39,084 nt of DNA from a virus. This document shows, piece by piece, positions 1-39,084 of the stretch. The position numbers and the translations under genes are program-made. Where the stretch lies: the IMG/VR virus record IMGVR_UViG_3300037153_000138, positions 1 to 39,084 of that record. One strand, given 5' to 3'. The first letter of the stretch is position 1. The number at the start of each line of letters is the position of its first letter. A model generated the notes under the pieces. The model was not told the origin of the DNA. It saw nothing but the letters and a program-made list of their open reading frames with translations, and made no database searches.

Positions 1-408
1 GTCACGCGACAAACTCGACGGAAATCCGGCCGAAACCCGGGGGCTCGAGCGCGCGAGCCGGCGCCCGGCCGCCTCGGCGACGCCGACGCGATGCCGGCGA
101 TGGCAACGCCGGCATAGCGCCTCGAGGTTCGCCCACTCGTTCGCGCCCGGGTCGGTCGGCAACCGGCCGTCGCGATGGTGGACCTCGTCGGCGCCGGCGC
201 CGCATCGCTCGCAACGCGGATGATGCGCGAGGTAGGCGTTGCGGGCGCGGGTCCAGCGCCAACCGTAGCCCTGCGATCGGCGGCGGCCCTCGCTCGAGCA
301 GCGCCAACGGTCCCACGCGCTCGAGCCGTGGCGCTCGCAACGGCCGGCGCCGTCGACGACCTCGGCGCATCCGGGCTCGGCGCATAGATGCGGCGTCGGC
401 CGGCTCAT
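1..408 (-). CDS. HNH endonuclease, runs off left edge
   Basis: The frame starts at ATG 408 (MSRPTPHLC) and stays open to base 1. The protein has a Cys pair near the N-terminus (HLCAEPGC), then CERCG, the HNH core DEVHHRDG, an Asn (EWANLEALC) and CRRCHRRH, which is a complete zinc-bound beta-beta-alpha-metal nuclease. HNH proteins of this kind next to terminase genes (HK97 gp74 type) take part in packaging-site cleavage. Over the last ~16 codons the composition fits the -1 frame better; that frame ends with TGA at 2-4 (ISVEFVA), so an indel in the GCGCGC run near base 50 is possible. If the window is circular, the annotated frame instead ends at a TGA overlapping the GTG at 38995. Confidence 0.88.
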   Translation of the reverse strand, partial: MSRPTPHLCAEPGCAEVVDGAGRCERHGSSAWDRWRCSSEGRRRSQGYGWRWTRARNAYLAHHPRCERCGAGADEVHHRDGRLPTDPGANEWANLEALCRRCHRRHRVGVAEAAGRRLARSSPRVSAGFPSSLSRD

Positions 409-454
409 CGCTCGCCGAGCTCCGGGCGGACGCCGTCGCGCTCGGCGCCGGCGT

Positions 455-751
455 TCACTTGCCGCGGCGCTTTCGCATCCCGGGCCCGCTAATCGTGCCC
501 TTGCCTTTCGCGACGGTCGCGACCTTGCCGGCCGAGCGGGCGCGGACCTTTTTCGCGACGGTCGAGTAGCTGCCGCTCGTCCCGGATTGGTTCGCTCGCG
601 AGAGCGCGTTGCGGTGGAGCGCGAGCCGCTGTTTCTCGCCGATGCCGGCTTTCGCGGCCTGCGCTTTCGTCGGGACGGGATACTTGCGCGAGCTCGGGTA
701 GGCGAACGCCGAGGCCGGGAGCGCCGCTCGCTGTTTCGCCGTTAGTGCCAT
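455..751 (-). CDS. Conserved phage protein, basic, DUF6582-like
   Basis: A 98-residue basic protein starting at ATG 751 with an AAAGG Shine-Dalgarno about 7 bases upstream. The segment LPASAFAYPSSRKYPVP followed by RNALSRANQSG resembles the short domain (LP..FAYP...RKLPI...H...AL.R) that recurs in phage morphogenesis proteins and in DUF6582-type proteins. The C-terminus is rich in Lys, Arg and Gly (KVATVAKGKGTISG, MRKRRGK) and could bind nucleic acid. It is the first gene after the promoter at 838-867 and is followed 46 bases later by the HNH gene, so it probably belongs to the packaging operon. The function is not known; the family resemblance is from memory of the motif. Confidence 0.7.
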   Translation of the reverse strand: MALTAKQRAALPASAFAYPSSRKYPVPTKAQAAKAGIGEKQRLALHRNALSRANQSGTSGSYSTVAKKVRARSAGKVATVAKGKGTISGPGMRKRRGK

Positions 752-837
752 CGCGCCTTTCGGGTCCGGGAACAGGATGCGACGAGGTCGCGATCGTGCG
801 GAGAGGTTCCCGGCCGGGGATGGCGCTCTCGGGCCCG

Positions 838-867
838 AGGTTAGCGCGAGCGCCGGCGGCGCGTCAA
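838..867 (-). promoter_or_regulatory. Sigma70-like leftward promoter, probable late promoter
   Basis: On the minus strand TTGACG (867-862), an 18-base spacer and TAACCT (843-838) give a good vegetative promoter. It lies about 90 bases upstream of the ATG at 751 and directly downstream of the terminator at 962-992, so it starts a new leftward transcript through the 98-residue gene and HNH. If the genome is circular, that transcript continues into TerS and the whole late operon. The rest of 752-961 shows no coding signal. Confidence 0.55.
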
Positions 868-961
868 ATGAGCGGGCCCGGCCCGCCTGCGGCGAACGGT
901 GCCGGGCCCGGAATGATGGCGCCACCTAGCGAGCCGTCGCTCGCCGGCGAGAGGATACGCC

Positions 962-992
962 GAAAAAGCCTCGAGGCGCCCGGAGGCGCCTC
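962..992 (-). terminator. Intrinsic terminator, leftward
   Basis: On the minus strand an 8-bp perfect stem GAGGCGCC/GGCGCCTC (992-985 with 80-73 of the same line, i.e. 980-973) closes a TCCG loop, followed by GAGGC and a TTTTT run at 966-962. It ends the leftward operon whose last gene stops at 1062. Confidence 0.75.
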
Positions 993-1061
993 GTTGCCGT
1001 CAATCCCGACCGAGCGGGTTGCTCAAAAGCGACCCGGTCGTCCGTTCTCGACCGGCGGATA

Positions 1062-1262
1062 CTAGCGGACGTCGCCGGCGAGCGCGAGCTCGAGCCGGGC
1101 GACATGCGCGCGGGCCTCGGCGGCCTCGACGCGCAGTTTGAGCGCGGCGCCGCGGGCGGCGAGCGAGCGGCTCGCCCATAGCTCGGCGGCCTGCCGCTCG
1201 AGCTCGACGACGGCGAACCGCTCGAGCTCGAGGTCCTCGACGAGGCCGAGCGGCGCGCTCAC
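1062..1262 (-). CDS. Small helical protein, unknown
   Basis: A 66-residue protein starting at GTG 1262, inside the stop codon of the preceding gene (GTGA overlap). It is almost entirely predicted helix with alternating Glu, Leu, Ala and Arg (VEDLELERFAVVELERQAAEL), so a coiled coil or helical bundle is likely. No catalytic motif is visible. It is the last gene of a short leftward operon started by the promoter at 1993-2027 and ends about 70 bases before a terminator. The high GC3 and low GC2 of this frame support it over the overlapping frames. Confidence 0.65.
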   Translation of the reverse strand: MSAPLGLVEDLELERFAVVELERQAAELWASRSLAARGAALKLRVEAAEARAHVARLELALAGDVR

Positions 1263-1534
1263 GCGGGCAACCCGTAGTAGCGGCGCTCGAGCCGGTCCCA
1301 CTTCGCCGCGAGTTTCGGCCGGCGGTCGAGCTCGGCGTAGAGCGGCGAGTTTTCGTCGTCGAGCTCGGCGCGCAGTAGCGCGCGGGCCCGCTTGACGAGC
1401 GCGTCGACGTAGTCGTCGGTCGAGCTCGAGTTGCGGCCGGTGAGGATGCCGCGGTCGCGGCGGTAGTAGATGCCGGCGAGCGCGGTAACGGTGCGCTCAA
1501 ACTCGACGACCGAGCGGGCCTTGCCGGCGCTCAT
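1259..1534 (-). CDS. Hypothetical protein, basic
   Basis: A 91-residue protein starting at ATG 1534 (MSAGKARSVVEFERTVTALAG), which overlaps the previous gene's stop. It contains YYRRDRGILTGRNSSS, then an acidic stretch (AELDDENSPLYAEL), and ends RRYYGLPA. The Arg- and Tyr-rich ends and lack of hydrophobic segments suggest a cytoplasmic, possibly nucleic-acid-binding protein. I do not recognise a family. It is translationally coupled to its neighbours on both sides. Confidence 0.65.
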   Translation of the reverse strand: MSAGKARSVVEFERTVTALAGIYYRRDRGILTGRNSSSTDDYVDALVKRARALLRAELDDENSPLYAELDRRPKLAAKWDRLERRYYGLPA

Positions 1535-1956
1535 GACCGGGCCTCGGCGATGAGCGCGGCGACGACGGTCGGCCAACGCTTGTCGCAGTAGGCGAACGCC
1601 TCGGCGGTCGCGTCGTCGTAGCTCGCGCCCTCGCGCATCCGGGCGGCGATCGCCTTGGCGACGCGCTCGCGGACGAGCTCGAGCTCGGCCGCGCGCTGCT
1701 CGGCGATGATCCTGCCGAACAGCGCCGTTAGCGCCGCCTGCGCGCGCTCGAGCGCCTCGTCGGACGAGTCGCGAACGTGCGACCAATCCCAACCGTGGCG
1801 CATGTAGTCGAGCATGCTCTCGCGGGCCTCGCCCGAGCGCGTGTCGCCGAAACCGTCGGCCTCGAGGTAAATCTCGACGCGGTCCTCGAGCGGCAAATGC
1901 CGCGCGCCGTCGCCGAAAAGGTTGTAGTAGAGGTTGTCGAGCATTTGCGAGCGCAT
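1531..1956 (-). CDS. Hypothetical early protein, first gene of left operon
   Basis: A 141-residue protein (MRSQMLDNLYYNLFGDGARHLP). Two starts are possible: ATG 1956, preceded by AAAGGA at Shine-Dalgarno distance, and in-frame ATG 1992, which lies right at the expected transcription start of the promoter and would be leaderless. I prefer 1956 because of the ribosome site. The N-terminus resembles small phage proteins with a Tyr-rich start. The rest is helical and acidic/basic mixed (AAELELVRERVAKAIAARMREGASYDDA) and ends in a Trp-containing segment KRWPTVVAALIAEARS. No family recognised. As first gene behind the palindromic operator it is a candidate for an immediate-early or immunity function. 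Confidence 0.7.
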   Translation of the reverse strand: MRSQMLDNLYYNLFGDGARHLPLEDRVEIYLEADGFGDTRSGEARESMLDYMRHGWDWSHVRDSSDEALERAQAALTALFGRIIAEQRAAELELVRERVAKAIAARMREGASYDDATAEAFAYCDKRWPTVVAALIAEARS

Positions 1957-1992
1957 GAGCGATCCTTTCTCTAGTGGGTGGCGGGAGCTCAT

Positions 1993-2027
1993 GTCTACAT
2001 AGTAGACACGCGAGAGCTCGACCGCAA
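1993..2027 (-). promoter_or_regulatory. Leftward promoter with 15-bp palindromic operator
   Basis: Minus strand: TTGCGG (2027-2022), 17-base spacer, TACTAT (2004-1999). The -10 lies inside the palindrome GTCTAC-TAT-GTAGAC (2007-1993), and ATG at 1992 follows immediately. The same -35, spacer length, -10 and palindrome occur on the plus strand at 2686-2720. A repressor bound to the palindrome would cover the -10 of both promoters. Confidence 0.75.
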
Positions 2028-2054
2028 GGTTTTCGGCGCTCTCTTAGAGAACCT

Positions 2055-2330
2055 TTACGTATCGCTCGAGCGCGTCCGCGGCCGGCCCGCCGCATGCTCC
2101 TCGAGCGCGCGGTCGACGACGTCGAGCCGGCGTTGTTCGCGCGCAACCGCGGCGATGATCCGGTCGGCCTCTTTCTGCCGGCCGAGTTTCTCGAGCTCGG
2201 CCGCATGCTTGAGCCGCGCGACGCGCGCCTCGCTCTCGGCGAGCTCGAGCCGCGATTGCGCGCCGGCGGCGTCGAGCGCGGCGAACGCGAGGTCGTAGAG
2301 CTCGGCCGCCGATTTGCGGCGCGGCGTCAT
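2055..2330 (-). CDS. Small coiled-coil protein, unknown
   Basis: A 91-residue protein starting at ATG 2330 (MTPRRKSAAELYDLAFAALD), overlapping the preceding stop by four bases. Most of it is a charged helix with heptad spacing (ELAESEARVARLKHAAELEKLGRQKEADRIIAAVAREQRR), ending in a flexible RPRTRSSDT tail. It resembles many short phage coiled-coil proteins, but no family is evident. It ends about 30 bases upstream of the leftward promoter, so transcription from its own upstream start would run into that promoter. Confidence 0.65.
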   Translation of the reverse strand: MTPRRKSAAELYDLAFAALDAAGAQSRLELAESEARVARLKHAAELEKLGRQKEADRIIAAVAREQRRLDVVDRALEEHAAGRPRTRSSDT

Positions 2331-2605
2331 GGCTCGAGGATCGGGTCGTCGGTAACGGCGCCGTCGGGCCCGATGCCGTGCACGGCGCCCGTCCGCTTGA
2401 AAATCGCGAATCGGTAGAGCGCGAATCGGTCGGCGCCGTCGGCCGACTGTTGCCCGAGCCAAACGAGCAACCAAGGCCCGGCGAGCTCGGCGTCCGAGCC
2501 CGGCGGCGCCCATCCCTGCCAATCGGCGTTGACGAGCTCGAAATGAGGATGCGCGGCGAGCAGTAGGTCGAGCCCGCGGCGCGCCGGCGACCGCTCGAAA
2601 CTCAC
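2327..2605 (-). CDS. Hypothetical protein, 92 aa
   Basis: Starts at GTG 2605 (MSFERSPARRGLDLLLAAHPHF), with AGGG about 8 bases upstream. It contains several Trp residues and a compact mixed alpha/beta pattern (FELVNADWQGWAPPGS, AGPWLLVWLGQQSADG, RFALYRFAIFKRTGAVHG), so it is probably a folded globular domain. It is the first gene of a two-gene leftward unit between the two divergent promoters. Its own promoter is not obvious; the A/T-richer stretch with TTACGTAA at 2670-2677 is the only candidate region. Function unknown. Confidence 0.65.
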   Translation of the reverse strand: MSFERSPARRGLDLLLAAHPHFELVNADWQGWAPPGSDAELAGPWLLVWLGQQSADGADRFALYRFAIFKRTGAVHGIGPDGAVTDDPILEP

Positions 2606-2685
2606 GGGCCGACCCTACTCGAGCTCCGGGCCCGGCGAGGTCGGCGAGGTCGCTATTTGCGGCCGTTCTCTTACGTAACTCTAAC

Positions 2686-2720
2686 TTGCGGCGAGGCCCT
2701 CTCTCGTCTACTATGTAGAC
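2686..2720 (+). promoter_or_regulatory. Rightward promoter with 15-bp palindromic operator
   Basis: TTGCGG (2686-2691), 17-base spacer, TACTAT (2709-2714), with palindrome GTCTAC-TAT-GTAGAC at 2706-2720 over the -10. ATG 2721 follows directly, at the expected +1. Downstream, CCACTAG-GAAAGGA-ATGCGC is also shared with the leftward promoter region. It drives the eight-gene rightward operon. Confidence 0.75.
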
Positions 2721-2753
2721 ATGACGTTTTCGACCACTAGCGAAAGGAACAGC

Positions 2754-2930
2754 ATGCGCACTATCGACACGGGCGAGACTCTCGCCGCCCGGCTATGGGA
2801 TTCCGAGTCGCGGCGCTCCCCCTACTCGACCGTCGCCGACCCGAACGAGGACGACTACTGCGAGGGTTGCGACTCGACCGTCGACTACTCGGACGGCTCG
2901 CTCTACGGCCGTTGCCGGTGCGCGTCATGA
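2754..2930 (+). CDS. Small Cys-rich protein, first gene of right operon
   Basis: A 58-residue protein (MRTIDTGETLAARLWDSESR). ATG 2754 has GAAAGGA at Shine-Dalgarno distance. An in-frame ATG at 2721 lies at the transcription start and would add 11 residues from a leaderless transcript. The C-terminal half is acidic and carries CEGC and CRC (YCEGCDSTVDYSDG, YGRCRC), which is compatible with a small zinc knuckle. No family recognised. Its stop overlaps the next start in the sequence TCATGAGC, the junction used throughout this operon. Confidence 0.65.
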   Translation: MRTIDTGETLAARLWDSESRRSPYSTVADPNEDDYCEGCDSTVDYSDGSLYGRCRCAS

Positions 2931-3100
2931 GCGCCGGCGCTTTCGACCGGATGCGCGCCGACCGCGACCGGGCCCGCGCGCTCGAGCTCGCCGCCCGCGC
3001 GCAACGCATGGCGGCCGACGCCCATCGGCGCGGCGATTTCCTCGCGACCGCGCGCCTCATGCGCTCCGCGCGCCAATGGCGCGAGGCGGCCCGGTCATGA
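2927..3100 (+). CDS. Small Arg/Ala-rich helical protein
   Basis: A 57-residue protein, MSAGAFDRMRADRDRARALE onward. It is strongly basic, with Ala and Arg in helical spacing (ARAQRMAADAHRRGD, ARLMRSARQWREAARS), and looks like a single amphipathic helix pair that could bind nucleic acid or a protein partner. No known domain is visible. It is coupled by a four-base overlap to genes on both sides. Support rests on codon-position composition and exact operon phasing. Confidence 0.6.
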   Translation: MSAGAFDRMRADRDRARALELAARAQRMAADAHRRGDFLATARLMRSARQWREAARS

Positions 3101-3333
3101 GCGCGCCCTATGACGAGCTCGGTCGGCGCATGAGCGACGAGGCCGCCGAGCAGGAGCGCGCGTATGAGCGCGCGTCGGCCGACGTCGTCCTCGCGCTCTC
3201 GAGCGACGACGCCGCCGGCATCGCGAGCGCGCTCGACCTCCTCGTCGACGTCGTCGAGCTCGACGACCTCGAGCGCGCCGAAATCGAGCGGCTCGCCGGC
3301 CTCATCCGCGCCGAGCTCGAGGCCCGATCATGA
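3097..3333 (+). CDS. Small acidic helical protein
   Basis: A 78-residue protein (MSAPYDELGRRMSDEAAEQE). In contrast to its basic neighbour it is acidic, with hydrophobic and Asp/Glu residues alternating (SALDLLVDVVELDDLERAEIERLAGLI). Pairing of a basic and an acidic helical protein from adjacent coupled genes could mean they form a complex; this is inference only. No family recognised. The stop overlaps the next start. Confidence 0.6.
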   Translation: MSAPYDELGRRMSDEAAEQERAYERASADVVLALSSDDAAGIASALDLLVDVVELDDLERAEIERLAGLIRAELEARS

Positions 3334-3545
3334 GCCGGCGTAGCGAGGCCGAGCAGGCTCGCGCGGTCGTCGCGCGGGCCGACGTCTCGCTCAAACGCGT
3401 AACGCGGGCGGCGGCGAAAGCCGCGCGGGCCCGCGCTGAGCTCGAGGCCGCCATGCGTGAGGCTCGCGCCGCCGGCGTCGCCCTGCGCCCGCTCGCCGAG
3501 GCGTCCGGGCTCTCGGTCGAATGGACTAGGCGGTTGACGTCATGA
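3330..3545 (+). CDS. Small protein with HTH-like C-terminus
   Basis: A 71-residue protein, MSRRSEAEQARAVVARADVS onward. A long basic Ala/Arg helix is followed by LRPLAEASGLSVEWTRRLT, which fits a helix-turn-helix of the type seen at the ends of small phage proteins (first helix LRPLAEA, turn SGL, recognition helix SVEWTRRLT). It may bind DNA. It is one of the few candidates in the window for a regulator of the twin operators, but it is much shorter than a classical repressor and lacks a clear dimerisation domain. Confidence 0.6.
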   Translation: MSRRSEAEQARAVVARADVSLKRVTRAAAKAARARAELEAAMREARAAGVALRPLAEASGLSVEWTRRLTS

Positions 3546-3748
3546 GCGCCCGCAATCCCGACCCGCTCGACCCGGCGACGACGGCCGCGGACTACGCAAT
3601 CGCCGCTCTCGGCGTCGAGCGGGCGCCGCTCCTCGTCGCCGCGCTCACGGCCGGATGGCTCTCGAGCGAGGAGCGCGACGCGCTACGGCCGCTCGCGGTC
3701 GGCGTCGCGTATCTCGCCGGCCTGCCGTATCCCGAGGCGTCGTCATGA
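3542..3748 (+). CDS. Hypothetical protein, 68 aa
   Basis: Starts at ATG 3542 (MSARNPDPLDPATTAADYAI). The middle is hydrophobic and helical (APLLVAALTAGWLSSEERDAL, LAVGVAYLAGLPYPEA) but too interrupted for a confident membrane segment. No motif or family is recognised. It is coupled to both neighbours by four-base overlaps within the rightward operon. Confidence 0.58.
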   Translation: MSARNPDPLDPATTAADYAIAALGVERAPLLVAALTAGWLSSEERDALRPLAVGVAYLAGLPYPEASS

Positions 3749-3963
3749 GCGGGCATCGCGTGATTTTCAAGCATGAGGACGAGGTCGACGGCGAGCCCGT
3801 CGGCCCCGTCGTCGTCTACTCGCTCGCCGACCTACGCGTCGACGCCGACGACGACGGCAAAATCGGCCGGCCGTATGACCCGAACGAGGTCCCGCGTTGG
3901 GTTACGCGCGCCGAGGCCCTCGCGGTCGCGGCCGAGCTCGACGTCGAGCTCGAGGAATCATGA
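3745..3963 (+). CDS. Small acidic protein, 72 aa
   Basis: Starts at ATG 3745 (MSGHRVIFKHEDEVDGEPVG). Beta-strand-like start, then VVVYSLADLRVDADDDGKIG, and an acidic helical tail (EALAVAAELDVELEES). The very acidic composition and small size are reminiscent of DNA-mimic inhibitor proteins of phages, but nothing specific supports that role. It is part of the coupled rightward operon. Confidence 0.58.
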   Translation: MSGHRVIFKHEDEVDGEPVGPVVVYSLADLRVDADDDGKIGRPYDPNEVPRWVTRAEALAVAAELDVELEES

Positions 3964-4109
3964 GCGCCGGCATCCCGCAAGAGGCCCGCGACGGCCTCAT
4001 GCGCGCATGGCTCGAAATCCTGCGCGAGCGGCATCCCGGCGTCGAATGGGTCCCGGCCGAGCGCGAGCGCGTCCAACCGGCGGCCGACGACGACGAGGAC
4101 GAGTCATGA
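3960..4109 (+). CDS. Small protein, 49 aa, acidic tail
   Basis: Starts at ATG 3960 (MSAGIPQEARDGLMRAWLEI). An amphipathic helix (RDGLMRAWLEILRERHPG) is followed by VEWVPAERERVQPAADDDEDES with a strongly acidic end. No family recognised. It is the smallest gene of the rightward operon, coupled at both ends, and rests on phasing and codon composition rather than on homology. Confidence 0.55.
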   Translation: MSAGIPQEARDGLMRAWLEILRERHPGVEWVPAERERVQPAADDDEDES

Positions 4110-4369
4110 GCCCGCGCTATCGCGACGTCGACGGGCTCGAGCGCAACCGTCGGACGCTCGCGCTCGACCTCGAGCTACTCGTCCGGGTCGCCGACGTCGG
4201 CGGCCGGCTCGAGCTCTCGCTCGAGGACGACGGCCGGACGCTCGCGCTCCTCATGACGGCCGAGAACAGCGCGCCGGCCTACGGCGAGCGCGGCGCGAAT
4301 CCGCGCGAGGCCGTCAAACGCCTACGTAACCGGCTCGAGGCCCTCGTCGCCGAAAAATCGAGGCCGTAG
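4106..4369 (+). CDS. Hypothetical protein, last gene of right operon
   Basis: An 87-residue protein starting at ATG 4106 (MSPRYRDVDGLERNRRTLAL). Alternating strands and helices with conserved-looking Leu/Glu patterns (DLELLVRVADVGGRLELSLEDDG, LALLMTAENSAPAYGERG) and a C-terminal basic helix (AVKRLRNRLEALVAEKSRP). Function unknown. It ends 55 bases before a bidirectional terminator that separates this operon from the convergent leftward replication block. Confidence 0.6.
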   Translation: MSPRYRDVDGLERNRRTLALDLELLVRVADVGGRLELSLEDDGRTLALLMTAENSAPAYGERGANPREAVKRLRNRLEALVAEKSRP

Positions 4370-4419
4370 GAGGCCCGTAGAGGCGACGCGAGCGGTCGGC
4401 CCTAGCGGGAGCATGTCGG

Positions 4420-4443
4420 AAAACGGGCGCCTACGGGCGCCCG
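4420..4443. terminator. Bidirectional intrinsic terminator between convergent operons
   Basis: An 8-bp perfect stem CGGGCGCC (4424-4431) / GGCGCCCG (4436-4443) encloses TACG, a UNCG-type stable tetraloop when read on the plus strand. On the minus strand the stem is followed by TTTT (4423-4420), making it a good terminator for the leftward operon that ends at 4452. The plus-strand U tract is weaker. Confidence 0.75.
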
Positions 4444-4451
4444 TCGCCGTT

Positions 4452-4541
4452 CTAGCCCCAACCGTGGAAATACGCGAGGACGACGAAAACCGCGATAACG
4501 ACGAGCGCGATTTCGCCGACCGTAATCGCCCGGTAGTTCAT
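4452..4541 (-). CDS. 29-residue single-pass membrane peptide
   Basis: Starts at ATG 4541 within the stop of the methyltransferase gene (ATGA overlap): MNYRAITVGE then IALVVIAVFVVLAYF and a short HGWG tail. The central 15-20 residues form one membrane helix; the rest is only a few residues on each side. It is the last gene before the convergent terminator. Too small for homology, but the overlap and hydrophobicity make it a credible gene. It might act on the membrane or be a small holin-like peptide; this is not established. Confidence 0.55.
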   Translation of the reverse strand: MNYRAITVGEIALVVIAVFVVLAYFHGWG

Positions 4542-5455
4542 GCGCCGAGCGTAGCGCCGGCGGCGGACCCCTCGGCGAATAGCGGCCGTTGTTGCCGGCG
4601 TAGCCGCTCGGCGGCGAGCTCCGCATAGCCGCGGTCGAGCTCGACGCCGACGCAACGCCGGCCGAGTTTCCGCGCGACGAGCGCCGTCGTCCCGGTCCCG
4701 AGAAACGGGTCGAGGACGACGCCGTCGGGCGGGCAACCGGCGAGGATCATCGGCAGGACGAGCCGCTCGGGAAACGCGGCGTAATGGTCGTCCTCGCAAC
4801 GCGCGGCGCCGACCGACCATGTCGAGCGGAGGAGTTTCGAGTCGTCGTATCGCTCGCGTATCTCGGCGAGCGTCCGCGGCTTTACCATCGTCCCGCGCGA
4901 GCCCTTGCCGGCGACGTTGCGGTCCGAGTATTTCGGCGAGGTTTGGTCGCCCCATCGCTCCCACTTCGCCGGGACGCGGACGGCCTCGGCGTCGTAGTAG
5001 TGCCGCGCCTGCCGCGCGAGCAGGAACGCGTATTCATGGTCGGCGCCCGGCCGCGTTTTCGCGCCGGTGTCCGGTATCGCGTCCGGTTTCCGCCAAACGA
5101 CGTCCGAGCGGACGAGCCAACCGGCGGCGTCGAGCGCGAGCGCCAACCGGGCCGGGATGAGCGCGAGCCGGCCGCGGTCGTAGGTGTCGCCGACGACGAG
5201 CCACGTCGTACCGTTTGCGCGCAGTAATCGCGCGAGCTCGTCGAAAACCGCGACGAGGCTCTCGACGTAGGCGGCCGGCGTCGCCTCGCGGCCGAGGTCG
5301 CCGTCGGCGCCCGGGCGTAGGCGCCAATATGGCGGCGAGGTAACGACGCAATCGACCGAGCCGGCCGGGAGCTCGCGCAGGACGTCCCGCGCGTCGCCGC
5401 CGTAGAGGACGAAATCCGGGTCGGCGACGAGCGCCTCGAGGCCGAGTCCGCTCAT
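4538..5455 (-). CDS. DNA methyltransferase, beta class, probable m4C
   Basis: A 305-residue S-adenosylmethionine-dependent DNA methyltransferase starting at ATG 5455 (MSGLGLEAL). The catalytic motif IV TSPPYW (residues 39-44) comes first and the AdoMet motif VVLDPFLGTGTTALVARKLG near the C-terminus, which is the beta-class order. SPPY rather than NPPY or DPPY is typical of N4-cytosine enzymes, although some adenine enzymes also use it. No restriction endonuclease gene accompanies it, so it is probably a solitary enzyme protecting phage DNA from host restriction. It is coupled to a Cys-containing small gene upstream and a membrane peptide downstream. The sequence specificity cannot be read from the sequence. 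Confidence 0.9.
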   Translation of the reverse strand: MSGLGLEALVADPDFVLYGGDARDVLRELPAGSVDCVVTSPPYWRLRPGADGDLGREATPAAYVESLVAVFDELARLLRANGTTWLVVGDTYDRGRLALIPARLALALDAAGWLVRSDVVWRKPDAIPDTGAKTRPGADHEYAFLLARQARHYYDAEAVRVPAKWERWGDQTSPKYSDRNVAGKGSRGTMVKPRTLAEIRERYDDSKLLRSTWSVGAARCEDDHYAAFPERLVLPMILAGCPPDGVVLDPFLGTGTTALVARKLGRRCVGVELDRGYAELAAERLRRQQRPLFAEGSAAGATLGA

Positions 5456-5706
5456 CCGCGCCGCCACTCGTCGCCCTCCGGGCATGTCTGAAAATGCGAG
5501 CGCCGCAACGCGACCGTCCCAAACTCGCGGACGCGCGTAAGGTCGTCGACGCCGAGGACGGCGACGATCGGCGCGCCCCTCGGGTCGCGGCCGACAACCG
5601 CGGCGTTGCCGTCCTCATGCTCGCCGAGGTCGAGCGGCATCCGCCGGCCGAACGCCGCCGTAACCGCCCACTCGATCGGCGCGCCGCATGACCGACACGC
5701 GCTCAC
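5452..5706 (-). CDS. Small zinc-ribbon-like protein
   Basis: An 84-residue protein from GTG 5706 (MSACRSCGAPIEWAVTAAFG). CRSCG at the N-terminus and a single late Cys (FQTCPEGDEW), with the sequence CGAPIEWAVTAAFGRRMPLD, match a family of phage small proteins with a treble-clef or zinc-ribbon start (C..C..PI.W...T..G..MPLD). It is probably a DNA- or protein-binding accessory factor of the replication block. The full set of four metal ligands is not visible, so zinc binding is uncertain. Confidence 0.68.
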   Translation of the reverse strand: MSACRSCGAPIEWAVTAAFGRRMPLDLGEHEDGNAAVVGRDPRGAPIVAVLGVDDLTRVREFGTVALRRSHFQTCPEGDEWRRG

Positions 5707-5960
5707 TCGTCCTCCTCGAGCGGGTCGTCCCGGCCGACCATGCCGGCGAGCGTCTCCCGTTGCCACTCGAGCAGGCCGAGCGCCCGCCATGCCGGGACCG
5801 ACTCGGGCCCGTAGTGATGACCGACCGCCGGCTCGCCGTCGTCGAGCCGAACCGTCTCATAGATGACGAGCCAACAGCCGAGGAGCTCGCCGTCGCGTAG
5901 GTCGACGAGCCGCTCGAGCGCCTCATGAATCGCGCGGGTTTGGTCGTCGGCGCGGTTCAT
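5703..5960 (-). CDS. Hypothetical protein, acidic, 85 aa
   Basis: Starts at ATG 5960 (MNRADDQTRAIHEALERLVD). A helical N-terminus, then a mixed central region with Trp and aromatic residues (GELLGCWLVIYETVRLDDG, VGHHYGPESVPAWRALGLLEW) and a very acidic end (VGRDDPLEEDE). No recognised family. It overlaps both neighbours by four bases in the replication operon. Confidence 0.62.
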   Translation of the reverse strand: MNRADDQTRAIHEALERLVDLRDGELLGCWLVIYETVRLDDGEPAVGHHYGPESVPAWRALGLLEWQRETLAGMVGRDDPLEEDE

Positions 5961-6256
5961 ACTCGACGGCCGGCGCGCCGGCCGCTTAGCCCGTGGTAAA
6001 GCGGGCCGGACGTGTAGAGCCGGCCCGCGGCAGGCTCGGCCGTAACCGGCGCCCGCCAACGCGTTTTCGAGCTCGGTTTCGCGTACATGACCTCGCAAAC
6101 CTCGCAACGCTCGTCGGCCGGTAGCTCGGCAAGGTCGAGCCGCTCGACCATGAGTAGGACCGGGACGCGCCGGCCGCATAGCGTCCATTCGCCGTCCTCG
6201 GCGAGCCAGTGGACGGCATGACCGCCGGCGGGTTTCTCGCAACGTACCGCTCGCAT
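5957..6256 (-). CDS. Small Cys-containing protein, 99 aa
   Basis: Starts at ATG 6256 (MRAVRCEKPAGGHAVHWLAE) with GGAGGA at good distance upstream. Cys6, Cys at WTLCGRRV and the pair CEVCEVMY, together with two His in the first third, could make a zinc site of the kind found in actinophage small proteins (HxxxxCGRRV...CxxC). The C-terminal third is basic and low in complexity. It lies downstream of the RusA gene with a 15-base gap carrying the ribosome site, so its translation is independent. Confidence 0.65.
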   Translation of the reverse strand: MRAVRCEKPAGGHAVHWLAEDGEWTLCGRRVPVLLMVERLDLAELPADERCEVCEVMYAKPSSKTRWRAPVTAEPAAGRLYTSGPLYHGLSGRRAGRRV

Positions 6257-6271
6257 GATTCATCCTCCGTT

Positions 6272-6736
6272 CTAGGCTAGGGTTCGGATCGCGATATGCG
6301 CCGCCGGCGACCCGTAGGCTTTCCGGGCGCGTAGCTCGACGATGGCGGCGTCGTCGACGACGACTATCCCGGTAATCGCGTCGCCGATCGCGCGCAACAG
6401 TTTGTCGAGGTCGGGTCGTTTGTCGCAATAGATCGGCGCCGACGGTTTGAGCCGGCCGGCGTTGCGGCCGGTCCGGTAGTGAGATTTCGGACGGCCGAAC
6501 ATGAACGCGACGTCGAGCTCGAGCGGGCCCGGGAGCGGCGGCCGGCCCGCCATCGCCGCGCGAGCTCGAGTTGCGACCGCGTTGCGCCACGGTTCGGTAT
6601 CCGGGTTGTCCTCGCGCACGAACGACGCGCCGCCGCTCGAGCGGCCGACGGTTTTCGAGCCCTGCGGCGCCGGCGTCCCGTCGACGACGAACGCGACGAC
6701 GTCGCCGAGGCCGAGCTCGAGCTCGTCTAGAATCAT
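6272..6736 (-). CDS. rusA: RusA-like Holliday junction resolvase
   Basis: A 154-residue protein from ATG 6736. The RusA signature is clear: an N-terminal beta-rich part with GTPAPQGSKTV, GRPKSHYRTG, and a KRPDLDKLLRAIGDAITGIVVVDDAAI segment carrying the three conserved Asp positions (109, 111 and 128/129) that bind magnesium in RusA. RusA dimers cut four-way junctions. In a phage this resolves recombination and replication intermediates before packaging. It follows the primase-helicase gene with a four-base overlap and fits the recombination set with RecT and the two PD-(D/E)XK proteins. Confidence 0.9.
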   Translation of the reverse strand: MILDELELGLGDVVAFVVDGTPAPQGSKTVGRSSGGASFVREDNPDTEPWRNAVATRARAAMAGRPPLPGPLELDVAFMFGRPKSHYRTGRNAGRLKPSAPIYCDKRPDLDKLLRAIGDAITGIVVVDDAAIVELRARKAYGSPAAHIAIRTLA

Positions 6737-8622
6737 GGGCCCTCCTCGCCGAGCGGGTCGTCGGTTTCCCGTTCGCCGTTATCTCGTTCGGGCGGCGGCG
6801 GGAACGGGACACGATCACTAACCCGTTTCCCGATTCCCCCGTAAGGGGGAAACGGGTTAGCGTCGGGTTCCAAATCGGACAAACGCGTTTGCTCGTTTTC
6901 GACCGAACGGGTTTCCGAACGGGTTAGCTCGAGCATCGCGGCCGTCCCATACGGGCGCGCATTCGCCCGAAACGGCGCCGGCGGCCGACCGTCGCGCTCA
7001 ATGTCCCAACGGATGATCCGCGGGTCGACGCCGAGCTCCGCGCGCGCCTGCGCGTCGGTCGCGATCGCCTCCTCGATCGCCTTGCGGCCGACGTCGTCGA
7101 GGTCGTCGACGAGTTGGTCGCCGGTGCGCCAAACGCCGTCCGCGAACAGTAGGTCGAGCTCGGCGATGAGGTCGCGCCGGCCGGCGGCCGTCTCGTCGAG
7201 CTCGAGGCTCGCCGTGTCGGCGTAGGTAAAGCCGCCATGCTCGCCCGAGCCGGTCCCGAGGATCGCGACGCCGAGCGCCTCGGGAGCGGCGAAATCGCGC
7301 GCCTCAATGTCGACGCGCATTCGCCGCGCGCCGTCGGTCGACGTCGTTATCAGGAATCCGACGTCGAGCGCGCCGTACATTGCGCCCGTCCCGGCCATGC
7401 GCTCGCCCGGCGACCTTTCCTTTTGCGTCTCGGTTAGCTTGCCGAAATGGTGGAGCAATAGCGCCGTCCGGTCGGCGACGAGGAGCGGCTCGAACGAATC
7501 GCGGACGCGGGCGAAATCCTCGGCGTCGTTTTCGCGGAATCGGGCGGCGGCGCGCAGGACGTCGACGATGACGAGGCCGGCGTCGACGCGTTCGGCCTCG
7601 CCGGCGAGCCATGCGGCGGTCGCGAGCTCGGCGAGGTCGAATGGACGCGGCCGGTAGAGCATATGTAGCCGGTCGAGCTCGTCCGAATCCGGGTTGGCGC
7701 CGAGCCCGCGGGCGAGCGCGCCGATGCGGGCCCGTAGGCCCGTCCTCGAGCCCTCGAGCGCGACGTAGAGGACGTCGACGGGCGCCGTTGCGTAGCCGAG
7801 GAGCGGCCGGCCGGTCGCGAGCGCGAGCGCGACGGCGATCCCGAGCCACGTTTTGCCCTTTTTCGGCGGGCCGGCGACGAAACCGAGGACGCCGGCGGGT
7901 AGTAGGCCCTCGACGAGCCATTTATGCGCCTCGGGCGCCTCGTCGCGGAACTGCGGCCAAAGGACGGACCGCCACGGCGGCGGCGGTTCGGTCGAGTAGA
8001 GCTCGTCGCCGGCGATGAGCTCGCGGAGCGCGCCGGCGCCGCGCTCGAGCAGGTAGTCGGTGAGGTCGTAGCCGTCCGCTCGGGCCGGGTCGAGGTCGAC
8101 GACGCGGACGTCGACGCCGAGCTCGAGCAGCGACGCGGCGACCTCGCCGGCGGCGCGCCGGCCGCTCTCGTCGCAATCGAACGCGACATGAACGCGCCAA
8201 CGCGGCCCGCGGAACCGGGCGGCGTAGCCGGCCTGCCATCCCGCGGTGCCCGGGACGCCGACCGCGACGAAACCGGCCGACCATGCCGCGACGACGTCGG
8301 GCTCGCCCTCGACGAGGAGGACGTCGACGACGTTCTCGGCGAGCGTCTCGGGCGGCGGGAACAACTGCCGCGGGACGCCGGGCGGGCCCTGCATTTTCGG
8401 GCGGCCGTTCGCGCGCCGGCTCGGGAGCGGGTTGTAGGTGAGCCGGCCGAGCTCGTCGAGGATTTCGTCGCGTATCGGGATGCCGACGGCGCCCGAGCTC
8501 GGGTCGTAGGTGAGCTCGAGCCGCTCGATTGCCGGCTCGGTCCAGCCGCGCAGGCGTCGGAGCTCGGCGAGCGCGTCGTCGGTCCAGCCGAACCGATCGG
8601 CGCCGAAACCTGCCGCGCTCAC
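6733..8622 (-). CDS. Primase-helicase fusion (TOPRIM plus RecA-like ATPase)
   Basis: A 629-residue protein from GTG 8622, which overlaps the RecT stop by one base. Residues ~98-190 are a TOPRIM domain: VEGEPDVVAAWSAGF (Glu105), AFDCDESGRRAA (DxD at 149-151). Residues ~240-450 are a RecA/RepA-type ATPase with Walker A GPPKKGKTW (251-259), Walker B LVIVDVLRAA and a LLLHHFGK segment. The C-terminal ~150 residues look like a winged-helix region followed by a disordered Pro/Asp/Arg-rich tail. No Zn-finger or full archaeal-type primase core is seen, so the unwinding role is surer than primer synthesis. It is the main replication protein of this phage. Confidence 0.85.
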   Translation of the reverse strand: MSAAGFGADRFGWTDDALAELRRLRGWTEPAIERLELTYDPSSGAVGIPIRDEILDELGRLTYNPLPSRRANGRPKMQGPPGVPRQLFPPPETLAENVVDVLLVEGEPDVVAAWSAGFVAVGVPGTAGWQAGYAARFRGPRWRVHVAFDCDESGRRAAGEVAASLLELGVDVRVVDLDPARADGYDLTDYLLERGAGALRELIAGDELYSTEPPPPWRSVLWPQFRDEAPEAHKWLVEGLLPAGVLGFVAGPPKKGKTWLGIAVALALATGRPLLGYATAPVDVLYVALEGSRTGLRARIGALARGLGANPDSDELDRLHMLYRPRPFDLAELATAAWLAGEAERVDAGLVIVDVLRAAARFRENDAEDFARVRDSFEPLLVADRTALLLHHFGKLTETQKERSPGERMAGTGAMYGALDVGFLITTSTDGARRMRVDIEARDFAAPEALGVAILGTGSGEHGGFTYADTASLELDETAAGRRDLIAELDLLFADGVWRTGDQLVDDLDDVGRKAIEEAIATDAQARAELGVDPRIIRWDIERDGRPPAPFRANARPYGTAAMLELTRSETRSVENEQTRLSDLEPDANPFPPYGGIGKRVSDRVPFPPPPERDNGERETDDPLGEEGP

Positions 8623-9788
8623 TATTCGCCCGGCTCGACCGGCCTCGCGTCGAGCTCGTCGGCGAGCGCGTCTAGGACGGCCTGCTCGTCGGCCGGTAGG
8701 TCGGCGGGAATGCCGGCGGCCCGGTTGCCGAATCCGCCCGGGTTGTCCGGCTCGGGCTCGGGCGCCGGCGCCGGCGCGTCCGGTGCGTCCGGTTCGGCGT
8801 TGAGCGCGTCGATGATGCGCGTAACGTCGAGCGCGGAGAGCTCTTTCGACGAGCCGATTTTCCGGCCGAGGACGCGCTCGCAATACGCGAGCCGCTCCTC
8901 GCGCTCGGTCGGGCCCTTGCGCCCGAATAGCGCGAACATCATCCCGAGTTGCGCGTTGTTCGGCGGGTTCGGCGCGGCCGGCTCGACCGGCGTCCGGTCG
9001 CCGCCGAGCGGCGTCTCGGGCGCCGCCTGCTCGCCGACGGGCTCGGTAGGTTGGTCGGGCTCGGGCTCGGGGTCGGGCTCGGGCGTTGGAATCGGCTCGG
9101 GCTCGGGCTCGACAACCGGCGACGAGCTCGAGCTCGAGCCGGCCGTCGTCCCGACACGCCGCCGGCGGCGTGTCGTCGGTTTCGCGGCGTCGGCGTCGGC
9201 CTGCGCGGCGGCGCGGCGCGGCGTCTCGGGGTCGTCCGGGTCGAGGTAGTCGGCGTCAATGTCCTCGACCTCCTCCGTTGTGCGCAACCCGCCGATGACG
9301 TCGGCGAAAATCGCGCGGGCGAGCTCGCCGCTCGCGCGGGCGAGGAGCATCGCGCGGGGGTACGCCTGCCATGCGGGCTTGCCGGCGATTTTCGCGCGCT
9401 TCGCGTCGTCGAGCGTCCACGTAACCCGCGACGTCATTTCCGAGCCGCGCCGGCGGCCGGCGATCGTGCAACGCGTAAGCGTCGACTCCTCGACCCATAG
9501 GTCATGACCGGCGGCGAGGATCAAGCCGCGTTGCGCCTGTGCGCGCATTGTCGGCGTACCGTCGATAACGGCGATCATCGCGAGCGATTGCATGCGGCCG
9601 AGCCCGACCTCGGCGCCGTAGAGCAGCGCCGCGGTAATCGCGGCCGGGTTGTTACGCAACGCTTTCGGGACGAAATCGGTCCCGCCGATGCGGTTCGCGA
9701 TTTCGGCCGGGTCGAGCAACCATTCCGCGGCGAAACCGCCGCGGTCGGCGCGCGCGAGCGCGGCCGGGTCATATGAGACGAGGCTCAT
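8622..9788 (-). CDS. recT: RecT-family ssDNA-annealing protein with long acidic linker
   Basis: A 388-residue protein from ATG 9788. Residues ~1-170 match the RecT core (VPKALRNNPAAITAALLYGAEVGL, MQSLAMIAVIDGTPTMRAQAQRGLI, WTLDDAKRAKIAGKPAWQAY, PRAMLLARASGELARAIFADVI). Then a basic patch (KPTTRRRRRVG), a Ser run, and a long Pro-Glu repeat (EPEPEPIPTPEPDPEPEPD) lead to a second small helical domain (residues ~270-320, FALFGRKGPTEREERLAYCERVLG) and another acidic tail. RecT anneals single strands in phage recombination. The C-terminal domain may recruit a partner such as a single-strand binding protein or nuclease; that is inference. It is longer than typical RecT (~270-330). Confidence 0.88.
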   Translation of the reverse strand: MSLVSYDPAALARADRGGFAAEWLLDPAEIANRIGGTDFVPKALRNNPAAITAALLYGAEVGLGRMQSLAMIAVIDGTPTMRAQAQRGLILAAGHDLWVEESTLTRCTIAGRRRGSEMTSRVTWTLDDAKRAKIAGKPAWQAYPRAMLLARASGELARAIFADVIGGLRTTEEVEDIDADYLDPDDPETPRRAAAQADADAAKPTTRRRRRVGTTAGSSSSSSPVVEPEPEPIPTPEPDPEPEPDQPTEPVGEQAAPETPLGGDRTPVEPAAPNPPNNAQLGMMFALFGRKGPTEREERLAYCERVLGRKIGSSKELSALDVTRIIDALNAEPDAPDAPAPAPEPEPDNPGGFGNRAAGIPADLPADEQAVLDALADELDARPVEPGE

Positions 9789-9991
9789 ACCGGGTCCTCC
9801 TCGGGTAGCGGGTTGGTAGCGAGGACGTCGAGCCGGTCGGCGACGTCGAGCGTCGCGAGCCGGACGGCGTCGATACGTAGGTCGAGCTCGTCGTCGGATA
9901 GGTCCTCGGCGTCGAGCTCGACGGTTCGCCACGCGGCGCGGGCGGCGCCGACGCGGACGGCGAGCTCGAGGATTCGCTCGAGGTCGCCCAT
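9785..9991 (-). CDS. Small helical protein, 68 aa
   Basis: Starts at ATG 9991 (MGDLERILELAVRVGAARAA). It is acidic and all-helical, with two regular heptad segments (DLERILELAVRVGAARAAWRT, DLRIDAVRLATLDVADRLDVL) and a PLPEEDPV end, suggesting a small helical hairpin. It sits between the nuclease and RecT genes and could be an adaptor between them. No family recognised. Confidence 0.62.
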   Translation of the reverse strand: MGDLERILELAVRVGAARAAWRTVELDAEDLSDDELDLRIDAVRLATLDVADRLDVLATNPLPEEDPV

Positions 9992-10783
9992 TTAGCCGAC
10001 GCCCTCGAGCTCGAGCTCGGGCGGGAGCAACGCGTCGCCGACGACGTTCTCGAGCCCGGCCTCGATGTATTCCGCGACGCGCAGGACCATCCGAAACAAC
10101 GCGAACGCCCGCGCGTCCGCCTCGACCGGATAGAGGTCGTAACCGTCCGCGCGTAGCCAAACGATCCCGCAACGGTCGACCGCCGGCGGCGGAACCTCGG
10201 CGCCGGCGTCGTCGACGACGTACTCGGCGAACCGCGCCGCGGCTAGCTGTAGGACGTGCTCGAGGTAGACGCCGTGTTTCGCGCCCGTTTTCCAATCGAG
10301 CATCCAAACGGCGCCGTCGGCGAGCTCGGCGACGAGGTCGGGCGTCCCGGCGTACCGATGCGTCCTCGAGAAAAACGGCCGCTCGACGAGGAGCTCGCGC
10401 GGCTCCCAATCGCGGACGAAATCGAGATAGCGGTCGACATGGTCGCGGTACTCGTCCGGGACGAGAATCTCCTCGCCCGCGGCCAACTGATGCGCGTATT
10501 TGTGAATGAGCGTCCCGCGGAGCTTCGCCTCGTCCTGCGTCTCGAACCGGGCCCGCTTGAGCTCGTTATGCCGTTTCGACGGCGAGAGCTCGCCGAGCTC
10601 GTCCCAATGGTCGAGCGCGTAGTCGGCCGTCGCGCCGGCGGCCCAATCGACGAGCGCCGGTTTCGGAAAGCCCTTGTTGAGCGCCGTCGTAATCCCGGGA
10701 ACTTTGGCGCCGTCGATGTAATAGGAATGGTTGCGGCCGTGATTTTTCCGGACCGACGTCGGCGCGTTGCCGTTGTCGCTCAT
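9992..10783 (-). CDS. PD-(D/E)XK exonuclease, RecB/Cas4-like
   Basis: A 263-residue protein from ATG 10783 with GCGAGGC upstream. The nuclease signature is clear: His94 in GTLIHKYAHQL, Asp149 in GTPDLVAEL, Asp163 and Lys165 in WMLDWKTG, followed by a QLAAARFA helix (motif QxxxY-like). This is the RecB-nuclease branch of the superfamily, which in phages pairs with RecT to resect double-strand ends. The gene ends one base before the next start and lies two genes upstream of RecT, matching an exonuclease-annealase system. Confidence 0.85.
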   Translation of the reverse strand: MSDNGNAPTSVRKNHGRNHSYYIDGAKVPGITTALNKGFPKPALVDWAAGATADYALDHWDELGELSPSKRHNELKRARFETQDEAKLRGTLIHKYAHQLAAGEEILVPDEYRDHVDRYLDFVRDWEPRELLVERPFFSRTHRYAGTPDLVAELADGAVWMLDWKTGAKHGVYLEHVLQLAAARFAEYVVDDAGAEVPPPAVDRCGIVWLRADGYDLYPVEADARAFALFRMVLRVAEYIEAGLENVVGDALLPPELELEGVG

Positions 10784-11052
10784 GGTTGCCTCGCTTTCGA
10801 TTCGTTGACGAACACGCCGACGCGCTCGAGCTCGGCCATCGCGCGCAGGACGTCCGCCTCGTCGGCGTCGAGGACCTCGCATAGATGCGCGATGACGCGG
10901 CCCACGCCGACGAGCCCGAACGGACGCGTATCGAGCGCCGGCGCCGAGTCGCGCGCCGGCGGGTCGCCGAACGCGACGCAAACGACCTGATAGGCGAGTG
11001 TCGAAACCTCGGGCCCGCCCGCAATCCACGCCGGTAGCCGGCGACGCGTCAA
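10780..11052 (-). CDS. Small protein with winged-helix-like segment, TTG start
   Basis: A 90-residue protein. The most economical start is TTG 11052, which overlaps the upstream stop as TTGA, the same arrangement seen at 18346 and 36572. The C-terminal half (RVIAHLCEVLDADEADVLRAMAELERVGVFV) has the pattern of a winged-helix: a helix, a recognition helix DVLRAMAELERVG and a strand. The N-terminal part is not recognised. It may be a DNA-binding accessory protein of the adjoining nuclease. Confidence 0.6.
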   Translation of the reverse strand: MTRRRLPAWIAGGPEVSTLAYQVVCVAFGDPPARDSAPALDTRPFGLVGVGRVIAHLCEVLDADEADVLRAMAELERVGVFVNESKARQP

Positions 11053-11468
11053 CCGAGCCGCCGGAAACTCGAGAGCGGATAGATACGGCGCGGCGTCTTG
11101 ACAATCCCGGCCGTGTCGAAATGCTCGACGGCCTCGAGCTCGTCGAGCCACGCCGCATAAACGTTGCCGTTGTCGTAAACGACGAACCATGTCCGCATCC
11201 CGACCGCGGCGCGAACGCCCTCATACTTGCCGGCCTGCGTAACGGGGAGGCCGTGCCCGTCGAATGGCGGCGCCTCGAAATGATCCTGGTCCTTCGCCTC
11301 GACCATGAACGCGCCGCCGCCAACGAGGACGATCGCGTCCGGCTGTAGGTAATCCTCGATGCGGCCGGCGTCGCGCAACGCCCGGAGGACCCGCTCGAGC
11401 CGGATCGCGCCGCGCCGTCCGCGCGCATCGCCCGCCGGCGTCGGATGCCGTTGGAGCGGCTCGGTCAT
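11049..11468 (-). CDS. PD-(D/E)XK nuclease, VRR-like or resolvase-like
   Basis: A 139-residue protein from ATG 11468 (MTEPLQRHPTPAGDARGRRG). The signature PDAIVLVGGGAFMVEAKD gives Asp44, Glu57 and Lys59 in the spacing of the small PD-(D/E)XK enzymes (VRR-nuc and archaeal Holliday-junction resolvase types). The remainder (GLPVTQAGKYEGVRAAVGMRTWFVVYDNGN) looks like the completing alpha/beta fold. Its cutting substrate cannot be read from sequence. It gives the phage a second nuclease of the superfamily alongside the gene at 9992-10783 and RusA. Confidence 0.72.
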   Translation of the reverse strand: MTEPLQRHPTPAGDARGRRGAIRLERVLRALRDAGRIEDYLQPDAIVLVGGGAFMVEAKDQDHFEAPPFDGHGLPVTQAGKYEGVRAAVGMRTWFVVYDNGNVYAAWLDELEAVEHFDTAGIVKTPRRIYPLSSFRRLG

Positions 11469-11989
11469 CCGCAGGACCACTCGCCGCCGCGGCCGTGAGC
11501 ATGCATCCAACCCGCGGCGAGCGCGTTCGCATACGGCGACCAAACCGAGAACGCCGAATACGGCGTCGTATTCCACGTTTTCGGCATGAACTGAAATAGC
11601 CCCGACGCGCCGCTCGAGTTATGCGCACTCGGGCTAAATGTCCCGCCCGTCTCGCAACCCGCCTTGCGCCATAGCGTCGACGCGAAACCGTAGGTCGCCG
11701 CGGCGAGGTCGATCGCCTCGCGGACGGTCGGCGCGTGAAGTAGGACGCGCCGCTCGACGCGCAGGCGCCGCCGGACGTCGACGAGCCGCGCCCGCACGTC
11801 GACGAGCTCCGCGCGAGCATGCCGATACCGCATCGCCCAACGCTCGGGCCCGGCGCCCGCGTAACGGATTTGCCCGTAGCCGACGACGCGCTCGCCGCTA
11901 TGCCGGAACGGCGCGCCGTAGGCGACGACGGCGAACGTGACGACGCCGGCGAACGCGCCGACGAGCAGGATTGCGGCCGGCCGGCTCAT
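11465..11989 (-). CDS. Membrane-anchored lytic transglycosylase-like protein
   Basis: A 174-residue protein from ATG 11989. Residues ~5-25 (PAAILLVGAFAGVVTFAVVAYG) form a membrane anchor or uncleaved signal. Residues ~50-85 are a charged helix. Residues ~98-174 are a lysozyme-fold domain: FASTLWRKAGCETGGTFSP with probable catalytic Glu113, then NSSGASGLFQFMPKTWNTTP and a Trp-rich end, as in SLT/Rpf-type transglycosylases. Two Cys (112, 173) could form a disulphide outside the membrane. It lies within the replication block and not in the late lysis cassette, which is unusual. Confidence 0.8.
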   Translation of the reverse strand: MSRPAAILLVGAFAGVVTFAVVAYGAPFRHSGERVVGYGQIRYAGAGPERWAMRYRHARAELVDVRARLVDVRRRLRVERRVLLHAPTVREAIDLAAATYGFASTLWRKAGCETGGTFSPSAHNSSGASGLFQFMPKTWNTTPYSAFSVWSPYANALAAGWMHAHGRGGEWSCG

Positions 11990-12177
11990 CCCGCCGGCCT
12001 AATCCGTAGACGTAAACGGCGTTCGGCTCGCTCGAGCTCGTCGCGTTGCCGCTCGACCTCGAGCCGCCGCTCCCGCCGCCGCCGCGCCGTCCGCCACGCC
12101 CAACGCATATAGACGGTCCCGAACGCGAGCGCCGACGCGAGGACGGCGACGATGAGCCCGGCGAGGACGGCGCTCAA
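11986..12177 (-). CDS. Small membrane protein with basic coiled coil
   Basis: A 63-residue protein from ATG 12177: a membrane helix (AVLAGLIVAVLASALAFGTVY, residues ~3-23), then a long Arg/Glu-rich helix (RRRRERRLEVERQRDELERAERRLRLRIRPAG). One transmembrane segment plus a charged cytoplasmic or periplasmic coiled coil recalls phage holins with one segment, spanin-like i-subunits and membrane tethers. It is coupled by four bases to the membrane-anchored transglycosylase gene, so the two may work as a pair. Confidence 0.65.
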   Translation of the reverse strand: MSAVLAGLIVAVLASALAFGTVYMRWAWRTARRRRERRLEVERQRDELERAERRLRLRIRPAG

Positions 12178-12476
12178 AACGGCTCCTCGCGGTCGGGCGT
12201 AATCGTCAACCGGGTTGTCGGCTCGGTATCGAACGCGACCGAGCGCGCCTCGACCTTGCGAACCGTGAGCCGGAACCGGCCGACGCGGACGGTCGTCTCG
12301 CCGAGCTCGAGCTCGCCGATGAGCGCGACGGCTTTCTCATGCGCCGCCTTGAGCGTCGCCCGAGCCTCGCTCGTCGCCGCCTTAGCGACCTCGCGCGCCT
12401 CGAGCGCCGCCTCGAGCTCCGGGCTCTCGATGACCCGCTCGTCGATCGCGATTTGCGGTTGCGCTGCTACTGACAT
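12174..12476 (-). CDS. Hypothetical protein, first gene of replication block
   Basis: A 100-residue protein from ATG 12476 with a strong GGGAGGGAG ribosome site. N-terminal helical half (ELEAALEAREVAKAATSEARATLKAAHEKAVALI), then a beta-rich half (ETTVRVGRFRLTVRKVEARSVAFDTEPTTRLTITP). This order (helical hairpin then strands) is common in small phage early proteins, but I do not recognise the family. As the first gene downstream of the putative promoter at 12508 it starts the leftward replication transcript. Confidence 0.65.
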   Translation of the reverse strand: MSVAAQPQIAIDERVIESPELEAALEAREVAKAATSEARATLKAAHEKAVALIGELELGETTVRVGRFRLTVRKVEARSVAFDTEPTTRLTITPDREEPF

Positions 12477-12507
12477 GCTCCCTCCCGTTCGTCGTTGTCG
12501 CGCGGCC

Positions 12508-12513
12508 GTATAA
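12508..12513 (-). promoter_or_regulatory. Possible -10 element of leftward replication operon
   Basis: TTATAC on the minus strand lies 31 bases upstream of the ATG at 12476 in otherwise very GC-rich DNA. No convincing -35 hexamer is seen at 16-18 bases, so a promoter here is tentative or needs an activator. Bases 12514-12733 show no coding signal. Confidence 0.35.
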
Positions 12514-12763
12514 GCCCCGCTCTCGTCGCCGGCGGGCCCGACATGCAACGAGCCGGGCGCCCTGCCCGCCGCCTCGCCTGCGCCCGTATGCGCGCGCCGG
12601 CGGGCCGAATCGCCGGCGCCTCCGAGCTCGAGCGGCAGGGACGCGGGCACGTTTTCGCGGAGTCCCGCGCCTGCCGAATCTCCCCCGCGGTTTGGACCCG
12701 CGGGTTACGTCGGGCCGGGCCCGCCGCTCGAGTCTTGGACCACTCTTGGACCAAACGGCCTTT

Positions 12764-12800
12764 CCGACACGAACCGACACGGGCCGACATGAGCCGTCCT
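12764..12800. repeat. 10-bp phased direct repeats inside attP
   Basis: CCGACAC, CCGACAC, CCGACAT and a degenerate CCGTCCT start at 12764, 12774, 12784 and 12794, exactly 10 bases apart, one helical turn. An inverted copy ATGTCGG lies at 12864-12870. They sit between the left arm sites and the core, where excisionase or bending-protein sites occur in lambda-type attP. Confidence 0.6.
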
Positions 12801-12809
12801 TTCGACGTG

Positions 12810-12835
12810 AAAAGGGCCGCATTTGCGGCCCTTTT
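12810..12835. terminator. Bidirectional intrinsic terminator
   Basis: A perfect 11-bp stem AAAAGGGCCGC (12810-12820) / GCGGCCCTTTT (12825-12835) with loop ATTT. The A and T runs at its ends allow termination in both directions. It separates the integration block (ending at 12943) from the replication block (starting at 12476). Confidence 0.85.
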
Positions 12836-12912
12836 GTCGGATCGTGCCGCCCTATGGCGGCCTATGTCGGTATGGATTGGTACTGGTTCGAGCCCAGTAC
12901 CGCCCATCGGCG

Positions 12913-12937
12913 AAAGCCCTGCAAATGCGGGGTTTTT
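12913..12937 (+). terminator. Intrinsic terminator downstream of tRNA-like core
   Basis: Stem AAAGCCCTGC (12913-12922) / GCGGGGTTTT (12927-12936), loop AAAT, ending in a T5 run at 12933-12937. No phage gene runs rightward into it. Its position 8 bases after the tRNA-like acceptor end suggests that it was carried over from the host tRNA gene. Confidence 0.75.
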
Positions 12938-12942
12938 CGCCC

Positions 12943-13359
12943 TCACTCGTCGGCCTCTTGGACCACGTTTGGACCACTCGCGTCGGGCGGCGTCCACTCG
13001 AGCCCGAAATGGTCGAGGAGGAGGTCGAGCTTTTGCTCGATGCGCGTCCTCGAGGCGGCGCGTTGACCCGGCGTTTTCGGTAGCTCGGCGATTTCCTGTT
13101 GGACATGAGCGGCTAGGGCCTTGACGTCGCGTAGCGCCCGGGTTACGCGCTGTTTGTTGCGCATCGCGTCATGCCGCCACGCCCAATAGTCGGCGCCGGC
13201 CATCCGCCGGCCGGTTTCCGGGTCGAGGCGGTTCGTGTCGCCGAGCGACGCCTCGATCGCCATTAGCTCATCGGTCAAGCGCCGGCGCTCGTCGGCGAGC
13301 TCGAGCCGTGTTTCGCGTAGCTCGTCGAGCGTTTTGCGTAGCTCGTCGAGCTCGGTCAT
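12943..13359 (-). CDS. Coiled-coil protein, unknown
   Basis: A 138-residue protein from ATG 13359 (MTELDELRKTLDELRETRLE). A long N-terminal coiled coil (residues 1-45) is followed by a conserved-looking segment ETGRRMAGADYWAWRHDAMRNKQRVTRALRDVKAL and a C-terminal helix plus HFGLEWTPPDAS. Proteins with this YWAWRxxA core are common in actinophage genomes near integrases, of unknown role. Its last codons overlap the right arm repeats of attP (12957-12977), so site and gene share sequence. It ends the leftward integration/accessory block. Confidence 0.65.
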   Translation of the reverse strand: MTELDELRKTLDELRETRLELADERRRLTDELMAIEASLGDTNRLDPETGRRMAGADYWAWRHDAMRNKQRVTRALRDVKALAAHVQQEIAELPKTPGQRAASRTRIEQKLDLLLDHFGLEWTPPDASGPNVVQEADE

Positions 13360-13619
13360 GCCGTATCCTCCTCGGTCGAGTCGGCCGCCCTTTCGGGACT
13401 AGTGGACCGATCGGGCGCCGGCTCATTTTTCGGAGGCCGGCCGCGCCGCGCCGGCGGGACGCGCTCGAGCCGGATGCCGTTCGCGCGCGCCGCCCGCTCG
13501 ATCGCGTCGACGACGACGTCGGCCGTCGTATCGACGACGAGCTCGACGTCGAGGCCCTGCCGGATGCGGGCGCCCTCGGCGATCGCGACGAGGCGCCAAC
13601 GTGTCCGTAGGTCGCTCAC
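13356..13619 (-). CDS. Hypothetical protein, 87 aa
   Basis: Starts at GTG 13619 in a GTGA overlap (MSDLRTRWRLVAIAEGARIR). An N-terminal mixed alpha/beta part (LDVELVVDTTADVVVDAIERAARANGIRL) is followed by a basic ARRGRPPKN AT-hook-like stretch and an acidic Ser/Thr tail. The RGRPPK sequence is a classical AT-hook and suggests DNA binding, although AT-rich targets are rare in this genome. No other domain is recognised. Confidence 0.62.
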   Translation of the reverse strand: MSDLRTRWRLVAIAEGARIRQGLDVELVVDTTADVVVDAIERAARANGIRLERVPPARRGRPPKNEPAPDRSTSPERAADSTEEDTA

Positions 13620-13807
13620 GCCGGGACCTCGGCGGGCGCCTCGACGAGCTCGACGACGAAACGGCCGGCGAGCGCCGCCTCGAGCGCGAGCCGCACGTTG
13701 CGCGCCATGAGGTCGACGGCGAACGGGCCGCCGACGGCGCGGCCGTGCTCGAGCTCGACGACGTAGTAGCCGGGTACGCCGGCGGCGGCGGCCTCGTTCG
13801 GCGTCAT
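13616..13807 (-). CDS. Small protein, 63 aa
   Basis: Starts at ATG 13807 (MTPNEAAAAGVPGYYVVELE). A compact beta-alpha-beta pattern (YYVVELEHGRAVGGPF, VDLMARNVRLALEAALAGRFVVELVEAP) suggests a small folded domain. No family recognised. It is coupled by four bases on both sides in the block of small genes downstream of the integrase. Confidence 0.58.
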   Translation of the reverse strand: MTPNEAAAAGVPGYYVVELEHGRAVGGPFAVDLMARNVRLALEAALAGRFVVELVEAPAEVPA

Positions 13808-14154
13808 TCGGCCGGATGCCTCCCGTATTGCTCCTCGATCGCCTCATCGAGCCGCTCGCCGGCGTCGAGGTCGTCGCCGGCGACCTCGCCGAGGCCGCGG
13901 TCGAGCTCGTCCCGGTCGCGCGGGTCGACGAGGAGCTCGTCGTAGCGGCCGGCGACGAGCGCCGGCCGGCTCTCGCCCTCGAACGCGAGGACCGGCGTGA
14001 CGAGCGCCTCGAGCTTGCGCGCGAGCGAGCGCGCGTCCACGGCGATGATCGCCGCCTCGGTCGCGCCCTCGAAATCGTCGAGGAGGTCGGCGTAGCGGCG
14101 TAGGTCGGCGGCGACGTCGATCGCGCGACCGCAGAGTTGCCGGCCGACGCTCAT
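13804..14154 (-). CDS. Hypothetical protein, 116 aa
   Basis: Starts at ATG 14154 (MSVGRQLCGRAIDVAADLRR). Helical N-terminus (YADLLDDFEGATEAAIIAVDARSLARKLEALV), then an acidic C-terminal half (LLVDPRDRDELDRGLGEVAGDDLDAGERLDEAIEEQYG). It resembles other acidic phage accessory proteins without a definable domain. It is coupled to both neighbours. Confidence 0.6.
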   Translation of the reverse strand: MSVGRQLCGRAIDVAADLRRYADLLDDFEGATEAAIIAVDARSLARKLEALVTPVLAFEGESRPALVAGRYDELLVDPRDRDELDRGLGEVAGDDLDAGERLDEAIEEQYGRHPAE

Positions 14155-14558
14155 GCGTCCTCGGCGGCGAACCGCGGGACGTCGGGCGGCGAGCCCTCGA
14201 CGAGCTCGACGACCATGCGCTCGGGGTCGGCGTCGACGCGGGCGAGTAGCTCGCGGGCCTCGAGTAGCTCGGCCTCGGTTATCTCGACCCGGCCGCCGGC
14301 GCGCAGGACTAGCGCCTTGAACGCGACCGCGAGGCCGGCGACCTCGTTCTCGCCGACCGGCTCGGCGAACCGCGGGTCGCCGTCGCGGCCGGCGAGCTCG
14401 GCCCATGCGTTGAGGACGGCGAACACGGCCGAGCAAACGCGGTCGTAGACGTCGGGCGAGACGGTGTCGTCGTCGGCGAGCTCGAGCAGCGTGTCGGCGA
14501 CCGGGCCGAACGCCGGGTCGGCCGCGCGGAGGATCGCGATTGCCTCGGCCTCGCTCAT
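14151..14558 (-). CDS. Hypothetical protein, 135 aa
   Basis: Starts at ATG 14558 (MSEAEAIAILRAADPAFGPV). All-helical and acidic, with segments LLELADDDTVSPDVYDRVCSAVFAVLNAWAELAG and EVAGLAVAFKALVLRAGGRVEITEAELLEARELL. The lack of motifs or transmembrane segments leaves the role open. It belongs to the same coupled chain of small genes. Confidence 0.6.
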   Translation of the reverse strand: MSEAEAIAILRAADPAFGPVADTLLELADDDTVSPDVYDRVCSAVFAVLNAWAELAGRDGDPRFAEPVGENEVAGLAVAFKALVLRAGGRVEITEAELLEARELLARVDADPERMVVELVEGSPPDVPRFAAEDA

Positions 14559-14905
14559 GCCGGCGCCTCGACGAACCGCTCGCCGTCGTAGACGTAGTCG
14601 CCCTCTTGGTCGCCGGCGACGATGATGTAGTCGGCGCCGGGCTCGAGGCCGGCGTCGTCGAGGAGGCGCCCGAACCGCCGGCGCTCGTCGGTCGGGACGA
14701 ACAGGACCCAGCGGAAACCGGGCGGCGGCGGCGCCGTCGTCATGCCGTGGCAGGCGCCGCAATAGCTCTCGGCGACGTCGTTCGGGTTATGCGACGTCCG
14801 GCCGCATACCGGGCAAGTGAACGTCGCGCCGTAGGCGGCCTCGCGGCGCGCGGCGTCCTCATGGTCGCCCATCGTCGGCGGCCCGAGCTCGCGGTCGTCG
14901 CTCAT
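14555..14905 (-). CDS. Zinc-ribbon protein, 116 aa
   Basis: Starts at ATG 14905 (MSDDRELGPPTMGDHEDAAR). CPVCGRTSHNPNDVAESYCGACHG gives a C-x2-C...C-x2-C(H) zinc ribbon at residues ~38-60. A second globular part (FRWVLFVPTDERRRFGRLLDDAGLEPGADYIIVAGDQ) follows, with a strand-helix-strand pattern. It is probably a nucleic-acid- or protein-binding factor. The partner is unknown. Confidence 0.66.
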   Translation of the reverse strand: MSDDRELGPPTMGDHEDAARREAAYGATFTCPVCGRTSHNPNDVAESYCGACHGMTTAPPPPGFRWVLFVPTDERRRFGRLLDDAGLEPGADYIIVAGDQEGDYVYDGERFVEAPA

Positions 14906-15063
14906 CGCTTGCCGACCTCCTCGTCCCAACGGGCGAGCATGGCGCGAGCCGCCTCGAGTAACCGAAACGCCGGCGTCCCGACCGCCGGGTCGGCATGCTC
15001 GAGAATGGTGACGGCGTCGCGTAGCTCGGCGACGGCGACCGCGATCGGGTTGCGCTCGCTCAT
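14902..15063 (-). CDS. Small helical protein, 53 aa
   Basis: Starts at ATG 15063 (MSERNPIAVAVAELRDAVTI). Two short amphipathic helices (AVAVAELRDAVTILEHA, FRLLEAARAMLARWDEEVGKR). It is too small for recognition. Overlaps at both ends and GC3-type codon use support it as a gene. Confidence 0.57.
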   Translation of the reverse strand: MSERNPIAVAVAELRDAVTILEHADPAVGTPAFRLLEAARAMLARWDEEVGKR

Positions 15064-15290
15064 CGGTAACTCGGGTCGAGCCAACGCCGCATCGCCGTCG
15101 CGCTCGCGCCCTCGGGTCGCCTCGGCGCCGGCCCGGCGGCGTCGGCGATCGCCTGCCACGATGCGCCGGCGGCGCGGGCCGCCTCGAGCTCGACGCGCAT
15201 GTCCTCGGCGGCCTCGCGCATCGCGCGGCCGAGCTCGCGCGCCCGGGTTAGATGCCGCGCCGCGGCGGCGTTGCCGAGGAGCGCGCTCAT
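15060..15290 (-). CDS. Small protein with HTH-like segment
   Basis: A 76-residue protein from ATG 15290 (MSALLGNAAAARHLTRAREL). A long basic helix is followed by AARAAGASWQAIADAAGPAP, the start of a helix-turn-helix of the ASWQAIADAxG type found in small phage and actinobacterial DNA-binding proteins. The recognition helix that should follow is replaced by Pro/Arg-rich sequence, then TAMRRWLDPSYR. It is immediately downstream of the integrase gene with a four-base overlap. Confidence 0.6.
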   Translation of the reverse strand: MSALLGNAAAARHLTRARELGRAMREAAEDMRVELEAARAAGASWQAIADAAGPAPRRPEGASATAMRRWLDPSYR

Positions 15291-16750
15291 CCGCGCCCCA
15301 ACATCGCGGCGCGCAGGCCGAGCGGCGCCGCCTCGGCGAGCGCCCGCGCGACCCGGGTCGCCCTCGAGCCCTTGTCATAGATCGCGTCGACGAGCTTTCC
15401 GGCGTCGGCATGCCCGACCCGGGCCGCGGCAATGTCGCGGGCGACGTCGCGGTCGCGCATCATCGTTACCGCCGTCGCGCGTAGGTCATGCGTCCCGATC
15501 CATCGGCGCCCATCATCGTCGGCGCGCCGGCGGCCATCGGGCGGCGCGGTCGCCGGGTCGACGTACCACTCGAACGGCGTCGGCGCCGGCCGTAGCTCGC
15601 CGCCGACGAGGACCTCGCCGAGGTCGTTGTCGGCCCGCCACGCCGCCGCCGCCGCCGAGACGGCCGGTTGCCAAACGAGCCGCTCGAAACGCTCGCTCGT
15701 CCAACGCGTCCCGGCGGCGAGCTCGAGCTCGTCCGCGCTCATGAGCCGTTGCCGGACCGCCTGCCGTGAGACGCCGAGCTCGCGGCCGATCGCGACGAAC
15801 GACCAACCCTCGGCCCGCAACGCCCGAGCCCGCGCGACGTCGAGCGGCGCCGACCCGTTGTTTTCGCGGCGGTAGCCGGGCGTCGTAAACGCCCACGGCG
15901 CCCGCGGGTCGCGTCCCGGGCATGAGCCGGTCAGACTCGACGCGTCGACGACGCGTAGCCCGCCGAGTTGCTCCCGGACGACGAGCGCCTCCTCGGGCGT
16001 CAACGGGACCCACTTGTCGACGCGTTCTTTGCAGTTGGCGGCCGGGACGAACATCGTCGGCGCCGGAACCTCGACGCCGTTCTCGACCCGGGTCGCGTCG
16101 AGGTCGAAATGCCCGGGCTCGGCCTTGAATAGCTCGGCGACGCGGTTTCCGACGGTGCCCTGTAGCAGGATGAGCCGCCGCCCGATCGCCGGCGCCCGGA
16201 CGACGAAATACTCGAGCTCGAACGCCGAGAGCGCCTTGCGCTCGACGACCGGCCGGACGCGCCGCGCCGGGATGCGCAGGATGCGCGCGTCGACCGTCGC
16301 GCCGCGGTCGGCCTCGAGCTCGAGCGCCCGAATGAGGACCTGTCGCTCGTTGCGGGCGGCGGTCGGCGCGTAGGTCGCCCGGTCGAGGATCGCGTCCTCG
16401 AGCGGAGCTCGGCGCAGGGTCGAGAGCCGCTGCTCGGCGAACGGGCCGGCGAGCCAAAACGCGGCCGACTCGGTCGCGAACCGGACGCCGCGGCCGTTCG
16501 CTCGTTTCTGCCGGATGAGCGCGGCGAGCGCCTCGGCGAGCGTCGGGTCGCTCTCGTCCTCGGCGACCGGGTCGACCGGCGGTAGCCCGGCCTTGGCGCG
16601 GAGTTTGAGCTCGGCGCGGCGAGTGATTGCCTCGTTGACGTCGTCGACGAGCTCGGAGTAGCGCCCATACGGCGCCGGAAACAGAACACGGACCCGGACC
16701 TTGTCGCCGTGGCGATCAATGCCGGGATAGCGGGTCGCGCTAGTGGTCAC
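15287..16750 (-). CDS. int: Tyrosine integrase with HTH insertion
   Basis: A 487-residue tyrosine recombinase. GTG 16750 is chosen because AGGAGG lies 7 bases upstream; an in-frame TTG at 16765 is the alternative. Residues 1-60 fit an arm-binding domain with basic patches and 65-170 a SAM-like core-binding domain. The catalytic domain holds Arg203 (GTVGNRVAELF), Lys241 or Lys246 (CKERVDKWVPLT), His421-x-x-Arg424 (GTHDLRATAV), His447 (ARVGHADAG) and Tyr458 (DAIYDKG). Between the Lys strand and HxxR lies an extra ~100-residue region with an HTH (ARALRAEGWSFVAIGRELGVSRQAVRQRL, 308-336). It overlaps the excisionase gene by 11 bases. It should catalyse integration at the attP-like site at 12734-12977. 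Confidence 0.9.
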   Translation of the reverse strand: MTTSATRYPGIDRHGDKVRVRVLFPAPYGRYSELVDDVNEAITRRAELKLRAKAGLPPVDPVAEDESDPTLAEALAALIRQKRANGRGVRFATESAAFWLAGPFAEQRLSTLRRAPLEDAILDRATYAPTAARNERQVLIRALELEADRGATVDARILRIPARRVRPVVERKALSAFELEYFVVRAPAIGRRLILLQGTVGNRVAELFKAEPGHFDLDATRVENGVEVPAPTMFVPAANCKERVDKWVPLTPEEALVVREQLGGLRVVDASSLTGSCPGRDPRAPWAFTTPGYRRENNGSAPLDVARARALRAEGWSFVAIGRELGVSRQAVRQRLMSADELELAAGTRWTSERFERLVWQPAVSAAAAAWRADNDLGEVLVGGELRPAPTPFEWYVDPATAPPDGRRRADDDGRRWIGTHDLRATAVTMMRDRDVARDIAAARVGHADAGKLVDAIYDKGSRATRVARALAEAAPLGLRAAMLGRG

Positions 16751-16985
16751 GACGGGCCTCCTCAATAGGAATAGGGTCGTCTACATTGTAGCCGGTCCCG
16801 GCCGCGATGTACCGCTCGAGCTCGGCGCGCGGGACGAGCCGCCGCCGGCCGAGCAGGACGCTTTGGAGGACGCCGGTCGCGACCTCGCGCTCGATCGTCC
16901 GCCGATGCCGTTTCGTGAGCGTCGCGACCTCGTCGATTGTGAGGAGGTCGAGCGGGTCGTAGCGCGGCGCCGGCGTCGGCGTCAT
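16740..16985 (-). CDS. Excisionase-like HTH protein
   Basis: An 81-residue protein from ATG 16985. DLLTIDEVATLTKRHRRTIEREVATGVLQSVLLGRRRLVPRAELERYI is the MerR/excisionase helix-turn-helix with the typical wing (GRRRLVPRAELERYI). Such proteins act as recombination directionality factors or small regulators; its place directly upstream of, and overlapping, the integrase favours excisionase. The acidic C-terminus (YNVDDPIPIEEARRDH) carries the integrase ribosome site. Confidence 0.8.
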   Translation of the reverse strand: MTPTPAPRYDPLDLLTIDEVATLTKRHRRTIEREVATGVLQSVLLGRRRLVPRAELERYIAAGTGYNVDDPIPIEEARRDH

Positions 16986-17452
16986 GTCGCCGCCTCGAGG
17001 CCCGAGCGGCGGACGCGCTCGACGACCCACGCGAGCGAGTCGGGCTCGCCGCAAACCTCGCCCCATCCCTCGAGCAACCGCTCGACGACGCCGCGCTCGC
17101 GGACGACGCCGAGGACCGTTACCGAGTCGGGCTCGCCGCCGATGACGGCGACGCCGAACACGCCGACGACGAGCTCGGGATTCTGCTCGGCGACGAGCTC
17201 GACCCGCTCGGCCCACTTGCGCGGGAGGTAGACGCGCTCGAGCTCGTCCTCGAGGACGTGAAACGGGATCGTCCGCGCCGGCGTCAACTGTACGGCGATG
17301 AGCTCGCCGGTCGCGTCGACCCACGTTAGGCGGTAGACGACGCCGGCGGCGCGCCACCATACGCCGAAATCGAGCTCCGGGGAGCGGCGGCGGCGCTCGT
17401 CGGCCTGATAGAAAGCCTCGACGCTCGAGTAGCGACTAGTGGAATCGCTCAT
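16982..17452 (-). CDS. Hypothetical protein, first gene of integration block
   Basis: A 156-residue protein (MSDSTSRYSSVEAFYQADER). ATG 17452 is used; in-frame ATG 17473 lies at the border of the 10-bp repeats and would add seven residues. The protein has a beta-rich core resembling PilZ- or SH3-like small folds (DFGVWWRAAGVVYRLTWVDATGELIAVQLTP) and helical parts (LEDELERVYLPRKWAERVELVAEQNPEL). No family assigned. It is the first gene after the 10-bp repeats, so it is co-transcribed with xis and int and may be regulatory. Confidence 0.65.
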   Translation of the reverse strand: MSDSTSRYSSVEAFYQADERRRRSPELDFGVWWRAAGVVYRLTWVDATGELIAVQLTPARTIPFHVLEDELERVYLPRKWAERVELVAEQNPELVVGVFGVAVIGGEPDSVTVLGVVRERGVVERLLEGWGEVCGEPDSLAWVVERVRRSGLEAAT

Positions 17453-17470
17453 CGGAGCGACCCGTTCTAC

Positions 17471-17510
17471 CATGACGGCCGATGACGAACCATGACGGCC
17501 GATGACGGCC
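17471..17510. repeat. Four tandem 10-bp repeats upstream of integration block
   Basis: CATGACGGCC, GATGACGAAC, CATGACGGCC, GATGACGGCC are contiguous, so GATGACGGCC-like units repeat every helical turn. They lie directly upstream of the leftward gene at 17452 (overlapping its alternative start) and could be operators for a cooperative regulator. No clear -10/-35 pair is seen; 17511-17654 holds nothing else I can support. Confidence 0.65.
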
Positions 17511-17654
17511 GCCGAAACTTCGCCGAGTTTGCGGCCTTTTCGTTTCGGCGCCGAGGCGATTCGGTTTCGAGCTCGAGCCGGCCCGGGTAATCATTCGACT
17601 CGAGCGGCCTGCGGTGCCGGCGCGTTCGGCAACCTCGACGCGCCGGCCGCCCCC

Positions 17655-17679
17655 AAAAAAATCAACGGGGGAGGCCCCG
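17655..17679 (-). terminator. Intrinsic terminator of late operon
   Basis: On the minus strand a CGGGG/CCCCG stem (17679-17675 and 17670-17666) with loop CCTC is followed by TTGA and a T7 run at 17661-17655. A/T runs of this length are rare here, so it stands out. It follows the stop at 17704 by 25 bases and ends the leftward late transcript. Confidence 0.7.
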
Positions 17680-17703
17680 AACATGGTCGGCAATCCTCGA
17701 GAG

Positions 17704-17918
17704 CTACTCGACGTCGGCCGCTGGCGTCGGCCGCGCGTCCCGCCGACCTCGAGCTCGCCGGCGTGGATGGCGCGGTCGAGCGTCGCCTCGCTCACGTTCG
17801 CGTCGCGTTCGCGGTCGTCGACCCGGACGGCCGACGCTCCCACTTGCGCGGACACGGCGAGCCGGCGGCGATCCGCCATCATCGCGACCGCGGCGAGCTC
17901 CGCGACTACTTCGCGCAC
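17704..17918 (-). CDS. Excisionase-like HTH gene, frame break near 17740
   Basis: From GTG 17918 (or ATG 17882) one frame reads [20 protein letters not shown]... then [20 protein letters not shown], the helix-turn-helix typical of excisionase-like proteins. Codon composition is coding-like up to GGCGGGAC (17744-17737). After it the -1 frame is coding-like and ends [11 protein letters not shown] at TAG 17704, just before the late terminator, while the original frame runs on to 17436 with shadow-like composition. A one-base indel, a sequencing error or a -1 frameshift are possible. If intact it would be ~70 residues. Confidence 0.4.
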
Positions 17919-18346
17919 ACGTAGAGCGTGATTTGTCCGCCCGGATGATTGACGACGACGTCCGTCGGTTGATAGCCGGCCGGGCATGAGACGCCGCCGG
18001 GCGGGCCTTGCGGCCCGGCCGCGCCCGGGTCGCCCTTCGGGCCCGTGTCGCCCTTCGGGCCCGGCGGCCCTTGCGCGCCCGGGTCGCCGGCCGGACCCTG
18101 CGCGCCGGCGTCGCCCTTCGGGCCCTGCGGGCCGACGTCGCCGGCGTCGCCCTTCGGGCCGGCCGGGCCGGCGTCGCCCTTCGCGCCCGGCGCGCCCGGC
18201 GGCCCTGCCGGGCCTCGAGGCCCGGTCGCGACATTGATCGTCACGGTTCGCGCCGGCGCCGCGCTCCCGCCGATCGCCTGCGACGCGAGGAAACCGCCGG
18301 CGCCGGCGAGCCCGAGCGCCGCGGCGAGCAGTAGCCAAACCCTCAA
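17906..18346 (-). CDS. Membrane-anchored collagen-like protein of lysis cassette
   Basis: A 146-residue protein. The preferred start is TTG 18346, inside the stop codon of the upstream gene (TTGA). Residues ~2-26 ([22 protein letters not shown]) are a membrane anchor or signal. Then come about 27 Gly-X-Y triplets ([20 protein letters not shown] and on), a collagen-like triple-helix stretch. The C-terminal part has two Cys ([14 protein letters not shown]) and ends a few residues later. It follows the endolysin and holin-like genes directly, in the position where spanin or other envelope-disruption genes often lie. A structural role is the alternative. An in-frame ATG at 18400 exists but would overlap the upstream gene. 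Confidence 0.75.
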
Positions 18347-18498
18347 CGCTCGCGCTCCATCTTGATTCCCTCGCGGAACGCCTCGAGCCGTTTCTCGCAA
18401 TCGCGCTCGGCGCGCCGGCGCATCGCGCGAATGTAGAAACCGGCGCTCACAACGCTACCGACGCCCGAGAGAAACGCGCCGAGGGTCGCCCAATCCAT
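18343..18498 (-). CDS. Putative holin, one transmembrane segment
   Basis: A 51-residue protein from ATG 18498: [20 protein letters not shown] leads into [31 protein letters not shown]. One hydrophobic helix near the N-terminus and a long basic/charged C-terminal helix match small class III-like holins. It lies between the endolysin and the collagen-like membrane protein. No strong ribosome site is visible, so it may be coupled to the endolysin stop 7 bases upstream. Holin function is inferred from topology and position. Confidence 0.65.
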
Positions 18499-18505
18499 AC
18501 GCCGA

Positions 18506-19426
18506 TCATGGCTCGGCGACGCGGACGAAAACGGTCGGCGTCGAGAACGCGTCGCGCGAGCGGCGCATGACCTCGCCGCCGTTCGAGTTGTTGCTCGTCG
18601 ACGTGTTGCCCTCAATCGCGTTGAACGTCCGGCCGCCCGTCCACGCCTCGAACAAACCGACATGGTCGTATTCGCCGCCGTCCCAGTTGTAGAGAACGAG
18701 GTCGCCCGGGAGAACGTCGTCGACGGTCGAGAGCCCGTAACGACGGTTGCGCGCGTCGTCGAGAATGAACGGGACGTAGCTGTAGCGCGAGCCCTTGACG
18801 AACGCCGGCGAGTCGCCGGTCGTCTCATACGCCCACGTAACGAACATCGCGCACCACGGGCCGGTCATGCCGTACCAATCGCAGTATTTGACGTGGTTCG
18901 AGTCGGGCGGCGATTCCTTGACGCCGAGTTGCGAGCGCGCCTTATCGAGCGCGCGCTCGCGGAGCGTCGAGCTCGGCGGCGGCGCCGGCTCGTTGCCGCC
19001 GAACTTTTTGAACGCCTCGTCGATGAGCGAGACGGCGTAGGCGTCCATCGCCATTTCGCCGGCATGCGGCAGGCCGTCGGGAATGACAATCGAGCGAAAC
19101 GTGTTGAACGTTTTTTCGCCGATCCATCCCGAATCGTCGAGGTCCTGTTGCCGTTGGACGCCGGCGACGCCCGTCTCGCCGACGTTGCCGCTCGTCCCAT
19201 GCGCAAACCCGTTCGAGTAGCTGTCATCGAACGATTGCCACGGCCAACGGCCGGCCCTCGAGACGACCCGTTTATAGGCGACGACGTCGCTCGCGTCGGA
19301 GCTCGGCCGTTTGCCGTGTTTGTTCGCGTCGGGCGGGTAGAGCGGTCGCGGGAAACCGGCGACCTTGACCATAGGCGCGCCGGGGTAAGCGTGTTGGTAG
19401 TCCCAACCGGCGGCGCGCTCGCTCAT
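18506..19426 (-). CDS. CHAP-domain endolysin with peptidoglycan-binding region
   Basis: A 306-residue protein from ATG 19426. Residues ~45-115 include VSRAGRWPWQSFDDSYSNGF, GVAGVQRQQDLDDSGWIGEKTFNTF, a PG_binding_1-like peptidoglycan-binding helix bundle. A Pro/Glu linker (EPAPPPSS) leads to a CHAP amidase/endopeptidase at ~155-285: Cys192 (GPWCAMFVTWAY), GDLVLYNWDGGEYDHVGLF with His255, and FNAIEGNTS with Glu272/Asn274 completing the active site. No signal peptide is seen, so export depends on the holin. It is the main lysis enzyme of the late operon. Confidence 0.9.
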   Translation of the reverse strand: MSERAAGWDYQHAYPGAPMVKVAGFPRPLYPPDANKHGKRPSSDASDVVAYKRVVSRAGRWPWQSFDDSYSNGFAHGTSGNVGETGVAGVQRQQDLDDSGWIGEKTFNTFRSIVIPDGLPHAGEMAMDAYAVSLIDEAFKKFGGNEPAPPPSSTLRERALDKARSQLGVKESPPDSNHVKYCDWYGMTGPWCAMFVTWAYETTGDSPAFVKGSRYSYVPFILDDARNRRYGLSTVDDVLPGDLVLYNWDGGEYDHVGLFEAWTGGRTFNAIEGNTSTSNNSNGGEVMRRSRDAFSTPTVFVRVAEP

Positions 19427-19428
19427 GA

Positions 19429-19575
19429 CTACTCCTCGTCGTCGCCGTTGTCGTCGCCGTTGCCCTCGTCGGGCTCGGGCTCGGTCGTCGGCGTCTCGGG
19501 CTCGGTCGTCGGCGTCTCGGGCTCGGTCGTCGGCGTCTCGGGCTCGGTCGGCTCGGCTGTAGGTGTTTCGGTCAT
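19429..19575 (-). CDS. 48-residue Pro/Glu/Thr repeat protein
   Basis: From ATG 19575 (ATGA overlap with the gene before): MTETPTAEPTEPETPTTEPE, where ETPTTEP repeats, then a Gly/Asn/Asp/Glu end (DEGNGDDNGDDEE). It has no globular part and would be disordered and acidic. The three exact 21-bp repeats at 19480-19542 encode it. It lies between the fibre genes and the endolysin. It may be a linker or chaperone-like piece of the fibre, but this is not shown. Confidence 0.55.
   Translation of the reverse strand: MTETPTAEPTEPETPTTEPETPTTEPETPTTEPEPDEGNGDDNGDDEE
19480..19542. repeat. Three exact 21-bp tandem repeats
   Basis: The 21-bp unit starting CTCGGTCGTCGGCGTCTCGG repeats at 19480, 19501 and 19522 with no mismatch, followed by a partial copy. 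It encodes the heptapeptide ETPTTEP in the 48-residue protein. Identical copies indicate recent expansion by slippage, so the length may vary between related phages. Confidence 0.9.
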
Positions 19576-19739
19576 TCGGTCCCCTCCTCTTGGGTTATCG
19601 TTGCCGGGTTATGCGCTTCGTTCGCCGCCTCCGCGCTTGGTACCGATTGCGGCGCCGGCCGCCGTTGCCGGGCGAACTGCCGCCCCATGTCGCTCGGACT
19701 ACCGACTCGCCGGACGTCCAACGGTTCTATGACCTCCAT
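19572..19739 (-). CDS. Small protein downstream of fibre gene
   Basis: A 55-residue protein from ATG 19739, whose A is the last base of the fibre stop TAA (TAATG): MEVIEPLDVRRVGSPSDMGR then FARQRRPAPQSVPSAEAANEAHNPATITQEEGTE. It is hydrophilic and Pro/Ala/Gln rich. No family recognised. A rightward 43-codon ORF overlaps it but lacks a ribosome site. Confidence 0.5.
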   Translation of the reverse strand: MEVIEPLDVRRVGSPSDMGRQFARQRRPAPQSVPSAEAANEAHNPATITQEEGTE

Positions 19740-20416
19740 TAGTTGACAGCTAGCGCGAGAACGCTCATAAACCGATACCCGAACGAGACGTCGCTCGTCG
19801 GCCCATTGACGAGGTAGACGAGCTTGATCGTCGAGCCTGCGGATGCTTGAACCGTCCAAACCGGCTTAGAAAGGGTTACGAGCCCGCCGGCGGTCGATTG
19901 GACGATCGCGGCGGTACCGTCGATAGGTGTCGCATCGGCGCCGGTCGCTATCGCGACGCGCGCGTCGATGATGGCTCCCGCCGGCGTCGGCGGTGTCGGC
20001 ATGGTGGCTAGAGCGTTGAAACCGACCTGATAGATGCCGGCGCGGGCGGCCGCGAACGTCGGGCCGCCGCTATCGACCCACGCGCCCGTTGGGATAGGCG
20101 CCGTGTTGCCCGGGACCGCCGGGATGACGGGGACGCCGCCGACGCATTCCCACTTTTCCGCTCGCGGCGAGGACGGGTTGTAGCGGAAAAGCCAATAGAT
20201 GCTCGGGACCGGCCGGAAGCCCCATAGCTGCCCGTCGACCGCGCCCGGCGGCGGCGAGGTCGACGGCGTCGGGAGCGCGACGCCGAGCGCGGCCTCGACG
20301 TCGAGCGCGAGGTTTTGCATGTCGGTCGGGACGTCGGCCGGGTCGGTCGCCGCCGGGTAGCGAAGCGCGTATTTCGGTGTCGACGAGCCGAGCGGCTCAA
20401 CTGCGGTATCGGTCAT
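19739..20416 (-). CDS. Tail fibre / receptor-binding protein
   Basis: A 225-residue protein from ATG 20416 with GGAGGG upstream. The N-terminus (KYALRYPAATDPADVPTDMQNLALDVEAAL) is the short attachment module seen in actinophage fibres (YALRYP..TD..DVP.D...LA..VE). The middle, YWLFRYNPSSPRAEKWECVG, is closely matched in the collagen-like tail gene ([19 protein letters not shown]), and the rest (GNTAPIPTGAWVDSGGPTFAAARAGIYQVGFNALA) is a beta-sandwich of the TNF/C1q-like type found in receptor-binding tips. It probably recognises the host surface. Confidence 0.78.
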   Translation of the reverse strand: MTDTAVEPLGSSTPKYALRYPAATDPADVPTDMQNLALDVEAALGVALPTPSTSPPPGAVDGQLWGFRPVPSIYWLFRYNPSSPRAEKWECVGGVPVIPAVPGNTAPIPTGAWVDSGGPTFAAARAGIYQVGFNALATMPTPPTPAGAIIDARVAIATGADATPIDGTAAIVQSTAGGLVTLSKPVWTVQASAGSTIKLVYLVNGPTSDVSFGYRFMSVLALAVN

Positions 20417-20424
20417 GCGCCCTC

Positions 20425-21147
20425 CTATCCGGGTTGGTTCATTGCGAGCGCGGCGTAGTCCTTGAATGTCGATTTGACGACGGCGTAGGTCGCGTTCGTG
20501 TCCTTGACGTTTTGGTAGTCCTGCATCGTCGCCGCCGAGTAGTAGAGGACGATGCCGCCCGGTTTCTGCGCGAGTAGCGCGTTGAGCGTCGCGGTCGGGT
20601 CGGGCGTCTCGGTCGCGTAGCTGTAGACGGTGAGGACGTAGGCGACCTCGGGCGCCGCCGGGTAGCCGTGCGCGGCGCCGTCGCGCTCGCGAAAGACGAG
20701 CCGTTGCGCGCCGGTTAGCGTCGCCTTGGCGGCGCCGATCAACGCGTCGCGTGTCCCACGGTTGAAACCGTCGGTCGACTCGACCCACGCGCGCCGCTCG
20801 GCGTCGTCGACGAGCCCGGCCGGGATGCGGACGCCGGCGAACTGCGCGAGCCACGGCAACGCCTCATACGGGCAACGGTCGGCGTCCATGAGCGCCGACC
20901 AACCGGGCCCGTCCGGCGTGTCGCGGACCAAATCCTCGACGAGTTGGTAGCCCGTCCCGATCGCGTTGCACAAAATGAGGAGCGACCAACCGGCGACCGG
21001 GTCCTGTTCGGCGAGCGGCTCGAGCATGTCGTAGAGCCGGCCGGCGAACGTGTCCGGCGCGAGCTCCGCGGGCGGCGGCGGGAGGTCGCGCGGCATCGCG
21101 CGCCGGCGCGGGACGCGCTCGAGCTCAGTCGCGGCGCTCGAGCTCAT
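20425..21147 (-). CDS. Baseplate protein, gpI-like
   Basis: A 240-residue protein from ATG 21147 (MSSSAATELERVPRRRAMPR). The order gp25-like, gpJ-like, then this gene is that of P2 W, J, I. Features such as YDMLEPLAEQDPVAGWSLLILCNAIG, CPYEALPWLAQFAGVRIP and DDAERRAWVESTDGFNRGTRDALIGAAKATLTGAQRLVF match the phage tail protein (Tail_P2_I-like) family that connects the baseplate wedge to the fibre. The fibre gene follows after eight bases, as expected. Confidence 0.8.
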   Translation of the reverse strand: MSSSAATELERVPRRRAMPRDLPPPPAELAPDTFAGRLYDMLEPLAEQDPVAGWSLLILCNAIGTGYQLVEDLVRDTPDGPGWSALMDADRCPYEALPWLAQFAGVRIPAGLVDDAERRAWVESTDGFNRGTRDALIGAAKATLTGAQRLVFRERDGAAHGYPAAPEVAYVLTVYSYATETPDPTATLNALLAQKPGGIVLYYSAATMQDYQNVKDTNATYAVVKSTFKDYAALAMNQPG

Positions 21148-22325
21148 GTCTCGGCGGTCGCCGTCCCGATAATCGAGCCCGGCCGCGGCATCGGCGCGAC
21201 GCCGCCGAGCGCGACGTCCGCCTGCCCGAGCGACCCGCCCGACGCGGCGATTCCGAGCGTCACGATGTAATGGACGCCGTCGACGCGGTTGACCTGCTCG
21301 GCGACCTCGAGATAGCGAACCTCGGTCGCGTTGATCCATGAGCGCGCCGACGTATCGCCGTATGGCGGGACGCCCCACGTTGCCGGCGAGAGATACGTCT
21401 CGAGTTGCGCGATGACGCGCGAGGCGACGTCGTTCGGGTCGAAACCCGGATAGCTCATGACCGAGAACGAAACGTCGACCGTCGTATACGTCGGGTCGAG
21501 AATGAACGTTAGAAAGTTGACCTCGCGTTGCGCCTGTAGCAGCGCGTCGGCCTCGGCCTTGACCTCGGGCGGGCATGGCTCGCCGCTCGAGTCGCAAACG
21601 ACGACCGAGACGCATCGCGGGCAGTTGGTATCGACGGGCGGGCCCGGGTTGTAGAGGTCGATCGCGACCGCCCGAGCAATCTCGGGGATCGTCCGTTGCG
21701 CCAACACGGCGAAATCCTGCGGGAGGATCGGCTCGGGCGAGAGCAGCGTTAGCAGCGCCGAGAGCCGCGAGAGGTAGGCGTCGCTCGTCTCGGCGTCCGA
21801 GCCGCCCGACGTCGGCGCGTCCAACGTCACGGTTGAAATGAACGCGAGCGCGTCGATGACGTCGACCGTCCCGGTTAGCCCGCTCGCCGCCGCGCCCGCC
21901 TCGAGCGCCGAGCAGGATACGCCGCTAACGCTTGTCGAGCCGGCCGGGATGACAAAGCCGGCGTCGACCGAGAACGCGTAGCCGGTTGGCGACGCCGGCG
22001 GCGTAACCGCGATGACCGTCCCGGCGTCGATTTGGTAGCCGGCCGTATCGTTCGCCGTCCACGTTGTTAGCGCGGTCGCCTGAACCGCCGGGTACGGCGG
22101 GAGGCCGAGAATCGACTCGCCGTAGTAGGCGAAAATCGCGTCCGGGACGAGCGCGACGAGCGCGCGGAGCTCGCCGGCGATTTGCGCGAGCGCCTCGATG
22201 AGCCACGCCTCGAGGTTGCCCTCGGCCGGCAACCAACCCGGGACCTGTTGCGCGAGGTAATCGAACGCCTCGCCGGCGAGGTCGGTCGGCTCAGTCTCGA
22301 CCGGGACGGGAATGTAGGTCGACAT
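21144..22325 (-). CDS. Baseplate wedge protein, gpJ-like (baseplate_J)
   Basis: A 393-residue protein from ATG 22325. The baseplate_J family signature is visible: N-terminal YLAQQVPGWLPAEGNLEAWLIEALAQIAGEL, the conserved beta domain with GTVIAVTPP, and GGSDAETSDAYLSRLSALL / RTIPEIARAVAIDLYNPG in the middle, then AEADALLQAQREVNF. The P2 J / T4 gp6 family forms the baseplate wedge ring. It confirms a contractile, not siphovirus-type, tail. Confidence 0.9.
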   Translation of the reverse strand: MSTYIPVPVETEPTDLAGEAFDYLAQQVPGWLPAEGNLEAWLIEALAQIAGELRALVALVPDAIFAYYGESILGLPPYPAVQATALTTWTANDTAGYQIDAGTVIAVTPPASPTGYAFSVDAGFVIPAGSTSVSGVSCSALEAGAAASGLTGTVDVIDALAFISTVTLDAPTSGGSDAETSDAYLSRLSALLTLLSPEPILPQDFAVLAQRTIPEIARAVAIDLYNPGPPVDTNCPRCVSVVVCDSSGEPCPPEVKAEADALLQAQREVNFLTFILDPTYTTVDVSFSVMSYPGFDPNDVASRVIAQLETYLSPATWGVPPYGDTSARSWINATEVRYLEVAEQVNRVDGVHYIVTLGIAASGGSLGQADVALGGVAPMPRPGSIIGTATAET

Positions 22326-22328
22326 TGT

Positions 22329-22649
22329 CTACGCCTCCGATCGAAGTTGGACGTTGACCTCGACATGCGCGACGAGCTCGTCGATGAGGTCGGGCCGCTC
22401 CTCGAGCAGCGCCGCGGCGCGCGGCTCCCATGTCTCGATCGCGTCGCGGATTTCGTCGAGGTCGGGCGCCGGCATCGCGAACGTTTGGTCGGGCAACCCG
22501 AATAGCGGCGACTCGACGCGGAAACCGAGCGGGCAAACGAGGATCGCGTAGACGCATGCGGCGATTTCGTCGAGCGAGTCTTGTTCGTTGACGATCGCGC
22601 CCGGCGTCACGAACTGAAACGGCAACGCGAAATGAGGAATGTCGGTCAC
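22329..22649 (-). CDS. gp25-like baseplate wedge protein
   Basis: A 106-residue protein from GTG 22649 (GTGA overlap): [20 protein letters not shown] then [35 protein letters not shown]. The pattern E.i...v..iL..p.G.R...P.fGl.d..F is the gp25/GPW family, the wedge protein with lysozyme-like fold that nucleates sheath assembly (P2 gpW, T4 gp25). Length fits. It overlaps the collagen-like gene before and lies four bases before the gpJ-like gene. Confidence 0.85.
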
Positions 22650-24187
22650 GCCGCCCGCCTCGGCCGAATAGTCCCATGACAAGCAACGATCCTCGTTGTG
22701 CCGTTGGCGCCACTTTGGACCGTCATGTAGACAACGGCGCCGCTCGCGAGGCCCGGCCAAGTGAAATCGACGAAACTTCCCGTCATGTAGAACGACGTCG
22801 AAACGAGGTTGACCTCGCCTCGAGGGATGAGGCCGCCCGACGGCGACAGCGACGTCCCAACGACCGGCGCGACAAACGCATACGTACTCGTCCCGTTCGG
22901 GTCAAAAACCGCGGTCATCGCGAGGTCGTAGTCGCCGGCCCGCGGGAGCGTGAGCGTCGAGCCTGCGGCGTTCGGTGCGTACCATCCGCCGAATGGCTGG
23001 GCCGGCAACGTGTTTAGAACGATCGGCGAGGCCGGAACGAAACTGATTGACGCCGGCGTCCCGCCGACAAACTCCCATTTATACGCCGACGACGAGCTCG
23101 CGTTGTAGCGGAAAAGCCATTGCCATATCGGCGCCGTCGTACTGTCAACGAGGACGTGATAAGCGCCATCGGCCGGGCTCGCCGGAAAACTCGTCCCGTA
23201 GGTTGGGACCGCTTGCGCCGGCAGATCGGCCGCCGCGATCGGCGCCCAAACGACGGCGCCGCTCGAGCCTTTCAACCATTGCCCGTTTTGGACCGGCGTC
23301 GGGTAGCCGGGCGTCCCGGCCGGCCCTTGCGGGCCCGTCGAGCCTTGCGCGCCCGTGTCGCCTTTCGGGCCCTGCGGGCCCGTCGTACCCTGCGGGCCTT
23401 GCGCGCCCTGCGCGCCCGTCGCGCCCGTCGCGCCCTGCGCGCCCGTCGGGCCCTTGAGGTTGCCGCGCAACGTCCACGCGCTCGAGCCCGTTTTTTCGTA
23501 GTAGTCGCCGGCGGTCGAGTCGAGGTACCAATCGCCGACGGCGCCCGTCGCCGCCGGCGGTGCGCCCGCGCCCGTCCACCATTTCGACCCGGGAATACCT
23601 TGCGGGCCTTGGGCGCCGGTTGCGCCTTGCGGGCCTTGGGCGCCGGTTGCGCCCGTCGCGCCCTGCGGACCGGTTGGGCCCGTGTCGCCTTTGTCGCCCT
23701 TCGCGCCTTGCGGCCCCGTCGAGCCGGCCGGACCCGCCGGACCTTGAGCGCCGGTCGCGCCGGGATCGCCTTGCGGGCCTTGCGGCCCCGTTGCGCCGGC
23801 GGGACCGGGCGGACCGGTCGAGCCGGTCGAGCCCTGCGGTCCGGGCGGACCTTGAGCGCCGGTCGCGCCCTGCGGACCCGGCGGACCTTGCGGGCCCTCG
23901 GGCCCGGGCGGGCCCGGCTCGCCGGCGGCGTAGACGGGCGCCGTCGTCAACGCCCACGGCGTCCCGTCGTCCTCGGTAACGACGAGGAGACACTCGTCGC
24001 CCTCGGCCGGTAGCCCGTTGCTCGGGACCCATTGACACGGCCCCCAAAGTTGGCGGTGCCCGTCGAATGCGAGGACGGTTACGTAGAGGTCGTCGTCGAT
24101 CGTCGCCGGCGTATTCGCGACGAGCGCCCGGACGGCCGAAACCGGCGCGGGATCGTGCTCGAGGACGTCGGCGATACGCGACGTCAT
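22646..24187 (-). CDS. Collagen-like tail fibre / baseplate protein
   Basis: A 513-residue protein; ATG 24187 ([15 protein letters not shown]) is used because it overlaps the hub stop as ATGA. Order: an N-terminal OB-like domain ([18 protein letters not shown], residues 1-85, like gp5/gpV spike OB domains), a first Gly-X-Y run (~88-200), a [20 protein letters not shown]...[12 protein letters not shown] segment that often joins collagen runs in phage fibres, a second Gly-X-Y run (~245-300), and a C-terminal C1q-like beta domain with [17 protein letters not shown]. It could be a spike-fibre hybrid: the OB-like start and its place after the hub suit a spike role. Collagen triplets form a trimeric stalk. 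Confidence 0.8.
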
Positions 24188-26118
24188 GAGCCCGGCCAAT
24201 GTCTCGGCGTGAAACCGTCTTTAGTGTGCATCGTCCGTTGAAACCGCGGGCCCTTCGCCGGGTTGTCGATCCCCCACTCGCCGGTACCGAAATGCTGCGC
24301 GCCCTGCGCCGTTTTGAACTCGAGCCAAACATGAATCGAGTTAGCCCAAACCGTCAGATAGCGGCCCTCGCCGGCGGCGCCCCAACGCGCCGCCATCGTC
24401 CCGGAACCGTCGACCGGGCCGCCGATGCGGTAGCCCATACCGGCGGCGCCGAGGACGGCGCAGGACGAGCCCGAACAGTCGTAGCCGACGCCGGCGACCT
24501 TGTCCTGTCCGCCCGAGTCGCTCGAGCCGTAGAGCCCGTGATCGGGCGTCCCGCATGACGCATGACCGCCGCCCCAAACGTAGGGATAGACCTTCGCGTC
24601 GATCGCCGTCGCCGCCTGATATGCGCGGTCGGCCTCGGGCGTCGCGGTCCCGTCGACGCCGCCGAACGGCGAGCCGCCGAGCGCGAGCGAGGAGCTCGAG
24701 CCGCCAACCGAAACCGTCGTCGTATCCGCGGCCGGCTCGGGTAGCGGTTTCGTTACCCGCTTGAGCGTTATCGTCGCGGCGGCGTCGAATACGCCGCGCT
24801 CGACCGTATGAACCAACCAACGGCCATCGCCGGGCCCGCAATCCTCGAGCTCGACGACCGAGCCCGGCGGGAAACCGAGCAGATTGATACGGCCCGTAAC
24901 CGTCGCCTCGCTCGACGCCTTGCCGTTGTCGACGTCGAAATCAATGTTGTCGACGCCGAGCGTTCGCTCGCTCAACGTCGCCCGCGGCCCCGCTTTCATG
25001 AGCGTTGTCTCGCTCACGAAATAGACGGCGCCGCCGACGCAATAGCAGCGCCAACCGACCTCGGACGCGAGCCGTTGCAAGCATGTCCAACTATCCTCGA
25101 CCGTCCCGTCGGTGCCGCCGCGCTGAAACTGATACGGGACGGTTTTCGTCGCGTCGAGCGAGCCGCCGCCGCCGGCGCCGCCATACGCGGCGACCCACTT
25201 CGCCGCCTCGGCGCGCCATTGGTCATACGCGGTCGGGACGCCCGAGCCCTGCGTATTCTGCGCGACCATGCCCGTCGTCATCGACGGGTTTTTCGCGGCG
25301 ATCGCGATAGCGCCGCCCTTCCCCCAAAACCCGCGCGTAAGGAACGCGTTGCAACATGCCTCGACGTCGCGGTTGTCGATATGCATTCCGGCCGCCGTCG
25401 ACGAGCGCACTTGCAAAATCCCGAGCGAGTCGCGGTCGCCGTAGTTGAGGTTTTGGACCTGCGACTCGACGATGACCGCTTGCATGAGCGCCATCGTCGC
25501 GCGCGCGTCGGCGCCCAATGACGCGGCGACGTCGAGGACGCGTTGCCCGTATCCGCGTTGCGCGGAGCTCGCCGGCTTGCCCTTGACCGTGAGCGCGGCC
25601 CCGGGCGAGAGCCCTTGCGAGACGGTCGCTTGCCGATCCGGGCTCGAGAGTTTCTGCGACGACTTCGCGATCGGCTGTTTCGCGTGGAGGTCCGGGCAAA
25701 CGAACCGGATGCCGCCGCCGGCCTTGACCTCGCGCACAATCGAGAGCGCAAACTCGGCCCGGGTCATTTTCGACCGCTTCGCCTTACGCGGTTTCTTGAT
25801 TTGCCGTAGGTAGGCGACCGCGCGATCCTCGAGCGTGAGCGTGAGCCCGTCGCCCTGTTTCTGCACTTGGACGAGCCGCCACCATTCGCCGGCGAGCGCG
25901 AGGTCGATTTGCGACGAGAGCGCGCCCGAGCGCAGTAGGTCGCGGTTATGGTCGTCGACGTTGAGCGTGAGCGTCGAGGCGCCGTCGAGCGTCCGCTCGA
26001 GCCGGCCGTCGGTTATCCGGTCCTCGACGCGAATCGCCGAGCCCTTGCCAAGTTTCTTACCGACGATCGTTAGCGCGACGGCGCCGACGTCGACGTCCGA
26101 GACGGCGAGCGAGCTCAT
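24184..26118 (-). CDS. Baseplate hub with two peptidoglycan hydrolase domains
   Basis: A 644-residue protein from ATG 26118. Residues 1-135 and ~325-460 form a split phage-late-control/XkdQ-type hub ([57 protein letters not shown]). Inserted at ~190-315 is a lysozyme-like domain: [22 protein letters not shown] with catalytic Glu218 and [15 protein letters not shown]. The C-terminal ~500-640 is NlpC/P60-like: [33 protein letters not shown] with Cys548 and IHVWLEF with His596. Such a hub should sit under the tape measure and open the cell wall during injection. Neither domain has a signal peptide, in keeping with a virion role. Confidence 0.85.
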
Positions 26119-26858
26119 GGCAACCTCAGCGTTTGCCCTTGGACGATCGCCCGCGGGTCGCGTAACCCGTTGAGTTGCGCAATCTCAACCCAACGGTCGG
26201 CGTCGCCGAGCTCGCGCGCCGCAATCGAGAGCAGGTCCTCGCCGTCGCCGAACGAGCTCGAGCTCGAGCTCGCCGCGCGAGCCTTATGCGCGCTCGACGA
26301 CGTTTTGCCCTTGCCGGCGACGACGCGTTTACTCGAGGCGCCCGCTTTCGATTTCGCCCGCGCCGCCTGCCGGCGCGTTTGCGTCGTCGACGACCGCTCG
26401 TTGATCCGAACGTCGGCGATGTATTCGAGCAGCGAGAGCGTCGCGGGTTGCCGTGTCCGGTCGCCGGCGGCGTTCATGATGGCGCCGTCGCCGAACGCGA
26501 GCGAGTCGACGACCCAAACCCGATCGGTATGCGGGACGGCGCCGCCTCGAGCGGCGAGCCGGACGCGCGGCGGCGCGCCATCCGCGGCGGTCGGGAGCGC
26601 GAGTTTCTCGAGGTTCGCAATGTCGCGCTCGACCGAGCGGCGCGCCCGGAAACCGTCGAGCAGGATCGGGAGCGTCATACGCAACCCGGGCGAACCGACC
26701 CATATCGAGAGCGGCCGGCGCCGCGGCCTCGCGACCTCGGACCAACCGCCGTAGCCGGCCGAGACGTCCGGGCGGCCGTCGCCGAGGCGAACGTCGAGGA
26801 CGATTTTCGGGTCGGTCGAGCTCACGCGGACCCATCCGGCCCGGAGCGGCGTCGTCAT
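26115..26858 (-). CDS. LysM baseplate / tail-tube initiator protein
   Basis: A 247-residue protein from ATG 26858 (MTTPLRAGWVRVSSTDPKIV). The N-terminal ~155 residues are beta-rich and match the XkdP/T4 gp53-associated baseplate family. A Lys/Ser/Ala-rich linker (~155-195) leads to a C-terminal LysM-like domain ([42 protein letters not shown]) that binds peptidoglycan. The gene is placed between tape measure and hub, the usual position for this connector. Confidence 0.82.
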   Translation of the reverse strand: MTTPLRAGWVRVSSTDPKIVLDVRLGDGRPDVSAGYGGWSEVARPRRRPLSIWVGSPGLRMTLPILLDGFRARRSVERDIANLEKLALPTAADGAPPRVRLAARGGAVPHTDRVWVVDSLAFGDGAIMNAAGDRTRQPATLSLLEYIADVRINERSSTTQTRRQAARAKSKAGASSKRVVAGKGKTSSSAHKARAASSSSSSFGDGEDLLSIAARELGDADRWVEIAQLNGLRDPRAIVQGQTLRLP

Positions 26859-28615
26859 GCCCGCGCCAACTGATTCGACGCGACCCGCGCGACCGAGCGC
26901 GCGACCTCGCGGCCGTCGATATGGACCGGGACGACAATCTCGAGCGGCCGACGATGCCCGTCCTCGAGCGGCGACACGGTTGCGCCGGCCGGGAGCGCGA
27001 CGAGCTCCGGGCCGCGCTCGCCGACGACGGCCGCGCCGGCCTCGGTGACGAGGCCGCCTTGCGCGAGGAGCGGGATTTGCGGGACGCCGAGCGTGACGCC
27101 GCCGAAATGGACCGGGCCGACCTTGAATCCCGGAACCTTGAACTGCAAGCTATTCCATCCGCGGATGAGCGTATTTATCGCGCCGCGGACGGCGTCCTTG
27201 ACCGTCCCGAACGCCCGGACGAACGCTTGCCCGACGCTCGAGGCGGCGCCCTTGAGCGTCGAAAGCGTCGCCTTGATCGCGTCGACGACGGCCGAGACGG
27301 CGCCCTTGATCGTGTCTAGGTGTTTGAGGATGAGGACGACGGCGAGCCCGAACGGGCCGGCGAGCGCGCCGAGCAGATAGGGCCAATACGCCTTGACCCA
27401 TGTCCAAACCGCTTTCGCGGCGTCGAGGATGCCGGCGAACGCGGTTTTTGCCGTCGACCATGCCGCCTTGACGGCGTCGCGGAACCAACCGCAATGTTTA
27501 TAGAGCTCATAGATGCCGATTGAGAGCAACGCGACCGCGGCGACGACGCCGAGGACGATCCCGACGACGGGCGCCGCGGCCGTGTCGAAAACGGTTGTCG
27601 CGATCGTCGCGGCAATCATCGCGATTTTGTAGGCCACGAACGCGATCGCGAGCCCGGCAATCGCGACCTTGAACAGCGTTGCGTTTTTCGTCAACGGCCG
27701 TATGAGCGTCATAAACCGGACGAGAATCTTTCCCACTTGGACGAGGACGGGTAGGAGCGCCTGCCCTAGCTGAACCTTGACGCCCGAGAGCGCCGTCTCG
27801 AGCGCGCGCTGTTGCTGTATGAGGTCCTTCGCCGATTTGAGGCCCTTCCCGGATATGTAGTTGCCGGCGGCCTTTTGCTCCTCGAGGAGTTTGCGGACGC
27901 CCTCGCGGCCCTTCATGAGGATTGGTAGGAGCGCCTGCCCGGAGCGCCCGAATAGCTGTTGCATGAGCGCGGCGCGTTGCGCCGGGTTCGTCGTTTTTTG
28001 GAGCGCGTCGGCGACTTTGTAAAGGACGCCGGCCGTGTTGCCCTTGGCGACGTCGCGTTGCGAGACGCCGAGCATGCCGAGCGTTTGCCGCGCCTTTTCG
28101 CCGGCGCCCTGCGCCGACGCGATCGCCCTCGAGAGCTTCGCGAGCTCGGCCGGCGCCTTTTTGCCGCCGGCGGCCGAGACGGCGTCGATTTGCTTTCGCA
28201 GGCCGGCGACCGTCGCGTTTTCCTTCGCCGTCCCGGTGCGCGATGACTCGATCGTTTTCGAGAGCTTGACGAGCGACGTTTGAAACTGTTTCGTCGAGAC
28301 GCCGCGCTCTTTCATGAGCGCCGCCCACTCGCTCGAGGTTTCGGTATCCATCCCGGTCGTCCTCGAGACGGTAATCGTCGCCTTGGCGAGGTCCTCGGTC
28401 GCCGACACGGCCGACTTGACGTAGCGCGTCGCGCCGTAGATGGCGGCGGCGCCGCCGGCCCACTTCGCGAGCCCTTTCCAACCGGCGCCCGCTTTCTTTC
28501 CGGCTTTCTCGGTTTGGTCGCCTATGTCGCCGGCGGCCGTCGACGCCTGTTTCGCGCCCGAGACGAACTGCGCGACGTTGCGTAGCTCGAGGATGAGCTC
28601 GACAATGTCCGCCAC
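26855..28615 (-). CDS. Tape measure protein
   Basis: A 586-residue protein from GTG 28615 (overlapping the chaperone stop by one base, TAGTG). N-terminal helical part with LRNVAQFVSGAKQASTAAGDIGD, a long Ala/Lys-rich coiled coil, hydrophobic segments near residues 318-376 and 405-430 that could enter the host membrane, and a C-terminal GlyAla-rich domain (AQGGLVTEAGAAVVGERGPELVALPAGATVSPL), the classic end of tape measure proteins. At 0.15 nm per residue the tail would be roughly 85-90 nm. Its length fixes the tail tube length. Confidence 0.9.
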   Translation of the reverse strand: MADIVELILELRNVAQFVSGAKQASTAAGDIGDQTEKAGKKAGAGWKGLAKWAGGAAAIYGATRYVKSAVSATEDLAKATITVSRTTGMDTETSSEWAALMKERGVSTKQFQTSLVKLSKTIESSRTGTAKENATVAGLRKQIDAVSAAGGKKAPAELAKLSRAIASAQGAGEKARQTLGMLGVSQRDVAKGNTAGVLYKVADALQKTTNPAQRAALMQQLFGRSGQALLPILMKGREGVRKLLEEQKAAGNYISGKGLKSAKDLIQQQRALETALSGVKVQLGQALLPVLVQVGKILVRFMTLIRPLTKNATLFKVAIAGLAIAFVAYKIAMIAATIATTVFDTAAAPVVGIVLGVVAAVALLSIGIYELYKHCGWFRDAVKAAWSTAKTAFAGILDAAKAVWTWVKAYWPYLLGALAGPFGLAVVLILKHLDTIKGAVSAVVDAIKATLSTLKGAASSVGQAFVRAFGTVKDAVRGAINTLIRGWNSLQFKVPGFKVGPVHFGGVTLGVPQIPLLAQGGLVTEAGAAVVGERGPELVALPAGATVSPLEDGHRRPLEIVVPVHIDGREVARSVARVASNQLARA

Positions 28616-28814
28616 TAGCGGCGCTGCGCTTTCGCGTAGGTGTTGACGATATGAGCGGCGAGGTTGCGTTGCATGACGTCGGCGACATGCGCGGCGCGCT
28701 CGGCGAGCGCGAGCAATAACAACCGCTCCTCATGGTCGCGGGTCGTTAGGAACCGCCATGCGGGGAGGCCGAGGACCGCCATCGTCGCGGCGACGTTGAC
28801 GGTCCCCCCGCTCA
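28615..28814 (-). CDS. Tail assembly chaperone, -1 frameshift extension
   Basis: This frame is the -1 frame relative to the gene at 28812-29396 and ends at 28615. The junction ATGGGGGAATCCTGA places a GGGGGAA slip site before the zero-frame stop. The extension reads NGGILSGGTVNVAATMAVLG... through RFLTTRDHEERLLLLALAER to KAQRR. A separate start at ATG 28782 has no ribosome site at proper distance. As in the lambda G/GT pair, the longer product would link chaperone to tape measure. The second slip position needs a G-U pair, so the site is not the ideal heptamer. Confidence 0.6.
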
Positions 28815-29396
28815 GGATTCCCCCATTAGCCCGTCGTCGAGGTCGGCGTCGGCGCCCTGCGCCCACGCGAGGTAATCGCCGACGGCGTCGCCGACCGCCA
28901 TTTCCGGCGACGGCGCGAGCGAGAACACGGCGAGGATGAGGTCGCGCGCCGAGCGCGCCTCGACGCGGAGGAGCTCGGCGAGCCGCTCGTTGAGCGCGAC
29001 GGGCTCGCCGGTCGGGTCGAGCGGCTCGAGCTCGGCGCCGACCGTTCGCCGCGCGAGGACGTTCTCGCATACCGCCGAGAGAATGTCCGCGGCGAGTTGG
29101 AAATCGCGCGCCGGGTCCTTTGACCGTTCGATGCGGACGCGCAACCGGGTTAGGTCCTCGCCCCGGAGCGGCGAGCAGCGCAGGACGAGCAGGCCGCCGT
29201 AGCCCGGGACGGGCATGTCGTATTCGTGCTCGGCCGATTTCGCCGAGCGCCGATCGCGGATGACGTCGAGAACCGAGCCGCCGGCGCCGACCTCGACCGC
29301 CTCGGGCTCCTCCTCGTCGGCCGGCTCGCCGAGCCACGCCGGCGCCTTGAGCTCGACCGTCTCCTCGAGCTCGTTGCGTTGGTCGGTCGCGCTCAT
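28812..29396 (-). CDS. Tail assembly chaperone (first frame)
   Basis: A 194-residue acidic protein from ATG 29396 (MSATDQRNELEETVELKAPA). Its position between tail tube and tape measure and its acidic, helical content (FQLAADILSAVCENVLARRTVG, ARSARDLILAVFSLAPSPEMAVGDAVGDYLAWAQ) fit the gpG / gp14-like chaperones of tailed phages. The last codons overlap the frameshift extension. No function other than assembly is expected; it should be absent from virions. Confidence 0.78.
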   Translation of the reverse strand: MSATDQRNELEETVELKAPAWLGEPADEEEPEAVEVGAGGSVLDVIRDRRSAKSAEHEYDMPVPGYGGLLVLRCSPLRGEDLTRLRVRIERSKDPARDFQLAADILSAVCENVLARRTVGAELEPLDPTGEPVALNERLAELLRVEARSARDLILAVFSLAPSPEMAVGDAVGDYLAWAQGADADLDDGLMGES

Positions 29397-29803
29397 GTAA
29401 CGACGCCCTCGGGCGTAATCTCGAGCTCGATAACGGCCGCGTCGCCGGTCGCGTTCGAGTCGACCTCGGGCGGCGTTACCCGCTTGAGGACGCCTTTCGT
29501 GACGAGCGGCTTACCGAACGCGTTTTTGTCCGGGTCGAGGACGGTTTTCGTCACGGTCACTTGACCGACGCCGACGCGGCCGAGCAACCAATGAACGCGC
29601 GAATGGTCGCGGTCGAGTTTGTAGAGCCTCGAGACGATGAGTTGCCCGACGGTGACGACGCCGCCCAATGAGATAACCGGCGCCATCCCGCCGGGCCGAT
29701 ACTTGAGCTCGTCCGAGTCGGTTTCGCCGCCGGTGAGGACGTCGAAAACGCCGAGCTTTTGCCCGTCGACGACGACGGTTACGCGGTGTTGATCCTTACG
29801 CAT
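29393..29803 (-). CDS. Tail tube protein, myovirus type
   Basis: A 136-residue protein from ATG 29803 (MRKDQHRVTVVVDGQKLGVF). Beta-rich with LGVFDVLTGGETDSDELKYRPGGM and VVTVGQLIVSRLYKLDRD, as in the phage T4 gp19 / contractile tube family. The gene directly follows the sheath gene (18 bases), the usual order of contractile tails, and precedes the chaperones. Confidence 0.82.
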   Translation of the reverse strand: MRKDQHRVTVVVDGQKLGVFDVLTGGETDSDELKYRPGGMAPVISLGGVVTVGQLIVSRLYKLDRDHSRVHWLLGRVGVGQVTVTKTVLDPDKNAFGKPLVTKGVLKRVTPPEVDSNATGDAAVIELEITPEGVVT

Positions 29804-29821
29804 TGTCTATCCCCCTTCCGG

Positions 29822-31132
29822 TTATGCGGCGGCCGGGAGCGCCTGATTGCTCGCGACCTTGACGACCTCGATAACGACCCACTCGGCATCGGGCGACATG
29901 CGGACGCTCAAAACGGCGTGGAGCTCGCCGTTCGCGATCGTGTCCGGCGTGTTGACCGTCGAGCCGACGTCGACGTCGTAAGCCTCCTGCGGCGTCGCCC
30001 CGTACAACGAATCCTCGTTGTAGTAGCCGAGCAGCATCGCCGAGAGGTCGCCGCCGAACTCGCTCAACGTATGCCCGCGCCCGTCGAGTTGCGCGAAAAC
30101 GTACCGCTCGCCGATCGCCTCGGCCTCCGCGGTAATCCCCATGTTGAGCCGCGACCAACCGAACATGACCCATTGCGGCATCGCGACCGGGTCGACGCAT
30201 GAGCGGTAGCCGTAGGTCCGAACGCCGCCGTAGATGAGCCGCGCCATCGACGCGCCGGCGTTGTTGAGATTCTGATACTCGAGGTCCGTAAAGTGTCCGT
30301 TGACGTCGAGCGCGAACACGGATTGTCCGAGGTCGCCGGCGGCCGGTTGGTTCGGCGAATACGTCGAGTCGTTGCGGGCGATGATGCCGGCCTCGACCGC
30401 CGTATACGGAACCGTCCTCGTCGTCCCGGCGACGACGCCCGGGACGACCGCCGACGGCGCGAACAGCGCCCCGTAACGCGCGTTCGCGTCGGTATTGAGC
30501 GCCTCGGCGGCGGCCTGAATCGAGGCGGCGTCGCCGTCGGCGCATGAGAGCAACGCGACCCGGTTCGTTGCGAGCGCATGCGCGAGCAACGCCGATTGAT
30601 TGTCGGCGACCGCCGCGACCGTCGCGTCGGCGATAAACACTTGCCCGGGCCCGAGGTCCTTCGTGAGCGCGTCGAGCGCGGCGAGGACCGTCGCGTCGGC
30701 CGCCGACGGCGTAACCTCGCCGAGCGCGGCGATAACGTCGGCCTTGGTCGCGAACTGCAACGGGTCGAGGCCGAGGTCGGCGGCGAGCGCGTCGAGCTCG
30801 TTGCGACTCATTTTCGTGAGCTCGTCCTCGGGCGGGACCTCGTTCGCCGCCGCGGCGACCATCGTCCCGGGATTCGTCCTCGAGACGTAGAGCTTGTTTC
30901 CGCCCTCTTGAAAATAGACCTCGGCGGCGTCGTAGGTCGCCTGCCCGGTCCCGGTGCCGCGGTCGCCGAACACGGCGACGTATTCGGTCAACGAGCGGAC
31001 GAGCGCGGTATCGGGCGGCGCCGGCGTAATGCCCGTCGGCGTGTCGCCGATGACGAACGCGACGCCCGTATCGGTTGGCGCCGACCGCGGCGGCGGTAGC
31101 GCCCTCGAGATTACGTCTACTCCGGGCCTCAT
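29822..31132 (-). CDS. Tail sheath protein with inserted helical domain
   Basis: A 436-residue protein from ATG 31132 (MRPGVDVISRALPPPRSAPT). The sheath family pattern is seen: PGVDVISR...P.GVAFVIGDTPTG, LVRSLTEYVAVFG, DAAEVYFQEGGNKLYVSR, then late YSPNQPAAGD, DLEYQNLNNAGASMARLIYGGVRTYGYRS and WVVIEVVKVA. This means a contractile tail. Residues ~103-139 (DELTKMSRNELDALAADLGLDPLQFATKADVIAALGE) form an inserted two-helix domain of the SAP/HeH/Rho-N type, rarely found in sheath proteins. Confidence 0.92.
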   Translation of the reverse strand: MRPGVDVISRALPPPRSAPTDTGVAFVIGDTPTGITPAPPDTALVRSLTEYVAVFGDRGTGTGQATYDAAEVYFQEGGNKLYVSRTNPGTMVAAAANEVPPEDELTKMSRNELDALAADLGLDPLQFATKADVIAALGEVTPSAADATVLAALDALTKDLGPGQVFIADATVAAVADNQSALLAHALATNRVALLSCADGDAASIQAAAEALNTDANARYGALFAPSAVVPGVVAGTTRTVPYTAVEAGIIARNDSTYSPNQPAAGDLGQSVFALDVNGHFTDLEYQNLNNAGASMARLIYGGVRTYGYRSCVDPVAMPQWVMFGWSRLNMGITAEAEAIGERYVFAQLDGRGHTLSEFGGDLSAMLLGYYNEDSLYGATPQEAYDVDVGSTVNTPDTIANGELHAVLSVRMSPDAEWVVIEVVKVASNQALPAAA

Positions 31133-31136
31133 TGCC

Positions 31137-31805
31137 TCATCCCTCCTCGGGTAGTGATTGGTCAACGGTGACGTTGTCGAGCTCGAGCTCGACGCTTTCG
31201 ACCTCGACGTCGGGCGGCCAAGGCAACGTGTCGTCCGGCGTAAACGGAACCTCGACCGACGTCGGGCCGACGCCGGTTTGCATGACGTCGACGACCTCGA
31301 CCGAGAACGTCTCACGGCATGCGTAGAGCGAACGCGAATCGTCGTATGAGACGTCCTCGTAACGCTCGCCGAGCCAATCGGACGACTCGGCGTTGCCGCC
31401 GAGCGACGGCCGTTGCGCGATGACCCAACGCAACGCGGCGCCGTAAAGCATCGCGAGCGCATGCGTCTCGGCCTGCGTCCGCGCCGAGCAAACGACGCCC
31501 GGCTCGATGAGCCAACGCGCCCGGTAGTAGCCCTCGCCGTCGCGTTGCGGCGGCGCCGGAACGCCCGAGCTCGAGACGTAGACGGCCGGGATTTGATCCT
31601 CGGGCCACTTGTCCGGCGTCGGCCCGATCGCCCATGACCTCGGCCGCGGTAGGTCATGCCCGCTGTAGCCGGCGCGGCGCTCGGCCTCGGCGAGGTAGGT
31701 CGAGAACCACGTTTGTAGCTCGGCGAAAACCCAACCCTCGACGTCGCCGCCGGTGACGAACGGCCCAAACTCGGCCGTCCCGGTCGCGACAACGAACGAG
31801 CTCAC
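31137..31805 (-). CDS. Tail terminator / neck protein, hypothetical
   Basis: A 222-residue protein from GTG 31805 (GTGA overlap; MSSFVVATGTAEFGPFVTGG). Beta-rich, with GDVEGWVFAELQTWFSTYLAEAERRAGYS and WPEDQIPAVYVSSSGVPAP. In contractile phages the gene just upstream of the sheath often codes for the tail terminator or neck protein, and the alpha-beta pattern fits that role. No specific family could be recalled, so the role rests on position. Confidence 0.65.
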   Translation of the reverse strand: MSSFVVATGTAEFGPFVTGGDVEGWVFAELQTWFSTYLAEAERRAGYSGHDLPRPRSWAIGPTPDKWPEDQIPAVYVSSSGVPAPPQRDGEGYYRARWLIEPGVVCSARTQAETHALAMLYGAALRWVIAQRPSLGGNAESSDWLGERYEDVSYDDSRSLYACRETFSVEVVDVMQTGVGPTSVEVPFTPDDTLPWPPDVEVESVELELDNVTVDQSLPEEG

Positions 31806-32263
31806 GCCTCGGCCCTCGCGACGTAACCGGAAATGAGCCTCGAGACTTCGGCCCGCTCGGCCGGCGTGAGCTCGACGAGCTCGCGACGTTTCTCGCCGCC
31901 CGTCCCGGAATCGTGATAGGCGGCGTATGAGAGCGTCGTCCCGAAACGAAACTCGGTTTTGTCGCGCCGGTCGATTTGATCCGAGGCCCTCGGCGCCGTC
32001 AGCGACCGCTCGAGGTCGCCCGAGCGGACGAGCGTTTGCGACGGGTAGCCGCCGCGCGCCTTGCGCTCGAGCGTCGAGTCGGCGAGCGCCGGCCATGACC
32101 CGAGCCCGCGCGACGCAAACCGCCGCTCGTTCGATTTCCGGTAGATCGTCCGAACCTTCTCGGACACGCGGCGAATGTCCGAGCCGCGCTCGCCGAGCTC
32201 CGCGAGGTCGACCGCCGCTTTCCGCGCGCCCCGAACCTCGAGCATCGGCTCGGGCCCTTTCAC
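31802..32263 (-). CDS. Tail completion / virion morphogenesis protein
   Basis: A 153-residue basic protein from ATG 32263 (MKGPEPMLEVRGARKAAVDL). FASRGLGSWPALADSTLERKARGGYPSQTLVRSGDLERSL and YAAYHDSGTG match the phage virion morphogenesis family (gpG of Mu/P2 S-like; W..L...T...K......lL..tG.L..s...........y...Hq.G). It stabilises the head-to-tail joint. Confidence 0.82.
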   Translation of the reverse strand: MKGPEPMLEVRGARKAAVDLAELGERGSDIRRVSEKVRTIYRKSNERRFASRGLGSWPALADSTLERKARGGYPSQTLVRSGDLERSLTAPRASDQIDRRDKTEFRFGTTLSYAAYHDSGTGGEKRRELVELTPAERAEVSRLISGYVARAEA

Positions 32264-32802
32264 TCGCCGTCCTTTGCGTTACCGCCGCTCCCGACGTTGA
32301 CGACGTCCGAGAGCGGCGCGAGCCCGTAACCGTAGGTGTAGGCCCACGCGGCCGTATAGGACGGCGTATAGAACGTGCCCGACCGCGCGCCGACCGAGCT
32401 CGCGCCGCCCGGCGTGATTTGCGCTACGTAGTTGACGAACGGCCCGACGTCAAACTCGAACATCGCGAGCAACTGCGCATACGGCGACCGCTCGGACCGG
32501 ACCTGCTCGGGCCAATAGCCGAGCTCGATTTCGCAGGCGGTCCAAATCGCGGCGAGATGTTTCGCCTCGGCCTGCGCGTCGGCCGGGACGTCCCAACCGA
32601 CGAGCGTCGCGACCTTGGCGCAACCGTTCGTAATCAGTAGCTCGACCTCGGCGTCGGTCGGCCGTGTTTTGTCGGTGAACGTCCCGAGCTCGTTCATGCT
32701 CGCATCCTTCGTCCGAGCGCGAATGAGCGCCGCGACGTCGTCGACCGTCGGCCGCCACGGAATCGTGAGCGGGTCGACCGGCGGCGTTTCGGTTGAGCTC
32801 AT
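32260..32802 (-). CDS. Head-tail adaptor, hypothetical connector
   Basis: A 180-residue protein from ATG 32802 (MSSTETPPVDPLTIPWRPTV). The first half is the helical bundle found in gp6/gp15-like adaptors (VDDVAALIRARTKD, TDAEVELLITNGCAKVATLVG, AKHLAAIWTACEIELGYWPEQV), and the rest is a flexible Gly/Tyr/Thr-rich tail (SGTFYTPSYTAAWAYTYGYG). Its position after capsid genes fits the first ring under the portal. Confidence 0.72.
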   Translation of the reverse strand: MSSTETPPVDPLTIPWRPTVDDVAALIRARTKDASMNELGTFTDKTRPTDAEVELLITNGCAKVATLVGWDVPADAQAEAKHLAAIWTACEIELGYWPEQVRSERSPYAQLLAMFEFDVGPFVNYVAQITPGGASSVGARSGTFYTPSYTAAWAYTYGYGLAPLSDVVNVGSGGNAKDGE

Positions 32803-32999
32803 GGGTCCTCCTCGGGCGGTATCTCAATGTCGCGCTCGGCCTGCCATTGGACGATCGGCGCCCACGCGGCGCGGACGGCCGCCGCCGGCCCGGGCGGCGC
32901 CATGAGCGACCGCCAAACGCCCGCCTGATAGGCGATCCGTTCGGCCGTTTGCTCGCGCCATAGCGCGGCCCGGGCCTCCTCGTCGGACGGTTCGCTCAC
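32799..32999 (-). CDS. Small protein, 66 aa
   Basis: Starts at ATG 32999 (MSEPSDEEARAALWREQTAE), coupled to both neighbours. Two helices (EEARAALWREQTAERIAYQAG, AVRAAWAPIVQWQAERDIE) and an acidic Pro end. Unrecognised; it could be a decoration or connector accessory from its place. Confidence 0.58.
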   Translation of the reverse strand: MSEPSDEEARAALWREQTAERIAYQAGVWRSLMAPPGPAAAVRAAWAPIVQWQAERDIEIPPEEDP

Positions 33000-33211
33000 T
33001 CGGCCTTTTTCGCCTCCTCGGCGCGAGCGATTTCGCCGGCGACGCTGTGGTCCGTGTCGTCGACGGGCCCGCCGATGTAGCCGGCCTCGAGAGCGGCGTC
33101 GTAGTCCATGACGGGCTCGCCGCCGAACGCCTCGACCGCGGCCGTCGTCGCGTTCTCGACGGTCGCGCCCGAGCTCGAGCTCGAGCGTTTCGACTTGGTT
33201 TCCTCGGCCAT
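32996..33211 (-). CDS. Small acidic protein, 71 aa
   Basis: Starts at ATG 33211 with a GGGAGGAAAG ribosome site. MAEETKSKRSSSSSGATVEN then an acidic helical part (VMDYDAALEAGYIGGPVDDTDHS). The Ser-rich stretch is flexible. Many phages have such small proteins between capsid and connector genes; function unknown. Confidence 0.6.
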   Translation of the reverse strand: MAEETKSKRSSSSSGATVENATTAAVEAFGGEPVMDYDAALEAGYIGGPVDDTDHSVAGEIARAEEAKKAE

Positions 33212-33225
33212 TCGCTTTCCTCCCT

Positions 33226-33549
33226 TTAGGTGACGACGACGTCTTGCGTCGTCGAGTCGCCCTTGCCGTAGCGGTCCTGCACGTAGAGCGTCACGGTGTA
33301 GGTGCCCGCGATCGTGTAGGCGTGAGTCATCGTTTCGCCCTCGATGAGCGGGCCGGTGTCGCCGAAATCCCACGCGTACCCGATCGGATCGCCGCTCGGC
33401 GTCGAGCCGGACGCGTCGAATGCGAACACGGTCCCGGCGGGCCCGGTCGCCGGCGTGACGCTAAACGCGGCGACGGGCATCGGCCCCGGTGTCCCAAGGT
33501 CGAACCGCCATACGCCGGCCGCGACCGCCTCGTCGTAGGCGACGCTCAC
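33226..33549 (-). CDS. PKD-domain protein next to capsid, possible decoration protein
   Basis: A 107-residue protein from GTG 33549, overlapping the capsid stop (GTGA). After a short N-terminal part (MSVAYDEAVAAGVWRFDLGT) come PVAAFSVTPATGPAGTVFAF and DASGSTPSGDPIGYAWDFGD, then TMTHAYTIAGTYTVTLYVQD. The YAWDFGD and HAYTxxGTYTVTLxVxD motifs are those of PKD (Ig-like) domains. Ig-like domains on capsids bind carbohydrates or the cell surface. The first ~20 residues may bind the shell. The alternative is a baseplate-type Ig extension, but its place favours the head. Confidence 0.78.
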   Translation of the reverse strand: MSVAYDEAVAAGVWRFDLGTPGPMPVAAFSVTPATGPAGTVFAFDASGSTPSGDPIGYAWDFGDTGPLIEGETMTHAYTIAGTYTVTLYVQDRYGKGDSTTQDVVVT

Positions 33550-34487
33550 GGCGCGTTGAGGACGCCGAACGGGTAGCGCGTCGTCCCGCTCGCGTTGTCG
33601 TAGGTGATCGGGTTCGGGACCTGGAACGCGAACCGCGCCGTAACGCGGAGCGCGACCATGTCCTGTTGCGCGAGGTTGAACTGAATCGCGCCCGTCCCGT
33701 CCTGAATGACGGCCTGATCTAGGACCTTGAACGTGAGGTCCTGCCGGACGCCGAGGATGCCTTGCGTGAAATCGCCGACGATCGCCTCGACGGCGCCGGC
33801 GCCCGACGGCCATAGGCCGCGCATCGGGTAGGAAATCGGGACGCCGTAAGCCTCGCTCCCGTCCGAGGCCGGCGCCTCGGCGAGCGCCTCGCCGGTCGTC
33901 GCCCGCGCGTTGCGCAACGCGGCCTTGAGCAACCGAGTCGCGACGATCCCGTTTACGTCGAAACCGTCGGCCTCGACCGTCCCGAACACGGCCGAGAGGT
34001 CGCCCATGATGCCGCCTTTGTCCGGCGTGAGGCCCTGCGTCGCCGTGTTACCCGCCGCGACGGCCGCCGGCGCGATCGCGGCCGGCCATGACGCCGGCTT
34101 GTTCGTGCCGAAGAAAATCGCGGCGTCGAGCGCCCGCCCGATCGCCTCGACGAGGTTCGGGCGAACCGCCGCCCAAATATCGAACGCCGAATCGTCGAGG
34201 ACCGCCTCGGCGATCGTGACGATGACGGCGAGCTCCTCGGCGTTGAGGTAGAGGTTGGTCCAGTTCATTTCCGACGTCTGCTTGAGCCCCGTATCGCCGG
34301 CGACCCAATAGGCGACGGCGAGCGCCGACTCGGCCGGGATGCGCTGTTGCGCGCGGCCCATCGGGACATGACGAAACATCGAGAGCGCCGCCGACTCGCT
34401 CGGTAGATGCGTGATGATTTCGGCCGCGACCTCCTCCGGGATGAGCGCGGCGGCCTCGCTGCGCGTAATCGTGTTGTTGTAAGGCAT
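33546..34487 (-). CDS. Major capsid protein, HK97 fold
   Basis: A 313-residue protein from ATG 34487 (MPYNNTITRSEAAALIPEEV). PF05065-type features: SAALSMFRHVPMGRAQQRIP, AYWVAGDTGLKQTSEMNW (E-loop region), LDDSAFDIWAAVRPNLVEAIGRALDAAIFFGTNKPASWP, ISYPMRGLWPSGAGAVEAIVGDF and IQFNLAQQDMVALRVTARFAFQVPNP. No N-terminal delta domain of ~100 residues is present, so assembly relies on the separate scaffold gene upstream. Confidence 0.92.
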   Translation of the reverse strand: MPYNNTITRSEAAALIPEEVAAEIITHLPSESAALSMFRHVPMGRAQQRIPAESALAVAYWVAGDTGLKQTSEMNWTNLYLNAEELAVIVTIAEAVLDDSAFDIWAAVRPNLVEAIGRALDAAIFFGTNKPASWPAAIAPAAVAAGNTATQGLTPDKGGIMGDLSAVFGTVEADGFDVNGIVATRLLKAALRNARATTGEALAEAPASDGSEAYGVPISYPMRGLWPSGAGAVEAIVGDFTQGILGVRQDLTFKVLDQAVIQDGTGAIQFNLAQQDMVALRVTARFAFQVPNPITYDNASGTTRYPFGVLNAP

Positions 34488-34520
34488 CGTTGCCCTTTCT
34501 CGGCGAGGCGCCGGCGCGCG

Positions 34521-35102
34521 TTACTGCCGGCCGGACGCCTCCCGAATAATCCGGTTCATGTCGACGCCTCGAGCCCCGCTCGCCGTACCGCCGCGACCGC
34601 CGCCGAAATCGCCGGCAGGCGTTTTCCGCTCCTCGAGGTAACGAGTCGCGTCGGCCTTGATCGAACGGGCATCGGTGCCCTGTAGCCGGTGCGCCGCCTC
34701 GAGCGGTACGCCGAGCTCTAGAGCGATTTCGCGTTTGAGCTCGAGTAGCTCGCGCTCGGCGAGTTTCGTCTCGAGCTCGGCAACCCGCGACCGGCTCGCG
34801 TCGAGCTCGGCGGATTGCCGGTCGAGCCGCGCGATTGCGCGCTCGACCTCGGATTTGCCGGCGTCCTCGAGCTCGGCGAGGCGTGGCGCGGCCGCGGTGG
34901 CGCGTCGCTCGGCCTCGCGCCTTGCGTTGCGCTCGCGGTTGAGCGATTCCTTGCCGGTATCGCGGAGCGTCTCGGCGTCGTTGGATGATCCGGTGTCGGG
35001 CCTCGCGCCCTCGCCGGTACTGCGCGCGTCGGGCCTCGCGCCCTCGGCGGCCGGGAGCTCGTCGGGCCTCGCGCCCGAGTCGCTCGAGGTTTCGTCGGCC
35101 AT
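34521..35102 (-). CDS. Scaffolding protein
   Basis: A 193-residue protein from ATG 35102 (MADETSSDSGARPDELPAAE). GARPD occurs three times in the first 35 residues. A long coiled coil (RNARREAERRATAAAP... through ELLELKREIALEL) follows, then a Gly-rich hinge and a C-terminal helix (DMNRIIREASGRQ) typical of scaffold capsid-binding ends. It starts two bases before the portal stop and lies before the capsid gene, the standard order. Confidence 0.82.
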   Translation of the reverse strand: MADETSSDSGARPDELPAAEGARPDARSTGEGARPDTGSSNDAETLRDTGKESLNRERNARREAERRATAAAPRLAELEDAGKSEVERAIARLDRQSAELDASRSRVAELETKLAERELLELKREIALELGVPLEAAHRLQGTDARSIKADATRYLEERKTPAGDFGGGRGGTASGARGVDMNRIIREASGRQ

Positions 35103-36572
35103 TTACGGGCCTCCCTGTTTCGTCGTTTGAACGGTTGTCGGCGGCGTCGCCGGCGGCGCGCTCGAGCCCGGGACGATCGCGCCCGCCTCGCCCGGCGTCG
35201 CCGCGATCGTCTCCGTAACCTTGACCGGGCCGCCCTCGGTTTCGGCGCCCTGCGCGATCCAACGCTCGATTTGCGCCGGCGTCGCGCCGATGTATTCCCA
35301 TAGCGCCGGCCGCGGGACGCCGATACTCGACATTTTGACCGCCGCATCCGTGAGCTCGGCGTCCGAGCGCGACTCGGGATTCATCCAAATGGTTTCGAGC
35401 AACGGCGAGCTCGCGCGCTCCTCGTCGCCGGCGACCTTGAACGCGAGCCGCATAACGTCCTCCCAACCCTCGCCGAACGAGAGTTGCTTGCGCTTGACCT
35501 TGGCGACGAGGCCCGTCTCGGTCGCCTTGAGCGACTCGCCCGACGGGAACGAGCCCATAGCGCCGAGGAGGTAATGCGGCGGCGTCCGCGTTTGCGCGGC
35601 GACATGCTGGACCAACATTTCGATAGCCCGCGCGTAGATGCCGAGGTCGCTCACTTGAAAGTTTCCGAAATGCGCGTCCGAATGCTCGTCGGCGAACATC
35701 GTCCCGGCGCCGGCGAGAAACTGTTGCGTAAACGACGGCAACGGTTGACCCGCGTTCGGGTCGCCCTCGGGATAGCGCGGAATGTCGACGCCCGTAACCC
35801 AACGCTGCGGGAACGCCGCAAACTCGCTCGCGACGATCATGTCCGCGCATAGCTTGTTGATTGCGTCCTGAACCGGGATGACCCGCTCAATGTCCGAGCG
35901 GCCCTGCCGGTTACGCAACGTCGGCATATTCGGCAACGGGACGAGCGGGACGACGCCGAGCGTATTGACGCCCGAGCCGACGTCCTCGGTCCAACCCTTA
36001 TTCGAGCCCTCGCGGGACCACCAAACGACCTCGGCCGGGAGGTACAAAACGCAATGCTCGACGCCCCACTCGTCGACCCAATCGCGCAACCCGGCGAGCC
36101 GGTTACGGCCCTGCGCCGGGTCGACGAGGACGATAGCCGTCGTCGGCGCCTCGAGTTGAATCGCCGGCTCGCCGCCGTCGTCCGGGTAGACGAGCGCATA
36201 CGCGCAACCGAGCTTGATCGCCTCCGTATGCGCGAGCTCCGATTCGGCGTCGAGCCCGTTCGCCTGCCACAAATCCCACGCGTCCGAGTCGGCCTCCGTG
36301 TCGTCGCCGCCGAACCGGAAACCGTCGACGCGCAACCGCTCCGCGCTCGCGTCGACGACGAGGTCGCACCAGTTGTCCGAGAACGATTGGAAAAGGTTGC
36401 CGAACGTCTCGCGAAACTTGACCGTCGCGAATAGGAGTTTGTGCCGGCCCGAGTAGTAATCATCGAACCGCTTGAGGTCCGATTGCCGCGCCGCGAGCGC
36501 CTCGAGCAGCGCGTCGCGCAACTGCTCAGGCAACGTCCGCCGATCGTTCGCCGATGACGCGAGCTCGCTCAA
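35103..36572 (-). CDS. Portal protein, SPP1 gp6-like
   Basis: A 489-residue protein. The start TTG 36572 lies within the TerL stop (TTGA) and gives MSELASSANDRRTLPEQLRD; an earlier in-frame ATG at 36629 would overlap TerL by 61 bases. Portal family features include FDDYYSGRHKLLF, SDNWCDLVVDASAERLRVDGF, GCAYALVYPDDGGEP, NRQGRSDIERVIPVQDAINKLCADMIVASEFAAFPQRWVTG and PPHYLLGAMGSFPSGESLKATETGLVAKVKRKQ. It forms the dodecameric ring that TerL docks on. The C-terminal Pro/Thr tail is disordered. Confidence 0.92.
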   Translation of the reverse strand: MSELASSANDRRTLPEQLRDALLEALAARQSDLKRFDDYYSGRHKLLFATVKFRETFGNLFQSFSDNWCDLVVDASAERLRVDGFRFGGDDTEADSDAWDLWQANGLDAESELAHTEAIKLGCAYALVYPDDGGEPAIQLEAPTTAIVLVDPAQGRNRLAGLRDWVDEWGVEHCVLYLPAEVVWWSREGSNKGWTEDVGSGVNTLGVVPLVPLPNMPTLRNRQGRSDIERVIPVQDAINKLCADMIVASEFAAFPQRWVTGVDIPRYPEGDPNAGQPLPSFTQQFLAGAGTMFADEHSDAHFGNFQVSDLGIYARAIEMLVQHVAAQTRTPPHYLLGAMGSFPSGESLKATETGLVAKVKRKQLSFGEGWEDVMRLAFKVAGDEERASSPLLETIWMNPESRSDAELTDAAVKMSSIGVPRPALWEYIGATPAQIERWIAQGAETEGGPVKVTETIAATPGEAGAIVPGSSAPPATPPTTVQTTKQGGP

Positions 36573-38074
36573 AACGCGACCGGCGGCCTCGACGCCCGAA
36601 CCGGGCCGAGCAACGTCCGCGCCTCCCACGCGAGCAGCGCCGCCAACGCGCCCGCGATCGGCGCCGCGCTCCTCGAGCCCTCGGCGAGATACGGCAGATT
36701 GCGGGCCCGCGCCACGCGCGCCGCGACGACATGCCGCGCGAGCCGACGGTCGCCGTCATGACGAACACGGCCCGCGAGCGCGTCCGCGCGGAACCGCTCC
36801 GTAATCTGCGCCGTCCGCGGCGACGGGCTCGAAACGTCCATGTCGACGACCTCGCGCCGCCCGACGAAATGCCGCCACGCGTTGACCAACGACGCCCACG
36901 CCGGCGTAGCCGACGCGTAGACGGCCGCCACGCGGTACCGCTCGAGCGCCGCCCGCAACGCGTCGTCGACGTCCTCGAGGTCGACCCGGCCGCCGCCGGC
37001 CGGCTCCCAAACCTCGAGCGCGAACAGGACGCCGTCGGTCCGCCGACACGCGACGAGCGCGCACGTATCCGCGCCGCGGAAACCGACGACGAGCTCGTCG
37101 CCCGCCCGGAGCTCGGCGCCGTCGAGCTCGAGCTCGCGCCACGCCTCGAGCTCGAGATAGCCCGACTCGCTCGTCGCCCAAACGCAACCGTGCAACTGTA
37201 GAAACCGGCCCGCCTCGAGCGTCGGCGACGCGGCGAGCTCGGCCAACCGTTCGCGCGTAACCCACGACGCCGGGTTCGCCGCCTTGATCGCGTCGAGGTC
37301 GCCGACCTCGAGCGTATGCGCGTCGTAGTTGTAGACGAGCGTCCGGCCGGCATGGTTACGCGAAATCGTCAACGCGCCCACGCGCTCGAGCTCGCCCTCG
37401 AGCTCGTTACCGTCGATGAGTTGCCCGAGGATGCCGTCGACGCGCTCCTCGGGCTCGCCGGCCGTCGAGATAACGAATAGGTGGACGTAGTCGCGCGTCA
37501 TGCCCGCCGTCGCAATGTCGGCCCATACGCGGCGCCGGCGCGGCGTCGTCCAATCCTTGAGCTCGTCCGCGACGATGAGCGACGGGTTGTAGCCCGACGC
37601 CGCGCCCGAATCCGCCGAGAACCGAAACAACGACCCGAAACCGTCGGCCCGCGCAATCTCGCCCTCATGCTCGCGAACAACCAACTGCGCCGAGAGCCAA
37701 GGGTCGGAACGGACGAACCGAACCGCCGCCGTAAACAACCGGCCCGCCTGCTTATCGGTCGCCGCGGCGAGCAGAATCTCGGGAGCGCCCTCGTCCTCGA
37801 GCAAGTGATAGAGCGCATACGCCGCGAGCAACGACGTTTTCCCGTTCTTTTTCGGGATGACGAGCGCGACCGTCAACCAATACGCCTCGTCCTCGCCGAG
37901 CTCCGCGAGCGCCTCGCCCATCATGTCGAGTTGCCAACGCTCGAGCTCGAGCGGCCGGCCGGCGAAACGGTCGACCGACTGTACGCAATGCTCGGCCGTC
38001 CACGCGGCGAAATGCTCGGCGCGCGTCGCATCCGCATACGCCTCCCAACGCTCGGCAACCGCGAGCGCGCTCAC
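36569..38074 (-). CDS. terL: Terminase large subunit, nuclease acidic residues missing
   Basis: A 501-residue protein from ATG 38074. The ATPase is intact: Walker A PKKNGKTS (74-81), Walker B LIVADE (167-171) and a coupling segment FVISTAGEPE. In the nuclease half, three acidic positions of the usual RNase-H-like pattern are changed: GFDGS is GFRGA (331-335), the DPxxW segment is ASATPAW (387-393) and KIDAAVA is APIAGALA (471-478). The neighbouring RHDGDRRLARHV (438-449) is kept. The packaging motor should work, but DNA cleavage may depend on another protein such as the HNH enzyme. Confidence 0.92.
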   Translation of the reverse strand: MSALAVAERWEAYADATRAEHFAAWTAEHCVQSVDRFAGRPLELERWQLDMMGEALAELGEDEAYWLTVALVIPKKNGKTSLLAAYALYHLLEDEGAPEILLAAATDKQAGRLFTAAVRFVRSDPWLSAQLVVREHEGEIARADGFGSLFRFSADSGAASGYNPSLIVADELKDWTTPRRRRVWADIATAGMTRDYVHLFVISTAGEPEERVDGILGQLIDGNELEGELERVGALTISRNHAGRTLVYNYDAHTLEVGDLDAIKAANPASWVTRERLAELAASPTLEAGRFLQLHGCVWATSESGYLELEAWRELELDGAELRAGDELVVGFRGADTCALVACRRTDGVLFALEVWEPAGGGRVDLEDVDDALRAALERYRVAAVYASATPAWASLVNAWRHFVGRREVVDMDVSSPSPRTAQITERFRADALAGRVRHDGDRRLARHVVAARVARARNLPYLAEGSRSAAPIAGALAALLAWEARTLLGPVRASRPPVAF

Positions 38075-38349
38075 GCCGGCCGCCTCTCGAGCTCGGCGTC
38101 GGCGTCGCCGTCCTCGAACGCAACGACGGGCAAGCGAAACCCGAGCGTCTCGTCGAGCGTCTCGGTCAACCGCTCGAGGCCGATCGGCCGGCCCTCATCG
38201 TCCCGCGGTATCTCGAGCCCGCGGACAACGAGGACGTCGCCGGGTTGCGGCCGTAACAGCTTGACGTAATCGGCGAGGACCGTCGCGCGAACCTCGAGCG
38301 TCAACGTCGGCCCGAGGACGCGCACGCGCTCGAGCTCGACGTCGCTCAT
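38071..38349 (-). CDS. Small protein, 92 aa
   Basis: Starts at ATG 38349 (MSDVELERVRVLGPTLTLEV). Beta-rich (VRVLGPTLTLEVRATVLADYVKLLRPQPGDVLVVRGLEIP) with a helical end. Possibly a small phage protein related to DNA packaging because it is coupled to TerL, but no family is recognised. Confidence 0.58.
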   Translation of the reverse strand: MSDVELERVRVLGPTLTLEVRATVLADYVKLLRPQPGDVLVVRGLEIPRDDEGRPIGLERLTETLDETLGFRLPVVAFEDGDADAELERRPA

Positions 38350-38591
38350 TCGCTCCGCCCGAGCTCGAGCATTTTCGCGGCGAGCGCGTCGCCGATCATC
38401 CGGCCGACGACGCCCCAACCGCCATCGCGCATACCGCGCTCGTCGTCCCATAGCTCGCGCGGAACGGCGACGATCGCGCGGACGGCGACGCGGTCCTCGC
38501 TCGGGATAGCGACCTCGGCGCAAACGTAGACGACGTCCGCGGCGGGTATGAGCTCGCGCGCCTGCGCGATGAGCGCGTCGTAACCGCTCAT
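38346..38591 (-). CDS. Small protein, 81 aa
   Basis: Starts at ATG 38591 (MSGYDALIAQARELIPAADV), coupled to TerS and to the next gene. Mixed alpha/beta: VVYVCAEVAIPSEDRVAVRAIVAVPRELWDDERGM, MIGDALAAKMLELGRSE. Unknown function. Its place between TerS and TerL may mean a packaging accessory. Confidence 0.58.
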   Translation of the reverse strand: MSGYDALIAQARELIPAADVVYVCAEVAIPSEDRVAVRAIVAVPRELWDDERGMRDGGWGVVGRMIGDALAAKMLELGRSE

Positions 38592-39082
38592 TCGCTAACC
38601 GCCTTGAGCCGACGCCTCGGCGGCGCCGCGCGATCGGGCGCCGACGCCGCGCCCGCCGGACGACCCGCGCCCGCCCGCCGCGACAACCGCCGCCGCGCTT
38701 GAGGGTCGAGGCCGAGCCGATCGGCCAACGACGCCGCATGCTCCCGCGCCGTAGCCAACTGCGCAACCAACGGATGCGGAACCTCAACCGTCCCGGTCGA
38801 CCCGCCGAGCGCCGTCGCCGGCCGACCCGCCTCGAGCCAACGCGCCTCGAGCTCGCGCCACGCCGACACGGCGAACGCGTAACGGTCGAGCGCGCCCGCC
38901 GACAACGCCGGGTCCTCGCCGAGCTCGACGAGCGTCGCCTCGGCCTCGCGCCACGCCCGCCGACCCGCCGGCGTGAGCCGCGCCGGCGGCCTCACGGCCG
39001 GCGCCTCGAGCTCGAGCTCGCGACCGAGCTCGAGCTCGGCGCCGAGGGGAGGGGTAGGACCGCGGACGCGGATGCGCGCGGC
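38588..39082 (-). CDS. terS: Terminase small subunit, P27-like, 5' end beyond window
   Basis: The P27-type pattern is visible: LTPAGRRAWREAEATLVELG, DRYAFAVSAWRELEARW, GSTGTVEVPHPLVAQLATAREHAASLADRLGLDPQARRRL. GTG 38995 is the only in-frame start inside the window, but the frame stays open to the right edge with protein-like sequence (ARIRVRGPTPPLGAELELG), so the real start may lie outside. It recognises the packaging site and recruits TerL. The basic C-terminus (RAAPPRRRLKAVSE) could bind DNA. It would follow the HNH gene in a circular map. Confidence 0.82.
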   Translation of the reverse strand, partial: AARIRVRGPTPPLGAELELGRELELEAPAVRPPARLTPAGRRAWREAEATLVELGEDPALSAGALDRYAFAVSAWRELEARWLEAGRPATALGGSTGTVEVPHPLVAQLATAREHAASLADRLGLDPQARRRLSRRAGAGRPAGAASAPDRAAPPRRRLKAVSE

Positions 39083-39084
39083 GG

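Follow-up and report, generated by a model that had tools for sequence, protein, structure and literature searches.

This locus raises the question of whether a cluster of short repeats, arranged around what resembles the 3' end of a tRNA gene, is the site at which a phage integrates into its host. The window analyzed spans an entire IMG/VR virus record (39,084 bp), and its phage genes include those for terminase, tape measure, RecT-like and exonuclease proteins. The initial annotation had interpreted the cluster as an attP, and this interpretation was upheld by the presence of the core in host tRNAs, by related prophages located at tRNA-Val or tRNA-Glu genes together with arm repeats, and by duplication of the core. 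We consider it highly probable that a temperate phage has its attP at positions 12735-12976, that the integrase encoded at 15287-16750 recombines this site and that an HTH_17 Xis-type factor encoded at 16740-16985 gives the reaction its direction (Table 1).

Table 1. Features of the proposed attachment site and of the associated recombination genes
Feature	Position	Strand	Description
Arm site P1	12735-12742	+	TTGGACCA; start at -155 from T-loop centre
Arm site P2	12746-12753	+	TTGGACCA; exact repeat, 11-bp spacing from P1
Left 10-bp phased array	12764-12796	+	CCGACAC, CCGACAC, CCGACAT at 12764/12774/12784; probable Xis sites
Perfect hairpin	12810-12835	.	12-bp stem, AAAAGGGCCGCA/TGCGGCCCTTTT; between the two arrays; bidirectional-terminator-like
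Right 10-bp phased array	12831-12870	-	CCGACAT/CCGCCAT/GCGGCAC/CCGACAA; inverted relative to left array
8-bp inverted repeat around T-loop	12879-12886 / 12894-12901		Flanks the 7-nt T-loop
attP core	12882-12906	+	ACTGG-TTCGAGC-CCAGT-ACCGCCC-A, 25 nt; equals tRNA-Val T-arm, acceptor strand and discriminator
T-loop	12887-12893	+	TTCGAGC, 7 nt; probable overlap
Hairpin and T-run	12909-12941	+	Directly 3' of core; -23.1 kcal/mol; probable replacement terminator of restored tRNA gene
Small ORF	12943-13359	-	138 aa, coiled-coil-like; right arm sites within its C-terminal codons
Arm site P3	12958-12965	+	TTGGACCA; +68 from T-loop centre
Arm site P4	12969-12976	+	TTGGACCA; exact repeat, 11-bp spacing from P3
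Tyrosine integrase	15287-16750	-	487 aa from GTG; inserted HTH at ~residues 300-345
xis-like gene	16740-16985	-	81 aa, HTH_17 (E 3.9e-10); probable recombination directionality factor
10-bp array	17469-17508	-	Four copies upstream of xis-int operon; genome-wide best match to attP array outside attP

The core had been described as a T-arm and acceptor (TTCGAGC loop, 5-bp stem, ACCGCCC, then A), and this sequence was found exactly in tRNA-Val genes. An inverted repeat brackets its 7-nt loop, and the version in the related viral contig L004 is perfect over ~14 bp (read by eye). No complete tRNA gene was found in the window using Rfam and ARAGORN, a result expected because the tRNA it holds is only partial, and the lack of a complete gene indicates a joined phage attP rather than a prophage junction. 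A search for host tRNA genes ending in the core, as had been recommended initially, yielded at least 107 tRNA-Val genes containing the exact 25-mer among the matches listed (50 GAC, 47 TAC and 10 CAC), many of those listed being from Thermoleophilia or unclassified Actinomycetota assemblies, and the core was present in 100 of 399 Thermoleophilia genomes. Identity comprises the T-arm and acceptor only, beginning at the T-stem and stopping short of the anticodon loop, which fits Williams class II. The core matches a host attB exactly, the attB being in this case a tRNA-gene 3' end. Core matches lying outside complete tRNA genes, 19 in number, were not counted as support; these derive mostly from other elements with identity extending from the anticodon loop, and in at least one case a tRNA is truncated by the end of the locus. 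Such tRNA-Val matches include L020, L050, L056, L059, L070, L094, L104 and L130 among others and, as most start in the anticodon loop, indicate that tRNA-Val is also targeted by other elements integrating there. A full tRNA-Val(CAC) in a viral contig (L006, 4287-4361) was likewise set aside, lying directly downstream of what by eye resembles the 3' end of an unrelated integrase gene.

Arm-type repeats flank the core on both sides. The initial description of four repeats in two pairs, with the same 11-bp spacing on either side of the core, proved correct: TTGGACCA is present four times in the window, always on the plus strand and nowhere outside these pairs, against an expected count of 0.11, and four copies were seen in 0 of 100 shuffles. 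When a double pair was defined as two occurrences, separated by 100-450 bp, of an 8-mer repeated with 11-bp spacing, one was found in the window and none in 1000 Markov sequences of the same composition. The right pair is embedded in the 3' end of a gene, again as first described.

Integrase relatives were identified in viral contigs, with L004 and L005 added through core matches, and a geometry scan blind to sequence identified the two-pair layout in L002, L003, L004, L005 and L011. The right pair is located at +68 from the T-loop centre in the window, L002, L005 and L011 and at 66-69 in L004. The left pair lies at -165 to -167 in L002, L004, L005 and L011 and at -155 in the window, a distance shorter by 11 bp or one helical turn, such that helical phase is kept. 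Arm sequences differ across the phages (TTGGACCA, GGGGACCA, TTGGACCC, TAGACGCG) while the geometry is constant. The tRNA-Val core is common to L002, L004 and L005, with another tRNA-like 3' end in L011. Arms, arrays and hairpin are also present in L003 as in the window; its core is not a tRNA T-arm and consequently no T-loop distance is given for it, although the geometry of the L003 site (9946-10205) predicts an overlap near ACGGGTA. In the phage collection, a protein search returned no relatives of the window integrase, and a distant-DNA search returned only short matches at the query edge, outside attP and int.

A six-frame search of the 399 Thermoleophilia genomes with an integrase profile produced matches in 10, whilst a pattern scan of genome contigs with the Int profile produced none. 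Among the best seven of these 10, a tRNA was located beside the integrase gene in six; in the seventh (L152, a 4.1-kb contig) no tRNA was found beside it in the sequence examined. In the six genomes the integrase and tRNA genes are convergent, 3' end to 3' end (the tRNA being Val-GAC in three, Val-CAC in two and Glu-CTC in one), and a repeat pair at 11 bp is positioned between the two, at 67-70 bp from the T-loop centre. In three of the six prophages the arm repeat is TGACCAC, close to the window's TTGGACCAC. The integration site of relatives, on which the initial annotation had staked its reading, is therefore a tRNA-Val gene in five cases and a tRNA-Glu gene in one, with paired arms at a matching distance. 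In one genome (G104) the core is found again 7.3 kb away (118106/125371) with 26 nt duplicated, corresponding to CACTGGTTCGAGCCCAGTAGCGCCCA, and in another (G267) the tRNA-Glu 3' end is found again 30 kb away (176533/146523) with a duplicated core of at least 21 nt. The duplicated cores correspond to the attL and attR expected in this family. Such junctions had been anticipated in prophages with the same integrase; they were obtained for elements with related integrases (~31-45% identical per aligned segment), and a prophage of the exact window phage was not found, so that integrated elements with the core duplicated at both ends are documented in relatives and not for the window phage. Of two far-end junctions examined for the left arm pair, a weak match was present in L156 and none was seen in L158. 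On contig C94 of G267 the tRNA-Glu 3' end occurs three times on one strand (142994, 146523 and 176533), suggesting two tandem elements.

Short iterated repeats and hairpins are known at replication origins too, and the cluster could be read as an origin, a partition site or a group of transcription factor sites with a core resembling a tRNA by chance. Such a reading retains virtually no probability: an exact 25-nt tRNA match lies between the pairs, and it is refuted by the comparative data, namely the matching distances found across related phages and the six prophages, together with the integrated relatives with duplicated core. As every part of the site recurs in related phages and prophages, the attP is real.

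A tyrosine recombinase is encoded on the same element as its cognate site. The window integrase matched phrog_1 integrase (E 1.5e-11), and the catalytic R, K, HxLR, H and Y residues are kept in all five aligned integrases; Pfam Phage_integrase (PF00589) was detected in three of these five, the window integrase itself being under the Pfam integrase threshold. Structure modelling of the window integrase gave a poor result (pLDDT 61), and the top Foldseek matches, tyrosine recombinases (Tn1549 Int, Cre, lambda Int), are in view of the weak model supportive only. An integrase profile search of PDB sequences gave no match. The HTH insert is Sigma70_r4/HTH_23-like and is absent from the L002 and L003 integrases (56-57% identical). 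Beside int is encoded a small HTH_17 protein, as befits a directionality factor. The int gene ends 2.31 kb from attP with small genes between, in agreement with the 2.3 kb first reported. Tightly packed small ORFs fill this gap (12943-15290, minus strand); ORF 13356-13619 has relatives in L003, L012 and L013, and ORF 14555-14905 a relative in L012. Elsewhere, a 517-aa ORF with collagen triple-helix repeats (22646-24199, minus strand; PF01391, 1.8e-26) probably encodes a tail fibre-type protein.

The 2.3-kb separation from int, the HTH insertion in the integrase and a left arm spacing 11 bp below that of relatives might indicate an inactive relic, for example an acquired host tRNA fragment in a phage that integrates elsewhere or never. 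This is very unlikely, however, given that all four arms are identical, that the 11-bp difference preserves helical phase, that the integrase retains all catalytic residues and that the site is a joined attP complete with both arms.

Between the arms and core, phased CCGACAC repeats had been recorded; the 10-bp phasing and the first two units were confirmed, whereas the third unit, CCGACAT, is one base off. The second, inverted array (12831-12870) is an addition to that record, as are the central hairpin, the corresponding array ahead of xis-int, the probable host class and the helical phasing. For each phage a weight matrix was made from its own attP array and scanned across that phage's sequence. 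The window matrix scored 22.7 at 17469-17508 compared with 11.7 for the runner-up site, and in all five phages (window, L002, L003, L005 and L011) the best match outside attP was upstream of xis-int. As array units vary between phages, the attP array and promoter array change together, and their joint presence in five of five phages suggests that the Xis-type directionality factor probably binds both attP arrays and the array upstream of xis-int, the HTH_17 product encoded beside int being the obvious candidate. Any regulator of both places would fit this distribution, and the arrays could instead be operators of a phage repressor that controls xis-int and binds inside attP incidentally. This alternative appears unlikely, since the precedent for dual binding is a directionality factor itself, RdfS, which binds both attP and its promoter (PMC11963761), and since an xis-like HTH_17 gene adjoins int in the phages examined.

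The hairpin between the arrays (12810-12835) is nearly identical in L002 and L003. It is conceivable, if rather doubtful, that opposed filaments of the directionality factor form on the inverted arrays, with this hairpin not incidental but serving the intasome as a structural component, or else acting as a terminator that insulates, and with the Int HTH as an extra DNA contact. Where a terminator had been proposed after the core there is indeed a strong hairpin (12909-12941), for which a terminator role is likely, and comparable hairpins are also present 3' of the core in L004 and L005. T-run terminators were detected at 31 of 102 host tRNA-Val genes versus 11.6 in shuffles; this signal is modest, and replacement of a host terminator by the phage hairpin is thus a putative role.

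In the proposed mechanism for this attP, the core-binding and catalytic domains of the integrase would occupy the core and its N-terminal domain the paired TTGGACCA sites, with strand exchange within the 7-bp TTCGAGC T-loop. The phage would insert at the 3' end of a tRNA-Val gene of a Thermoleophilia host, with anticodon GAC or TAC, which are indistinguishable from the core. The phage core would then rebuild the tRNA 3' end, and hairpin 12909-12941 would supply the terminator. Filling of the two opposed 10-bp arrays by the directionality factor would lead to excision, and its binding to the array upstream of its own operon would control xis-int expression.

This kind of site is well known and the present attP is a new example, the closest known sites being those of mycobacteriophages Ms6, Giles and CrimD. 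The Ms6 attP has a 26-bp core over a 7-bp T-loop and the 3' end of tRNA-Ala, with exchange proposed in the T-loop (Williams class II; PMC1762012). Ms6 thus resembles the window in its core but targets tRNA-Ala rather than tRNA-Val and belongs to another phage group; the text of PMC1762012 makes no mention of arm sites or terminators. In the CrimD (cluster K1) attP, two pairs of 11-bp arm repeats surround a T-arm core of 24 bp, and a stem-loop terminator separates this core from P3 (PMC3203893), a layout shared with the window. CrimD differs in that its target is tmRNA, its P3/P4 are inverted whereas all four arms of the window are direct, and its attP is 5' of int rather than 3' of int behind small genes. 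Arm-site pairs in direct orientation, as in the window, are found in L5 and Giles (PMC3203893), although L5 has extra arm sites and exchange in the anticodon loop (class I; PMC1762012), unlike the window. Among HTH_17 directionality factors, which include Pukovnik Xis, RdfS of ICEMlSym-R7A binds both its own promoter and attP, in the latter adjacent to an arm site (PMC11963761), as predicted for the window's factor; RdfS has no apparent sequence motif, whereas in the window and its relatives a clear 10-bp motif is common to attP and promoter in each phage. What distinguishes the window attP from these sites is its tRNA-Val target, its separation from int by 2.3 kb of small genes, the conserved hairpin framed by paired opposed arrays, and the HTH insert of Int.

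The host class is probably Thermoleophilia (Actinomycetota), an assignment resting mainly on the integrase relatives because the count of core matches is a lower bound and the tRNA carrying the core occurs in other phyla too. From sequence, these data link the window phage to a host, and they describe completely and comparatively the att system of phages that probably infect Thermoleophilia, an actinobacterial class most of which is uncultured. The matched attP and xis-promoter arrays of five divergent phages make coevolution of factor specificity with both sites directly testable, and the att system could seed a tRNA-Val integration vector in Thermoleophilia.
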